Origin: Candidatus Pseudothioglobus aerophilus
Lineage (GTDB): Bacteria > Pseudomonadota > Gammaproteobacteria > PS1 > Pseudothioglobaceae
Direction of reading: 5' to 3'
Length of the DNA: 64,000 nt
NCBI GenBank assembly: GCA_014384565.1
Contig: JACNFO010000024.1
Coordinates: 1 to 64,000 of the forward strand
Of the stretch, positions 1 through 64,000 are shown one piece after another. The position numbers and the translations under genes are program-made. The notes under the pieces were generated by a model. That model was given only the letters and a program-made list of their open reading frames with translations. It ran no database searches and had not been told where the DNA came from. The first letter of the stretch is position 1. Every line of letters begins with the position of its first letter.

Positions 1-49
1 AGGTGGACGCACAGTAGGTGCTGGAGTCGTCTCGAAAATTACGAGTTGA
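1..49 (+). CDS. tuf: Elongation factor Tu, C-terminal end (partial)
   Basis: Translation GGRTVGAGVVSKITS* is the EF-Tu C-terminus; followed by tRNA-Trp and secE-nusG as in the usual tuf-trpT-secE order. Confidence 0.93.
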   Translation, partial: GGRTVGAGVVSKITS

Positions 50-62
50 TTAGTTAATTGAG

Positions 63-99
63 TAAGTGGTTGCTTTTTGAAAGTAGCCACTTTTTTTAG
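63..99 (+). terminator. Rho-independent terminator after tuf
   Basis: AAGTGG...CCACTT inverted repeat followed by T7. Confidence 0.7.
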
Positions 100-111
100 G
101 GTTTGATATTT

Positions 112-187
112 AGGCAAGTGGCTCAATTGGTAGAGTAGTGGTCTCCAAAACCATTGGTTGGGGGTTCGAGTCCCTCCTTGCCTGCCA
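112..187 (+). tRNA. trpT: tRNA-Trp (anticodon CCA)
   Basis: 7-bp acceptor AGGCAAG/CTTGCCT, T-arm GGGGGTTCGAGTCCCTC, anticodon loop CTCCAAA, encoded CCA end. Confidence 0.96.
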
Positions 188-202
188 AATTAAAGGATAT
201 AT

Positions 203-586
203 GTGGCTAAACAAATAGAAAATTTAAAGAGTGGTTCTGATCAGTGGAAAACTATCTTAGCAGTTTTAATAGTAGTTGCTGGACTTGCTTTATATTATGT
301 CAATCCTTTAGGATTTAATGCACTTACAAAAGTTTTAGTAACCCTTGTAGTTTTGGTTATAGCGGTTACTGTTTTTGTGAAATCTGAGCAAGGTGATAGA
401 TTTGTTCATTTTTTGAAAGAGACACGAATTGAATTACGAAAGGTTGTTTGGCCGACTCGTCAAGAAACAATAAAAACAACTGGAATCATTATGGTTGCAG
501 TAGTTATAGTTGCAATTTTCCTTTGGATTGTTGATGCATTCTTTACTTGGGGTGTTCAATCAATTTCGTCAATTAATATTTTTTAA
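203..586 (+). CDS. secE: Preprotein translocase subunit SecE
   Basis: Three-TM protein ending in ELRKVVWPTRQET motif; GTG start; followed by nusG. Confidence 0.95.
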   Translation: MAKQIENLKSGSDQWKTILAVLIVVAGLALYYVNPLGFNALTKVLVTLVVLVIAVTVFVKSEQGDRFVHFLKETRIELRKVVWPTRQETIKTTGIIMVAVVIVAIFLWIVDAFFTWGVQSISSINIF

Positions 587-599
587 GTAAAGGATTATT

Positions 600-1133
600 A
601 TGTCTAAGAATTGGTTTGTAATCCATGCTAGAAGCGGCTACGAAGCGAAAGTTAAAATAGCTATTGAAGAAGCTGTGACTAGAGAAGGTATTGAAGATTT
701 AGTTGATGAGATTCTTATTCCAACTGAACAAGTAGTTGAGCTAAAAGCTGGAAAGAAAAAAGAAACTGAGCGTAAATTTTTCCCAGGTTACATGCTTATA
801 AAGATGGAGCTTACGGAGCCTAGCTGGTTATTAGTTAAGAACACTAATAACGTTATAGGATTTATAGGCGGTTCATCTGGAAAACCTTCTCCAATAACTC
901 AGAGAGAAGTGGATAGAATTTTTGCACGCGTTCAAGAAGGTGCTGACAAGCCTAAGCCTAAGGTTGCATTTCAACCAGGTGAAGAAGTTTTGGTTACTGA
1001 AGGTCCATTTAATGAATTTAATGGAACTGTTGAAAGTGTTAATTATGAAAAAAGTTTGTTGACTGTAGAGGTTTTGATTTTTGGCCGAACAACTGCAGTC
1101 GAATTAGAGTTTTCTCAAGTAGAGAAGACATAA
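600..1133 (+). CDS. nusG: Transcription termination/antitermination factor NusG
   Basis: NWFVIHARSGYE...FFPGYMLIKM, KOW region GPFNEFNGTVESVN. Confidence 0.98.
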   Translation: MSKNWFVIHARSGYEAKVKIAIEEAVTREGIEDLVDEILIPTEQVVELKAGKKKETERKFFPGYMLIKMELTEPSWLLVKNTNNVIGFIGGSSGKPSPITQREVDRIFARVQEGADKPKPKVAFQPGEEVLVTEGPFNEFNGTVESVNYEKSLLTVEVLIFGRTTAVELEFSQVEKT

Positions 1134-1165
1134 GTCAATCAGTCAGAAGCGACTGAATTTGTTAA

Positions 1166-1192
1166 CGGGGAGCTTAAAAGCGTTTGAACCCA
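1166..1192 (+). promoter_or_regulatory. Putative L1-binding autoregulatory leader of rplKA
   Basis: GGGGAGCTTAAAAGCGTTTGAACCC just upstream of rplK: short stem, internal loop, GGG/CCC closing helix as in L1 mRNA/rRNA sites. Confidence 0.6.
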
Positions 1193-1204
1193 TAGGAGAT
1201 AAAA

Positions 1205-1633
1205 ATGGCAAAAAAAATTGAGTCATATATTAAGTTGCAGGTTCCTGCAGCAGAGGCAAATCCTTCACCACCAGTTGGTCCAGCATTGGGTCAACATGGT
1301 GTAAACATTATGGATTTTTGTAAGGCGTTTAATGCTCAAACGCAAGAGCTTGATAAAGGGATGCCAGTACCTGTAATTATTACTGTATACAGTGATCGTA
1401 GTTTTACATTTATAACGAAGACTCCTCCTGCAGCAGTTTTGCTTCTTAAAGTGACAGGTATTGAAAAAGGCAGTAGTGAGCCACATCTTAATAAGGTTGG
1501 TAAAGTTACTCGTGCGCAATTAGAAGAAGTTGCGAATATAAAAATGAAGGACTTAAATGCAAATGATTTAGATGCAGCGGTTCAAATTGTTGCGGGCACT
1601 GCTCGCTCAATGGGTATTGTGGTGGAGGGATAA
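1205..1633 (+). CDS. rplK: 50S ribosomal protein L11
   Basis: [35 protein letters not shown]. Confidence 0.99.
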
Positions 1634-1635
1634 TA

Positions 1636-2331
1636 ATGGCTAATTTATCAAAAAATCAAAAAGCAAGTGCTTTAAAAATTAAAGAAGGCTCTAAGTACGC
1701 AATTACTGAAGCTTTAGCATTAGTCAAAGATTGTGCTTCAGCTAAGTTTGATGAGTCGGTCGATGTTAGTATTAACTTAGGTATCGATACAAAAAAATCT
1801 GACCAAAATGTTCGTGGTGCAGTTGTCCTTCCTAATGGAACTGGAAAGGTTGTACGAGTGGCTGTTTTTACTCAAGGTGAAAACGCTCAAAAAGCAACCG
1901 ATGCTGGCGCAGATATTGTAGGTATGGATGAGCTAATGAAAAGTATGCAAGATGGAGATTTAAATTATGATGTAGTTATTGCATCTCCAGATGCTATGGG
2001 CGTTGTTGGAAGATTAGGCCAGGTTCTTGGACCTCGTGGATTAATGCCAAATCCAAAAGTTGGAACTGTAACGCCTGACGTTGCTACTGCTGTAAAGAAT
2101 GCAAAAGCTGGTCAAGTACGTTACCGCGCTGATAAAGCTGGAATTGTCCACGCTGGTATTGGAAAAGCTTCTTTTGACGTGAAAGCGTTAGAAGAAAATA
2201 TTGCTGCACTAATTGATGCGATTAAAAAAGCTAAACCAAGCTCGGCAAAAGGTATTTATTTCAAAAAAGTAAGTGTGTCGTCGACTATGGGCCCAGGCCT
2301 TAGTATTGATAGCGCAAGTTTAGACATTTAA
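1636..2331 (+). CDS. rplA: 50S ribosomal protein L1
   Basis: [22 protein letters not shown] motif; operon position. Confidence 0.99.
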
Positions 2332-2551
2332 ATAGATTTAAATGCTGATAATTTAATAATTATCAGCTAAGGAATTCTTTGGGCAACAAGGTAACTTGTT
2401 CTGCCTCAAAGACCATAGGTGCGACAGATTGATGATAATTTGTTGCTTAATAAATTGATCCTTCAATTTGCCTATGTAGAGGGTATGGAAATACCTTGTG
2501 GCGAAAGTTGTAATTTTATAGCTTTCATTTTTTAATTGTTCAGGAGAGATT
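2332..2551 (+). promoter_or_regulatory. rplJL leader region (L10-type ribosomal protein leader)
   Basis: 220-nt structured intergenic between rplA and rplJ, hairpin GCTGATAAT-TTAATA-ATTATCAGC at 2344-2367 and CATAGG/CCTATG long-range complementarity; position matches the known L10 leader. Confidence 0.6.
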
Positions 2552-3073
2552 ATGGCTCTAAATCTTGAAGCAAAAAAAGCAGTCGTTGAACAGGTCAATG
2601 CAGTAGCTAATGGTGCTGTGTCTGTAGGTGTTGCTGAGTATCGTGGATTGAATGTTGGACAAATGACTAATTTGCGAAATGCTGCTATGGACGCAGATGT
2701 TTCTTTGCGTGTTGTTAAAAATACGCTTGCAAAGAGGGCATTAGCTGAGACAGGGTGTGAATGTATTATCCCAGTCTTAAGCGGACCGGTTATCTTGGGT
2801 TTTTCTCAAGAAGATCCGGGCGCTGTAGCGCGTGTTTTCAGTGACTTCATCAAAGATAATGAAGCATTAGTTGTTAAAGGTTTGGGAGTTTCCGGTGAAT
2901 TTATTGATGCAGATCAATTAAAGAGAATCGCGAGCCTACCAACCAAAGATCAAGCAATCAGTATGTTGATGGCGTTGATGCTTGCACCAACTGAGAAATT
3001 AGTTAGAACTTTAAACGAAGTTCCAACGAAGTTAACTCGTGTTGTAGCAGCTGTTCGTGATCAAAAACAATAA
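2552..3073 (+). CDS. rplJ: 50S ribosomal protein L10
   Basis: L10 N-terminus and [12 protein letters not shown] motif; between rplA and rplL. Confidence 0.98.
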
Positions 3074-3097
3074 TAATTATATAAAGGAGTTAATATC

Positions 3098-3478
3098 ATG
3101 GCGAAATTAAGCAATGAAGATATTTTAGGTGCAATTGCAGACATGTCTGTAATGGATGTTGTTGAGCTAGTATCAGCAATGGAAGAAAAGTTTGGAGTTT
3201 CTGCAGCAGCGGTTGCAGCAGCACCAGTAGCAGCAGCTGCAGATGCTGGATCAGCAGCTGAAGAAAAGACTGAGTTCAATGTAATGCTAACAAGTTTTGG
3301 TGAAAAGAAAGTTGCCGTTATTAAAGCTGTTCGTACTATTACAGGTTTAGGCCTTAAAGAGGCTAAAGATCTTGTTGAAAGCGCTCCTGCAGCAATTAAA
3401 GAAGGTGCATCAAAAGCGGAAGCTGATGATATTCAAAAGCAGCTTGAAGAAGCTGGTGCTAGCGTAGAACTTAAGTAA
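3098..3478 (+). CDS. rplL: 50S ribosomal protein L7/L12
   Basis: Ala-rich hinge then [39 protein letters not shown]. Confidence 0.99.
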
Positions 3479-3496
3479 TTTGTTTAATGCTACAAA

Positions 3497-3531
3497 CCAA
3501 AATCCCCAAAGGGGATTTTGGTGTTTTTTTT
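3497..3531 (+). terminator. Terminator/attenuator between rplL and rpoB
   Basis: Perfect 11-bp stem CCAAAATCCCC-AAA-GGGGATTTTGG followed by T-run. Confidence 0.9.
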
Positions 3532-3575
3532 AGAAGTAATTTTGAAAACCATTTATTGATTATTACGGGGCATCC

Positions 3576-6500
3576 ATGACTTATTCATTTACAGAAAAAA
3601 AACGTATCAGAAATAATTTTGGAACAAGAGAGTCGATTCTTAAAGAACCAGATTTATTATCTATCCAGATTAATTCATTCAATAGCTTTATTCAAAAAGG
3701 AGCTACTGAAAAGGAAAATATTGGCCTTCACTCTGTCTTTCAATCTGTATTTCCAATTACCGCCCTAAATGGTTATGCTGAAATTGAATATTTAGATTAT
3801 GAGCTTCAAGAGCCTAAATACAATGTTAAAGAATGTAAGCTTCGTGGTGTAACGTATGCTGCAACCTTACAAGTTAAACTTAACTTGGTTCTTTTTGACA
3901 AAAATGGCTCTAATTTAAAGAAGAAGCGTCGTGTTAAGCAAATTATTGAAGAAAGTGTCTACCTAGGCCAGCTTCCATTGATGACTGACACTGGAACCTT
4001 TGTAATTAATGGTACAGAGCGCGTTGTGGTTTCTCAGCTTCATCGTTCTCCAGGAGTTATTTTTGAGCACGATAAGGGGAAGACTCACTCCTCAGGTAAA
4101 ATATTATTCTCATCACGTATTATTCCTTACCGTGGTTCATGGTTAGATTTTGAGTTTGATCATCACGAGCATTTATTTGTTCGAATTGATCGAAGAAGAA
4201 AACTACCTGTCACCTCACTGCTACGTGCAATGGGACAGTCTACAAATGATATTATTGATACTTTTTTTGATCATATTATTGTTAAATTAAAATCTAAATC
4301 ATGTGATTTAGTTATAAAGCCTGAGCGCTTGAAAGGAATCATTGCAGAATTCGATATCAAGATTGGCAAGGATGTCATTGTTGAGCAAGGTCGACGAATT
4401 ACAGCTAGGCACGCAAAAATTTTACAAGATGCAAAAGTAGACTCAATCAGTGCTCCGCTAGAGTATCTTATTGGGAAGGTAATTTCCTCAGATGTAATTG
4501 ATACTGATACGGGTGAAATTTTATTAGCTGCTAACTCATTGATAACTGCAGAATCTATTGAGGTCTTATCAGCAACTAAGATTAAAAAAATAAATATTAT
4601 TTATCTTAACGATGCGGAAAATGGTATTTATATATCTGACACTTTACGTCTAGATGAGTTGCAAACAGAAATTGAAGCTCGCATGTCAATCTATCATGTC
4701 ATGAGACCGGGTGAACCTGCAACAGAAGATGCAGTTAACACACTTTTTTCTAATCTATTTTTTAATAATGATCGATATGATCTTTCACGTGTTGGAAGAA
4801 TGAAGCTTAATAGGAGGCTAGGTGTTGCCAGTGAGACTGGTGAGCATGTTCTAACTCATGATGATATTATTAATGTAATCAAACAGTTAATTGATATCAA
4901 GAATGGACATGATGTTGTAGATGATGTTGACACTCTAGCTAATAGAAGAGTAAGAGCAATTGGTGAAATGATTGAAAACCAATTTAGAATAGGCCTTATT
5001 CGCGTAGAAAAAGCAGTAAAAGAGGGATTAAATCTTGCTGAAACAGATGAATTAACTCCTCAAGACCTTATTAATTCTAAACCAGTTTCAGCAGCGGTTA
5101 GAGAGTTTTTTGGCTCTTCACAGTTGTCGCAATTTATGGATCAAGTTAACCCATTGTCTGGTGTAACTCATAAACGCCGTATATCTGCCTTAGGTCCAGG
5201 TGGCCTTACAAGAGAGCGTGCTGGTTTCGAAGTTCGTGACGTGCATCCATCCCACTATGGTCGGTTATGTCCAATTGAGACGCCAGAAGGCCCAAATATT
5301 GGATTGATTAATACTTTGGCAGTTTACGCAAGAACAAACGATTACGGTTTTTTAGAAACACCATATCAAATAGTTAAAAAAGGATTGGTAACTAAAGAAA
5401 TTGTTTATGTATCAGCAATTGATGAAATCAATCACACTATCGCTCAAGCAAACTCTAAAGTAGATAGCAAGGGTTATTTGGTAGACGATCTTGTTTCAGG
5501 ACGCCATAAAAATGAATTTGTACTGGTAGATAAGTCTGAGGTGACATTGATTGATATTGATTCAAAACAAATATCATCAGTAGCTGCATCACTGATTCCA
5601 TTCCTTGAGCATGATGATGCAAACCGTGCGTTGATGGGTTCTAATATGCAGCGTCAAGCTGTGCCTGTTCTTAGGGCTGAGAAGCCACTCGTTGGAACAG
5701 GCATTGAGCGAGTTGTTGCAACAGATTCAAGGGTCTGTGTTGTTGCAAATCATGATGGAGTTGTTGAAACAGTAGATGCTTCTAGAATCGTAATTCGAGT
5801 TGATGCCAAGCAAGCAAAGGCTGGAGAGCTTGGTGTTGATATTTATAGTTTGGTCAAATATTCGCGTTCAAATCAAAATACTTGTATCAATCAAAAGCCA
5901 CTTGTTCAACCAGGTGATAAGGTTGTTGCAGGTGATGTGTTGGCAGATGGTCCATCTACTGATTTAGGTGAGCTTGCACTAGGTCAAAATATGATGATTG
6001 CCTTTATGCCTTGGAATGGATATAACTTTGAAGACTCAATACTAATATCTGAAAAAGTTGTTCAGGAAGACCGCTACACTTCAATTCATATTGAAGAATT
6101 GACAGCTTATGCTAGAGATACAAAGTTAGGCGCTGAAGAGGTTACTGCAGATATTCCTAATGTAAGTGAATCTGCCCTATCAAAACTAGATGATGTAGGT
6201 ATTGTATATGTAGGTGCTCGAGTAAAGGGTGGCGATATTCTTGTTGGAAAGGTTACTCCCAAAAGTGAAACAGTGCTTTCTCCTGAAGAGAAACTATTGA
6301 GAGCTATTTTTGGAGAAAAAGCTAATAATGTGAAGGATACTTCTTTGAGAATGGGTGCTTCAAAGTCTGGAGTAGTAATCGATGTCCAGATATTCACTAA
6401 GGACCGTATTGCAAAAGATTCTCGTGCGCTAGTCATTGATGAAGAGCGTTTAGAGAACATCAAAAAAGATATTGATGATGAGTTTGGAATTATTGATGGA

Positions 6501-7658
6501 GATATCTTTCGCCGAATTCGTTTAAAGCTTTCTGGAAATGTTTCGACTAGTAATATTGGAAGCATTAAAAGTGGTGATAAATTAGCTTCTAAAGATCTAA
6601 AGTCCCTAGAAAATGATCAATTATCAAAATTAAAAGTTAAAGATTCAGCAGTAAATAAAGAAGTTGCTGCACTAGTAAAGCAGTCAAAAGCGAAACAAGA
6701 AGAGTTTGAGCTTTTTTATGAGCAAGAGAGTGCCAAGATTAAAGAGGGAGCTGAATTGCCACCAGGGGTTCAAAAGATGGTGAAGGTTTATGTGGCAACC
6801 CGTAAAACTCTGCAGGTTGGTGATAAGATGGCTGGACGACATGGCAATAAAGGCGTTATTTCACGTGTATCACCGGTTGAAGATATGCCTCATCTTGCAG
6901 ACGGCACACCAGTTGACGTTGTTCTTAATCCACTTGGTGTCCCATCACGCATGAATGTTGGACAGGTGCTTGAGGTTCACTTAGGGTGGGCTGCTAAGGG
7001 TTTGGGTCAAAAAATTGGTGATTTACTAGATGAGCATCGTAAAGACACTATTAAGCAAATTCGCTCAATGCTGGATTCTATTTACAATAGTTATGGAAAA
7101 GCTGAGGATTTAAAGTCATTTAGTGATGATGAGATATTGGAATTAGCTAATAATCTTCGATCTGGAGTTCCAATGGCAACACCAGTATTTGATGGAATTA
7201 AAGAAGATGACATTAAGTCTTTACTAAAGATGGCAGATTTGCCTGAGAGTGGTCAAATTCAATTATTTGATGGACGTACAGGAGATGCATTTGACCGCGA
7301 TATAACTGTTGGCTATATGCATATGCTTAAGCTCAATCACTTAGTTGATGATAAGATGCATGCTCGCTCTACAGGACCATATTCACTTGTTACCCAGCAA
7401 CCATTGAGTGGTAAAGCTCAATTTGGTGGCCAAAGATTTGGTGAAATGGAAGTTTGGGCGCTTGAAGCTTATGGCGCAGCTTATACGCTGCGAGAAATGT
7501 TAACAGTTAAGTCTGATGATGTTACTGGAAGAGCTAAGATGTACAAAAATATAGTGGACGGTGAAAATCGTACTGAGTCAGTAATGCCAGAATCGTTTAA
7601 TGTTCTTGTGAAAGAAATTCGATCTCTAGGTATTGATACTGAACTTGAACAACATTAA
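3576..7658 (+). CDS. rpoB: DNA-directed RNA polymerase subunit beta
   Basis: 1360 aa; [61 protein letters not shown]. Confidence 0.99.
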
Positions 7659-7672
7659 ATTAGGAGAATAAT

Positions 7673-10600
7673 TTGAAAGATTTATTACAAATTTTAAAAC
7701 AGCAAAATAAAGATCAAGATTTTGATGCAATAAGAGTTGGACTTGCTTCCCCTGAAAAAATTCGTTCATGGTCATTTGGTGAAGTAAAAAAACCTGAAAC
7801 TATTAACTATAGAACCTTTAAACCTGAAAGAGAGGGTTTATTTTGCGCCAAGATTTTTGGTCCAATGAAAGACTTTGAATGCTTGTGTGGTAAATATAAG
7901 CGCATGAAGTTTAGAAATGTAGTGTGTGAAAAATGTGGCGTTGAAGTCACTCTTTCTAAAGTAAGGCGAGAAAGGATGGGCCACATCGAGCTGGCTGCTC
8001 CAGTTGCACATATTTGGTATCTAAAATCTTTACCTTCTAGGTTAGGATTGCTTATGGATATGACCTTGAAAGATATTGAAAGGGTTCTTTATTTTGAAGC
8101 TTTTTTGGTAACAGATCCTGGTAGCACCCCACTAATCAAAAAACAACTTCTTACTGAAGAGATGTATTTTGAAGCTTTAGATCAATATGGTGATGATGAG
8201 TTTGTTGCAAAAATGGGCGCAGAAGCAATGCAGGATGTTCTTTCTGAAATGCAACTTGAAAAAGAAGCTGCAAATTTGCGAGATGATGCTCTTAATACAA
8301 AATCACAAACTAAACTGAAGAAAATCAATAAGCGTCTTAAGCTAGTTGATTCTTTAATAAAATCAGGAAATAAACCAGAATGGATGGTTTTGAATGTGCT
8401 TCCAATTCTGCCTCCAGATTTAAGACCCTTAGTTCCTCTAGATGGCGGTCGTTTTGCAACATCTGATTTAAATGATTTATATCGCCGAGTAATAAATAGA
8501 AATAATCGTCTTGGAAGATTATTAGAGCTTGATGCGCCTGAAATTATTGTAAGAAATGAAAAGCGTATGCTACAAGAAGCAGTCGATTCCTTGATTGATA
8601 ATGGTCGTCGTGGTCGTGCTGTAATGGGCAATAATAGACGCCCTCTTAAATCAATTGCAGATATGATTAAAGGTAAGCAAGGACGATTCCGCCAAAACTT
8701 ACTAGGAAAAAGAGTTGATTATTCTGGACGTTCTGTTATTGTTTGTGGTCCATATTTAAAACTTCATCAGTGTGGACTTCCTAAGAAGATGGCTTTAGAG
8801 CTTTTTAAGCCTTTTATTTATAATCGCCTGCAAGCTAATGGATTGGCTTCAACTATTAAAGCTGCAAAGAAAATGGTTGAAAGTGAGATTCCTGAAGTGT
8901 GGGATATACTTGAAAGAGTTGTTCATCAGCACCCTGTTTTACTAAATCGTGCACCTACTCTACATAGACTGGGTATCCAAGCATTTGAACCACTTTTAAT
9001 TGAAGGCAAGGCAATTCAGCTTCACCCTCTAGTATGTACTGCGTTTAATGCGGACTTTGATGGTGACCAGATGGCTGTTCATGTCCCACTCTCTGAGGAA
9101 GCTCAATTAGAAGCAAGAACTCTAATGCTAGCGTCAAATAATATTCTTCATTTAGCCAGTGGTGACCCAATTATTATTCCATCTCAAGATGTAATTCTTG
9201 GTCTTTACTATATGACTAGAGAGATGGTTAATCAGCAAGGCGAAGGTATGATTTTTGCTAATACTAATGAAGCACTTTCTGCTTATGATGCAAAGTTAGT
9301 TAGCCTTCATGCTAAGATTAAATTAAGAGTACAAGATTATAAAAAAATAGACTCTGCTTTCACACCTGTAGGTACTCGTATTGTTGACACTACAATTGGT
9401 AGAGCGATTTTTTCTAGAATTTTGCCTAAAGGCTTATCGTTTGACTTAATTAATGAAGCTTTAACTAAAAAAGTAGTTTCAAACTTAATACACGTTTGCT
9501 ATAGATCTCAAGAGCTTAAAGAAACAGTAATTTTTGCTGATCAAATGATGTATATGGGCTTTGAATACTCTACTAAATCAGGAATATCTTTTTGTTCAAA
9601 TGACATGATCATTCCAAGTGAAAAAGCTGAGATGATTGATAAGGCTTCTTCTCAGGTCAAAGATGTTCAACAGCAATTTGCTTCTGGTGTTGTTACTAAT
9701 GGTGAGCGTTATAACAAAGTTATTGATATTTGGTCAAGAACTTCTGAGGAAGTTGCTAAGGCAATGATGGATAAAGTTGGTTATGAAGATATAACGGATG
9801 CTGAAGGAAAGACAGAAAAAAAGCCATCATTTAATTCAATCTATATGATGGCTGATTCTGGAGCTAGAGGCTCACCAGCACAGATACGTCAGTTGGCCGG
9901 AATGCGTGGTCTAATGGCAAAGCCAGATGGATCAATTATTGAGACTCCAATTACAAGTAATTTCCGTGAAGGTCTAAATAATATGCAGTACTTTATTTCT
10001 ACTCATGGAGCTCGAAAAGGTTTGGCTGATACAGCATTAAAAACTGCCAACTCTGGTTATCTGACTCGAAGGTTAGTTGACGTAGGACAAGATTTAGTTG
10101 TAACAGAAGAGGATTGTGGAACTAAGAATGGTTTGGTAATGAAGGCTGTTATTGATGGAGGAAATGTAGTTCAAACATTAGGAACTGCAGTTCTTGGTAG
10201 AGTGGTATCTGAAAAAGTGATGCTACCCAATTCAAAAGATGTGTTCTTAGAGAAAGATCATTTAATTACATTAGATGATTCAGATAAAATTAATGAACTT
10301 GGTATTGAGTTTATTAAAGTGCGCTCTGCAATTACTTGCGAATTATCTTATGGTGTCTGTGCATCTTGCTATGGAAATGATATGGCAAGAGGTCACAAAA
10401 TAGGAGTTGGTGAGGCTGTCGGGGTTATTGCTGCTCAATCAATTGGTGAGCCAGGAACTCAGCTAACAATGCGTACTTTCCATATTGGTGGTGCTGCTAG
10501 CTCATCTACTGCAGTTAATAGTATCAATATTGATACTAATGGCATTGTTCATTTTGAAAATATGAAGTCTATTAAAAATGCTAGTGGTGATTTTGTTGTT

Positions 10601-11860
10601 GTATCAAGATCTTCTGAAGCCTCAATTAGAAATGAACTAGGCCAAGTAAAAGAGCGCTATAAGTTGCCTTATGGAGCTATTGTTCACTTTAAAGATGGTG
10701 GCAAGGTCAAGGCTAAAGATAAGATTGCTGATTGGGATCCGCATACACACCCAATAATAGCTGAAAATTCTGGAAGAGTTTCATTCATTGATTTTGTTGA
10801 GGGTTTAACAGTTGTTAAAAACTCAGATCCTTTGACTGGTTTAATCTTCTTTGAAATAATTGAGGAAGCACAAAGAACTTCAGCAGCAAAAGATATGAAG
10901 CCAATGCTTCAATTGGTTGATAAAAAAGATAAAAAATTGATATTGTCAACGCACTATTTGCCGTCCGGAGTTAAAATAAATCTAGAAGATGGACAGCTTA
11001 TTGATGCAGGTTCAATACTTGCTAAGATTCCTAAAGCAGTTTCAAAAACAAGTGACATTACTGGTGGTTTGCCAAGAGTTGCTGATTTATTTGAAGCACG
11101 TAAAGCTAAAGATCATGCGATTCTCGCAGAAACTGTTGGTGTTGTTAGTTTCGGAAGTCCTACAAAGTCTAAAGTTCGCATGCTTATTACGAGTGATGAT
11201 GGTGATGTAACTGAAATGATGATTCATCATTGGAGGGCAATCAACGTATTTGATGGTGAAACTGTTGAAAAAGGTGATGTGATTTCTGATGGCCCATATA
11301 ATCCCCATGATATTCTCCGCTTATTAGGCGTAGAAGCTTTAGCTAACTATATGGTTAGAGAAGTTCAAAATGTTTATCGACTTCAAGGAGTTAAGATATC
11401 AGATAAGCATATAGAGGTGGTCGTTAAGCAAATGCTTAGAAAAGTTGAAATTATCGATAATGGAGACTCAAACTATGTAAATGGCGAAACAGCTGAATTT
11501 GTTCATGTTGTAGAGAAGAATAAGCAGTTGAAGGCACAGAAGAAAGATGAGATTGTATTCCAAAGATTGCTAATGGGTATTACAAAAGCATCTTTATCTA
11601 CTGAATCATTCATCTCTGCTGCTTCTTTCCAAGAAACTACAAGAGTTCTTACTGAGGCTTCAATAACAGGAAGAGTAGATGATCTTAAAGGTCTTAAAGA
11701 GAATGTAATTGTAGGTAGACTTATTCCTGCCGGCACTGGCTTTAAACACCATCAGGAAAAGAGAAAGAAGCGCATAGACGCCTCATTTATGCAAACGAAT
11801 GATGCTGAGCAAGAGCTATCTGCTCAGTTGAGTGAAGTTGAGGCTGAAGTGGAAGAGTAA
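7673..11860 (+). CDS. rpoC: DNA-directed RNA polymerase subunit beta'
   Basis: 1395 aa; [16 protein letters not shown] catalytic motif, zinc-finger CxCxnCGVEV; TTG start. Confidence 0.99.
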
Positions 11861-11879
11861 AAAAAGGTTCATTTAAATT

Positions 11880-11922
11880 AAAGGCATTTCAATTTATTTC
11901 TTAAATTGGAATGCCTTTTTTG
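11880..11922 (+). terminator. Terminator after rpoC
   Basis: AAGGCATTTCAATTTA / TAAATTGGAATGCCTT stem followed by T6. Confidence 0.88.
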
Positions 11923-12020
11923 TATACTCAAGTAGAATTTTAATTTAACAATTTAATAAAGCCTTTCGCCGAGTAATTAATCTAAAGATTTCATAATCTG
12001 GGTAATGCTAAAATATACCC

Positions 12021-13475
12021 ATGCAAAAGTCAAAATTCAACAGCCTTATCAATCAAGGCTTTAATCATATCCCTCTTTCTAAAGAGGTTGTTATTGATAC
12101 AGCAACGCCTCTAGCTTTGTATCTTAAGCTTGCTAACAATCCTTATAGTTACTTTTTAGAATCTGTTCAAGGCGGTGAAAAATGGGGTCGATATTCATTT
12201 ATTGGGTTAGCTGCTGAAACAGTAATTAAAGTTTACAACTATGAAGTTCAAGTTGAAAAAAATGGAAAATTAATTCAAGAGAAGTTGGTAGAGGATCCGC
12301 TTGCGTGGATTGAAGAATACCAAAATCAATTTAAAGTTCCACAGTTAGATAGTCTGCCAGATTTTAATGGTGGATTAGTTGGATACTTTGGATATGAAAT
12401 AGTTCGTTATATAGAGCCAAAACTGGCGCATATAAATAAAACTGATGAGCTAAATGTTCCAGATATTTTATTAATGGTTTCAAATGATCTTTTGGTAGTT
12501 GATAATTTAACTAGTAAAGTGCACATAATTACTCATGTTAATCCTAATGAAGAGTCATTTGAAAAGGGCCTTAGAAAGCTTAGTTTGATTGAAGCTAATA
12601 TTAAGAAATCATTTGAATATTCATCTACTCCTTCCGAAAATATAAAGTCAGAAGATTTTGTATCAAGCTTTGGCAGAGAAAATTATATAAGTGCAGTTGA
12701 AAAAGTTCAAAAATACATTAAAGCTGGGGATGTAATGCAGGTTGTTCCATCTCAACGATTAAGCTGTGCATTTAAGTCAAATCCTGTTGAGCTTTACCGG
12801 CAATTAAGAATACTTAACCCTTCTCCATATATGTATTTTCTTAATTTAAATGGCTTTGCAATAGTTGGCTCCTCACCTGAAATATTAACACGTGTGGATA
12901 ACAATAGTATTGCAACTATCCGGCCTATAGCAGGAACTCGCTCAAGAGGAAAAACACTTGAAGAGGACCTTAAGCTAGAGGAAGATCTTTTATCAGATGA
13001 AAAAGAAATTGCTGAACATTTAATGTTAATTGATCTTGGCAGAAATGATTTAGGCAGAATTGCTAAAACTGGAAGTGTTACTCTTACAGATAAAATGTTT
13101 ATAGAGCGTTACTCGCATGTTATGCATATTGTTTCAAATGTGGAATGTGAATTAAAACAGAATATGAGCTCTATTGATGTTCTTAGAGCTACTTTCCCAG
13201 CGGGTACATTAAGCGGCGCACCAAAAGTAAGGGCAATGGAAATTATTGATGAAGTTGAAGATTTAAAGCGTAATATTTATTCTGGAGCTATTGGTAATTT
13301 ATCGTGGCATGGAGGAATGGACCTTGCAATAGCTATTAGAACCGCTATTGTTAAAGATCAGAGGCTATATATCCAAGCTGGAGCAGGAATTGTTTATGAT
13401 TCCTTGCCTGAAATGGAGTGGCAAGAAACTATGGATAAAGCACAGGCTCTAATTAAGGCTGCACAAAATATTTAA
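12021..13475 (+). CDS. trpE: Anthranilate synthase component I
   Basis: Chorismate-binding family: TIRPIAGTRSRGKT, HLMLIDLGRNDLGRI, FPAGTLSGAPKVRAMEIID. Confidence 0.93.
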   Translation: MQKSKFNSLINQGFNHIPLSKEVVIDTATPLALYLKLANNPYSYFLESVQGGEKWGRYSFIGLAAETVIKVYNYEVQVEKNGKLIQEKLVEDPLAWIEEYQNQFKVPQLDSLPDFNGGLVGYFGYEIVRYIEPKLAHINKTDELNVPDILLMVSNDLLVVDNLTSKVHIITHVNPNEESFEKGLRKLSLIEANIKKSFEYSSTPSENIKSEDFVSSFGRENYISAVEKVQKYIKAGDVMQVVPSQRLSCAFKSNPVELYRQLRILNPSPYMYFLNLNGFAIVGSSPEILTRVDNNSIATIRPIAGTRSRGKTLEEDLKLEEDLLSDEKEIAEHLMLIDLGRNDLGRIAKTGSVTLTDKMFIERYSHVMHIVSNVECELKQNMSSIDVLRATFPAGTLSGAPKVRAMEIIDEVEDLKRNIYSGAIGNLSWHGGMDLAIAIRTAIVKDQRLYIQAGAGIVYDSLPEMEWQETMDKAQALIKAAQNI

Positions 13476-13595
13476 CCTATTCATTGGTTTATTTTTTATA
13501 GTTGAATTTCAGATATATAATTGTTAAAAGCTAAAAGTTGGTATTGAAATTGTTTGTAAAATAGATCAGTAAATTTCATATTTTTTTTCGGATAA

Positions 13596-16500
13596 ATGAG
13601 TTCTGTGGATTTTGTTCACCTTCAATGTCAAAGTGAGTATTCTGTAAAGAATAGCTTAGTTCGTGTTTCAAAACTTATAGATAGCGTTAAAGAAGCAGGT
13701 ATGAAAAGTATTGCTCTAACTGACGACATGAGCCTTTTTTCTGCGATTAAATTTTATCAAAAAGCTACTAATGCTGGCATCAAACCTATTATTGGCGCAA
13801 AAATATCCGTAGATTTTGATTTAGGTCATTATGAAGTGCTCTTGCTTTGTCAAAACCACGAGGGCTATTTAAATCTTTCAGAGCTTATTTCCAAGGCCTA
13901 CCTTAATGAGCAAGGAATTTCAATTGTTAGTGTTACAGAAGAGCAATTAATTTCTCACCAAAAGGGCTTGCTTATGATTGCAACTCCAATCAACTCAGAC
14001 ATATCTCAACTACTTTTGACAAATGAGCTAGAACTTGCCCATACTAAAGCTAAACACTGGCAATCTATTTTTAAAGATCGATATTATATTTCGGCACAAA
14101 GAACTGATAGACATTCAGATGAAAATCTTCTTAACCTTACTATTGAATTAGGATTGAAGTTAAATATCCCGGTTGTTGCGACTAATGATGTGCAGTTTCT
14201 AAGCAAAAGTGATTTTGATGCCCATGAAGCTAGGATCTGCATAGCCGAGGGAGGGCTCTTAGATGACTCCAGGCGTTTAAAATTTTTTAGTAATAGTCAA
14301 TACCTTAAGACTGCCAATGAAATGTCTGAACTATTTAAAGACTATCCTCAGCTAATAGCAAATGCTTCTGAAGTTGCCAAAAGATGTAACTTACACTTTA
14401 AATTATTCGAAAAGAATTACCTCCCAGCCTTTCCAACACCTAAAGGAAAGTCTATAGCTGAATTTTTTAGTGAGGAGTCAAATAAAGGTCTTCAAGTAAG
14501 GCTTAAAGGCCTTAATGTAAATGAAAAGAGTTATTTTGATAGGCTTAATTTTGAATTATCCGTAATCCTTGAAATGGATTTTCCAGGTTACTTTTTAATT
14601 GTCTCTGATTTTATAAGATGGGCTAAAGAAAATGGAATTCCAGTTGGTCCAGGTAGGGGCTCAGGAGCTGGCTCTCTTGTGGCATGGGCACTTTCTATCA
14701 CCAATGTTGACCCTATTCAGCACGATCTTTTATTTGAGCGTTTTTTAAATCCTGAGCGAATCTCTATGCCTGATTTTGATATTGATTTTTGCACAGATCG
14801 TCGAGATGAAGTTATTGCTTATGTTTCGAATAAATATGGCTCAGAAAAAGTATCACAGATTATTACTTATGGAACCATGGCAGCTAAAGGCGTAGTAAGA
14901 GACGTAGGTAGGGTATTAGGGCATCCATATGGTTTCAGTGACCAGATCTCTAAGATGATACCAAATGAATTAAAAATGACTTTAGGTAAGGCATTAGAGG
15001 ATTCCAATGAATTGAAAGCAAGATATGATTCAGAGGAAAGTGTTTCAACACTGATTGATCTATCTCAAGATTTAGAAGGCCTCATTAGGAATGTTGGCAC
15101 CCACGCTGGTGGCGTTGTTATTGCGCCAAGTAAAATTAGTGATTTTTGCCCAATTTATAAAGGATCCGATGAGTCAGATGTTGTTGTTTCTCAATTTGAT
15201 AAAGATGATGTTGAGGCTGTAGGGCTTGTAAAATTTGACTTTTTGGGATTATCAAACCTAACCGTAATAGATAAAGCGGTAAAAATTATAGCTAAAAAAG
15301 GCTTAAGTGAGGGCTTGATTGATATTGATACACTTAAGCTTGATGATCCAAAGGTATTTAAGTTACTCCAAGATTGTAATACTACTGGAGTTTTTCAGCT
15401 TGAATCAGATGGTATGCGAGGCTATTTAAAGAAGCTTAAGGCTGACTCTTTTGAAGATATTGTTGCTATGCTAGCGCTTTATAGACCAGGCCCACTAGAT
15501 GCTGGCATGGTGGATGATTACATACAAGTTAAACATGGGGCAAAAGTAAGGTATCCACATAAGATGTTAGAGGAAATTTTAAAGCCCACAAATGGGGTAT
15601 TTCTATATCAAGAGCAAGTAATGAAATCTGCTCAAGTTATGGCTGGCTACTCTTTAGGTGGTGCAGATATTTTACGCCGCGCAATGGGTAAGAAGAAAGT
15701 GGAGGAAATGGCAGAGCAGCGTGAAGTATTTGTCAAGGGAGCGGCTGAAAAAAATATTGAAGAGAGTAAGGCAAATGAAATTTTTGATCTTATTGATAAG
15801 TTTTCAGGTTACGGATTTAACAAATCTCACTCAGTTGCTTACGCCTATATTTCATATCAAACAGCATGGCTTAAAGCTCATTTTCCAGCTCCATTTATGG
15901 CTGCTGTTCTTTCAGGAGTTATGGATGATACTGACCGTGTTGCGTTTATAGTTGGAGAGTCTAAGAAAAATGGCGTTGTAGTTATAGCGCCTGATATTAA
16001 TCAGTCTGAGTATGAATTTAGTATTACTGATAATAAAACAATAGTATATGGGCTAGGGGCTATTAAAGGTGTTGGAGAAGCACTTGTCAAAGCGATAGTT
16101 ATAGAGAGAGAAAAAAATGGAAAATATTCTGATATTTTTGATTTGTGTTTTCGAGTAGAAAAAAAGTTTTTAAATCGAAGGGCTATCGAAGCTCTAATAT
16201 ACAGTGGAGCTTTTGATTTATTTGATATTAAGAGGGCAACATTAATTGCGACTTATCCAAGAGCAGTTAAGCAAGCAGAGCAAAGACAAAGCGATTCATC
16301 AAAAGGTCAAGATAGCCTTTTTGCAGAAGTGGATAGCCATACTGAGTACGAAAAAAATTATATAAAAGGAGAGTTTCTCTCGTTTAAAGATGTAATGAAG
16401 TTTGAAAAAAATGTAATGGGTTACTATCTAGAGCGCCACCCTACAGATTGGTATAAATCAGATTTAAAATCAATAGTTTGCACGCTTCCAAAAGATTTGA

Positions 16501-17006
16501 TATTTAGAAATAATCGAGAAGTGAGGGTTCTTTCGCTGATCTCTGACATTGTCTATAGAAATACAAGAAGAGGCCAAATGGCAAGCCTGACTCTTGAAGA
16601 TGGAGAGAAAAGAATTAATGCTGCGGTCTTTTCACAAAAACTTGCAGAAAATAGCGAACATATATTATTAGATGAAGTGGTTGTAGTTTCTGGAAAGGTA
16701 AGTAAAGATTTCAGAGAGCATTGGCAGATTGTCGTCGACCGCATAGATCCAGTGGATAGGGTTCAAATAAAATATGCTAAATATCTCAAAATTCAACTAA
16801 CAGAAGAGAATAAAAGTGAGTACCTAAAGCTGTGTGAATTATTGAAAGAATATCCAGGAAAGTGTCCAGTAATAATTGAGTATCAGTCGACTAATTCATC
16901 TGGAAAGATCCCTCTTTCTAAAGAATTTGATGTTTCATTAAATCGAGAGTTTTTAGACTCAATTGAGAAAAAATTTGGGCATCAAAAATATCAAATCCAA
17001 TATTAG
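13596..17006 (+). CDS. dnaE: DNA polymerase III subunit alpha
   Basis: PHP domain start FVHLQCQSEYSV, PVGPGRGSGAGSLVAWAL, PDFDIDFC; 1136 aa. Confidence 0.98.
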   Translation: MSSVDFVHLQCQSEYSVKNSLVRVSKLIDSVKEAGMKSIALTDDMSLFSAIKFYQKATNAGIKPIIGAKISVDFDLGHYEVLLLCQNHEGYLNLSELISKAYLNEQGISIVSVTEEQLISHQKGLLMIATPINSDISQLLLTNELELAHTKAKHWQSIFKDRYYISAQRTDRHSDENLLNLTIELGLKLNIPVVATNDVQFLSKSDFDAHEARICIAEGGLLDDSRRLKFFSNSQYLKTANEMSELFKDYPQLIANASEVAKRCNLHFKLFEKNYLPAFPTPKGKSIAEFFSEESNKGLQVRLKGLNVNEKSYFDRLNFELSVILEMDFPGYFLIVSDFIRWAKENGIPVGPGRGSGAGSLVAWALSITNVDPIQHDLLFERFLNPERISMPDFDIDFCTDRRDEVIAYVSNKYGSEKVSQIITYGTMAAKGVVRDVGRVLGHPYGFSDQISKMIPNELKMTLGKALEDSNELKARYDSEESVSTLIDLSQDLEGLIRNVGTHAGGVVIAPSKISDFCPIYKGSDESDVVVSQFDKDDVEAVGLVKFDFLGLSNLTVIDKAVKIIAKKGLSEGLIDIDTLKLDDPKVFKLLQDCNTTGVFQLESDGMRGYLKKLKADSFEDIVAMLALYRPGPLDAGMVDDYIQVKHGAKVRYPHKMLEEILKPTNGVFLYQEQVMKSAQVMAGYSLGGADILRRAMGKKKVEEMAEQREVFVKGAAEKNIEESKANEIFDLIDKFSGYGFNKSHSVAYAYISYQTAWLKAHFPAPFMAAVLSGVMDDTDRVAFIVGESKKNGVVVIAPDINQSEYEFSITDNKTIVYGLGAIKGVGEALVKAIVIEREKNGKYSDIFDLCFRVEKKFLNRRAIEALIYSGAFDLFDIKRATLIATYPRAVKQAEQRQSDSSKGQDSLFAEVDSHTEYEKNYIKGEFLSFKDVMKFEKNVMGYYLERHPTDWYKSDLKSIVCTLPKDLIFRNNREVRVLSLISDIVYRNTRRGQMASLTLEDGEKRINAAVFSQKLAENSEHILLDEVVVVSGKVSKDFREHWQIVVDRIDPVDRVQIKYAKYLKIQLTEENKSEYLKLCELLKEYPGKCPVIIEYQSTNSSGKIPLSKEFDVSLNREFLDSIEKKFGHQKYQIQY

Positions 17007-17391
17007 ATAAAACTCAAAAATTGCCTTTAATTAGTGGCTTAAAGAGCTATATTAAGGCCTTTAACTGTATTCAATTTATTGGAAGTTTTATAGGAGTTAA
17101 TTAGCTTAATTTAACTCAAAAATAAATCTTTTATTATTGAGTATGAATAGAGATTTAAATTTACCAATTTAGCCTTTAAACCCCAGTCTATAAGGGCAAA
17201 ACTTAAAAAGTTATCCGCGAATTGATAATTAAGTAGATTGTCTTCTAAAGCAGAAATAAATTCATAAATTTTTAAAAATATAAGTCATTGATTTATAACA
17301 AAAAAATTGATATGATTATTTATTAACCAAAACCATAGAAATTGTTAGTCTGAAGCTAAATTTGTATCTTAATTTTGAGATATCAACAGAG

Positions 17392-17413
17392 TTATCCACA
17401 GTATTGTGGGTAA
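17392..17413. promoter_or_regulatory. Inverted pair of DnaA-box-like 9-mers
   Basis: TTATCCACA-GTAT-TGTGGGTAA: one exact TTATCCACA box and one box on the opposite strand (TTACCCACA, one mismatch). Confidence 0.5.
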
Positions 17414-17449
17414 GTCGATTACCCCTTGATTTATAAGCATTTACTACGT

Positions 17450-18643
17450 TTAGAAAAAATATTTTGTAACTTTTTTTATTATCTTTTCTGCAATAATTTG
17501 TTTACTACTTCTATCTATTTTCTCAGTTTTTTCTTGTGATATAAAGTGAACTTCATTCTCATCTGAGTTAAACCCAATATCACTACTTGAAATATCATTT
17601 AAAATAATTGCATCACACTTCTTGTTCTTTAATTTTGCTTTTGCATTGGTAAGAAAATTTTCAGTTTCAGCTGCAAATCCAATACAGATAGGTTTATTTT
17701 TAAGCTTGCAAACACTTTCTAAAATATCTATATTTTTTGTAAGTTCAATTGCTGCTAAATTCTCATCTTTTTTAATCTTATTATGACTTATTTTTGTTGG
17801 CCTGAAATCCGCAACTGCGGCGCAGCTTATAAATAAATCTTGTGTTTTAATTTTTTTCATTACTGCGTCATACATTTCATTAGCACTAGTTATGTATATT
17901 GCTTCAGCCCTTTTTTCCACTTCAACTGATATCGATCCAATTATTAGTGTTGTTTCTGCTCCAGCTTGGATGCATGCATGAGCAAGGGCCATGCCCATTT
18001 TTCCGCTACTATGATTTGATATATACCGAACTGGATCTATTGCTTCAAGAGTTCCGCCAATGGTTATGAGAACTTTTTTTCCACTAAGAGAGCTATTTAA
18101 AAATATATTGGCTACCTGTTTTGCAATTTCTGTTGGCTCTGCTAGTCTGCCCTCACCCACATCACCACAAGCTTGCTCCCCAAATCCTGGATTTATTGTT
18201 ACCACACCTCTATTATTAAGTATCTTGAGATTTTCTTTAATTGCTTTTGATGCAAACATTTGTTGATTCATCGATGGGGCAATTAATACAGAGGCATTTG
18301 TTGCAAGAATTACCGTTGTCAGGAGGTCATCTGCCTTACCATGACAAAGTCTGGCTATCGTATTTGCTGATGCTGGAGCAATGATTACTGCGTCAGCCCA
18401 TTTTGCGAGTTCAATGTGGCCCATTGCTAGTTCTGTTTCTTTATCCCAGAGGTTGTCATGAACTTTATGTTTTGAAATGGTTTGCAGTGATAATTCACTA
18501 ACAAACTCTCTGCCTCCACTCGTAATAATGACTCTAACTTCTGCACCTAAATCTTGCAGCCTTCTAACAATGTCAGGTGATTTATAGGCAGCAATAGAGC
18601 CGCTAACACCTAAGAGAATTCTTTTATTTGTTAAGTTATTCAT
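17450..18643 (-). CDS. coaBC: Phosphopantothenoylcysteine decarboxylase / phosphopantothenate-cysteine ligase
   Basis: KRILLGVSGSIAAYK, PSMNQQMF flavoprotein domain plus C-terminal ligase domain ITIGGTLEAIDPVRYISNHSSGKMG. Confidence 0.97.
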   Translation of the reverse strand: MNNLTNKRILLGVSGSIAAYKSPDIVRRLQDLGAEVRVIITSGGREFVSELSLQTISKHKVHDNLWDKETELAMGHIELAKWADAVIIAPASANTIARLCHGKADDLLTTVILATNASVLIAPSMNQQMFASKAIKENLKILNNRGVVTINPGFGEQACGDVGEGRLAEPTEIAKQVANIFLNSSLSGKKVLITIGGTLEAIDPVRYISNHSSGKMGMALAHACIQAGAETTLIIGSISVEVEKRAEAIYITSANEMYDAVMKKIKTQDLFISCAAVADFRPTKISHNKIKKDENLAAIELTKNIDILESVCKLKNKPICIGFAAETENFLTNAKAKLKNKKCDAIILNDISSSDIGFNSDENEVHFISQEKTEKIDRSSKQIIAEKIIKKVTKYFF

Positions 18644-19683
18644 TTGATGGTGGCTCTAATTTTAATGTCACAACCTATTTGACTAACCTCAACAATGTTA
18701 AGTTTAATTTTGTCAGACATTTTTTTGAGAGGAATTTCTATCATCGGATTAGCATCACTTCCAAGTATTAATGGAGCGGTATAGATAATAAACTCATCAA
18801 TTAGCCCAGCCTCAGTCATTGCCCCATTAAGGCCGCTTCCAGCCTCTAGAAGTAAATTATTAATACCCATTTCCCCAAGTTTTTTAAGCACAGATTTTAG
18901 ATCTAACTTCCCGTTAGCAAGAATTTCTGAATTATTGTTATTTAAAATGAGAGTATTAGCATCAGAAGAAAAAATGTTAAGTGATTTATCAGTAATAATA
19001 TTATTACTGTCAACAACAACACGAAGTGGGTTTGAATCTGCATTTTCAGTTCTAACAGTCATCATCGGGTTATCGCTTTTGATTGTGCCTGAGCCTGTCA
19101 AGATGGCCTGATTTAGGCTTCGTAGCATTTGTACATCCTCTCGAGAAGCTTCAGAAGTAATCCATTTGCTCTCCCCATTCTTCATTGCTGTTCTTCCGTC
19201 AAGGCTCATTGCAATTTTTGATGTTACAAAAGGCAAGCCAGTTGTCATTCTTTTGACAAAGCCGCGATTAATTTTATTAGCTTCCTCTTCAAGCAATCCA
19301 ACTTCAACCTCGATCCCACTATCTTGAAGTACCCTCATTCCTCTTCCAGAAACTAATGGGTTTGGATCAAGCATTGCAATAAAAACTTTCTTAACTCCAG
19401 CCCTAATAAGTGCCTCAGCACAAGGCGGCGTCTTGCCAAAATGAGAGCATGGCTCAAGAGTAATATATACTTTAGTATTCTCACCTTTGTAATTAATTTT
19501 TTCTAAAGCGTTGACCTCTGCATGGGCCTCACCATATAGGCGATGGTAGTCTTGAGCAATAATTTTATCATCACGAGAAATCACACATCCCACCATTGGA
19601 TTTGCACCAACAGCTTTGCGACCAAACTGAGAAAGTTTGAGTGCGAGAGCCATACATTCCGTATCTTGATGAGTGAAAGCCAT
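18640..19683 (-). CDS. ribD: Bifunctional diaminohydroxyphosphoribosylaminopyrimidine deaminase / 5-amino-6-(5-phosphoribosylamino)uracil reductase
   Basis: HAEVNAL and TLEPCSHFGKTPPCAEALI deaminase motifs; reductase domain. Start set at MAFTHQDTECM (19683); the tracked ORF start at 19752 would overlap recA. Confidence 0.95.
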   Translation of the reverse strand: MAFTHQDTECMALALKLSQFGRKAVGANPMVGCVISRDDKIIAQDYHRLYGEAHAEVNALEKINYKGENTKVYITLEPCSHFGKTPPCAEALIRAGVKKVFIAMLDPNPLVSGRGMRVLQDSGIEVEVGLLEEEANKINRGFVKRMTTGLPFVTSKIAMSLDGRTAMKNGESKWITSEASREDVQMLRSLNQAILTGSGTIKSDNPMMTVRTENADSNPLRVVVDSNNIITDKSLNIFSSDANTLILNNNNSEILANGKLDLKSVLKKLGEMGINNLLLEAGSGLNGAMTEAGLIDEFIIYTAPLILGSDANPMIEIPLKKMSDKIKLNIVEVSQIGCDIKIRATIK

Positions 19684-19731
19684 TATAATAATTGTATATA
19701 AATTTATTATCATTTTACGCGGGAGAACGGA

Positions 19732-20781
19732 GTGGATGAAAAGAAAAAACAAGCACTACAAGTAGCACTTGGACAAATTGAAAAACAGTACGGTAAAGGG
19801 TCTGTCATGTTTTTGGGTGACGAAGAGGCGAGAAGTGATATTGAAGCTGTTTCAACGGGCAGTTTAAGCCTTGATATAGCTTTAGGAATTGGTGGCTTGC
19901 CTCGAGGTAGGGTAATAGAAATTTATGGCCCTGAGTCCTCAGGAAAAACAACTATGACTCTTCATGTTATTGCCGAAATGCAAAAATTAGGTGGTACAGC
20001 GGCATTTATTGATGCAGAGCATGCTTTAGACCCTTCTTACGCAAGAAAATTGGGCGTAAATACAGATGATCTTCTAATTTCCCAGCCTGATACTGGCGAG
20101 CAAGCTTTAGAAATTACAGATATGCTGGTTCGCTCTGGAGGTGTTGATATAGTTGTCATTGACTCAGTTGCTGCGTTAACTCCTAAAGCTGAAATTGAAG
20201 GCGAAATGGGTGCTTCGCATATGGGCTTACAAGCCAGGCTGATGTCTCAAGCACTAAGAAAGCTAACCTCCAATATTAAGCGAACTAATACTATGGTAAT
20301 CTTTATTAATCAACTTAGAATGAAGATTGGGGTGATGTTTGGCAATCCTGAAACTACAACTGGTGGAAATGCACTTAAATTTTATGCCTCCGTAAGACTT
20401 GATATTCGAAGAATTGGCGCTATTAAAAAAGGCGATGAAATTCTTGGAAATGAGACGCGCGTTAAGGTTCTCAAAAATAAGGTAGCTCCGCCATTTAAAA
20501 AGGCTGAGTTTCAAATTTTATATAATCAAGGAATCTCTAGGGAGAGTGAGATAATTGATTTAGGCGTTGAGCATGGTTTTGTTGAAAAGGCAGGTGCTTG
20601 GTATAGCGTTGAAGGGGAAAGAATTGGTCAAGGTAAGGATAATTCTCGTGACTTCCTAAAAGACAATACTAAAATGAGTCAAATGCTTGAGGCGAAAATT
20701 CGTGAGAAATTAATGAGCAAGGATAATGACGAAATACAGCCAGTAAAGAGCGATAATGACGAAACAGAGTCAGCAGAGTAA
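19732..20781 (+). CDS. recA: Recombinase RecA
   Basis: GPESSGKTT Walker [23 protein letters not shown] start. Confidence 0.99.
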
Positions 20782-21181
20782 ATGCTACGCAGCCGCATTA
20801 AAGATGTTAATGAGGCGAGAGCACTCTAAATTAGAATTAAGACAAAAATTAAATCTTAAAGATTTTGATGACGCTGTCATCAATGACAGCCTCTCTTTGC
20901 TAGCTGAGCAAAAATACCAGAGCGATGAAAGGTTTTCTGAGGCTTTTATACTTATGCGCTTTAACCAAGGCAAAGGGCCTATAAAAATTTCTATGGAGCT
21001 TAAATCAAGAGGTATTAGTGAGTTTGATTTAACTTTATACAATTGGTTTGAGCTTGCAAAAGATGTTAAGAGTAAGAAATTTGGAGATAGCAGATTTTTA
21101 GACTATAAAGAAAAGGCTAGGCAAAAACGTTTTTTACAATCAAGAGGCTTTGGGTTTGATGAAATAAATCAAGCATTCTAA
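20756..21181 (+). CDS. recX: Regulatory protein RecX
   Basis: [13 protein letters not shown]...MELKSRGIS; overlaps recA 3' end by 26 bp. Confidence 0.9.
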
Positions 21182-21190
21182 TAAAGCTAA

Positions 21191-22321
<1,131 letters not shown>

Positions 22322-22332
22322 ATAGATTTAAT

Positions 22333-24186
22333 CTAATTCAGTGTATTTAGTTCAACTGGATTTTTAATAAAGTATTCGTCTAATAGTTCTCTTGCCAAAG
22401 GCGCTGCTTTTGAGCTACCACTGCCTGCATTTTCAACAATAATAGCAATTGCGACTTGCGGGTCTTCGATAGGTGCAAATCCAGTAAATAGAGCATGATC
22501 TCTTAATTTCTCTTCAATATCTTCAGCAATGTACTCTTCTTCTGGGTCAAGACCAAAAACCTGTGCGGTTCCGGTTTTACCCGCCAAGCTATATTTGAGT
22601 TTATTGTTAAGTCTTTTGGCTGTTCCAAATTTGCCGTATACCGTTTGCTTCATTGCTTCAATAATTAACTCCCAATTATTGATATCCTTTATAGGTATTT
22701 GCTTTGATTTTAGGTTTTGATCTTCAAATAAATCACCATTTTTTGATTGAGAATGCATCAATACTTGGGGCACTAATAGCTGACCTTTGTTTGCTATAGC
22801 TGCTGTTGCTAGGGCAAGTTGAAGCGGGCTTGCAGTCATAAAACCTTGGCCAATTCCTGTTATAAGGGTTTCTCCTCTATACCAAGGCTCGTCCTTATTA
22901 ATCTTTTTCCAGTCTCTAGAGGGAAGGATGCCGCCAAGTTCTCCTGGTAAGTCAATTCCTGTTTTTTTGCCAAATTGAAAGAATGAAAGGCTGTCATGAA
23001 TTTGATCAATGCCCATATTAAAAGCTAAATCATAGAAAAATACATCACATGACTGAGCAATAGCCTCAATCACATCTACTTTTCCATGACCAGTTCGTTT
23101 CCAGTCATTAAACTTTCTAGAATAATTATTTAATTTGTAGTATCCAGGACAAAAGGTACTATCTTTAATAGTGATATTACCTAGCTCTAAACCAGCAAGA
23201 GCAACCATTGGCTTGATAGTCGATCCAGGAGGATAGAGACCCTTAATGCTTCTATCAAAGAGTGGTAAGTCCTGATCGTTACTGAGCTTATTATATCTTT
23301 CGACTGAAATTCCATTAACAAACCAATTTGGATTAAATGAAGGGGTGCTTACTAGGCTGAGTATTGACCCATCTTTAACATTTATAAGTGCTATAACGCC
23401 TCTACTATCTCCGAGAAGTGATTCAGCCTTAAGTTGCAAGTCTATATCAATATTCAAGTAGATATCTTGCCCAGCGATAGAGGGTGTTATAATTTTAGTA
23501 TCAACAATTCGTCCAGCTACATTTCGCTCAATTTGCTTTACACCAGATTGCCCATGAAGTAGCTTTTCATATTGTTTTTCAATGCCTGTTTTGCCAACAA
23601 AATTTGTGCCATTGTAGTTTTTTTTATCATAAATACTTTTATCTGTTTTACTCATTGAAGAAACGTATCCAATGAGATGAGCGCTCGATTCACCGTAAGG
23701 ATAAACACGATGAAAATACGGCTCCACCTCAACACCAGGGCGTTGGTTTTCTAATAAAAATGAAGCAACGGATGACTCGGAGAGGTTAAATTTTACGGGT
23801 ATATTATGAAATTTTTTAAAGCGACTTAATTTTTTATTAAATTTTTTAATATCTTCGTAAGTAATTAAATCACTTATTTCCAATCCTATCAATGTTTCGT
23901 TTAAATTGATTACTTTTTCTGGAGTGATCGTCAATATATATGAAAATTCATTGGTGGCTAATATTTTCCCATTTCGATCTAGAATATCACCTCTAATTGG
24001 CGTTATAGGAAGGTTTTGCATTTGATTGCCAAGCGCTTCTTTTACATAGTAATCATGCTTAGTTATTTGAAGATTAAAGAGTCTTACTATTAAGACCAGA
24101 GTTATCGAAAGCATTATGATTGCGGAAAAAATTACTCTTGATTTGAATACTACTTTTTCGCGCTTAATGTTTCCAATTTTTTCCAT
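22333..24186 (-). CDS. mrdA: Penicillin-binding protein 2 (elongasome transpeptidase)
   Basis: TPIRGDILDRNG, PPGSTIKPM (SxxK), AGKTGTAQ; follows mreBCD. Confidence 0.96.
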   Translation of the reverse strand: MEKIGNIKREKVVFKSRVIFSAIIMLSITLVLIVRLFNLQITKHDYYVKEALGNQMQNLPITPIRGDILDRNGKILATNEFSYILTITPEKVINLNETLIGLEISDLITYEDIKKFNKKLSRFKKFHNIPVKFNLSESSVASFLLENQRPGVEVEPYFHRVYPYGESSAHLIGYVSSMSKTDKSIYDKKNYNGTNFVGKTGIEKQYEKLLHGQSGVKQIERNVAGRIVDTKIITPSIAGQDIYLNIDIDLQLKAESLLGDSRGVIALINVKDGSILSLVSTPSFNPNWFVNGISVERYNKLSNDQDLPLFDRSIKGLYPPGSTIKPMVALAGLELGNITIKDSTFCPGYYKLNNYSRKFNDWKRTGHGKVDVIEAIAQSCDVFFYDLAFNMGIDQIHDSLSFFQFGKKTGIDLPGELGGILPSRDWKKINKDEPWYRGETLITGIGQGFMTASPLQLALATAAIANKGQLLVPQVLMHSQSKNGDLFEDQNLKSKQIPIKDINNWELIIEAMKQTVYGKFGTAKRLNNKLKYSLAGKTGTAQVFGLDPEEEYIAEDIEEKLRDHALFTGFAPIEDPQVAIAIIVENAGSGSSKAAPLARELLDEYFIKNPVELNTLN

Positions 24187-24199
24187 ATCTTTAACTTAA

Positions 24200-24667
24200 C
24201 TATTGTTTAAGCTTTGCTAATAAGTATCGAATTAAGGGCCATAAAATTGCACTAGTAAATGGAGAAAGCAATAATAGCCACTTAAAATTTAGGTCTTGAG
24301 TTAATTGATGGACCAGTAAAAATATAATCAGATAAATTATAGATCCTAAAAAAATATAAACTTGTTGAGTTGTTAAATTTGAAACAAAAAAAGATTTTTT
24401 TACATTTAAAATAAAAGCAGAGCTAAGCACTAGGGCAGAAGCGTTTTGACCTAGGGTTCCTCCCTCAATAATATCAAGTAATATTCCAAGAATAAATGCA
24501 GCAGTATAGATATTCTTACCATTTGAATAAATAACCCAGTAGCTAAAAAAAGGTAATAACCAAAAAGGAGAGGCAACCTCTAGAAAAGACGGCAGCGAAA
24601 TTGCACAAGTAATCAATGCAATGATAGATATTTTAACTAGAAGAGCTAAGTGATTTGAATTAGTCAT
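24200..24667 (-). CDS. mreD: Rod shape-determining protein MreD
   Basis: Small multi-TM protein between mreC and mrdA. Confidence 0.85.
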   Translation of the reverse strand: MTNSNHLALLVKISIIALITCAISLPSFLEVASPFWLLPFFSYWVIYSNGKNIYTAAFILGILLDIIEGGTLGQNASALVLSSAFILNVKKSFFVSNLTTQQVYIFLGSIIYLIIFLLVHQLTQDLNFKWLLLLSPFTSAILWPLIRYLLAKLKQ

Positions 24668-25463
24668 TTTTTCCTTTAATAATAAGGACCATTTCTAATT
24701 GATCCATATTTTGAGATGGCTGAAGCGTAATAGATAAGAATGAGGGATCTAAAGAATTATCAATTGAAGTTACCCTTCCCAAAAGATAGCCGGATGGGTA
24801 TGAATTACCAATTCCACTAGTAAGGTATAAATCTCCAACTTTAACATCTGAATCTAATGGCACATATTCAACTATCATGCCTTTTTCATTTGATGCAATT
24901 CCTTTGGTAATGCCTCGAATTCCATTTCTGGAGTTTTTAACGGGCATAAATTGGGTGGGATCAGAAATAAGCCTAACTGTTGCGAATAGAGGTGTCACTT
25001 GCATAACTTGACCAACAACCCCACTAGAAGCAACTACAAGCTGAGAAAGGGCTAATCCATCATTTGAGCCCTTATCAATAACTATTTTATTCGATAGCCT
25101 AGACTGAGAGATTGACTTAACACGTGCAAGCAAAACATTGTGATTTGGTATTTCATAGCTTGAATCTAAAAGCGCTGAAATTTTTTGATTTTCTAAGGCT
25201 AGATTATTGTAGGTCTGAAGCCTTGCTTTAAGCTCAATTAATTGACCTTTTAAATAATCATTTTCACTAATTAGATTCTCATTATCAGCACCCTTGTCAT
25301 TGACCCAATCAATAACTTGGCTGGGAAAATCAACAATTATATAAATTGGGCTGAGAAGAGTTAAGGTGAATCTTTTAAAATTATCTAAGTAAGAAAAGCG
25401 AGTATCTAATAAAATTAAGATAATTGAAAGAAGTACTGCTAGTAAAAGTTTGACAAGCCGCAT
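24660..25463 (-). CDS. mreC: Rod shape-determining protein MreC
   Basis: N-terminal TM, coiled coil, VVGQVMQVTPLFATVRLISD; next to mreB. Confidence 0.94.
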   Translation of the reverse strand: MRLVKLLLAVLLSIILILLDTRFSYLDNFKRFTLTLLSPIYIIVDFPSQVIDWVNDKGADNENLISENDYLKGQLIELKARLQTYNNLALENQKISALLDSSYEIPNHNVLLARVKSISQSRLSNKIVIDKGSNDGLALSQLVVASSGVVGQVMQVTPLFATVRLISDPTQFMPVKNSRNGIRGITKGIASNEKGMIVEYVPLDSDVKVGDLYLTSGIGNSYPSGYLLGRVTSIDNSLDPSFLSITLQPSQNMDQLEMVLIIKGKND

Positions 25464-25488
25464 TATTAATTCCTCGACTTATTTAGAC

Positions 25489-26529
<1,041 letters not shown>

Positions 26530-26612
26530 CTAGCAAAAAAATGATTAAAATGATAGGAGATTATAATATATCTTGCTTTAATATACTAGACAATAGGTGA
26601 ATCCAAATAAAT

Positions 26613-28109
26613 ATGATAATTAAACAAGACCATTTAATAGAAAGTATTCATTCTGCATTGCAGTATATTTCTTATTATCATTCACCAGATTTTATTAGTG
26701 CGATGGTTTCAGCTTATGAAAGAGAAACCAATCAAAGTGCAAAAAATGCGATATCTCAGATTTTAATTAATTCTAAGATGTGTGCTCTGGGTAAGAGGCC
26801 AATTTGTCAAGACACTGGAATTGTAAACGTTTTTGTTGAAGTTGGAATGGACATTCAGTGGGAGTCCGAGCTTACCCTTGAAGAGATGATTAATGAAGGA
26901 GTAAGGAGGGCCTACACTGAGCCTGATAACCGCTTAAGGGCTTCAATCGTTAGTGATCCATTATTTAGTCGAAAAAATACTCAAGACAACACTCCCGCCG
27001 TTATCCACACCAAGTTAGTTAAAGGAAATAAATTAGATATTACGGTTGCTGCAAAAGGTGGTGGTTCTGAAAACAAATCAAAGTTTACAGTTCTAAATCC
27101 TGATGATAATCTGACGAATTGGGTTCTGAAAACAATTCCAACAATGGGGGCAGGTTGGTGCCCACCAGGAATGATAGGTATTGGAGTAGGAGGAACCGCG
27201 GAAAAAGCCATGCTAATGGCCAAATCCGCGCTCATGGATCCAATCGATATTAATCAAATTAAAGATAAAAGTAATCCCACTGAAATAGAATCCCTAAGAA
27301 TTGATTTATTTAATAAGATCAACGCGCTTGGGATTGGCGCTCAGGGCCTGGGAGGCTTAACAACAGTTCTTGATGTTAAGATTCAGGATTACCCAACGCA
27401 CGCAGCCTCTCTCCCGGTTGCAATGATTCCAAACTGCGCTGCCACAAGACATGTTCACTTTACATTGGATGGCTCGGGAGTTGCTGAATTGCCAGAGGTT
27501 GATTTAAGTCTCTATCCAGACTTGGAGATGGACGTTTCTAAGTACACAAAGGTAGATTTAAATAATCTAACTCAATCTCAGATGGGTCATTGGAATATTG
27601 GAGATACACTGCTACTATCTGGAACAATTATTACTGGAAGGGACGCCGCCCATAAGCGCCTTAAGTCAATGATTGATGGTGGAGAGGGGCTTCCTAAAGG
27701 CGTTAATTTTGATAACAAGTTTATATACTACGTTGGTCCTGTTGACGCTGTGGGTGATGAGGTAATCGGCCCTGCAGGTCCAACAACCGCGAGTAGGATG
27801 GATAAATTTACGGATATGATGTTAGAGAACACAGGAATTTTGGGCATGATTGGTAAGGCTGAGCGCGGTGAAGCAACTATTAAAAGTATTAAAAAACATA
27901 AGGCAAGTTATTTGATTGCAGTTGGCGGCGCAGCTTACTTAATCTCTAAATCCATTAAGAAGGCAAAAGTTTTAGCCTTTGAAGAGATGGGAATGGAGGC
28001 GATCTATGAGCTTGAAGTTAAAGATATGCCGGTAACTGTTGCAGTCGATACTGATGGTGAAAATATTCATAATGTGCTAAACAATATCCCTTTAACTTTT
28101 CAGAGTTAG
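26613..28109 (+). CDS. fumA: Fumarate hydratase, class I (fused alpha and beta domains)
   Basis: CQDTGIVNVFVEVG; AKGGGSENKSKF; GPAGPTTASRMD. Confidence 0.92.
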   Translation: MIIKQDHLIESIHSALQYISYYHSPDFISAMVSAYERETNQSAKNAISQILINSKMCALGKRPICQDTGIVNVFVEVGMDIQWESELTLEEMINEGVRRAYTEPDNRLRASIVSDPLFSRKNTQDNTPAVIHTKLVKGNKLDITVAAKGGGSENKSKFTVLNPDDNLTNWVLKTIPTMGAGWCPPGMIGIGVGGTAEKAMLMAKSALMDPIDINQIKDKSNPTEIESLRIDLFNKINALGIGAQGLGGLTTVLDVKIQDYPTHAASLPVAMIPNCAATRHVHFTLDGSGVAELPEVDLSLYPDLEMDVSKYTKVDLNNLTQSQMGHWNIGDTLLLSGTIITGRDAAHKRLKSMIDGGEGLPKGVNFDNKFIYYVGPVDAVGDEVIGPAGPTTASRMDKFTDMMLENTGILGMIGKAERGEATIKSIKKHKASYLIAVGGAAYLISKSIKKAKVLAFEEMGMEAIYELEVKDMPVTVAVDTDGENIHNVLNNIPLTFQS

Positions 28110-28174
28110 ATAAAGTTTTTAGTTGGCCATAGTGCGCCTTTAAATAGAACATTCCTAGCGTATAATTTTTTCTT

Positions 28175-28523
28175 GAAGTTGGCCGGATAGTCGCCGAGTG
28201 CAATTGCGCTAGGAGGAAAGTCCGGGCTCCATAGAGCAAAGTGCTAGTTAACGGCTAGGCGCAGTGATGCGACGGAAAGTGCAGCAGAAAATAAACCGCC
28301 TGTTTTGATAGGTAAGGGTGAAATGGTGAGGTAAGAGCTCACCGCATACTTAGTGATAAGTGTGGCATGGTAAACCCCACTTGGAGCAAGCTCAAATAGG
28401 AAGGCATTGGCGCTGCTCGCGTTGTCTTCGGGTAGAGTGCTAAAGATGCTTGGTAACAAGTATCGTAGATGAATGACTATCATGACTTTGGTCATACAGA
28501 ACCCGGCTTATAGGCCAACTTCA
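28175..28523 (+). ncRNA. rnpB: RNase P RNA, type A
   Basis: GAGGAAAGTCCGGGCTCCATAGAGCA, TAAACCGCC, GGTAAGGGTGAAATGGTG, GGTAAACCCCAC, TAGATGAATGACT, ACAGAACCCGGCTTATAGGCCAACTTC; 5'/3' ends pair (GAAGTTGGCC/GGCCAACTTC). Confidence 0.97.
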
Positions 28524-28596
28524 ATTATTTTTTATAGTTCTTGTAAAGTTTATTTCTTAAGGTTATACTGTGATTTTTACAGTCACTTTAATCTTT

Positions 28597-28926
28597 ATGA
28601 CGTACGTTTACTTAGCGCTTGCAATTGCAGCTGAGGTTGCTGGAACGACTCTTTTAAAGGCTACAGAAGAGTTTACTAAGCTAGTGCCAACTACATTTTT
28701 GGTTATTTTTTATCTTATCTCTTTTTGGTTAATGACTCTCGCTCTAAGGGAGCTGCCATTGGGGGTTGTGTATGCTGTTTGGTCTGGCTTGGGAATTGTT
28801 TTGGTTGCATGTTCTGGGGCAATTATTTATAAGGAGATGCCAGATCTTGCCTCATTTATTGGTATGGCGTTAATTATCTCAGGCGTGGTTGTGATGCACC
28901 TATTCTCAACATCAATTAAACATTAA
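28597..28926 (+). CDS. SMR family small multidrug/quaternary-ammonium transporter
   Basis: YVYLALAIAAEVAGTTLLKATEEF with conserved Glu in TM1, four TMs. Start placed at MTYVYLAL; the track start is 28570. Confidence 0.9.
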   Translation: MTYVYLALAIAAEVAGTTLLKATEEFTKLVPTTFLVIFYLISFWLMTLALRELPLGVVYAVWSGLGIVLVACSGAIIYKEMPDLASFIGMALIISGVVVMHLFSTSIKH

Positions 28927-28932
28927 TTTATT

Positions 28933-29664
28933 ATGACTATAGAATCAAAAAAATATCAAATATCTGATACTTTGAACGAGAGAAGGGATAGGCCATCAGT
29001 AGGGCTGATAGTCTTAAATACAGATTTCACCTTTGAGCGTGACTTTGTAAGAATGTACACAGAGCAAAAACCAGACTATGACTTTTATTTCAACCGAATT
29101 CACTTTGCAAACCCTATGACCCCAGAGTCTTTAGCAGCAATTGGCGATGATTTGACTGAAGCTGCAGCACTAATACTTCCTAATTATGATCTCGACCTAG
29201 TTGTATTTAATTGCACCTCATCATCATCCATAGTTGGTGATGAGGCAATAGAGCGTGCAATTCATGAAAGCAAGCCGACAGCAAAAGTTCTTTCTACCTC
29301 TCAGGCAGTTGTTGCAAATTTTAAGGCGCGAGACTTTAAAAAAATCAGCGTTTTAACGCCTTATAGTGAAGAGGTTTCCTCTCTTTTGAGGGGCTATTTA
29401 GAGCGTAATGGTGTTGAAATGGTGTCGTCAATGCATATGGATATGGATGACGACAGAGATGTTGCTATGCTCCCTACCGATGAAATCATTGCAGCAGCAA
29501 AGGCAGCAATTCATGAGGATGCGGATGCGATATTTATATCGTGCACAGCAATGAGGTCTGCAGAAATAATTCCTGAAATTGAAGCGGCTATTGGTAAGCC
29601 AGTTTTTACTTCAAACCAGGCTACTTTTGATCAAATTTCTCAAATTATAGGCAGTCTTAATTAG
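28933..29664 (+). CDS. Asp/Glu racemase superfamily (maleate isomerase/EutA-like)
   Basis: VVFNCTSSSSIVGDEAI and ADAIFISCTAMRSAEIIPEIEAAIGKPVFTSNQATFD: two-cysteine EutA/arylmalonate decarboxylase-type fold; next to an ectoine-hydrolase-like gene. Confidence 0.8.
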   Translation: MTIESKKYQISDTLNERRDRPSVGLIVLNTDFTFERDFVRMYTEQKPDYDFYFNRIHFANPMTPESLAAIGDDLTEAAALILPNYDLDLVVFNCTSSSSIVGDEAIERAIHESKPTAKVLSTSQAVVANFKARDFKKISVLTPYSEEVSSLLRGYLERNGVEMVSSMHMDMDDDRDVAMLPTDEIIAAAKAAIHEDADAIFISCTAMRSAEIIPEIEAAIGKPVFTSNQATFDQISQIIGSLN

Positions 29665-29712
29665 CTAGACCAAAGCATCTTTTAGCCTCGTAAATCGCTG
29701 ATTATTATCATT

Positions 29713-29732
29713 AATTCACACAGCAGTGAATT
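29713..29732. promoter_or_regulatory. Inverted repeat upstream of Lrp/AsnC gene (operator or weak terminator)
   Basis: AATTCAC-ACAGCA-GTGAATT, followed by TTTTT; 41 bp before the regulator ATG. Confidence 0.4.
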
Positions 29733-29773
29733 TTTTTGGTAAATTAAATCTCCTTTAGAGTGATAATAGCTAA

Positions 29774-30277
29774 ATGCATAAGCTTGATGAAAGAGACATT
29801 CAAATACTGGTTATTCTTCAGGAAGAGGGAAGAATAACTAAAACTGCTCTTGCAGAAAAACTTAATTTATCACTTACCCCTTCCTGGGATCGACTCCAAA
29901 GATTAGAGGAGGCTGGGATTATTAAAAGCTATGGCGCAAGACTGTCTTCTTCATTTTTAGATAATTTTCATCTAGTAATTACTGAGGTTGAACTTGAAAG
30001 TCATAAGCAAGGCCAGTTTGCAAGATTTGAAGAGGCTATACTGGGGTTTGATGAAGTGCTCTCATGCTGGTCTGTGGGCGGAGGTCTAGACTACATATTA
30101 AAAGTCCTTGTTAAAGACGTTAATGATTACCAAGAATTCATTAAGAGAGTCTTAAAAGCGGATATTGGTATGAGGCGTTATTTCAGTTATGCAGTCTTAA
30201 ATAAAATCAAAGATACTGATGTTATTCCAGAAGGCTTAATCAAAAAGTCAGACTTAGTGAAGAGAAACCTTACTTAA
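29774..30277 (+). CDS. Lrp/AsnC family transcriptional regulator (DoeX/AsnC-like)
   Basis: LDERDIQILVILQEEGRITKTALAEKLNLSLTPSWDRLQRLEEAGII HTH plus RAM-type C-terminus. Confidence 0.9.
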   Translation: MHKLDERDIQILVILQEEGRITKTALAEKLNLSLTPSWDRLQRLEEAGIIKSYGARLSSSFLDNFHLVITEVELESHKQGQFARFEEAILGFDEVLSCWSVGGGLDYILKVLVKDVNDYQEFIKRVLKADIGMRRYFSYAVLNKIKDTDVIPEGLIKKSDLVKRNLT

Positions 30278-31448
30278 CTAATAGCTTCCTAGGCACATTG
30301 GATAGGCATTCGCCGCCATTACTTCCAACACGAATACTCTCAGTCATTTCAAAGCCCCAGTCATCAAACCAGATCGCGGGCATAAAATGAAATGTCATGT
30401 TTTCTTCTAAAACTGTTTGATCAGTTCCTCGAAGACTCATTGTGCGCTCGCCCCAGTCAGGTGGGTAACTGCAACCAATAGGGTAGCCGCATCGATTATT
30501 TTTTTCATAGCCATATTTTTTCAGGGTCGCTGTAAAGTTGTCTGAAATCTGAGCGCAGGTATTGCCCGGCTTGAACATCTCGATAGCATTTACAATGCAC
30601 TCATTAATTACCTTTTCAATATCTAAGTACTGCTGAGGGGGTGTTCCTAAAAATAAAGTTCTTGAGCAAGGACAGTGATATCTTGCGTACGCTCCTCCAA
30701 GCTCTAAAAACATACCTTCATTATTTTTTAGTGGCTCGTCATTCCATGTCATGTGACAGGCCGCTGCTTCTTCTCCTGCGCCAATAAGAGGAACGAATGA
30801 GGCATAGTCCCCATAATGCCCTTGGTGCCCTTGAACACCTGCGTGATATATTTCAGCAACCAAGTCATTTTTCTTCATTCCAGGCTCTGCCACCTGCATA
30901 ACCCTTTCATAAACTCCTTCAATAACCTTACCTGCACGCTTCATATAAGTAATTTCAGTTTCAGATTTAACGGCTCTTTGCCAGTTTACTAACCCTGTCT
31001 GATCACTAAAAGTTGCTGCAGGAAGTGAGCTATATAATGACTCTGCGGCTCTAGCAGAGAAGTAATAGTTATCTTTTTCTAGGCCAATTCTTTTATTATG
31101 CAGACCTTTCTCTTTTAGGATAATGGCAAGGAACTCCATTGGATGTCTCTCGGGGCTCATCACATAATCATCTGGATATGAGAGGATATTATTTAACTCA
31201 AGGTCTGTAGTAAGTTCTGCCCCTTTTGCATCAATCCCTCTGCCATACCAAAAAAGACCACCATCTGTTGTAATTACAACGCATTGATGAACATAAAATG
31301 ACCAGCCATCATAACCCGTTAACCAGAACATATTAGCAGGGTCATAAACAATTAAAACTTCTACGTTTAAAGCATTCATAGACTTGCGAGTCTTTAATTG
31401 TCTATCAAGGTACTCCTCTTGAGAAAATCTTCTTCTTTCTTGTTTCAT
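30270..31448 (-). CDS. doeA: M24-family ectoine hydrolase-like protein (DoeA/EutD)
   Basis: YDPANMFWLTGYDGWSFYVHQCVV and creatinase/prolidase-fold C-terminal domain; linked to EutA-like and Lrp genes. Confidence 0.8.
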   Translation of the reverse strand: MKQERRRFSQEEYLDRQLKTRKSMNALNVEVLIVYDPANMFWLTGYDGWSFYVHQCVVITTDGGLFWYGRGIDAKGAELTTDLELNNILSYPDDYVMSPERHPMEFLAIILKEKGLHNKRIGLEKDNYYFSARAAESLYSSLPAATFSDQTGLVNWQRAVKSETEITYMKRAGKVIEGVYERVMQVAEPGMKKNDLVAEIYHAGVQGHQGHYGDYASFVPLIGAGEEAAACHMTWNDEPLKNNEGMFLELGGAYARYHCPCSRTLFLGTPPQQYLDIEKVINECIVNAIEMFKPGNTCAQISDNFTATLKKYGYEKNNRCGYPIGCSYPPDWGERTMSLRGTDQTVLEENMTFHFMPAIWFDDWGFEMTESIRVGSNGGECLSNVPRKLLVK

Positions 31449-31466
31449 TGTATTCTCCTAAAATTC

Positions 31467-32660
31467 TTAAGAAATTTCTTTAAATGCCTGCTCTAAATCA
31501 GCAATCAAATCCTCTACATCCTCAATTCCAGTTGAGTATCTGACTAAGCCTTCAGGTATTCCAGCAGCCTTTCGCTCCTCTGCGCTACACTCTACATGAC
31601 TTGTCGTTAATGGAGGACCAACTACCGTTTCAACGCATCCCAAATTAGCCGCCATATGAGCATATTTAAGTTTTGGTAAAAATTTCTTAATTGAATCTAG
31701 ACCACCTTTAACAGAAAAACTTAACATTCCGCCGTATCCACCATTCATTTGCTCTTTAGCTATCTCATGAGCTGGATGAGACTCTAAGCCAGGATAGTTA
31801 ACCTGATCAACCAAAGGATGATTTTCTAAGAACGTTGCAATTAACATAGCGCTTTCATTTTGTCTTTCAACTCGAAGCTTTAATGTTTTCATACCTCTTA
31901 GGAGGCTATAGGCGTCCATTGGGGCTAAAGTAGCACCGTTTATTTCACGGTAATGATAAACTTTCTTAACTAAGTCTTTATTCCCACAAATAACTCCTCC
32001 AAGAGCATCTGCGTGACCCCCTAGGTACTTAGAGGCAGAATGCAGCGTAATGTCAGCACCAAGCGCAAGCGGACTTTGATTGATTGGAGTTGCAAATGTG
32101 TTGTCAACAACGACAAGTGCGCCTACTTTTTTAGCTGCCACGCTTAAGCGTTTGATGTCAGTAATTTTAATGGTTGGATTGGTTGGCGTTTCTAAATATA
32201 ACACCTTGCAGCCTTTAGCAATTTCACTTTCTATTTGCTCATAATTACCTGTTTCACAAAGGCTAACATCAATATTAAGTGGCGGTAAAAATTCATTAAA
32301 AATGACATTTGTGCCCCCATAACTATCCTTGATTGAGACAATGCGGTCGCCAGGCTTTAAAAAGGTTGCCAAGGTATTACTAATTGCCGCCATTCCTGAG
32401 GAGAAGCTAGTTGCTGCTTCAGCGCCTTCAAGTTCTTTTACTTTGTCCTCAAAAGCGCGTACTGTTGGGTTCGTATTTCGAGAGTATATATGGCCTTCAG
32501 CTTCACCTAGGGCAACTTTATGCCAAGTATCAATATCTTTGTAGGCAAATGAAACGCTATGGACGACTGGTACTTGAGTTGAGCGCTCATATAGTTCGTG
32601 CTCTTGCTCTCCACCCCAAATACTTTGAGTTGATTGACCGATGTGTTTTTTTTCAAGCAT
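31467..32660 (-). CDS. Cystathionine gamma-synthase family PLP enzyme
   Basis: YSRNTNPTVRAFEDKVKELEGAEAATSFSSGMAAI, SASKYLGGHADALGGV PLP-Lys motif. Confidence 0.9.
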   Translation of the reverse strand: MLEKKHIGQSTQSIWGGEQEHELYERSTQVPVVHSVSFAYKDIDTWHKVALGEAEGHIYSRNTNPTVRAFEDKVKELEGAEAATSFSSGMAAISNTLATFLKPGDRIVSIKDSYGGTNVIFNEFLPPLNIDVSLCETGNYEQIESEIAKGCKVLYLETPTNPTIKITDIKRLSVAAKKVGALVVVDNTFATPINQSPLALGADITLHSASKYLGGHADALGGVICGNKDLVKKVYHYREINGATLAPMDAYSLLRGMKTLKLRVERQNESAMLIATFLENHPLVDQVNYPGLESHPAHEIAKEQMNGGYGGMLSFSVKGGLDSIKKFLPKLKYAHMAANLGCVETVVGPPLTTSHVECSAEERKAAGIPEGLVRYSTGIEDVEDLIADLEQAFKEIS

Positions 32661-32873
32661 AAGTAACCTCTTATAGTTGCGTTGAGTATAAAAAAAAATG
32701 ATAATAAATCACTTAAATCCTATTTTCAAGGCAGCGCTTAATAAGCCTTTATCTTGATAAAAATTATTATACATCCACTTCGATGCTTTTGACAATCTTG
32801 AATTTTATATTGATCGAAATTTCAATAAACTTAGAGCAGTAAATAAATATTGCTAAATTAATAGTTTCTGCTA

Positions 32874-32891
32874 TATTGCAAGTCTGCAATA
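32874..32891. promoter_or_regulatory. Palindromic candidate operator upstream of EamA transporter
   Basis: TATTGCA-AGTC-TGCAATA, perfect 7-bp arms, 24 bp upstream of the start codon. Confidence 0.45.
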
Positions 32892-32915
32892 CACCACATT
32901 CAGCTCTTTAAAACT

Positions 32916-33863
32916 ATGAGTATATCTACCTCAATAGAGTCAACTGACAACAAAACAACAATTGTTAAGTCTAACTTTCTTTGTGTGTTTTCTATACTTC
33001 TTTTTGCAACGGGCTTTCCTGCTGCTGAATATTTATTAAAGGACTGGGATGTTGTTAGTGTAATTACAGCTCGAAATGTTTTTTCCTTTATTTTAATTTT
33101 TATAATTTGGTTATTTATTGAAGGAATACAAAAAGTCAAATCTGCTAAATGGTTAAAGGGTTTTTTAATAGGCTTATCAGGATTTGGAATTGGGGCTTTT
33201 TTAATCCTTATGCTTCAATCATTAACAACACCAGTAATCGCAGCACTGGCGGTAGCCACAATGCCAGTTTTTGCTGTGAGTTTGGAGATGCTTCTTGATG
33301 GACGCAAAATGACATTATGGTTTTTCTTTGGTGTCGTTCTAGTATTGCTTGGTGGCTATATTGCTTCAGGCGCCTCACTAAGAGAGGATAATGTTGGCAT
33401 AGCTGCTCTCATAGGAATTATTGGAGTTGCATTATTTGCATGGGGCTCCAGAGCAACAGTCAAAAGCCTTCCTGGCATGTCTAATCTAGGTCAAACAGCA
33501 GTCACATCTTCTGGTATGGCGGGGCTATCAATATTCTTATATTTTGTCTGTAGTGTATTTTTTGATTTAACTAATGCTACGTCAATTATTACTATTGAGC
33601 ATTTAGGCTTAGTGCTTATCTACGCTTGGCTTGGGTTGGGAATTTCTCAAATTTTCTGGATAAAGGCTGTTAGTCAACTCGGAATTGGTTTGGCGTCATT
33701 TCATTTAAATGCTGTTCCATTCTACGTCATGTTTATGCTGTTTCTTCTTGGTGATAGCTGGATATGGCACCAAGCATTTGGAGCTTTAATCGTTATTTCT
33801 GGGGTTATATTAGCTCAACAAAAGTCTTCAAAGAAAAAAGCAGAATTTTTTGAGTTACCTTAG
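32916..33863 (+). CDS. EamA/DMT family transporter
   Basis: About 10 hydrophobic segments, GFPAAEYLLKDWDVVSVITARN start and DMT repeat architecture. Confidence 0.85.
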   Translation: MSISTSIESTDNKTTIVKSNFLCVFSILLFATGFPAAEYLLKDWDVVSVITARNVFSFILIFIIWLFIEGIQKVKSAKWLKGFLIGLSGFGIGAFLILMLQSLTTPVIAALAVATMPVFAVSLEMLLDGRKMTLWFFFGVVLVLLGGYIASGASLREDNVGIAALIGIIGVALFAWGSRATVKSLPGMSNLGQTAVTSSGMAGLSIFLYFVCSVFFDLTNATSIITIEHLGLVLIYAWLGLGISQIFWIKAVSQLGIGLASFHLNAVPFYVMFMLFLLGDSWIWHQAFGALIVISGVILAQQKSSKKKAEFFELP

Positions 33864-34649
33864 TTCTGCAAGGATTGCCCTATCGAGCTTATTGAGGTCT
33901 TTAAATGTTTTGATATTTGTAAAAGACTCTTCTAGTAACTTAATAATTCTATCCTTTTGGTCATATCCGTGCTCAAGCAGTAAATATCCACCAATGTTAA
34001 GAAATTCTGTTGATTTGGTGATGATTTCTCTGATGTCATTAAGCCCATCATCGCCTGAGACTAAGGCCTCAATAGGTTCATATTTTAAATCTTCTAAGTG
34101 CGGGTCATGCTCCTTAATATACGGCGGGTTACTGACAATTAAATCAAATTTTGAAAGAGGTAATGGGTCAAACCAGCTGCCACAATAAAAATCAATACCT
34201 TTAGTTGAATTGAGTTTGGCAATATTCAGCGCATCAATCGACTGATCAGTGGCTGAAATCTTCCATTTTGGACACTTTTCAGAAAGAGTTATGGCTATTA
34301 TGCCGCTTCCAGTTCCTAGGTCTAGTAAGCTTATTTTTTTATTTGTATCAAACGTATCAAGTGCAATGTCGATTAATAGCTCTGTTTCGGGTCTTGGAAT
34401 TAAAGTTGCAGGTGAGACTATAAAATCAAGATCATAAAATCCTTGAGTGCCTTTGAGATAGGCAAAAGGCTTGCCATTACTTCTTTGCTTAATTAAACTA
34501 TCGAGTGTTTTCAGTTCTGCATTATTTAGCTCATAATCCTGATTTGAAAACAACTGCTCTTTAGTTTGATCAAGTGCTAAACATAAGAGTTTTAATATAT
34601 CTTTGACATCAATCTTAAGATAGTCTTTAGTCGATTTTCTTATAGACAT
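33855..34649 (-). CDS. prmC: Peptide chain release factor N5-glutamine methyltransferase
   Basis: LIPRPETELLID, LDLGTGSGIIAI, FDLIVSNPPYI. Confidence 0.96.
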   Translation of the reverse strand: MSIRKSTKDYLKIDVKDILKLLCLALDQTKEQLFSNQDYELNNAELKTLDSLIKQRSNGKPFAYLKGTQGFYDLDFIVSPATLIPRPETELLIDIALDTFDTNKKISLLDLGTGSGIIAITLSEKCPKWKISATDQSIDALNIAKLNSTKGIDFYCGSWFDPLPLSKFDLIVSNPPYIKEHDPHLEDLKYEPIEALVSGDDGLNDIREIITKSTEFLNIGGYLLLEHGYDQKDRIIKLLEESFTNIKTFKDLNKLDRAILAELR

Positions 34650-34792
34650 GGAGTAAATTTAGGTTGCTTGAGATTGTAAAAAGCTTCTAATTTCTATGTA
34701 ATATTTCATTTTTAATATTATATCAACAAGCGAGTTTTGGTAATTAGTTTATGTTCTATGGGATGATAATGTTATTTGTGAAAAGTAGCTGT

Positions 34793-35242
34793 ATGTTAAA
34801 TTTAGTTTTATACCAACCCGAGATACCCAGTAACACAGGAAGTCTAATACGTTTGTCAGCAAATATGGGTGCAAATCTTCACCTTATAAAGCCTTATGGA
34901 TTTGAGATTAATGATAAGCGCTTAAGACGAGCTGGGCTTGACTATAAAGAGTTAGCTCAGGTTTATGAATATGAAAATTTTGATGACTACTTAGACAAAG
35001 CCAACCCAGCTAAGCTCTATTTTGTAAGTACAAAAGTGAGTAGAAGCTATGCTGACGTTAAATACCACAGTGATGATTCATTTCTATTTGGCTCTGAAAC
35101 TAAGGGCCTTCCAAAGGAGATAATGGGTGAATATGAAGGGATAACTCTTCCTATGCAAAAAGGCTCGAGAAGTCTAAATCTTTCAAATTGTGTTTCAATC
35201 GTAGCTTATGAGGCCTGGAGGCAGATTGGATTTATTAATTAA
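34793..35242 (+). CDS. trmL: tRNA (cytidine(34)-2'-O)-methyltransferase
   Basis: SPOUT family: NLVLYQPEIPSNTGSLIRLSANMGANLHLIKPYGF, FGSETKGLP, RSLNLSNCVSIVAYEAWRQ; start set at MLNLVLYQ. Confidence 0.94.
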   Translation: MLNLVLYQPEIPSNTGSLIRLSANMGANLHLIKPYGFEINDKRLRRAGLDYKELAQVYEYENFDDYLDKANPAKLYFVSTKVSRSYADVKYHSDDSFLFGSETKGLPKEIMGEYEGITLPMQKGSRSLNLSNCVSIVAYEAWRQIGFIN

Positions 35243-35253
35243 GGGTATATTTT

Positions 35254-36183
35254 TTAGCTTAGCTCAAGTAATTGGTAAGCATTATTAAAGTCTTTAATTG
35301 AAACTTCATTTTTTCCAGCAAGCTGGACTTTCTTGAGGCTTAAAACGCCATTTCCAGTTGCAATATAGCAAGCGTCCTTGCTTTGCTTAATGACTGTTCC
35401 TGGGGTTTTTGAGGATTCATGTTGAACTTCTTCAGCCTCTATAATTCTAATTACTTTGCTTTCAAATTGTTTAGCTTTTGCATTAGTTTGAGCTATAGGA
35501 CGAGGATTAAAAGCTCTAACCATTAGGCTTATATTTTTTGCACTTTGATACCAGTCTATTTGAGACTCTCTTTTCACAATCTTTTTTGCATAAATCGCGT
35601 CCTTATCATTTTGAGGTGTAGCCTTTAATTGCTTTAATTGATTTAAAGCATTAAAGATTAATTTAGCCCCAATGATTGATAAAGAGTCCGTCAGTGATTG
35701 AGAAGTCTCATTGCTATCAATTAAATATTTTTGTGTAAGTAAAACATCTCCAGTGTCCAGTCCTTCATTCATTTGCATTATTGAAATTCCAGTTTCTTTA
35801 TCACCTGCAAGGATTGCTCTTTCGATAGGGGCAGCTCCCCTCCATCTTGGTAGGAGAGATGCATGAATATTAAGACATCCATACTTTGGAGCTTTAAGTA
35901 CATTACTTGAAAGTATTTGGCCATAAGCTGCGACCACCATGATATCTGGGTTTAGTGAGGAAAGTATTTTTTGGTTTTGTTCACTACTGAAATCTTCAGG
36001 CTGAATGACTCGCAAGTTATTTTCTTCTGCGTATAGTTTGACTGGGCAAGCTGATAAAACCTTTCCTCTACCTTTTGGCCTATCAGGCTGGCAATATACC
36101 CCAATTATCTCGTGTTCAGATTTATGAAGAATGGCTAGAGATTCGACGGCAAATTTAGGGGTTCCTGCAAAAACTATGCGCAT
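35254..36183 (-). CDS. fmt: Methionyl-tRNA formyltransferase
   Basis: RIVFAGTPKFAV, NIHASLLPRWRGAAPIERAILAGD. Confidence 0.98.
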   Translation of the reverse strand: MRIVFAGTPKFAVESLAILHKSEHEIIGVYCQPDRPKGRGKVLSACPVKLYAEENNLRVIQPEDFSSEQNQKILSSLNPDIMVVAAYGQILSSNVLKAPKYGCLNIHASLLPRWRGAAPIERAILAGDKETGISIMQMNEGLDTGDVLLTQKYLIDSNETSQSLTDSLSIIGAKLIFNALNQLKQLKATPQNDKDAIYAKKIVKRESQIDWYQSAKNISLMVRAFNPRPIAQTNAKAKQFESKVIRIIEAEEVQHESSKTPGTVIKQSKDACYIATGNGVLSLKKVQLAGKNEVSIKDFNNAYQLLELS

Positions 36184-37568
36184 TACTTAATGGATTTTCG
36201 CCCTGCTTTAATGGCAATTGAAATTTGTCTTGGAGAGGTTCCACCTAGATGATTTCGCGAGTTAATAGAGCCTTCCAGAGAGATTACATCAAAAATATCT
36301 TCTTCAATTAATGAGTTAAAATTTTTGAGCTCATCAATTGAAAGTTCACTCAAGTCTTTACCTTCTTTGATTCCATAAGAGACAGCCTTACCAACAACAC
36401 CATGTGCATCTCTAAAAGCTAAACCCTTCTTTACAAGATAATCCGCCAAATCTGTTGCAGTTGTATAACCTTTAAGAGCAGATTGATACATATTTTCTTT
36501 ATTAGCTTTGATCGTTGGAACCATATCAGCAAACACACGAAGACAAGAATAAATAGTTTCAACACTATCAAATAGCGGCTCTTTATCTTCCTGGTTATCC
36601 TTATTGTATGCCAATGGCTGGCCTTTCATTATTGTTAATAATGAAATTAAATTACCAGTTACTCGGCCTGTCTTACCGCGCACTAATTCTGGAACATCTG
36701 GATTTTTCTTTTGAGGCATAATAGACGAGCCCGTGCAAAAGCTATCAGGTAGAGATATAAATTCAAATTGTGCGCTAGACCACAGAATTAGCTCTTCAGA
36801 AAACCTTGAAAGATGCATCATAATTAGACTCGCATTTGAAGCAAACTCAATCGCAAAATCGCGGTCACTGACAGCATCAATCGAGTTTAAGCTTATTTGC
36901 TCAAATCCTAAAAGTTCAGCAGTACGTTCGCGATTAATTGGATAACTAGTTCCCGCAAGAGCAGCACTCCCTAATGGCATTGTATTAATTCTTTTAAAGC
37001 TCTCTTGCAGGCGCTCACGATCTCGCTTGAGCATCTCAAAATAGGCCAGTAAATGATGGCCAAAGCTAATTGGCTGAGCAGCTTGAAGGTGAGTATAGCC
37101 AGGCATAATCGTTGCTTTTTCTTGTTCTGCAAGATCAAGAAGAGCATTTAAAAGTTTTTCTAACTCTTTTGTAATTAGCCGTACTTGATCTCTAAGGTAG
37201 AGCCTAATGTCAGTCGCAACTTGATCATTTCGAGAGCGACCAGTATGAAGTTTTTTCCCTGAATCTCCGCAAATTTCAGTTAACCTTGATTCGATATTCA
37301 TGTGAACATCTTCCAGTTCAACTGACCAGTTAAATTGATCATTAACTATTTCATCTTTGACTTTATCAAGACCTTCAAGAATTTGTTTTAGCTCAGTGCT
37401 TGAAAGGACATTAACTTCACAGAGCATTGTCGCATGAGCAATAGAGCCCTCAATGTCATAGAGGGCAAGAACTTTATCAAAAGTAACAGAGGCGCCAAAA
37501 ATTTTGACAAATTCATCTGTTGGCTGATTAAAGCGCCCACCCCATAAATGATTTTTTTTAGACTTCAT
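36183..37568 (-). CDS. argH: Argininosuccinate lyase
   Basis: [29 protein letters not shown]. Confidence 0.98.
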
Positions 37569-37791
37569 AGTTCAATTTACTCTGTCATTAATACGAATTT
37601 CAATAACTGCACATTATTCCACTATATAGGCGATAAGTTACTGAAAATAATATAAAAACCTTTTTTAGGTGAGTATTGATTACTAAAAATATATTTTTTA
37701 TCATCATAATATAATTGGCAAAAGCCAACATTGTTAATAAACACCCGATAAAATATTGTTGGTAGTAAATTGAATTGGAGACATTATCACA

Positions 37792-38700
37792 GTGCTTAAA
37801 ATTGCAACACGTAAAAGCCCTCTGGCCCTTTGGCAGGCAGAGTTTGTAAAGTCAAGACTCCAATTTTTTCACCCTGATATAGAGGTTGAGTTGGTAAAAA
37901 TGACTACTCAGGGTGATAAGATATTAAATTCACCACTTTCAAAAATTGGCGGCAAAAGCCTATTCATTAAAGAGCTCGAAATAGGTATTCTGGAAGGAAG
38001 GGCTGATATCGCCGTTCATTCCATGAAAGATGTTCCTTATGAGCTTCCAAAGGAATTCGAGATTGGCGCAATTTTGGAGCGAGAAAATCCTTTTGACGCA
38101 TTTGTTTCAAATGATTTTGACAGTGTAAGTGAACTTCCACATGGAGCTAGAGTTGGTTCTTGTAGTTTAAGGCGTATCGTTCAATTAAAAGCATTAAGAC
38201 CTGATTTGGCCATTTTAGATTTAAGAGGAAATGTTAATACTCGATTAAGAAAGCTAGATGAAGGTGAATATGACGCTATTATTTTGGCATGCTCAGGCCT
38301 TATAAGGCTTGGTTTTGAAGGTAGAATTAAGCAGCATCTGAGCGCTGAAAAATCCCTACCAGCAGTTGGTCAGGGTGCTTTAGGTATAGAGATTAGAAAA
38401 GATGATAAGGACATAATTAGCCTTATTGAGCCGCTTATAAATAAAAAAACCATGAATGAGGTTTGTGCTGAAAGGGTAATGAATTCTACTCTTGAGGGTG
38501 GATGTTCGGTTGCAATTGGTGGCTACGCAACCAGTAATAACACTGAGATGAGACTTAAGGGTATGGTCGGTAATGTTGACTCTGGAGTTATTTTGAGGGT
38601 AGAAGAAAGTGGCGATATATCAAAACCAAAGGTATTAGGTGAGCTTGTTGCTAATAAGCTATTATCTATGGGAGCAAAAGAGCTCTTAAACGAGGTTTAA
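37792..38700 (+). CDS. hemC: Porphobilinogen deaminase
   Basis: KIATRKSPLALWQAEFV, VHSMKDVP, RLRKLDEGEYDAIILA; GTG start. Confidence 0.98.
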   Translation: MLKIATRKSPLALWQAEFVKSRLQFFHPDIEVELVKMTTQGDKILNSPLSKIGGKSLFIKELEIGILEGRADIAVHSMKDVPYELPKEFEIGAILERENPFDAFVSNDFDSVSELPHGARVGSCSLRRIVQLKALRPDLAILDLRGNVNTRLRKLDEGEYDAIILACSGLIRLGFEGRIKQHLSAEKSLPAVGQGALGIEIRKDDKDIISLIEPLINKKTMNEVCAERVMNSTLEGGCSVAIGGYATSNNTEMRLKGMVGNVDSGVILRVEESGDISKPKVLGELVANKLLSMGAKELLNEV

Positions 38701-38701
38701 T

Positions 38702-38992
38702 TTGATTTTAACTAATAAACAATTAAATACATATTTAGAAGAACTTAATGATTGGAGTATCGTTAATGAAAAGCTTTCTAAGACGTTTAAGTTTTCTAAC
38801 TTTATCCAAGCTTTTGGTTTTATGACGGAAGTTGCAATTACCTCAGAGGCAATGGATCATCACCCAGAATGGTCAAATGTTTATAATAGAGTTGAGATTA
38901 ATTTGATTACTCATAGTGAGGGCGGAATAACAAAGCTTGATACTGAGCTTGCTAAGAAGATTGACACTATCAGTTGCTCTATAAAATCATAA
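38702..38992 (+). CDS. phhB: Pterin-4a-carbinolamine dehydratase
   Basis: F..F..AFGFMTEVAITSEAMDHHPEWSNVYNRVEI; TTG start. Confidence 0.92.
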   Translation: MILTNKQLNTYLEELNDWSIVNEKLSKTFKFSNFIQAFGFMTEVAITSEAMDHHPEWSNVYNRVEINLITHSEGGITKLDTELAKKIDTISCSIKS

Positions 38993-39001
38993 ATAAGTTA
39001 A

Positions 39002-39955
39002 CTAATCAAATAATGCATCAACAAAATCTTTTGCATTAAAAGGTTTTAAATCATCGATTGCTTCGCCAACTCCAATAAAACGAATAGGCAGTTTAAGAGA
39101 ATCTGAAATTGCAAATAAAACTCCACCTTTGGCTGTTCCATCAAGTTTAGTGACAGCGAGTCCTGATAGGTTAATGGATTTATGAAATTCATTTGCTTGT
39201 TGAATCGCATTTTGACCAGACCCACCATCGATAACTAAGAGAGTTTCGTGTGGCGCATCTTCATTATGCTTTTTAAGTACTCTCTTAATTTTTTCAAGTT
39301 CTTGCATTAAGTTGTCTTGTGTATGAAGTCTTCCTGCAGTATCTGCAATTAATATATCAATATTTTTAGCAATCGCTGACTGGTAAGCGTCATATACAAC
39401 CGAGGCTGCGTCTGCCCCTGTTTTTTGAGCGATGACTGGAATATCATTCCTCTGACCCCAAACCTGAAGCTGCTCAACAGCAGCAGCACGAAAAGTGTCT
39501 CCAGCTGCAAGCATTACAGATTTTCCCTCACTTTGAAATAGCTTAGCAAGCTTACCAATCGTGGTAGTTTTTCCAGCGCCATTGATACCAACAACCAGAA
39601 TAACAAAAGTTTTATCAACATTTGTTTGTAGTAAATTTTCTGTAATTAAGAATGATTCAAGTTCAATTTTTATAAGTTCATAAAGACCATCACTGTCCTT
39701 AAGTTCTTTTCTAGATGCTTTTTTTCTCACAGATTCAATAACCTTATCAGTTGTTTGAATACCTATATCTGCTCCAATTAAAAGCATTTCTAAATCTTCA
39801 AGAAGTGCTTCATCTATTTTCTTTTTACCCATAAGAAGGGATGAAAGACCATCTCCAAGTTTAGTTTTGGATTTAAATAGCCGATCTTTTAGTGAAGGTT
39901 TTTTTGTCTCACCTTCAGACTTAGGGCTTTTATTTTTTTTAAAAAAGTTTAGCAT
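39002..39955 (-). CDS. ftsY: Signal recognition particle receptor FtsY
   Basis: VVGINGAGKTTTIGKLAKLF, AGDTFRAAAVEQL, DTAGRLHTQDNLM, TKLDGTAKGGV. Confidence 0.98.
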   Translation of the reverse strand: MLNFFKKNKSPKSEGETKKPSLKDRLFKSKTKLGDGLSSLLMGKKKIDEALLEDLEMLLIGADIGIQTTDKVIESVRKKASRKELKDSDGLYELIKIELESFLITENLLQTNVDKTFVILVVGINGAGKTTTIGKLAKLFQSEGKSVMLAAGDTFRAAAVEQLQVWGQRNDIPVIAQKTGADAASVVYDAYQSAIAKNIDILIADTAGRLHTQDNLMQELEKIKRVLKKHNEDAPHETLLVIDGGSGQNAIQQANEFHKSINLSGLAVTKLDGTAKGGVLFAISDSLKLPIRFIGVGEAIDDLKPFNAKDFVDALFD

Positions 39956-40084
39956 TAAAGTTCAATTATAAAGACTAGGTAAATTTTACTATGTCAATCA
40001 ACATAATAACCGTTAATCAATAGATAGTGTTTCATATAACTTCATTGTATTCTGACGGTATTATGTAACTATTTTGGAGTTCAA

Positions 40085-40510
40085 ATGCTTTGGATTAAGG
40101 CTTTTCACATTTTGACGGTAATAACTTGGTTTGCAGCACTGTTTTATTTGCCGCGACTTTTTGTTTACCATGCTATGGCAACTGATGAGATTAGTATAGA
40201 GCGCTTCAAAGTAATGGAGCGAAAACTATATAGAGGCATTATGATGCCAAGCTTCGTTATTACAACGCTTATGGGCGCTTGGATGCTCTATGGCTATGCT
40301 TGGGAAGTCTATGCTGATCAATATTGGCTTCAGCTTAAACTAGCTTTAGTTGTCATTCTAATTGCGTATCATTTTTATTGCGGCCATTTGGTGAGAGTGT
40401 TTGCTGAAGATAAAAATACACGGAGCCATGCTTTTTATCGATGGTTTAATGAGTTTCCAGTTTTACTTCTTTTTGGTATTGTTATTCTTGTTGTTGTTAA
40501 GCCTTTTTAA
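40085..40510 (+). CDS. hemJ: Protoporphyrinogen oxidase HemJ
   Basis: WIKAFHILTVITWFAALFYLPRLFVYHA, 4 TM. Confidence 0.9.
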   Translation: MLWIKAFHILTVITWFAALFYLPRLFVYHAMATDEISIERFKVMERKLYRGIMMPSFVITTLMGAWMLYGYAWEVYADQYWLQLKLALVVILIAYHFYCGHLVRVFAEDKNTRSHAFYRWFNEFPVLLLFGIVILVVVKPF

Positions 40511-40557
40511 AAATTTACTTATATAATTTAAATCTTTATCACAAAAAAAATTAACTG

Positions 40558-41214
40558 ATGAGTATCTCGCAAGACACAAAAGAGTTAAATTCATATATCA
40601 ATAAAAAAGTTGATATTGAATCAGTTGCTTCTTTTAAAGGCAATGAGCACATTATCAAATTAAATCTTAAGTTTGATATTAATCAAATGCGCGAAGCACT
40701 TGATGAAGTTAAAGCTATGTCAGAGTTTAAAACTGCTGCGTCAGGTTTTCACGCTCTTGCGATGACTCGCAGAAAGAATAGCTCTGTTGAGTCTGATAAT
40801 AACCTTGTGGGTCGCTACTATACTCGCTTAGATGATAGCTATGAAGAGATAGCCAAGGATGAGTTAGTTGATGAGGCTTCATTTACTGAGCTTGTTGAAG
40901 TGTTTAAGGGTACTTATTTTGAAACTATTCACAAGGAGCTATCAGTTCGTTACCCTATTGGAAGGGTTCGCATATTAGAAAAAGATAGCTTTAATTGCAA
41001 TTCATGGCATAGAGATCCTGAGCCAAGGATACATATTCCAATTTATACAAACCCTGGTGCTTTATTTATAGTAAACCATCACTGCACCCACCTTCCTGCT
41101 GATGGCTCCGTATATTTTACGGATACGAGGGGTTACCACACCGCCCTTAATGGTGGAGATGAGTCTAGAACCCATCTCGTAGCCACTTTAGCCTATCCAG
41201 AATACCAACCTTAA
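40558..41214 (+). CDS. Putative Asp/Asn beta-hydroxylase-like Fe(II)/2OG (cupin-fold) dioxygenase
   Basis: NSWHRDPEPRIHIPIYTNPG (HxD), then YHTALNGGDESRTHLVA (distal His plus Arg). Confidence 0.6.
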   Translation: MSISQDTKELNSYINKKVDIESVASFKGNEHIIKLNLKFDINQMREALDEVKAMSEFKTAASGFHALAMTRRKNSSVESDNNLVGRYYTRLDDSYEEIAKDELVDEASFTELVEVFKGTYFETIHKELSVRYPIGRVRILEKDSFNCNSWHRDPEPRIHIPIYTNPGALFIVNHHCTHLPADGSVYFTDTRGYHTALNGGDESRTHLVATLAYPEYQP

Positions 41215-41227
41215 GTGTAAAACAGTT

Positions 41228-42289
41228 ATGAGCCAATATAAGAAAAATATAAATAACCAAGAGAAATTAGAGAGTCCAATAGATTTTCGAAGTGATACAG
41301 TTACTTTGCCATCCCATGAAATGCTTGCAAGTATCAATAATACCAAGCTTGGAGATGATGTTTATGAAGAGGATATCGAAGTAATCGAACTGCAAGAATA
41401 TGCAGCAAATCTCTTAGGAAAAGAAGCAAGCTTATTTTTTCCTAGTGGCACTCAAAGTAATTTAACTGCTATGCTCGCCCATTGTCAAAGAGGCGATGAA
41501 GTTTTGATTGGTAGGCATTATCATACAAATGTTTATGAGGCTCGAGGCGTTTCAGTTTTGGGAGGTGTGGGGATTTGCCCTATTGATACTTCAGCATCTG
41601 GATCTATGAAAGTAAGCGATATGCTCAGTCAGATTAAAGCTAACGATCCTCACTATGCCGTAACAAAACTTCTTTGTTTAGAGAACACTTTTTCTGGAAA
41701 AGTTCAACCTCAAAAGGAACTTGATGCATTGGCAAAAGCTGCACATAGTAAAGGCTTAAAAGTACATTTGGATGGCGCTCGCTTATTTAATGCACATATA
41801 CACTCAGGTCTAACAATGAAGGCTTTGACAGAAAGTTTTGACAGTATATCAATATGTTTATCAAAAGGCTTAGGCGCACCAATTGGGTCTCTTTTAGTAA
41901 GTGATCAAGCTACCATTAATAAAGCCTTGCGATTACGAAAGATGCTTGGCGGCGGCATGAGACAAGTTGGCGTTATCGCTGCTTATGGAATGTATGCTTT
42001 AAAGAATAATATAAAGAGGCTTCAAGAGGATCATGATAATGCAAAATATCTTGCTAGTGGCCTGTCATCAGTTTCTGAATTAACTATAGACTATGGTGAA
42101 AATCAAACAAATATGGTTTTTGTGGATTGTCCAGAACTGCACAGAGATAGCTTAGAAAGACATCTTTTTGATAGAAATATTATAATTTCTAATCTTGATC
42201 GAGGAAGGCTAGTATGCCACTTAGGAATTAGTAAAGAAGATATTTTGGTGGTTATTAATGCCTTTAAAGATTATTTTAAAAATATTTAA
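41228..42289 (+). CDS. ltaE: Low-specificity L-threonine aldolase family
   Basis: IDFRSDTVTLPSHEML, GDDVYEED, FPSGTQSNLTAMLAHCQRGDEV, CLSKGLGAPIGSLL. Confidence 0.9.
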   Translation: MSQYKKNINNQEKLESPIDFRSDTVTLPSHEMLASINNTKLGDDVYEEDIEVIELQEYAANLLGKEASLFFPSGTQSNLTAMLAHCQRGDEVLIGRHYHTNVYEARGVSVLGGVGICPIDTSASGSMKVSDMLSQIKANDPHYAVTKLLCLENTFSGKVQPQKELDALAKAAHSKGLKVHLDGARLFNAHIHSGLTMKALTESFDSISICLSKGLGAPIGSLLVSDQATINKALRLRKMLGGGMRQVGVIAAYGMYALKNNIKRLQEDHDNAKYLASGLSSVSELTIDYGENQTNMVFVDCPELHRDSLERHLFDRNIIISNLDRGRLVCHLGISKEDILVVINAFKDYFKNI

Positions 42290-42293
42290 ATTA

Positions 42294-43055
42294 TTAGATA
42301 AGAATTTGGTCTAAAAAAGTTTTAGTTCGATCACTTTTTGGGTTATTAAAGAATTCGTCTGGAGTATTTTGCTCCACAATCTCCCCGTCTGCCATAAATA
42401 TTATCCTGTCTGCAACTTGCCTTGCAAAGCCCATTTCATGAGTAACGCAAATCATTGTCATGCCGCTAGTTGCAAGCTCGACCATGGTATCTAAAACTTC
42501 TGAAACCATTTCGGGGTCTAGCGCCGAAGTTGGCTCATCAAATAACATGACTTTAGGCTCCATACATAAGCTTCTAGCAATAGCAACTCGCTGCTGCTGA
42601 CCACCAGATAGTTGATCTGGATATTTGTCCGCCTGCTCTGGGATCTTGACTTGTTCAAGCATTGCAACCGCTCTTTTTTCCGCTTCTTTTTTATCAATTC
42701 CTCTGACCCAGTTTGGACCAGCCATGCAGTTTTCAAGGACAGTTAAGTGTGGGAATAAATTAAAATTTTGAAATACCATTCCAATGTCTCGTCGAACAAT
42801 ATCAACATCTTTCATGGTTTCATGAAGCTCAACTCCGCTAACATGAATTTGACCTTCTTGATGAGCTTCAAGTCGATTTAGGCATCGAATTAGAGTCGAT
42901 TTTCCTGAACCAGATGGGCCACAGATGACAATTTTTTCTTTTAGATTTATTTCAAGATTTATATCTTTAAGTGCCTGAAAATCCCCATACCATTTGCTGA
43001 CACCATCCAGTGATATAACAGGGTTTTCAATTTTAGTTTTAGCACTCACAATCAA
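42294..43055 (-). CDS. Polar amino-acid ABC transporter ATP-binding protein (GlnQ-like)
   Basis: [46 protein letters not shown]. Confidence 0.95.
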
Positions 43056-44029
43056 GCCTTCTGTTGGTATTTTCTTTCAATGCGCGCTTGAATCATTTCA
43101 AGAATGATTGTCAGGGCCCAATAAATCATTGCAGCTGTAAGTAACATTTCTAAATTATTGAAATCTTTCGCGCCTATTTTTTTGGCCATGAACATTAACT
43201 CCCAAATCCCAAGAACAGAGACTAAAGAACTATCCTTAAGCATTGCAATAAATTGGTTGCCGGTTGGTGGAACTATAATTGGTATTGACTGGGGTAATAT
43301 AATTTTTCGAAGTATCAGCCCAAACTTAAAGCCCAATGCTCTTGAGGCCTCCCATTGCCCTTTTGGTATGCTTTGAATACCTGCACGAAAAATCTCCGTC
43401 ATGTAGGCACCATAACAAAGTGACAGAGCTGCAATACCAGAAGGAATAGCATCAATCATGAATCCTAGTTGAGGAAGACCCATATAAATTAGATAAATTT
43501 GTAGAAGAAGAGGGAGTCCTCTAAATAAAGACGTATAAAAACTTGCTATCGCATAAGCAAAGCCATTATTTGAAAGTTTAGCAATAGCTCCAACGATTGC
43601 TATAGCAGTAGCAATTGCAATTGAAACTGCTGATATATAAATCGTAGTAAAAAGACCCTTGGAAATCATAAGCCAAAGTTTGCTTGGCTCGCCGATAAAT
43701 ATATAGGCTAACTCAAGATCAAAAGAGTAGGCAAAAGCAAGAAAAAGAAAAAACAATTCAATCCAAACAATGAGTATTTGAATTTTCAACCTAGCAAAGC
43801 TAATTAATAATAAATTTAGGACAAATATTATTGAAAGTACAAACGAAACAACCAGTCGTCCAAAAAACCCGCTTTCTTTTGGATTTCCAATAACTGGGCT
43901 GAGGAATTCTCCAAATATGGTGTCGGTAAGATTAAAGGCAAAGAAAAACGCCAATACCGCTATTGATAATCCTAAAAGGAACGCTGGTTTGTGCAGCGAC
44001 TTATCTTCAATAACGGTATCAACGAACAT
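43052..44029 (-). CDS. Polar amino-acid ABC transporter permease with N-terminal membrane extension
   Basis: HisM-type permease ([47 protein letters not shown]) after about 110 hydrophobic N-terminal residues. Confidence 0.9.
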
Positions 44030-44074
44030 ACCTTTCTCTAAAGCTTAATTAAAACTTATAACTAAATGCTCTAA

Positions 44075-44932
44075 TTAAAACGCAATAGTGTAGTCATTTG
44101 AACTACCATCTGCGTTTTTAAACCACTTCATTGACATCATTGTCAATGTGTAGTCTTTTTTCATAGCAGCAATAATTCTAGCAATCTCTGCATCTAACTC
44201 AGGGTCATCATTACCTTTGTCAGTTGCTACTGAAAGAGGCTCAAAGAAAGCAGGGTCACCCAAGAAACGAATTGGGTATCCATCTTCTATAGCGCCTTGA
44301 ATCATCGGAATAGAATCAATAATACCGTCATTACGAACACCAGCACCTAGTCGAGTGTCATCCAGACATGTATGACCGTCAGCAAGCGAAGTAATTGTTC
44401 CTGGCGTAACTTTATATTTAAATGCTGGAGCGTCAATCATATCTAGACTTCCTTCAAGATACATTTCCCAAGTTGAGGCTGCTGTAGTACAAACATTCTT
44501 TCCATTTAAACCGGCCAATGTTGTTATAGGTGAATCTGTGTGAACCGCAAAACCAGCTGGAGTGTAATAATAAACTGCCGGGAAGTTGAGTACTTCCGAG
44601 CGAGTTTCTGTTGGCGTCATAGAGCCCACTGATACGTCCCAACGCATATTCCAGTTACCTGAAGTTATAATATCCCATGAAGGAGTAATGAAGCGAGCTT
44701 CTACGCCCATACGCTTAGCAATTTCTCTACCAACATCAACGTCAAAGCCTTCCATTTCGCCAGCATCGTTAATGTATGAATATGGTGCCCAGTTTGCATC
44801 AGTTGCAATCATCAATTCATTGTTTGATTTAATATAATCATAAACTGCACCTGCTTGAACTGTCATGTTTAATGATAATAGCGCGACTGCAAATGCAATC
44901 GACGACTTTTTAAAGCCTAGCTTAATACTCAT
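44075..44932 (-). CDS. Polar amino-acid ABC transporter substrate-binding protein
   Basis: Signal peptide; LMIATDANWAPYSYINDAGEMEGFDVDVGREIAKRMG. Confidence 0.93.
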   Translation of the reverse strand: MSIKLGFKKSSIAFAVALLSLNMTVQAGAVYDYIKSNNELMIATDANWAPYSYINDAGEMEGFDVDVGREIAKRMGVEARFITPSWDIITSGNWNMRWDVSVGSMTPTETRSEVLNFPAVYYYTPAGFAVHTDSPITTLAGLNGKNVCTTAASTWEMYLEGSLDMIDAPAFKYKVTPGTITSLADGHTCLDDTRLGAGVRNDGIIDSIPMIQGAIEDGYPIRFLGDPAFFEPLSVATDKGNDDPELDAEIARIIAAMKKDYTLTMMSMKWFKNADGSSNDYTIAF

Positions 44933-45039
44933 TTGTCTCTCCTATTTATATTTAAATAATTTACGAATTTACAATTGTACACATATTTTTGAAGAAAATT
45001 AGCATTCAAAACAGATAGAAACATATAAAAGTTTATATT

Positions 45040-45939
45040 CTAGGTTTTAAAAACACCTGTAGAAAGATAGCGATCACCGCGATCACAAATAATTGTAACA
45101 ATAACGGCATTATTAACCTGTTTAGAAAGCTCGATTGCTGAAGCTACTGCGCCTCCAGCTGATACGCCAGAGAAGATGCCTTCACGAGTTGCAAGATCCC
45201 TTGTTGCTTGCTCTGCACTTGATTGCGAGATATCCATAATTTTATCCACCCTGGTTGAGTCAAAGATAGTGGGGAGATACTCTTTAGGCCACCTCCTAAT
45301 TCCTGGAATGTGTGAGTCATCATCAGGCTGAATACCTATGATTTGTATTGCTGGATTTTTTTCTTTGAGATACCTTGAAACCCCCATAATGGTGCCCGTA
45401 GTACCCATGGAGCTTACGAAATGTGTAATTTTTCCATTTGTATCATTCCAAATTTCTCTGGCAGTTGAGGCATAGTGAGCGCTTGGATTATCTTGATTAG
45501 AAAATTGGTTAAGCTGAAGGCCTTTATTTTCTATACTCATTTGATTTGCAAGATCACGTGCTCCTTCCATCCCAAGCTCTTTGGTCACTAAAATCAATTC
45601 TGCGCCATATGCGGTCATCGCATCTCTTCTCTCTTGCGATAGATTTTCTTGCATAATTAGAATCATCTTATAGCCCTTAATAGCTGCAACCATAGCTAGG
45701 GCAATGCCTGTGTTTCCACTAGTTGCTTCAATAAGAGTGTCTCCAGGATGAATCTCGCCCCTATTTTCTGCCTCAGTAATCATATTAAAGGCGGCGCGAT
45801 CTTTAACGGATCCAGCTGGGTTGTTGCCTTCGAGTTTACCAAGAATTATATTAGAAGGATTTGGATTTAATCTTTGCAGTTTAACTAAAGGAGTCTTTCC
45901 TATGCATTGATCAATTGTTAAATAGTTATTATTGCTCAT
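45040..45939 (-). CDS. cysM: Cysteine synthase B
   Basis: LEGNNPAGSVKDRAAFNMI, EATSGNTGIALAM. Confidence 0.93.
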   Translation of the reverse strand: MSNNNYLTIDQCIGKTPLVKLQRLNPNPSNIILGKLEGNNPAGSVKDRAAFNMITEAENRGEIHPGDTLIEATSGNTGIALAMVAAIKGYKMILIMQENLSQERRDAMTAYGAELILVTKELGMEGARDLANQMSIENKGLQLNQFSNQDNPSAHYASTAREIWNDTNGKITHFVSSMGTTGTIMGVSRYLKEKNPAIQIIGIQPDDDSHIPGIRRWPKEYLPTIFDSTRVDKIMDISQSSAEQATRDLATREGIFSGVSAGGAVASAIELSKQVNNAVIVTIICDRGDRYLSTGVFKT

Positions 45940-45978
45940 AATTTGATAGTTATTATCATAAATTTAAAGCCCTTAGAA

Positions 45979-47046
45979 CTACATATTGTTTAAGATGGCT
46001 TTTTTTACTTCCTCAAGTGTTGGATTCACATTAATCATTGCACTTGTGTCGCATTGAGCAATTGCAGTGTCTGGGTCTTTAAGTCCATGACCTGTAAGAG
46101 TACATACAACGCTCGAGCCATCAGGTATTTTTCCTGATTTTATATCTCTTAGAGCTCCTGCAACTGATATTGCAGAGGCAGGCTCACAAAAAATCCCTTC
46201 CTTTTCAGTCAGCATCTTTTGTGTTGCTAAAATTTCTTCATCTGAAAATGCATCAAACCATCCGTTCGATTCTTTACTAAGTTTTAAAGCTTGATCCCAG
46301 CTTTGAGGATTTCCAATTCTTATTGCAGTCGCAATAGTTTCTGGATTATGAACTCTCGAACCGTGAATAAATGGAGCAGCACCTTCAGCTTGATAACCGA
46401 GCATGACAGGTGTTGAATCTGCTTTTCCTTTCTCGTGATATTCTGTATAGCCCATCCAGTGCGCAGTAATATTTCCTGCATTACCAACAGGGAGGCAGTG
46501 GTAATCTGGAGCATGACCGAGCTCTTCAATAATTTCAAATGCTGCAGTTTTTTGACCTTGCAGCCTAAAAGGGTTGATTGAGTTGACTATTGAGACGGGT
46601 GCAAATTCAGCAACCTCTTTAACGAGCTGCATGCCGTCATCAAAGTTACCCTTAATTTGAATAATAGTAGAGCCATGTATCATTGCTTGCGCTAATTTAC
46701 CTAGCGCAATTTTTCCTTCTGGAATGAGAACAAATGCCTTAATTCCTGCTCTTGCAGCGTAGGCAGCAGCAGCAGCTGACGTATTTCCAGTTGATGCGCA
46801 AATAATTGCTTTTGAGCCACTTTCCACAGCCTTTGTAACTGCCATAGTCATTCCGCGATCTTTAAATGAACCTGTAGGATTTAATCCTTCGTACTTTATA
46901 TAGAGTTCAACTTGCGTCCCCATTTCACATGGGATATTTTCAAGTCTAATTAATGGTGTATTGCCTTCACCAAGACTTATGATACGAGTGTTGTCACTGA
47001 CAGGTAGAGTATCTCTATATTTGTCAATTAATCCTGTATATCTCAT
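45979..47046 (-). CDS. thrC: Threonine synthase
   Basis: LGEGNTPLIRLENI, GLNPTGSFKDRGMTMAV, CASTGNTSAAAAAYAARAG. Confidence 0.96.
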   Translation of the reverse strand: MRYTGLIDKYRDTLPVSDNTRIISLGEGNTPLIRLENIPCEMGTQVELYIKYEGLNPTGSFKDRGMTMAVTKAVESGSKAIICASTGNTSAAAAAYAARAGIKAFVLIPEGKIALGKLAQAMIHGSTIIQIKGNFDDGMQLVKEVAEFAPVSIVNSINPFRLQGQKTAAFEIIEELGHAPDYHCLPVGNAGNITAHWMGYTEYHEKGKADSTPVMLGYQAEGAAPFIHGSRVHNPETIATAIRIGNPQSWDQALKLSKESNGWFDAFSDEEILATQKMLTEKEGIFCEPASAISVAGALRDIKSGKIPDGSSVVCTLTGHGLKDPDTAIAQCDTSAMINVNPTLEEVKKAILNNM

Positions 47047-47062
47047 AGTTCTCTCAATTGGT

Positions 47063-48337
47063 TTAGTCTAGTAATTCAATATGAATAATTTGAACTTCTG
47101 CTTGATTAAAGTCGCTCGCTTCAATCGATTTTTTGATACTCATGACCGTTTTAGTGCTAACTTTATCAGTTGTTATTGCAATATGAGCGTTATTGTTCTC
47201 ATCGGCTTGCTTTTGAATTAGCGCATCTATACTAACATTATGGTCATTAAATATGCCTGTAACTTTAGCAAGAACCCCTTTAATGTCACTCACTAATAGC
47301 CTTAAAAAGAATTCACTATGAATATCATCACTTTTAATTACAGGAAGTTTTTGCTGAGATTTCCAGCCCAAGATATGGTTACTTGTTTGATTATTAATGA
47401 TGTCATTTAGATCAGCAATAACTGCAGAAGCAGTAGCCTCATCACCAGCTCCAGCGCCATAATATAAGCTAGTTCCTAAGGCATCACTTTTAACCATAAC
47501 TGCATTCATCACTCCATCGACTTGTGCAATTAATTGCTTATTTGGAACTAAGGTAGGGTGCACTCGAAGCTCGATTCCATCACCAGATCTTTTTGCAATG
47601 CCAAGATGCTTAATTGTATAGCCGAGCTCTGAAGCATGAATGATATCTTCAGTGGTTATATCGCTGATGCCTTTGGTAGAAACTTTATCAAATTGAAGTT
47701 CAGTACCAAATGCAATTGCAGCTAAGATAGATAACTTATGCGCAGCATCAATTCCTTCAATATCAAAAGTTGGGTCTTCTTCTGCGTAACCTAATGCTTG
47801 CGCTTCTTTCAGAACATCATCGAAATCCCTTCCCTTTTCCTTCATATCAGTAAGAATGAAGTTTGCAGTACCGTTAATGATTCCAGCAAGCGATTCAATA
47901 TTATTTGCACTCAGGCCCTGTTCAAGAGATTTTATGATTGGAATTCCTCCAGCCACTGAGGCTTCAAATAAAAGCCTTACTTGTTTTTTATTGGCTAGTT
48001 TAATTAATTCATTGCCATGATTCGCAATCAACGCCTTATTGGCAGTAATGACATGCTTTCCATTATTTATGGCTGTTTCAACCAGCTCTTTTGTAAGTCC
48101 AATTCCACCAATCAACTCAAGAACTACATCAACATCTGGGTGATTGACAACTTCAAAAGGATCTATAGTTAATTTAATAGTTGAGGTATCGCAGATACGC
48201 TTTTGTTTGACATCTCTAACGCCTGCTAGAACAACTTCTATTTTAACGCCAGTGCGTCTTTCAATAGATTCGCTATTTTTTTGCAATACATTTACAACGC
48301 CACCACCAACTGTTCCAAGACCTAGGATTCCAACTTT
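47063..48337 (-). CDS. hom: Homoserine dehydrogenase
   Basis: MKVGILGLGTVGGGVV, NKALIANHG, GIINGTANFIL, C-terminal ACT domain; likely start at MKVGIL rather than the track start 48370. Confidence 0.97.
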   Translation of the reverse strand, partial: KVGILGLGTVGGGVVNVLQKNSESIERRTGVKIEVVLAGVRDVKQKRICDTSTIKLTIDPFEVVNHPDVDVVLELIGGIGLTKELVETAINNGKHVITANKALIANHGNELIKLANKKQVRLLFEASVAGGIPIIKSLEQGLSANNIESLAGIINGTANFILTDMKEKGRDFDDVLKEAQALGYAEEDPTFDIEGIDAAHKLSILAAIAFGTELQFDKVSTKGISDITTEDIIHASELGYTIKHLGIAKRSGDGIELRVHPTLVPNKQLIAQVDGVMNAVMVKSDALGTSLYYGAGAGDEATASAVIADLNDIINNQTSNHILGWKSQQKLPVIKSDDIHSEFFLRLLVSDIKGVLAKVTGIFNDHNVSIDALIQKQADENNNAHIAITTDKVSTKTVMSIKKSIEASDFNQAEVQIIHIELLD

Positions 48338-48464
48338 CATTATTGTATTTTGTAAATTCAAATGCGCCATTATACCAACCAGTGAAAAGGCGCACTAGCA
48401 ATCATGTTTAAAAATGTTAGTAGAGTTATTGAGCTTGATTAAAGTAATAGGTTTAAATTTTTTT

Positions 48465-49919
48465 TTACTTAAGTCCGCCCATACAAATGTACTTTAGTTC
48501 GAGAAAGTCATCTATTCCATAGTGCGAGCCTTCTCTGCCTAATCCTGATTCCTTGATTCCACCAAATGGAGCTACTTCATTAGATATGACACCTTCATTA
48601 ACGCCAACCATTCCGTATTCTAAGGCTTCAGATACGCGCCATATTCTATTAATATCGTTTGTATAAAAATAAGAGGCCAATCCAAACTCCGTATCATTAG
48701 CCATATCTATCGCTTCTTTCTCAGTTGAAAATTTGAATACCGGCGCAAGCGGTCCAAAAGTTTCTTCTGTTGCAATTTTCATAGTGCTGTCTGCATTACT
48801 AATGACTGTTGGCTCAAATGTAGTTCCACCATTTTTATGAGGCTTTCCACCTACAGCAACGAGTGCTCCTCGATCAATAGCATCTGACAAGTGGTCTTTA
48901 ACTTTTTCAAGTGCTTTAAGGCTTATAAGCGGCCCTTGATTAACACCCTCATCCATTCCATTTCCAACATTTAGGGTTTTAACTGCTTTTGCAAGTCTAG
49001 TTACAAACTCATCATAAATTCCCTCTTGAACTAAAAAGCGATTAGTACAAACACAGGTTTGCCCAGTATTACGAAATTTTGAAATCATTGCACCTGAAAC
49101 TGCAGAGTCGATATCGGCATCATCAAAGACTATGAACGGAGCATTGCCCCCTAGCTCCATAGATACTTTTTTCATTGTGTCGGCGCAGTTGCGTGTTAGG
49201 ATTTTTCCAACAGCAGTTGAGCCAGTAAATGAAAGTTTTCTAACAATTGGGCTACTGGTTAAGGCTTGTCCAATTTCACTTGAATTAGTTCCAACAACTA
49301 CATTTATTATGCCTTTGGGTACTCCAGCTTGCTCAGCAAGTTCTGCAATTGCTAGCGCTGATAAAGGAGTTTCGGCAGCGGGCTTGATGACAACTGGACA
49401 ACCCGCAGCAAGTGCAGGAGCACATTTTCTGGTGATCATGGCGATTGGGAAATTCCAAGGCGTAATTGAAGCAACAACACCGATTGGCTGTTTAATAACA
49501 AGTATTCTTCTGTCATTTGCGGGCGTTGGAATTATATCGCCATAGGTTCTTTTTCCCTCTTCTGCAAACCATTCTATAAAGGATGCACCATATCCAACCT
49601 CACCCCTAGCTTCTGCTAATGGCTTTCCTTGTTCTGCTGTCATTAATATGGCTAAATCTTCTTGATTTGACATAATTAAATCAAACCATTTTTTTAAGAT
49701 AATTGCTCTTTCTTTAGCAGTTCGGCTGCGCCAATCTGGCCACGCGGCATTTGCTGCATCGATGGCCTCATCGGTTTCTTTTTTACCCATGTCTGGTAAA
49801 GTACTAATTACTTCATTTGTATAAGCATTAGTCACATCAAAGCGTGACTCTGTATCATCACCAACCCACTGTCCATTGATGTATCCGTGAGCTTTTAAAA
49901 GGCTAGTATTTTTGAGCAT
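48465..49919 (-). CDS. gabD: Succinate-/glutarate-semialdehyde dehydrogenase
   Basis: VIKQPIGVVASITPWNFPIAMITRK, VSMELGGNAPFIVFDDADID, NTGQTCVCTNR. Confidence 0.92.
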   Translation of the reverse strand: MLKNTSLLKAHGYINGQWVGDDTESRFDVTNAYTNEVISTLPDMGKKETDEAIDAANAAWPDWRSRTAKERAIILKKWFDLIMSNQEDLAILMTAEQGKPLAEARGEVGYGASFIEWFAEEGKRTYGDIIPTPANDRRILVIKQPIGVVASITPWNFPIAMITRKCAPALAAGCPVVIKPAAETPLSALAIAELAEQAGVPKGIINVVVGTNSSEIGQALTSSPIVRKLSFTGSTAVGKILTRNCADTMKKVSMELGGNAPFIVFDDADIDSAVSGAMISKFRNTGQTCVCTNRFLVQEGIYDEFVTRLAKAVKTLNVGNGMDEGVNQGPLISLKALEKVKDHLSDAIDRGALVAVGGKPHKNGGTTFEPTVISNADSTMKIATEETFGPLAPVFKFSTEKEAIDMANDTEFGLASYFYTNDINRIWRVSEALEYGMVGVNEGVISNEVAPFGGIKESGLGREGSHYGIDDFLELKYICMGGLK

Positions 49920-49989
49920 AATTTATCCTTGGATTTATATTGAACTATAAAGGTGCTAATTATAATGTTCAATTGAGCTGAAATGTTCT

Positions 49990-50793
49990 TCACGTATGTT
50001 GCGCTTTTGGAGTTTGTTGTTTCTGTCGTCTTCCAATTAATGAGGCGGTTATTACGCCTAGAGTGACAACTCCTACTAAGATTGTTGAAACTGCATTTAT
50101 TTCAGGAGTGACTCCTAGCCTTACCATCGAATATATTTTCATTGGAAGGGTTGTAGAGCCTGGACCAGAAGTAAAGCTCGCAATTACAAGATCATCAAGT
50201 GACAGAGTGAAAGATAAAAGCCAGCCAGAGATAACTGCTGGGAGGATTATTGGAAGTGTTATTAGGGTAAACGTTCTAAATGGGGTGCACCCTAAGTCAA
50301 GCGCTGCCTCCGTTAGACTATCATCATAGCTTGACATTCTTGACTGCACAACAACTGCAACATAGCACATTGAAAATGTTATATGAGCCAAAGTCACAGT
50401 AAAAATACCTCGATCAATTGCAAGCGCAACAAACATAAGTAAAGTTGATAGCCCAATGATTACTTCTGGCATAACCATTGGCGCATAGATCATCCCTGAA
50501 AAAAGAGTTCTGCCTTTAAAATTACCAAAACGTGTCATTACCAGACCAGCAATAGTTCCTAAAATTGTTGCAATAGTTGAAGAAAAAAAAGCAACCTTTA
50601 TTGTTACCCAGGCGGCATCTTTGATACCCTGGTTTTGCAATAGCTCGCCATACCACTTAGTTGAGAAACCACCCCAAACTGTAACTAATCTTGATTCATT
50701 AAAGCTAAATAAAATTAATAATATTATTGGTATATATAAAAATGAAAAACCAACAATCAGTGAGAAAATATTGAAGCTACCAAACTTTTTCAT
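49990..50793 (-). CDS. potI: Putrescine/spermidine ABC transporter permease (PotI/PotC)
   Basis: Binding-protein-dependent permease; LTEAALDLGCTPFRTFTLITLPIILPAVISGWLLSFTLSLDDLVIASFTSGPG. Confidence 0.9.
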   Translation of the reverse strand: MKKFGSFNIFSLIVGFSFLYIPIILLILFSFNESRLVTVWGGFSTKWYGELLQNQGIKDAAWVTIKVAFFSSTIATILGTIAGLVMTRFGNFKGRTLFSGMIYAPMVMPEVIIGLSTLLMFVALAIDRGIFTVTLAHITFSMCYVAVVVQSRMSSYDDSLTEAALDLGCTPFRTFTLITLPIILPAVISGWLLSFTLSLDDLVIASFTSGPGSTTLPMKIYSMVRLGVTPEINAVSTILVGVVTLGVITASLIGRRQKQQTPKAQHT

Positions 50794-51704
50794 GAGATTG
50801 CCTTCTCTTGTGATCTCTGGTAAAGCATTATTGGGACAACGAGAATTGCAAGTAGAAGGATTGCGACTGCTGAGGCCACTGGCCAGTCTCGGTTATAGAA
50901 AAACTCTGTCCAAAGAACCTTTCCAATCATTAGCGTTTCAGAGCCGCCAAGTAAATCTGGGATTACAAACTCACCCATAACTGGTATAAAAACCAAGAAG
51001 CAGCCAGCGATAATTCCAGATAGAGATAGTGGAACAGTTACTGTCCAGAAGGCTTTAAAGGGTCTGCACCCAAGATCAGCCGCAGCTTCTAATAAACTCA
51101 TATCCATTTTTTCAAGATTTGCATACAGAGGCAGAATCATAAAAGGCAGATAAGAGTATACAATGCCAATATAGACTGCAAGATCAGTGTTCATTATCAT
51201 GAGTGGCTGTTCAATAATTCCTATGGACATTAAAGCTAAGTTAAGTAAGCCCTCCGTCTTTAGTATTCCAATCCACGCATAGACTCGTATTAAAAAAGAA
51301 GTCCAAAACGGAAGAATAACCAGCATGAGAAGTATTCCTCGCCATCGGGTGGGCGCTCTTGCGACGCTGTAAGCTATTGAGTAGCCTATTATTAGGGTTA
51401 GTATTGTTGAAATAAAGGCAATTTTTAAACTTGAAAGATAGGCCTTAATATACAAAGAGTCACTAAAAAGAAATAAATAGTTATCAAAGCTTGCTTTAAT
51501 TGAAGGTAGCCATGAATCTCCCCAAATTAGAAGCGAGGAATATGGCGGCCTTGCATAAATTGTTTCTGCAAAACTTATTTTTAAAACATAGATAAAAGGC
51601 AGTAAAAAAAGCAAAAGCAGCCAAATATATGGAATTGCAATTACGGCGTTTCTTCCATTAAAGATACTTTTAAAAAAATTTGGATTTGTTTGCATAAGCT
51701 TCAC
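50790..51704 (-). CDS. potH: Putrescine/spermidine ABC transporter permease (PotH/PotB)
   Basis: LEAAADLGCRPFKAFWTVTVPLSLSGIIAGCFLVFIPVMGEFVIPDLLGG. Confidence 0.9.
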   Translation of the reverse strand: MKLMQTNPNFFKSIFNGRNAVIAIPYIWLLLLFLLPFIYVLKISFAETIYARPPYSSLLIWGDSWLPSIKASFDNYLFLFSDSLYIKAYLSSLKIAFISTILTLIIGYSIAYSVARAPTRWRGILLMLVILPFWTSFLIRVYAWIGILKTEGLLNLALMSIGIIEQPLMIMNTDLAVYIGIVYSYLPFMILPLYANLEKMDMSLLEAAADLGCRPFKAFWTVTVPLSLSGIIAGCFLVFIPVMGEFVIPDLLGGSETLMIGKVLWTEFFYNRDWPVASAVAILLLAILVVPIMLYQRSQEKAIS

Positions 51705-51710
51705 AGGAAG

Positions 51711-52841
51711 CTAAGAAAGAAGGACCACAGCAGAATGCGGCGCCCATTGAAGGTAAACTTCATCATCCCATGTTAAATGGTGCTCTTTAGTTCGTTCACG
51801 ATTTGCACGTATTGCTTTTAAGATTCTTCCATTATCTAGTTTGACATGGTAAGTGGAAAAGCTCCCTCCATAGGCAATATCTTCAATCGTTCCTTTTAAT
51901 ATATTGTGATCATGAGATGGCGCTACTTTAGATATTTCAAGTTTTTCTGGCCTTATTGCAAACCACATTTCATCTTCAACTGAGGCGCCAACCTCTTGTG
52001 TTGCAAACACAATTGAATTTGAATCTTCAGAAAACAACTGAGTGCCAACTTCATTTTGTCCTTTGTAGATCCCCTTTAATATATTAACATCACCTATAAA
52101 GTCAGCAACATCCTTGTTAATTGGTGCTTCATAGATTTCTGCGGGTGTTGCAACTTGAACTAAATTTCCAGAATCCATAACGCCGATCCTACTTGAAACA
52201 GTCATCGCCTCTTCCTGGTCATGGGTAACAATAACAAAAGTGACCTCTAGTTTTTCCTGAATATCCATTAATTCAAACTGAGTTTGTTCTCTCAACCTTT
52301 TATCGAGTGCTCCTAAAGGCTCATCAAGAAGTAGTAATTTTGGACGCTTGGCAAGGCTTCTTGCAAGAGCAACCCTTTGACTTTGACCACCAGAGAGCTG
52401 ATTAGGTTTACGATTAGCAAAGTCAGTAAGCTCAACAAGCTCGAGCATTTCTTCTACTCTTTGATTAATCTCGTTAGCAGGAAGATTGTCTTGCTTTAAT
52501 CCAAAGGCAATATTTTTTTCAACAGTCATATGAGGAAAAAGCGCGTAGGACTGGAACATCATGTTAATTGGTCTTAGGTGAGGAGGTATTTCAGATATAT
52601 CTTCTCCATCCAAAAGAATCTTGCCATTAGTGATTTTTTCAAAGCCTGCAAGCATTCGAAGGAGCGTTGTTTTTCCGCAACCAGAAGGACCCAGTAAAGA
52701 GAAAAATTCATTTTTATAGATATCTAGAGTTAAATTATCAATTGCTGTAAATTCACCAAACCGCTTGGTGACATTTTGAATTTGAATGTAGGGTTTATGA
52801 CTTGAATCGAGCCAAGGGCTGACTTTAATAGTTTCAGACAT
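51711..52841 (-). CDS. potG: Putrescine/spermidine ABC transporter ATP-binding protein (PotG/PotA)
   Basis: LLGPSGCGKTTLLRMLAGFE, LSGGQSQRVALARSLAKRPKLLLLDEPLGALDKRLREQ; C-terminal TOBE. Confidence 0.93.
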   Translation of the reverse strand: MSETIKVSPWLDSSHKPYIQIQNVTKRFGEFTAIDNLTLDIYKNEFFSLLGPSGCGKTTLLRMLAGFEKITNGKILLDGEDISEIPPHLRPINMMFQSYALFPHMTVEKNIAFGLKQDNLPANEINQRVEEMLELVELTDFANRKPNQLSGGQSQRVALARSLAKRPKLLLLDEPLGALDKRLREQTQFELMDIQEKLEVTFVIVTHDQEEAMTVSSRIGVMDSGNLVQVATPAEIYEAPINKDVADFIGDVNILKGIYKGQNEVGTQLFSEDSNSIVFATQEVGASVEDEMWFAIRPEKLEISKVAPSHDHNILKGTIEDIAYGGSFSTYHVKLDNGRILKAIRANRERTKEHHLTWDDEVYLQWAPHSAVVLLS

Positions 52842-52862
52842 AGAATTATGATTATTAAAAAC

Positions 52863-52889
52863 CCTCCATGATGCAAAGCATCATGGAGG
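52863..52889 (-). terminator. Intercistronic hairpin between potF and potG
   Basis: Perfect 12-bp stem CCTCCATGATGC-TTT-GCATCATGGAGG followed on the minus strand by GTTTTTAATAA. Confidence 0.75.
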
Positions 52890-52905
52890 TAATAGTAGTT
52901 TAAAG

Positions 52906-53997
52906 CTACTGACCTGTTGTAACTTTAGTCCAGGTACGTGTTACCACTCTTTGAGATTTGGAATCGTATGTTGGGCTAATGTATAAACCTTCCATAACCT
53001 CAGGTGTTGGGTAAACCGCTGGATCATTTAGAAGATCTTCCTCTAGGAGAGGTTGAGAGGCTAGATTACCATTCGCATACCAAACATAGTTTGTTGCTGT
53101 TGCAATTTGCTCAGGATCCATTATCCAGTTAATATACTTATGTGCATTATCGGCATTAGGAGCGTCATCTGGAATTGCTAATTGATCAAACCACATCAGC
53201 GCGCCTTCATCAGGAATCGAATAAACGATTTCTACGCCATTTTCCGCATCCCAGGCTGCATATTGAGCCATAAACACATCACCCGACCAGCCAACAACTA
53301 GACATATATCTCCATTGGCAAGAGCATCAATGTACTGAGATGAGTGAAATTTTTGAATGTACGGACGAATCTTGGTCAAGACAGCTTCTGCTTTAGCTAT
53401 AACATCCGAATCAGTGCTTCTTGGGTCCTCACCAAGATAAGCAAGTGCTGCAGGAATTATTTCAGTTGGTGCATTTAGAAGATGAACGCCGCAATCGGCG
53501 AATTTTGAAACAACATCTGGATCAAAGACCATAGCAAGAGAGGTTGTAGGTGCATTCTCCATCCTTTCATTAATCAAGCCTTCGTTGTAGCCAATACCTG
53601 TTGTTCCCCACATGTAGTTAACAGAGTAGTCATTTAGAGGACCAAATTGTGCTACCTGCTCTTCAATATCGCTCCACATGTTTCCAATATTTGATAATTT
53701 TGATTTATCCAATTTTTGGAAAACACCCGCTTCAATTTGACGCGCTAAGAAACTACTCGAAGGAACGACAACGTCATACCCAGAGCTTCCTGCAAGAAGC
53801 TTAGCTTCTAGGACTTCATTAGAATCGAACACATCATAGACAACCTTAATGCCTGTTGCAGCTGTAAAGTCTGCATTAACCTGCTCATCAATATAATCAG
53901 ACCAGTTTAGAACATTAACTACTTCTTCTGCAATTACAGCTTGAGCAGTAAATGTTAACGCTCCAGCAATAAGTAGATTATTTAATTTATTTTTCAT
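52906..53997 (-). CDS. potF: Polyamine ABC transporter substrate-binding protein (PotF-like)
   Basis: Signal peptide; EEVVNVLNWSDYIDEQVNADFTAATGIKVVYDVFDSNEVLEAKLLAGSSGYDVVVPS. Confidence 0.95.
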   Translation of the reverse strand: MKNKLNNLLIAGALTFTAQAVIAEEVVNVLNWSDYIDEQVNADFTAATGIKVVYDVFDSNEVLEAKLLAGSSGYDVVVPSSSFLARQIEAGVFQKLDKSKLSNIGNMWSDIEEQVAQFGPLNDYSVNYMWGTTGIGYNEGLINERMENAPTTSLAMVFDPDVVSKFADCGVHLLNAPTEIIPAALAYLGEDPRSTDSDVIAKAEAVLTKIRPYIQKFHSSQYIDALANGDICLVVGWSGDVFMAQYAAWDAENGVEIVYSIPDEGALMWFDQLAIPDDAPNADNAHKYINWIMDPEQIATATNYVWYANGNLASQPLLEEDLLNDPAVYPTPEVMEGLYISPTYDSKSQRVVTRTWTKVTTGQ

Positions 53998-54035
53998 TAT
54001 TACTCTCCTTTTATTTTATTTTTACTAACTGGATT

Positions 54036-54098
54036 ATATTAAAGTTTATTCTTTAATATGCACTTTTTTTGAAATTACAATTCAATCATATATTAAAG
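54036..54098. repeat. Three copies of the 9-mer ATATTAAAG / CTTTAATAT upstream of potF
   Basis: Copies at 54036-54044 (+), 54051-54059 (inverted), 54090-54098 (+). Confidence 0.6.
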
Positions 54099-55451
54099 AT
54101 GCCTTAAATAAGAGTTATATTCGAAGTCAGTAATCGTACTTTCAAATCTTTTTATCTCAGATTCTTTGACACATTGATAGGATTTTTGAAACTTTTCACC
54201 AAAAAATTCTTTAACTACTGAGGATTCACTTGTTTTATGAACAGCTTCTCTCCAGGTTATTCCTAATGCAGCTTCATGCTGCGCATGAGCATTCCCAATA
54301 GTTTCTTTATCAAGTGGATATTTATTTGTAATTCCTGACAAAACACTTGAAAGAATGGACGCGAATACTAAGTAAGGATTCGAGTCTGCACTTGGAAGTC
54401 TAAACTCTAAACGCGTTGCTTTTGAGGATGCCTCAGGCAATCTTACTAGGGCAGTCCTATTTTCATTACCCCAGCTTAATGTTGTTGGAGCGTGATCTGC
54501 ATTATGAACTAAACGTCGATATGAATTTGAGTGTGATGCATAAAAAGAAAGAAAATCAGGGGCATTCTTTAAAAGGCCCGCAATAGAGTTCGCAAAGATA
54601 CCTTGAGGCTGTTTATCTTTATTGACTGAAAAAACATTGTTACCATCTTTATCAATAATGCTAAGGTGCGCGTGCATACCGTTGCCAGCTTGATCTGAAA
54701 AAGGTTTGGCCATAAAGGTGGCATTCATATTAAATTGTCTAGCGCAGTTTTTAATTAAGCGTTTCATTAAAAAGGCCTGATCAGCCATCAAGAGGGCGTC
54801 ATCATGATGTAGTAAATTAATTTCAAATTGTCCAGGTGCACACTCCTTGATGGCAGTCTCAGAAGGAATCCCTAGAGAGTGAGAACTTTTTTCTACTAGG
54901 GCAAAGAAGCTTTCAAAGTCATCCATCTCATTCAAGTTGAGAAGCTGAACATCTTCATATCTTCTGTTAGTGCCTGGAATGATTGGCATTTGTGGATGGC
55001 CATTTTTTTGCAATTGCTTATCAACAAGATAAAATTCCATTTCAGGAGCAATAACTGGCTTTAAATTAAGCTTTTGAAAACGCTCAAGTACTGAAGATAG
55101 GATTTGCCTTGGGTCTGCATAAATTGCCTCTCCATCACCGTTTTCCATACTAACAAGGCACTGGGCTGTCTTACGAGTACTCCATGGCGTGACTGCTAGT
55201 GAACTTATAACGGGCCTACATATTGCATCACCGTCACCTGACATTACCAGCCCAGTTCCCTTAGGGTTGTCACCCCAAACATCAAGTACATAGCTCGATA
55301 TAGGCATTTTAAGGCCACCATCAAAAGCTTTAATTAAAGTTTTTGGTGAGGCATATTTGCCTCTTGGGATACCATTAAAGTCAACATAGATAAACTCAAC
55401 TTTTTCAAGGTCAGAGTGCAGTTCTAAAAATTTTTTTGCAATATTTTCCAT
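54093..55451 (-). CDS. puuA: Glutamine synthetase family, gamma-glutamylpolyamine synthetase (PuuA/SpuI-like)
   Basis: GS fold (PVIAPEMEFYLV, NGMHAHLSI, NRTALVRLPEASSKATRLEFRLPSADSNPYL), linked to pot and polyamine genes. Confidence 0.87.
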   Translation of the reverse strand: MENIAKKFLELHSDLEKVEFIYVDFNGIPRGKYASPKTLIKAFDGGLKMPISSYVLDVWGDNPKGTGLVMSGDGDAICRPVISSLAVTPWSTRKTAQCLVSMENGDGEAIYADPRQILSSVLERFQKLNLKPVIAPEMEFYLVDKQLQKNGHPQMPIIPGTNRRYEDVQLLNLNEMDDFESFFALVEKSSHSLGIPSETAIKECAPGQFEINLLHHDDALLMADQAFLMKRLIKNCARQFNMNATFMAKPFSDQAGNGMHAHLSIIDKDGNNVFSVNKDKQPQGIFANSIAGLLKNAPDFLSFYASHSNSYRRLVHNADHAPTTLSWGNENRTALVRLPEASSKATRLEFRLPSADSNPYLVFASILSSVLSGITNKYPLDKETIGNAHAQHEAALGITWREAVHKTSESSVVKEFFGEKFQKSYQCVKESEIKRFESTITDFEYNSYLRHL

Positions 55452-55554
55452 AACTTTAGTATTAAATTAATTCGATAAATATTATCTTAAAAAAGATTTG
55501 GAAAAATAATCTTTACAAACATATTTAATATTAATTATAAGATAAGTGTAACAT

Positions 55555-55570
55555 ATTTGTGATCACAAAT
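55555..55570. promoter_or_regulatory. Candidate GntR operator, copy 1
   Basis: Perfect palindrome ATTTGTGATCACAAAT between divergent puuA-like and gntR genes. Confidence 0.75.
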
Positions 55571-55601
55571 TATAAATATAAATATAAATGATTAATAAAA
55601 T

Positions 55602-56276
55602 ATGAGTAAGGATATATTATCAAAAGTTAAACCAAGGGATTCAAAGCATAATACTAATGAATGGGTTTACAACTCTCTATGCCAGTTAATTCTTACAGGA
55701 GAATTTGTTCCTGGTATTTCTTTTACATTTAGAGGGATTGCTAATTCATTTGGAGTTAGCACAATGCCTGTACGTGAGGCTGCAAAGAGACTTATTTCTG
55801 AAGGCGCTCTTGATATGTCTGAAAAGCGAAGAATTACTGTCTCTCAGATGTCTCAATCTAAGTTTGATGAATTGATGATTGCTAGATTAAATTTAGAGCC
55901 TCAGTTATCTGTCCTTGCTTTAAAACATATTGATTCTAAAAGACTTAAACTACTGATAAATATAGATAAAAATCTTGATTATGCTATCTCAACTGGAAAT
56001 ATTGAAGACTACATTAAATACAATTATCAGTTTCATTTTGGTATTTATGAGGCTGGACTATCGCCTGTTCTACTTCCACTAGTAAGAACTTTATGGTTAC
56101 GTTTTTCACCTTTTTATAGAATTGTTGCAGGTAGAGCAGGAACTCAAACTCTGAAAGATTTTCATCATTCAGCTATTGATGCAATTATAGCTAAAGATTC
56201 TGTTGCTCTGGAAGTAGCTATCCATAGTGATATATTAGAAGGGATGGAAATGCTCAATGAATCTCTCAATGAGTAA
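55602..56276 (+). CDS. GntR family (FCD-type) transcriptional regulator
   Basis: GntR HTH GEFVPGISFTFRGIANSFGVSTMPVREAAKRLISEGAL plus FCD-type C-terminal domain. Confidence 0.93.
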   Translation: MSKDILSKVKPRDSKHNTNEWVYNSLCQLILTGEFVPGISFTFRGIANSFGVSTMPVREAAKRLISEGALDMSEKRRITVSQMSQSKFDELMIARLNLEPQLSVLALKHIDSKRLKLLINIDKNLDYAISTGNIEDYIKYNYQFHFGIYEAGLSPVLLPLVRTLWLRFSPFYRIVAGRAGTQTLKDFHHSAIDAIIAKDSVALEVAIHSDILEGMEMLNESLNE

Positions 56277-56362
56277 TCATACTTGATCTTATTGTTTAAT
56301 TTTATTTGCACATAATGAGTTAAAAGTTCTTGCGTTTATTCTCATTTATCTATATTATAATC

Positions 56363-56372
56363 TGTGATCACA
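56363..56372. promoter_or_regulatory. Candidate GntR operator, copy 2
   Basis: TGTGATCACA core (CTGTGATCACAA) upstream of aminotransferase gene, same core as copy 1. Confidence 0.7.
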
Positions 56373-56419
56373 ATATTTTTTATTAGCTAATTTATTGACA
56401 ATTTAATTGAGGAATTCTA

Positions 56420-57793
56420 ATGACTATAAGCACATCTGCTCTCCAACAAAAAAATGCTAAGCATCTTATTCAATCCTTTAGTGATTTAAGTTACATCAAT
56501 AAGCCTGAGGAAACTCATATCATCAGCCGAGCAGATGGAGTTTATATCTATGACAATGATGGTAAGAAGATTTTAGATAGTATGTCTGGCCTATGGTGCG
56601 TTAATATGGGCTATGGTCAACAATCAATTATTAAGGCTGTGAATGAGCAAATGAAAGAGCTTGTTTACTATAATAATTTCTTTGGGTCTAGTCATCCTTC
56701 TGCAATTAAGTTATCTGAAATGATTGCGGATAAAACTCCAGAAGGGATGAATAAAGTTTATTTTTGTGGTTCTGGATCTGAAGCAAATGATACTGTTGTG
56801 AGATTAACAAGACACTATTGGAGTGCAAAAGGCAAGCCCTCTAAGTCTGTCATTATTAGTCGTAAAAATGCCTACCATGGCTCTACTATGGCAGGGGCTA
56901 GTTTAGGAGGAATGAGCGCCATGCATGCTCAAGGCGGCTTACCAATTGCTGATATTGAACATGTAGAACAACCCTACTATTATGATGCTTGCGTCGAAGC
57001 AGGTGGAAAAATTGATGAGGATGAATTCGGAATTAAGATGGCTCAAAGCCTTGCTAAAAAGATTGACGAGCTTGGTGAAGATCGCGTTGCTGCATTTATT
57101 GCAGAGCCTGTTCAAGGAGCTGGAGGCGTTATTATTCCTCCAAAAACTTATTGGCCAGAGATTAGTAGAATTTGTAAAGAGAGAAATATCCTTTTAGTTG
57201 CAGATGAAGTAATATGTGGCTTTGGAAGGACTGGGGAATGGTTTGGCTCTGGACACTTTAACTTTAAGCCAGATTTAATGGCATTTGCAAAGGGAGTAAC
57301 TTCGGGTTATCTGCCAGTTGGAGGTGTTATTGTTCATGATGATATTGTGGATGTATTAGCCTCAGCTAAGGAAGAGTTTAATCATGGATATACTTATTCA
57401 GGACATCCAGCCTGTATGGCTGCAGCTATAGCTAATCTTGAGTTAATGGAGAGCACTAATATAATTCACCAAGTTAAAAATAATACCGCCCCATACTTGG
57501 GAAGCAAGTGGAAGGATTTAGAGAATCATTCCTTGGTGGGTGAAGCTAGACAACTTGGAATGCTTGCAGCAATTGAAATTGTTGAAGATAAAGAAAATTG
57601 CAAGCGATTTGATAATAGTGGAGAGATTGTTGGAAAATGCCGTGATTTTTGTTATGAGAACGGCATAGTAATGAGGGCAATTAAAAATAAGATGGTTATT
57701 TCTCCTCCTTTAATTTGTACTAATGAGCATATTGATGAGATAATTGAAAAGGTTTGGAAGTGTCTTGATTTGACTGCCAAATCAATTAAGTAA
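56420..57793 (+). CDS. spuC: Class III aminotransferase, putrescine/omega-amino acid:pyruvate aminotransferase (SpuC-like)
   Basis: LDSMSGLWCVNMGYGQ, GSEANDTVVRL, ADEVICGFGRTGEWFGS, LMAFAKGVTSGYLPVGGV. Confidence 0.85.
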   Translation: MTISTSALQQKNAKHLIQSFSDLSYINKPEETHIISRADGVYIYDNDGKKILDSMSGLWCVNMGYGQQSIIKAVNEQMKELVYYNNFFGSSHPSAIKLSEMIADKTPEGMNKVYFCGSGSEANDTVVRLTRHYWSAKGKPSKSVIISRKNAYHGSTMAGASLGGMSAMHAQGGLPIADIEHVEQPYYYDACVEAGGKIDEDEFGIKMAQSLAKKIDELGEDRVAAFIAEPVQGAGGVIIPPKTYWPEISRICKERNILLVADEVICGFGRTGEWFGSGHFNFKPDLMAFAKGVTSGYLPVGGVIVHDDIVDVLASAKEEFNHGYTYSGHPACMAAAIANLELMESTNIIHQVKNNTAPYLGSKWKDLENHSLVGEARQLGMLAAIEIVEDKENCKRFDNSGEIVGKCRDFCYENGIVMRAIKNKMVISPPLICTNEHIDEIIEKVWKCLDLTAKSIK

Positions 57794-57806
57794 ATACTTT
57801 CTTTGC

Positions 57807-59075
57807 GTGCAATCTTATTACCTAGCATCTCGAAATATTGAGATTGATCAACCTAAGCTTACTGGCGACGTGCATGCTGACGTTTGCATAATTGGCGGAG
57901 GCTACACGGGTTTATCGACCGCTCTTTATTTAGCAAAAGAAGGAGTAAATGTTCTCCTACTTGAGTCCAACAAGCTGGCATCTGGAGCCTCTGGTGCTAA
58001 TGGAGGCCAAGTATCTGGTGGTATGAGAAGGGATCAGTTCTATCTAGAAAAAAAGTTAGGAGTTGATTATGCTAAAGTTTTATGGGAGATTGGCGAGAAA
58101 TCAAAATATCACGCTAAATATCTAATTGACCAATATCAAATTCAGTGTGATTATAAAAAAGGTATTGCCCACCCGAATCATAAGCAAAAATATTGCGAAG
58201 AGTCAAAACAATATGTAGATCATATGAATGAAAACTATGATTATCATGACATTGAGTATTTGAATGATAATGAAATGAGAGATGTGACTGGCTCAAATAC
58301 ATATTATGGAGGTAGTTATGATGAAGGCGAGGCTCATTGTCACCCACTTAATTATGCACTTGGGATTGCAAAAGCTGCTATCTTAGCAGGCGCAAAGATC
58401 TTTGAAAATAGTCCTGCATTAAGTTATAAGATTAATGATGACCATGTAAAGGTAATAACTAAAGATGGCTCCATCAAAGCAGATCGGGTTGTTCTGGCTT
58501 GTAATGGTTACCTTGGTAATCTTGAAAAAAGCTTAACATCAAAAATACTGCCAATGAACAATTACATTGTTGCTACAGAGGCGCTAGATGACCAGACTGT
58601 TAAAAAAATTAACCCAAGAGATATCGCCTTTGCTGACTCTAGGTTTGTTATTAACTATTTTCGATTGAGTGCTGATAAGCGCTTACTTTTTGGTGGCGGT
58701 GAAAATTATTCACAAGAACTGTCGAATAATATTATTCCAATAGTCACCAAGCCTTTAGAGAAGATTTATCCATTTTTAAAGGGCGTAAAAATTGATTATG
58801 CTTGGGGCGGGAAGCTTGCGATAACGATGAATCGCCTGCCATTCTTTACAACACTCCATCAAGATAAAATTATATCTGCTCAGGGCTATTCTGGTCAAGG
58901 TGTTGCTCTTGCTAGCTACTCTGGAAAATTAGTTTCTGAGAAAATTACTGGAAATGGAGAGACTTTTGATATTATGGCAAAGATTCCAAGGCAAAGTTTC
59001 CCTGGTGGAAGGTTTCTTAGGAATCCAAGTATGAAGCTTGGCATGCTATATTATTCGCTAATGGACCGATTATAA
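57807..59075 (+). CDS. puuB: FAD-dependent oxidoreductase, gamma-glutamylputrescine oxidase-like (PuuB)
   Basis: ADVCIIGGGYTGLSTALYLAKEGVNVLLLE dinucleotide-binding motif; DAO fold; GTG start. Confidence 0.82.
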   Translation: MQSYYLASRNIEIDQPKLTGDVHADVCIIGGGYTGLSTALYLAKEGVNVLLLESNKLASGASGANGGQVSGGMRRDQFYLEKKLGVDYAKVLWEIGEKSKYHAKYLIDQYQIQCDYKKGIAHPNHKQKYCEESKQYVDHMNENYDYHDIEYLNDNEMRDVTGSNTYYGGSYDEGEAHCHPLNYALGIAKAAILAGAKIFENSPALSYKINDDHVKVITKDGSIKADRVVLACNGYLGNLEKSLTSKILPMNNYIVATEALDDQTVKKINPRDIAFADSRFVINYFRLSADKRLLFGGGENYSQELSNNIIPIVTKPLEKIYPFLKGVKIDYAWGGKLAITMNRLPFFTTLHQDKIISAQGYSGQGVALASYSGKLVSEKITGNGETFDIMAKIPRQSFPGGRFLRNPSMKLGMLYYSLMDRL

Positions 59076-59110
59076 TAAAGAGCTAGTTTTTCAACATATA
59101 GGAAAAATTA

Positions 59111-60085
59111 ATGAGTACTGATGACTTTGAAGATATAAAGACTGATCAAGCTTTCACTAAAAAAACTCTCTATGGCAGAGACAATGAAATGACCTATGGC
59201 GGCGCTCTTAGTTTTTTAAGGCGCAAGTATACAAAGAATCTAAAGGGTGTTGATATTGCTGTGAGCGGCATTCCATTTGACGCTGCAACGAGTTTTAGAC
59301 CTGGTGCAAGGTTTGGCCCGAAAGCAATAAGAGAGGCCTCAGTTCAGCTTGCAGAATTATTAGCATTTCCAGATGGAATCGATCCCTTCAAAACATTAGC
59401 AGTAACAGATTATGGAGACTGTGAATTGGATTATGGTTTTCATGGAAATGTGGTTGCTCAAATCGAGGCTCATGCTAAAACTATATTAGACTCTGGGGCA
59501 GAGATGCTCACTTTTGGGGGTGATCATTTCGTAACCTATCCACTTTTAAGGGCACACGCTGCAAAGCATGGACCGGTTGCGCTTGTTCATTTTGATGCGC
59601 ATACAGATACGTGGCCCGATGAAGATGGGAGGCTTGATCATGGCACGATGTTTTCAAGAGCCATCAAAGAAAATTTAATTGATACCGGGCACTCCATACA
59701 AGTTGGAATAAGAACTCATAATAGCAATACCAAGGGGGTGACTATTCTTGATGCGCCATGGGTTCATGAGAATGGCGTAAATAAAGTAATTAAAAAAATA
59801 ATTGAAGTCGTTAAAGATCGCCCTGCATACCTTACTTTTGATATTGATGGGCTTGACCCAGCCTATGCACCTGGAACTGGAACACCAGTCTCGGGAGGTT
59901 TAACTTCTGCCCAGGCCTTAGGAATTATTAGGGGCTTAGAAAATTTAAATTTTATTGGTGCAGATGTTGTTGAAGTGGCTCCAGTTTATGATCATGCTGA
60001 AATTACAGCAATTATTGCAGCGACTATTGCGCATGATTATCTAGTTATTAGGGCAAAACAAAAAATGAAAAAAGTAAAAATTTAA
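59111..60085 (+). CDS. speB: Agmatinase / ureohydrolase family
   Basis: GGDH, VHFDAHTDT, TFDIDGLDPAYAPGTGTPVSGG. Confidence 0.88.
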   Translation: MSTDDFEDIKTDQAFTKKTLYGRDNEMTYGGALSFLRRKYTKNLKGVDIAVSGIPFDAATSFRPGARFGPKAIREASVQLAELLAFPDGIDPFKTLAVTDYGDCELDYGFHGNVVAQIEAHAKTILDSGAEMLTFGGDHFVTYPLLRAHAAKHGPVALVHFDAHTDTWPDEDGRLDHGTMFSRAIKENLIDTGHSIQVGIRTHNSNTKGVTILDAPWVHENGVNKVIKKIIEVVKDRPAYLTFDIDGLDPAYAPGTGTPVSGGLTSAQALGIIRGLENLNFIGADVVEVAPVYDHAEITAIIAATIAHDYLVIRAKQKMKKVKI

Positions 60086-60097
60086 TTTCTTAAGAAT

Positions 60098-60817
60098 ATG
60101 ATGAAAATTGGAATATTATTAGTCGGAAGGGCTTCAGAAGATTTGGTTGAAGAATATGGTACTTATGCAGAAATGCTTATTGCGCTTATTAATTCTGAAG
60201 AGCAAGTGTTTGAGTTTAAAACATTTAATATTCTTGATTCAGTATTTCCAAAAGATCACCTTGAGTGTGATGGATGGATTGTTACTGGCTCTCCACACGG
60301 CGTTTATGAGGGACACTCTTGGATACCAGTAGTCAGTGATCTGATTAAAAATATCTATAAAGACAGACTACCAATCTTTGGAGTATGTTTTGGTCACCAG
60401 TTAATTGCCCAAGCGCTTGGAGGACATGTTGAAAAGTCAATAAAAGGATGGGGTTTGGGACTTCATACTTATCAAATTAGTAATAAAACAGGTTATATGA
60501 GTAACTTGTTGGAGGAGGTGACCTTAAATATTTGTCATCAAGATCAGGTCCTTCAAGCGCCAGTCGGCGCTACTGTTTATGCAAAATCTGATTTTTGTGA
60601 AAATGCTGGTTTTTATATTAAAGATAAAGTTCTTACAATGCAAGCGCATCCAGAGTTTTTGGTTGATTTCACAAAGGACCTTCTAGCAGCTCGAAGAGAT
60701 ATAACAATTCCAAAAGAATTTGTAGACCCTGCTTTAATTAAGCTTAAAGCGAAGCCAGAAAGCGTTCAATCAGCTCAGTTTGCTGAGACTATAAGGCAGT
60801 TTTTTAAATTAAGTTAG
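60098..60817 (+). CDS. Class I glutamine amidotransferase-like protein (GMP-synthase type)
   Basis: DGWIVTGSPHGVYE, FGVCFGHQLIAQALGG nucleophile elbow, QAHPEF. Confidence 0.85.
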   Translation: MMKIGILLVGRASEDLVEEYGTYAEMLIALINSEEQVFEFKTFNILDSVFPKDHLECDGWIVTGSPHGVYEGHSWIPVVSDLIKNIYKDRLPIFGVCFGHQLIAQALGGHVEKSIKGWGLGLHTYQISNKTGYMSNLLEEVTLNICHQDQVLQAPVGATVYAKSDFCENAGFYIKDKVLTMQAHPEFLVDFTKDLLAARRDITIPKEFVDPALIKLKAKPESVQSAQFAETIRQFFKLS

Positions 60818-62026
60818 TTTGTTATAAGCCTCAGTCGCTTTATCCGTAATATACCTTCCAATTGGTATAGCTGAAGTTGCTGCAGGAGATGGTGCATTAC
60901 ATACATGGATTGATCGCCTGCTCTCAGCAAATAAAAAGTCATGCACAAGTGTGCCATCATCCAAAACTGCTTGTGCTCTAATTCCTGCAGGGTATGGCTG
61001 GAGATCGCTAAGTTTTACCAAAGGGCTATATTTTTGCACCTCCTTTAAATAACCTCTCTTAAAGATTGAATTTTTCATTTCATATAAACCCGATTTAAAG
61101 TTTTTCATAAGTACTTTATGAAACCCTTTGAATGATAATAGTTGAAAACTATCCTTAAGGCTGAAATTAAACTTACTATAACCCTCACGTTTAAATCCAA
61201 GAACTGCATTTGGTCCAACAGTTATGCTTCCATCAATCATTTTGGTTAAGTGAACTCCTAAGAAGGGGAGAGTTGGGTCAGGTATTGGGTAGATCAAATG
61301 CTTAACGAGATTGTTATGTTTTTCAGGAAGCTTGAAGTACTCTCCTCTAAATGGAACAATTTGAAAGTTAATTTTAATTTTAAGTAGTTTTGCTATTCGA
61401 TCAGCCATTAGCCCAGCGCAGCAAACAAGGTATCTTGAGCTGAATGTTTCATTCGAAGTTATTATTTGAATTTTATCTTCGTCTTCTTTAAGATTAATTA
61501 TTTTAGTGTTAAGAAGAAACATGCCACCTAATGACTCAAATTGCTCTGACATTTTCCTTGTAATTAATTTATAGTTAACGATTCCAGTTGACTTGACTAA
61601 AAGCGCACCAATACCAGAGATGTGTGGTTCAATTTCATTTAATGTTTTTTCGTTTAAAATTTCAACTTCAATATCATTCGATTTGCACCGCTCATAAAGC
61701 TCTTTCATCCGCTTCAATTCTGTGTCATTAGTTGCTACTAACAGCTTACCACACTGCTGATATGGAATTTTATGAAGCAAGCAGAATTTGATTGTTTCTG
61801 TTAATCCTTCTCTGCAAAATTTTGCCTTTAAGCTGCCAGGTTCATAGTAAACACCAGCATGAATGACGCCACTATTGTGTCCCGTTTGGTGTTGAGCGAA
61901 AGATTCCTCTTTTTCAATTAGCAGGATGCGTTTATCAGGGTGTTTTGTGATAAGTGAAAGTGCCGTCGAAACGCCAACAATACCTCCTCCTAAAACAACA
62001 TAATCGAACATTAGCTCCGTATTCAT
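60809..62026 (-). CDS. lhgO: L-2-hydroxyglutarate oxidase/dehydrogenase
   Basis: DYVVLGGGIVGVSTAL, HQTGHNSGVIHAGVYYEPGSLKAKFCREG. Confidence 0.93.
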   Translation of the reverse strand: MNTELMFDYVVLGGGIVGVSTALSLITKHPDKRILLIEKEESFAQHQTGHNSGVIHAGVYYEPGSLKAKFCREGLTETIKFCLLHKIPYQQCGKLLVATNDTELKRMKELYERCKSNDIEVEILNEKTLNEIEPHISGIGALLVKSTGIVNYKLITRKMSEQFESLGGMFLLNTKIINLKEDEDKIQIITSNETFSSRYLVCCAGLMADRIAKLLKIKINFQIVPFRGEYFKLPEKHNNLVKHLIYPIPDPTLPFLGVHLTKMIDGSITVGPNAVLGFKREGYSKFNFSLKDSFQLLSFKGFHKVLMKNFKSGLYEMKNSIFKRGYLKEVQKYSPLVKLSDLQPYPAGIRAQAVLDDGTLVHDFLFAESRRSIHVCNAPSPAATSAIPIGRYITDKATEAYNKLT

Positions 62027-62050
62027 TTTTACAAGTGTATATGGAATAAA

Positions 62051-63010
62051 TTATTTATCATTATCGCCAGTATTTTCAGCAAAAACACCTCTTTGACGAA
62101 GAAGTTCTCTATGAAGGTTTTTTTTGGCTATAAATTTGTCTCTTCCATGAAGCCAGCAATAATTATTAATAATAAGCATACTGCCTTCGGGTAATTTTAT
62201 ATTTGAAGTATTCGTCTCTTTTTCAAGTGACTCTCCCATTTCATATAAATAAAGCCCTTGCTCAATATTCAAAGGTTCAACGAATTGATCAATAAAAGAC
62301 ATAATTGGCTTTCCATCATTCATCTCCTCTAAAAAGATTGGATGAGACGTTTTATAAGCAATATTTTTACTAGAGGGCGATCCCCATTGAAGATTTTCTT
62401 TTGCTAATGGATGATGATAAAATTTGTCCAAATCTTTCCAATCATCAACATGAAGTAAAAGTGAATCACCACCTTCGACATCAATTTCAAGAATTTTTTG
62501 CATGATTACCCAGTCAGTAGTCTCTTCAACATAAGTCCCATCATTGTGGAGTTCCATTCTGCGATGAGCTTGACGGAGGTAGCTGTCACTATTATCTTCA
62601 TTTTTAACACTAAATCTTGCATAAAACTTGCCAGACATTGAATCAAGGTTTGGAATGCCGATAAGATGAGAAATTGCCGTAGAAAGTAGAACATTAAAAT
62701 CTATAAACTCTATTCCGTTAAGCGTTGAGTTATTTAATAGCTCACATTCCAGTAATATTGCCCCTGTTGATCGATTCTTAAGAGTTTTTAATAGAAATTT
62801 ACCTAAAGTATCATCGGTTAGCTTGTTTAGACAATTAGCAAGATAAAACCTTAAAAACGGTTTATATTCAATTGATTGAACATTGTAATCAACTATTTTC
62901 TTAGAAAATTTTTCTACAGTATTTTTTGATAGCTTAAGGACCTGAACTCTTGAGTTATTTTTGTGTTGACTCAATTCAAAACCAACATTTAAAGTATTTT
63001 TTGAATTCAT
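62051..63010 (-). CDS. glaH: Glutarate 2-hydroxylase CsiD/GlaH (Fe(II)/2OG dioxygenase)
   Basis: RRMELHNDGTYVEETTDWVIMQKILEIDVEGGDSLLLHVDDW and INNYCWLHGRDKF; adjacent to lhgO. Confidence 0.9.
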   Translation of the reverse strand: MNSKNTLNVGFELSQHKNNSRVQVLKLSKNTVEKFSKKIVDYNVQSIEYKPFLRFYLANCLNKLTDDTLGKFLLKTLKNRSTGAILLECELLNNSTLNGIEFIDFNVLLSTAISHLIGIPNLDSMSGKFYARFSVKNEDNSDSYLRQAHRRMELHNDGTYVEETTDWVIMQKILEIDVEGGDSLLLHVDDWKDLDKFYHHPLAKENLQWGSPSSKNIAYKTSHPIFLEEMNDGKPIMSFIDQFVEPLNIEQGLYLYEMGESLEKETNTSNIKLPEGSMLIINNYCWLHGRDKFIAKKNLHRELLRQRGVFAENTGDNDK

Positions 63011-63032
63011 AGTAATATATTAAGTATTTTTC

Positions 63033-63050
63033 AATAATGTCGACATTATT
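63033..63050. promoter_or_regulatory. Candidate GntR (GlaR/CsiR-like) operator
   Basis: Perfect 18-bp palindrome AATAATGTCGACATTATT between divergent glaH and gntR genes. Confidence 0.65.
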
Positions 63051-63137
63051 AAATTATAACTACATTTTTAAATAATTCAAGCTATACTGTAGTTAAATTG
63101 TAAATTATCTAACTTTAAATTAAATAAAAAATAGTGA

Positions 63138-63800
63138 ATGGATACTTCTAAGCAAAATACAGCTTCTAAAATTCTTGATGCATTAACGAGTGATATTATT
63201 CAGGGCGTGTTCCCACCTGGGGAAAAATTACAAATTAAAACTTTAAAAGATCGCTATAAAGTTGGAACAAGTCCAATTAGAGAAGCACTATCGCAACTAA
63301 TTGCCAAAGATTTAGTTGTTTCTGAAAACCAAAAAGGCTTTTATGTTAGTAATATATCTATTGATGATTTAACTGACATTTATCAGGCAAGATCAAAAAT
63401 AGAGGGCTTATGTCTTGATATGGCTATAAAAAAAGGTGGTGATTTTTGGGAGTCAAAAATAATTGCAGCTTCTCATTTATTAGCTAAATATAGCAAATCT
63501 GAAAATATTGATATGGACGAATGGCAAAATCGACATTTTTCATTTCACGAAGCATTGGTTTCTGGTTGTAATTCCCCAAGGCTTTTTCAGATAAGGCAAT
63601 CACTTTATGAAAAATCTACCCGATACCGAAATCTTTGGCTTCAAGAAAACGTTACTAACTATGAAAGGCTGCAAGCAAATCAGAACGAGCATGTTGCGCT
63701 TATGGTATTGGTGCTTGAAAGGGATTCCATGCCTGCTCAAAAGCTTATAGAGGCACACATAATGACACCGGTCGAGATTATAAAGAAAAACCTGCCTTAA
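63138..63800 (+). CDS. GntR family (FCD) transcriptional regulator, GlaR/CsiR-like
   Basis: GVFPPGEKLQIKTLKDRYKVGTSPIREALSQLIAKDLV HTH; divergent from glaH. Confidence 0.9.
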   Translation: MDTSKQNTASKILDALTSDIIQGVFPPGEKLQIKTLKDRYKVGTSPIREALSQLIAKDLVVSENQKGFYVSNISIDDLTDIYQARSKIEGLCLDMAIKKGGDFWESKIIAASHLLAKYSKSENIDMDEWQNRHFSFHEALVSGCNSPRLFQIRQSLYEKSTRYRNLWLQENVTNYERLQANQNEHVALMVLVLERDSMPAQKLIEAHIMTPVEIIKKNLP

Positions 63801-64000
63801 TAAAGCTTGATGGCAGTAAACTGCAGAGGCCGAGAAAGTTTTGTTGGAATGCTATGTTCATTTTCAAATAGAATTGGTGCTAATGCTTTTAACATATCCT
63901 CATAGACCGCTCTTTTAAAGTCAATCACTTCATCGACTGGTTTCCAGTAATCAACCCACTTCCAGTCATCAAACTCAATATCATGGTGTGAGTCAAGAGT
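63797..64000 (-). CDS. rppH: RNA pyrophosphohydrolase RppH, C-terminal part (partial)
   Basis: Minus-strand translation ...HHDIEFDDWKWVDYWKPVDEVIDFKRAVYEDMLKALAPILF...LYstop matches the RppH C-terminus (EFDxWxWVxYWxPVxxVxxFKRxVY); not in the ORF track because the start lies outside. Confidence 0.85.
   Translation of the reverse strand, partial: TLDSHHDIEFDDWKWVDYWKPVDEVIDFKRAVYEDMLKALAPILFENEHSIPTKLSRPLQFTAIKLY

Follow-up and report, generated by a model that had tools for sequence, protein, structure and literature searches.

Two copies of the palindrome TGTGATCACA flank the gntR gene of a putative polyamine/agmatine catabolic island of Candidatus Pseudothioglobus aerophilus. They very probably serve as operators for the product of this gene, a GntR/FCD protein predicted to act as a dimeric repressor of both arms of the island and to be released by an amine catabolite.

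Two copies of one palindrome flank gntR in a putative polyamine island

The features of the window, the 64-kb stretch of DNA that was analyzed, are listed in Table 1. The island is assigned to polyamine/agmatine catabolism by its gene content. In the left arm, the puuA-like protein scored 179 bits with GGputSyn, under the 650-bit cut-off of this model, and remained below every equivalog cut-off. In the right arm, the aminotransferase, oxidase, agmatinase, and amidotransferase genes form one tight run, and the genes for LhgO, CsiD, and a CsiR-type GntR protein come next.

Table 1. Position, strand, and assignment of the features of the island (positions are those of the window).
Feature	Position	Strand	Sequence, location, or basis of assignment
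Operator 1 (predicted)	55555-55570; core TGTGATCACA 55558-55567	unstranded	ATTTGTGATCACAAAT; divergent puuA/gntR promoter region
Operator 2 (predicted)	56362-56373; core TGTGATCACA 56363-56372	unstranded	CTGTGATCACAA; upstream of the aminotransferase operon
Predicted promoter of the aminotransferase operon	56330-56358	+	TTGCGT (56330-56335), 17 bp, TATTAT (56353-56358)
GntR family regulator, winged helix and FCD, 224 aa	55602-56276	+	Pfam GntR and FCD above cut-off
puuA-like, glutamine-synthetase-like (gamma-glutamylamine synthetase type), first gene of left arm	54093-55451	-	Pfam Gln-synt_C
ABC transporter (binding protein, ATPase, 2 permeases), left arm	49990-53997	-	Polyamine type by context; syntenic in relatives
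Class-III aminotransferase (PRK07480 subfamily), first gene of right arm	56420-57793	+	NCBIfam NF005682, 701 bits (cut-off 510)
FAD-dependent amine/amino-acid oxidase (DAO family)	57807-59075	+	Pfam DAO
Agmatinase	59111-60085	+	NF002564 and TIGR01230 above cut-off
Class-I glutamine amidotransferase-like hydrolase, possible gamma-glutamyl hydrolase	60098-60817	+	Pfam GATase

An earlier note on this DNA had described one palindrome in both promoters flanking gntR, and direct reading at both coordinates confirmed it. The geometry was also as described: operator 1 lies between the divergent puuA-like and gntR genes, and 47 bp separate the end of operator 2 from the aminotransferase ATG. GT and AC are 4 nt apart (GATC) in every site, and the operator consensus is approximately WWTTGTGATCACAAWW. 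Control by Dam methylation through the central GATC was considered and rejected, as no D12-type methylase was found in the 8 genomes checked.

The window contains 2 copies of TGTGATCACA and no further match with one mismatch. The genome-wide scan that the note had proposed as a check yielded 3 copies in the 1.47-Mb assembly, which is 91% complete, so that a further site could be missing from this count. Two of the 3 are the sites flanking gntR and the third lies within a HAD-like coding sequence, a coding match that was found again in relatives. With one mismatch allowed, the genome contained 9 matches compared with 11 for the reversed control, which is no excess. Could 2 copies of a 10-bp palindrome stand near one regulator gene by chance? 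A first-order Markov model predicts approximately 1.3 copies of TGTGATCACA per genome, and chance copies do exist in coding sequence. However, under the same model the probability that both spacers contain one exact copy is approximately 2e-8, and, as still stronger evidence, the sites are conserved across families and inherited together with gntR (see below). These comparative data refute an origin by chance, to which we assign a negligible probability.

The regulator is a GntR/FCD protein distinct from the neighboring CsiR type

The protein encoded between the 2 sites has an N-terminal GntR winged helix (PF00392, 43.7 bits, cut-off 27) and a C-terminal FCD ligand domain (PF07729, 50.4 bits, cut-off 24.3). 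GntR and FCD were the only domains found; the XRE helix-turn-helix and cupin domains of PuuR and PauR were not detected in this protein. The closest solved structure is that of McbR (4p9f, E 1.4e-17), and this sequence match suggests a 4p9f-like fold. The best NCBIfam match was the McbR equivalog PRK11414, at 81 bits, under its cut-off of 225. The score with the CsiR equivalog PRK11534 was 28.9 bits, far under the cut-off of 218 that the neighboring CsiR-type protein (63138-63800) exceeds with 229 bits. The 2 GntR proteins of the window are 24% identical, and the FCD histidines H145 and H188 are common to both in the alignment. Residues 141, 145, 188, and 210, which we take to be the FCD metal-ligand positions, are N, H, H, and D in the island regulator and its aligned orthologues; position 210 is His in the CsiR of the window. 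N141 presumably replaces a canonical metal-binding residue, and the ligand or metal chemistry of this protein may differ. The candidate recognition residue Arg44 tracks the presence of the site, which accompanies 27 of the 39 alignment rows with Arg and 2 of the 11 others (Fisher p 0.004); this covariation is only suggestive, because the rows share ancestry.

The sites are conserved and come and go with gntR

The phylogenetic footprinting that had been proposed was carried out on 7 aligned genomes of the family, with GntR identities of 59-100%: the 10-mer cores of both sites are invariant while the surrounding spacers have diverged. Among 13 genomes at the level of the class, in which the best gntR homologue has 29-45% identity, an exact TGTGATCACA lies within 350 bp upstream of that homologue in 8 and a one-mismatch site in 3 more, and the second, downstream copy is also kept in several. 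In other gammaproteobacterial families, the exact site was found upstream of gntR orthologues with identities down to 33-44%, often with the second copy. Two of the 13 genomes (G346, 3.0 Mb, and G236, 3.6 Mb) contain exactly 2 copies of TGTGATCACA, both flanking gntR. Outside the class, some homologues have the site (L144, L148, L159), and many homologues with 31-39% identity in other Pseudomonadota lack it.

We next compared 22 genomes of the family in which the puuA-like gene is intact; in all of them, the aminotransferase gene lies divergently beside puuA. gntR stands between the 2 genes in 7 of these genomes, each of which has an exact copy of the site upstream of puuA. The other 15 have no gntR, and none of them has the site upstream of puuA, where the best match has 3 to 4 mismatches. 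Fisher's test for 7/7 against 0/15 gave 6e-6, a value that, like every p-value quoted here, ignores the ancestry shared by the counted genomes, and the independent changes number only three. On well-supported branches of the puuA tree, in which the genome of the window groups with 2 gntR-less genomes, the presence of gntR changed at least 3 times, and the site moved along each time. We therefore predict that the palindromes are the binding sites of the gntR product, since they come and go with its gene. Comparative genomics thus strongly supports the proposal of the earlier note that the encoded regulator coordinates both arms. Because regulator and sites were gained or lost jointly at least 3 times at one locus, a comparison of the same operons with and without this regulation amounts to a natural experiment.

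In the 15 gntR-less family genomes (L174-L190), puuA and the aminotransferase gene are directly divergent; the 3 spacers that were read share TATAGTGTA, perhaps the unregulated promoter of these loci. The note had named a palindrome common in unrelated promoters as an outcome that would speak against its proposal. This is not what was found: 22 gntR-less genomes of the genus contain 6 copies of TGTGATCACA in all, every one inside an ORF (the same HAD gene for 5 copies). A general promoter element is thereby ruled out.

The palindromes might belong to another regulator, either one of the CRP/FNR type acting on TGTGA half-sites or another GntR protein, with gntR as a bystander. TGTGA and TCACA are CRP-like half-sites, and a second GntR protein, of the CsiR type, is encoded nearby. 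However, the half-sites abut without the 6-bp gap of a CRP site (TGTGA-N6-TCACA), as had been pointed out before, and the sites vanish with gntR although the target genes stay. Sharing with the CsiR-type protein is ruled out by a different palindrome in the csiD-csiR intergenic region. Ownership by another regulator is thus very unlikely. This other palindrome, AATAATGTCGACATTATT (63033-63050), is a perfect one of 18 bp between csiD (62051-63010) and the CsiR-type gntR (63138-63800); it is probably the CsiR operator, of GT-N2-AC form, a prediction made because AATGTCGACATT is kept in 3 relatives (G002, G010, and G024).

Three observations count against reading the palindromes as operators of the GntR protein. 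Many of the more distant homologues lack the site, as noted above, and the 4-nt spacing departs from the N2-N3 norm of FCD-type proteins (see below). In addition, in G002, a single-contig relative, a TAG cuts the gntR frame (L102:7978-8583) at approximately 201 of 224 residues, and both sites are intact.

Promoter geometry points to repression of both arms

The predicted promoter hexamers of the aminotransferase operon are conserved in the alignment around operator 2 and score under the threshold of the consensus scan. Operator 2 opens 3 to 4 nt past the -10 hexamer, and the predicted transcription start (approximately 56365) therefore falls inside it. This is a classical repressor position, from which we infer repression. 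The promoter regions of gntR and puuA overlap, and operator 1 is located there, which implies autoregulation. In the mechanism that we propose, a GntR/FCD dimer would sit on each operator. The dimer on operator 2, 3' of the -10 hexamer, would cover the start and block the aminotransferase-oxidase-agmatinase-amidotransferase operon, and the dimer on operator 1 would repress the puuA-like/ABC-transporter arm, which would serve uptake and activation, together with gntR itself. An amine-derived catabolite would free the repressor, and both arms would be induced together.

The protein could instead bind both sites and, at one arm (that of puuA, for instance), activate transcription or have a dual effect. 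A possible extended -10 element for puuA is located downstream of operator 1, at a distance that varies in relatives. Such a role is nevertheless improbable, considering that operator 2 overlaps the predicted start and that CsiR and LhgR, FCD regulators of such a layout, are repressors.

The site follows relocated pathway genes and suggests a wider regulon in a subclade

In 2 relatives (G010 and G026), the agmatinase and amidotransferase genes are no longer part of the operon and are arranged face to face, and their shared promoter region contains 2 copies of the site, 89 bp apart. A third relative (G047) has one copy at its agmatinase/amidotransferase pair. Taking these 3 genomes and G024 together, every one of the 19 copies in the genomes is located upstream of gntR or of an amine-related gene. 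Besides gntR or its neighbors, the targets in these 4 genomes include a trimethylamine monooxygenase (NF058570, 812 bits), a lysine/arginine/ornithine binding protein, and an acyl-CoA dehydrogenase (glutaryl-CoA dehydrogenase-like, below cut-off) that is followed by a succinate-glutarate CoA-transferase-like gene. The operator is located 27 to 28 bp upstream of the acyl-CoA dehydrogenase/CoA-transferase-like genes of G010 (L085:1-1981) and G026 (L089), which suggests that the regulon of these 2 genomes reaches glutarate/lysine-type catabolism.

The trimethylamine monooxygenase (tmm) promoters with TGTGATCACA are those of G024 (L090:660-2009, 2 copies), G026 (L088:648-1991), and G010 (L086:596-1957). 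They account for 3 of the 24 tmm loci of the genus, all 3 in gntR-bearing genomes; the other 21, including the tmm locus of the window, do not have the site. The predicted wider regulon is therefore a feature of a subclade and not of the window. The link to trimethylamine oxidation in this subclade is a concrete and unexpected prediction, and the analysis as a whole yields an operator and a regulon, both open to testing, for the use of polyamines by marine bacteria with small genomes.

Comparison with known regulators

That a GT-N4-AC core fits GntR operators, as the earlier note had it, is true of the HutC type, for which this spacing is the norm, but not of the FCD/FadR type, whose operators have TKGT/ACMA boxes and a normal GT-to-AC spacing of 3 or 2 nt (PMC4494728). 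Operator 1 (TTGT...ACAA) has the boxes of the FadR type and operator 2 (CTGT...ACAA) matches one of them fully. The island operator thus resembles that of the FadR subfamily in its boxes and departs in its 4-nt spacing from a typical, not defining, N2-N3. The main text of the catalogue of GntR regulators contains no polyamine or putrescine entry (PMC4494728). In titles and abstracts of the open-licence literature, we found no bacterial operator of this kind for TGTGATCACA, which regulon databases might hold, and nothing relevant on the motif or on GntR regulators of polyamine genes was returned by searches of this literature.

McbR/YncC of E. coli, also an FCD GntR protein, provides the closest structure, but the equivalog score is too low for an assignment to McbR, which has been reported to bind dihydrofolate and to occupy numerous AT-rich sites containing an ATATAT motif (PMC13343897). 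CsiR and LhgR are FCD GntR repressors of glutarate and L-2-hydroxyglutarate catabolism, respectively, and are alike in layout: a local FCD-type repressor beside a catabolic operon, an operator on the promoter, and release by a pathway metabolite (PMC6667623, PMC8206213). Their sites differ from the GT-N4-AC of the island, since those of LhgR are GT-N3-AC (TTGTCTGACAA) and the csiD-csiR palindrome of the window is GT-N2-AC.

PauR of Pseudomonas aeruginosa and PuuR of Escherichia coli are XRE-cupin repressors of polyamine catabolism. Like the island regulator, they are associated with palindromic operators that precede their own gene and the genes of gamma-glutamylation/polyamine uptake, and the targets of PauR also include scattered loci such as davD-davT (PMC7901475). 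Unlike them, the island protein is of the GntR/FCD type, and is thus a functional counterpart and no homologue: a GntR/FCD regulator is predicted to fill here the role that the unrelated PuuR and PauR hold elsewhere, which places one pathway under an unrelated repressor family. On balance, we favor the view that the GT-N4-AC operator TTGTGATCACAA is read by a so far undescribed clade of GntR proteins of the FCD type, which occurs in several families of Gammaproteobacteria and in some other Pseudomonadota and acts as the non-homologous counterpart of PuuR/PauR, and that in some marine relatives it has grown from a local switch with 2 sites to an amine regulon with trimethylamine monooxygenase and the acyl-CoA dehydrogenase/succinate-glutarate CoA-transferase (glutarate) operon.
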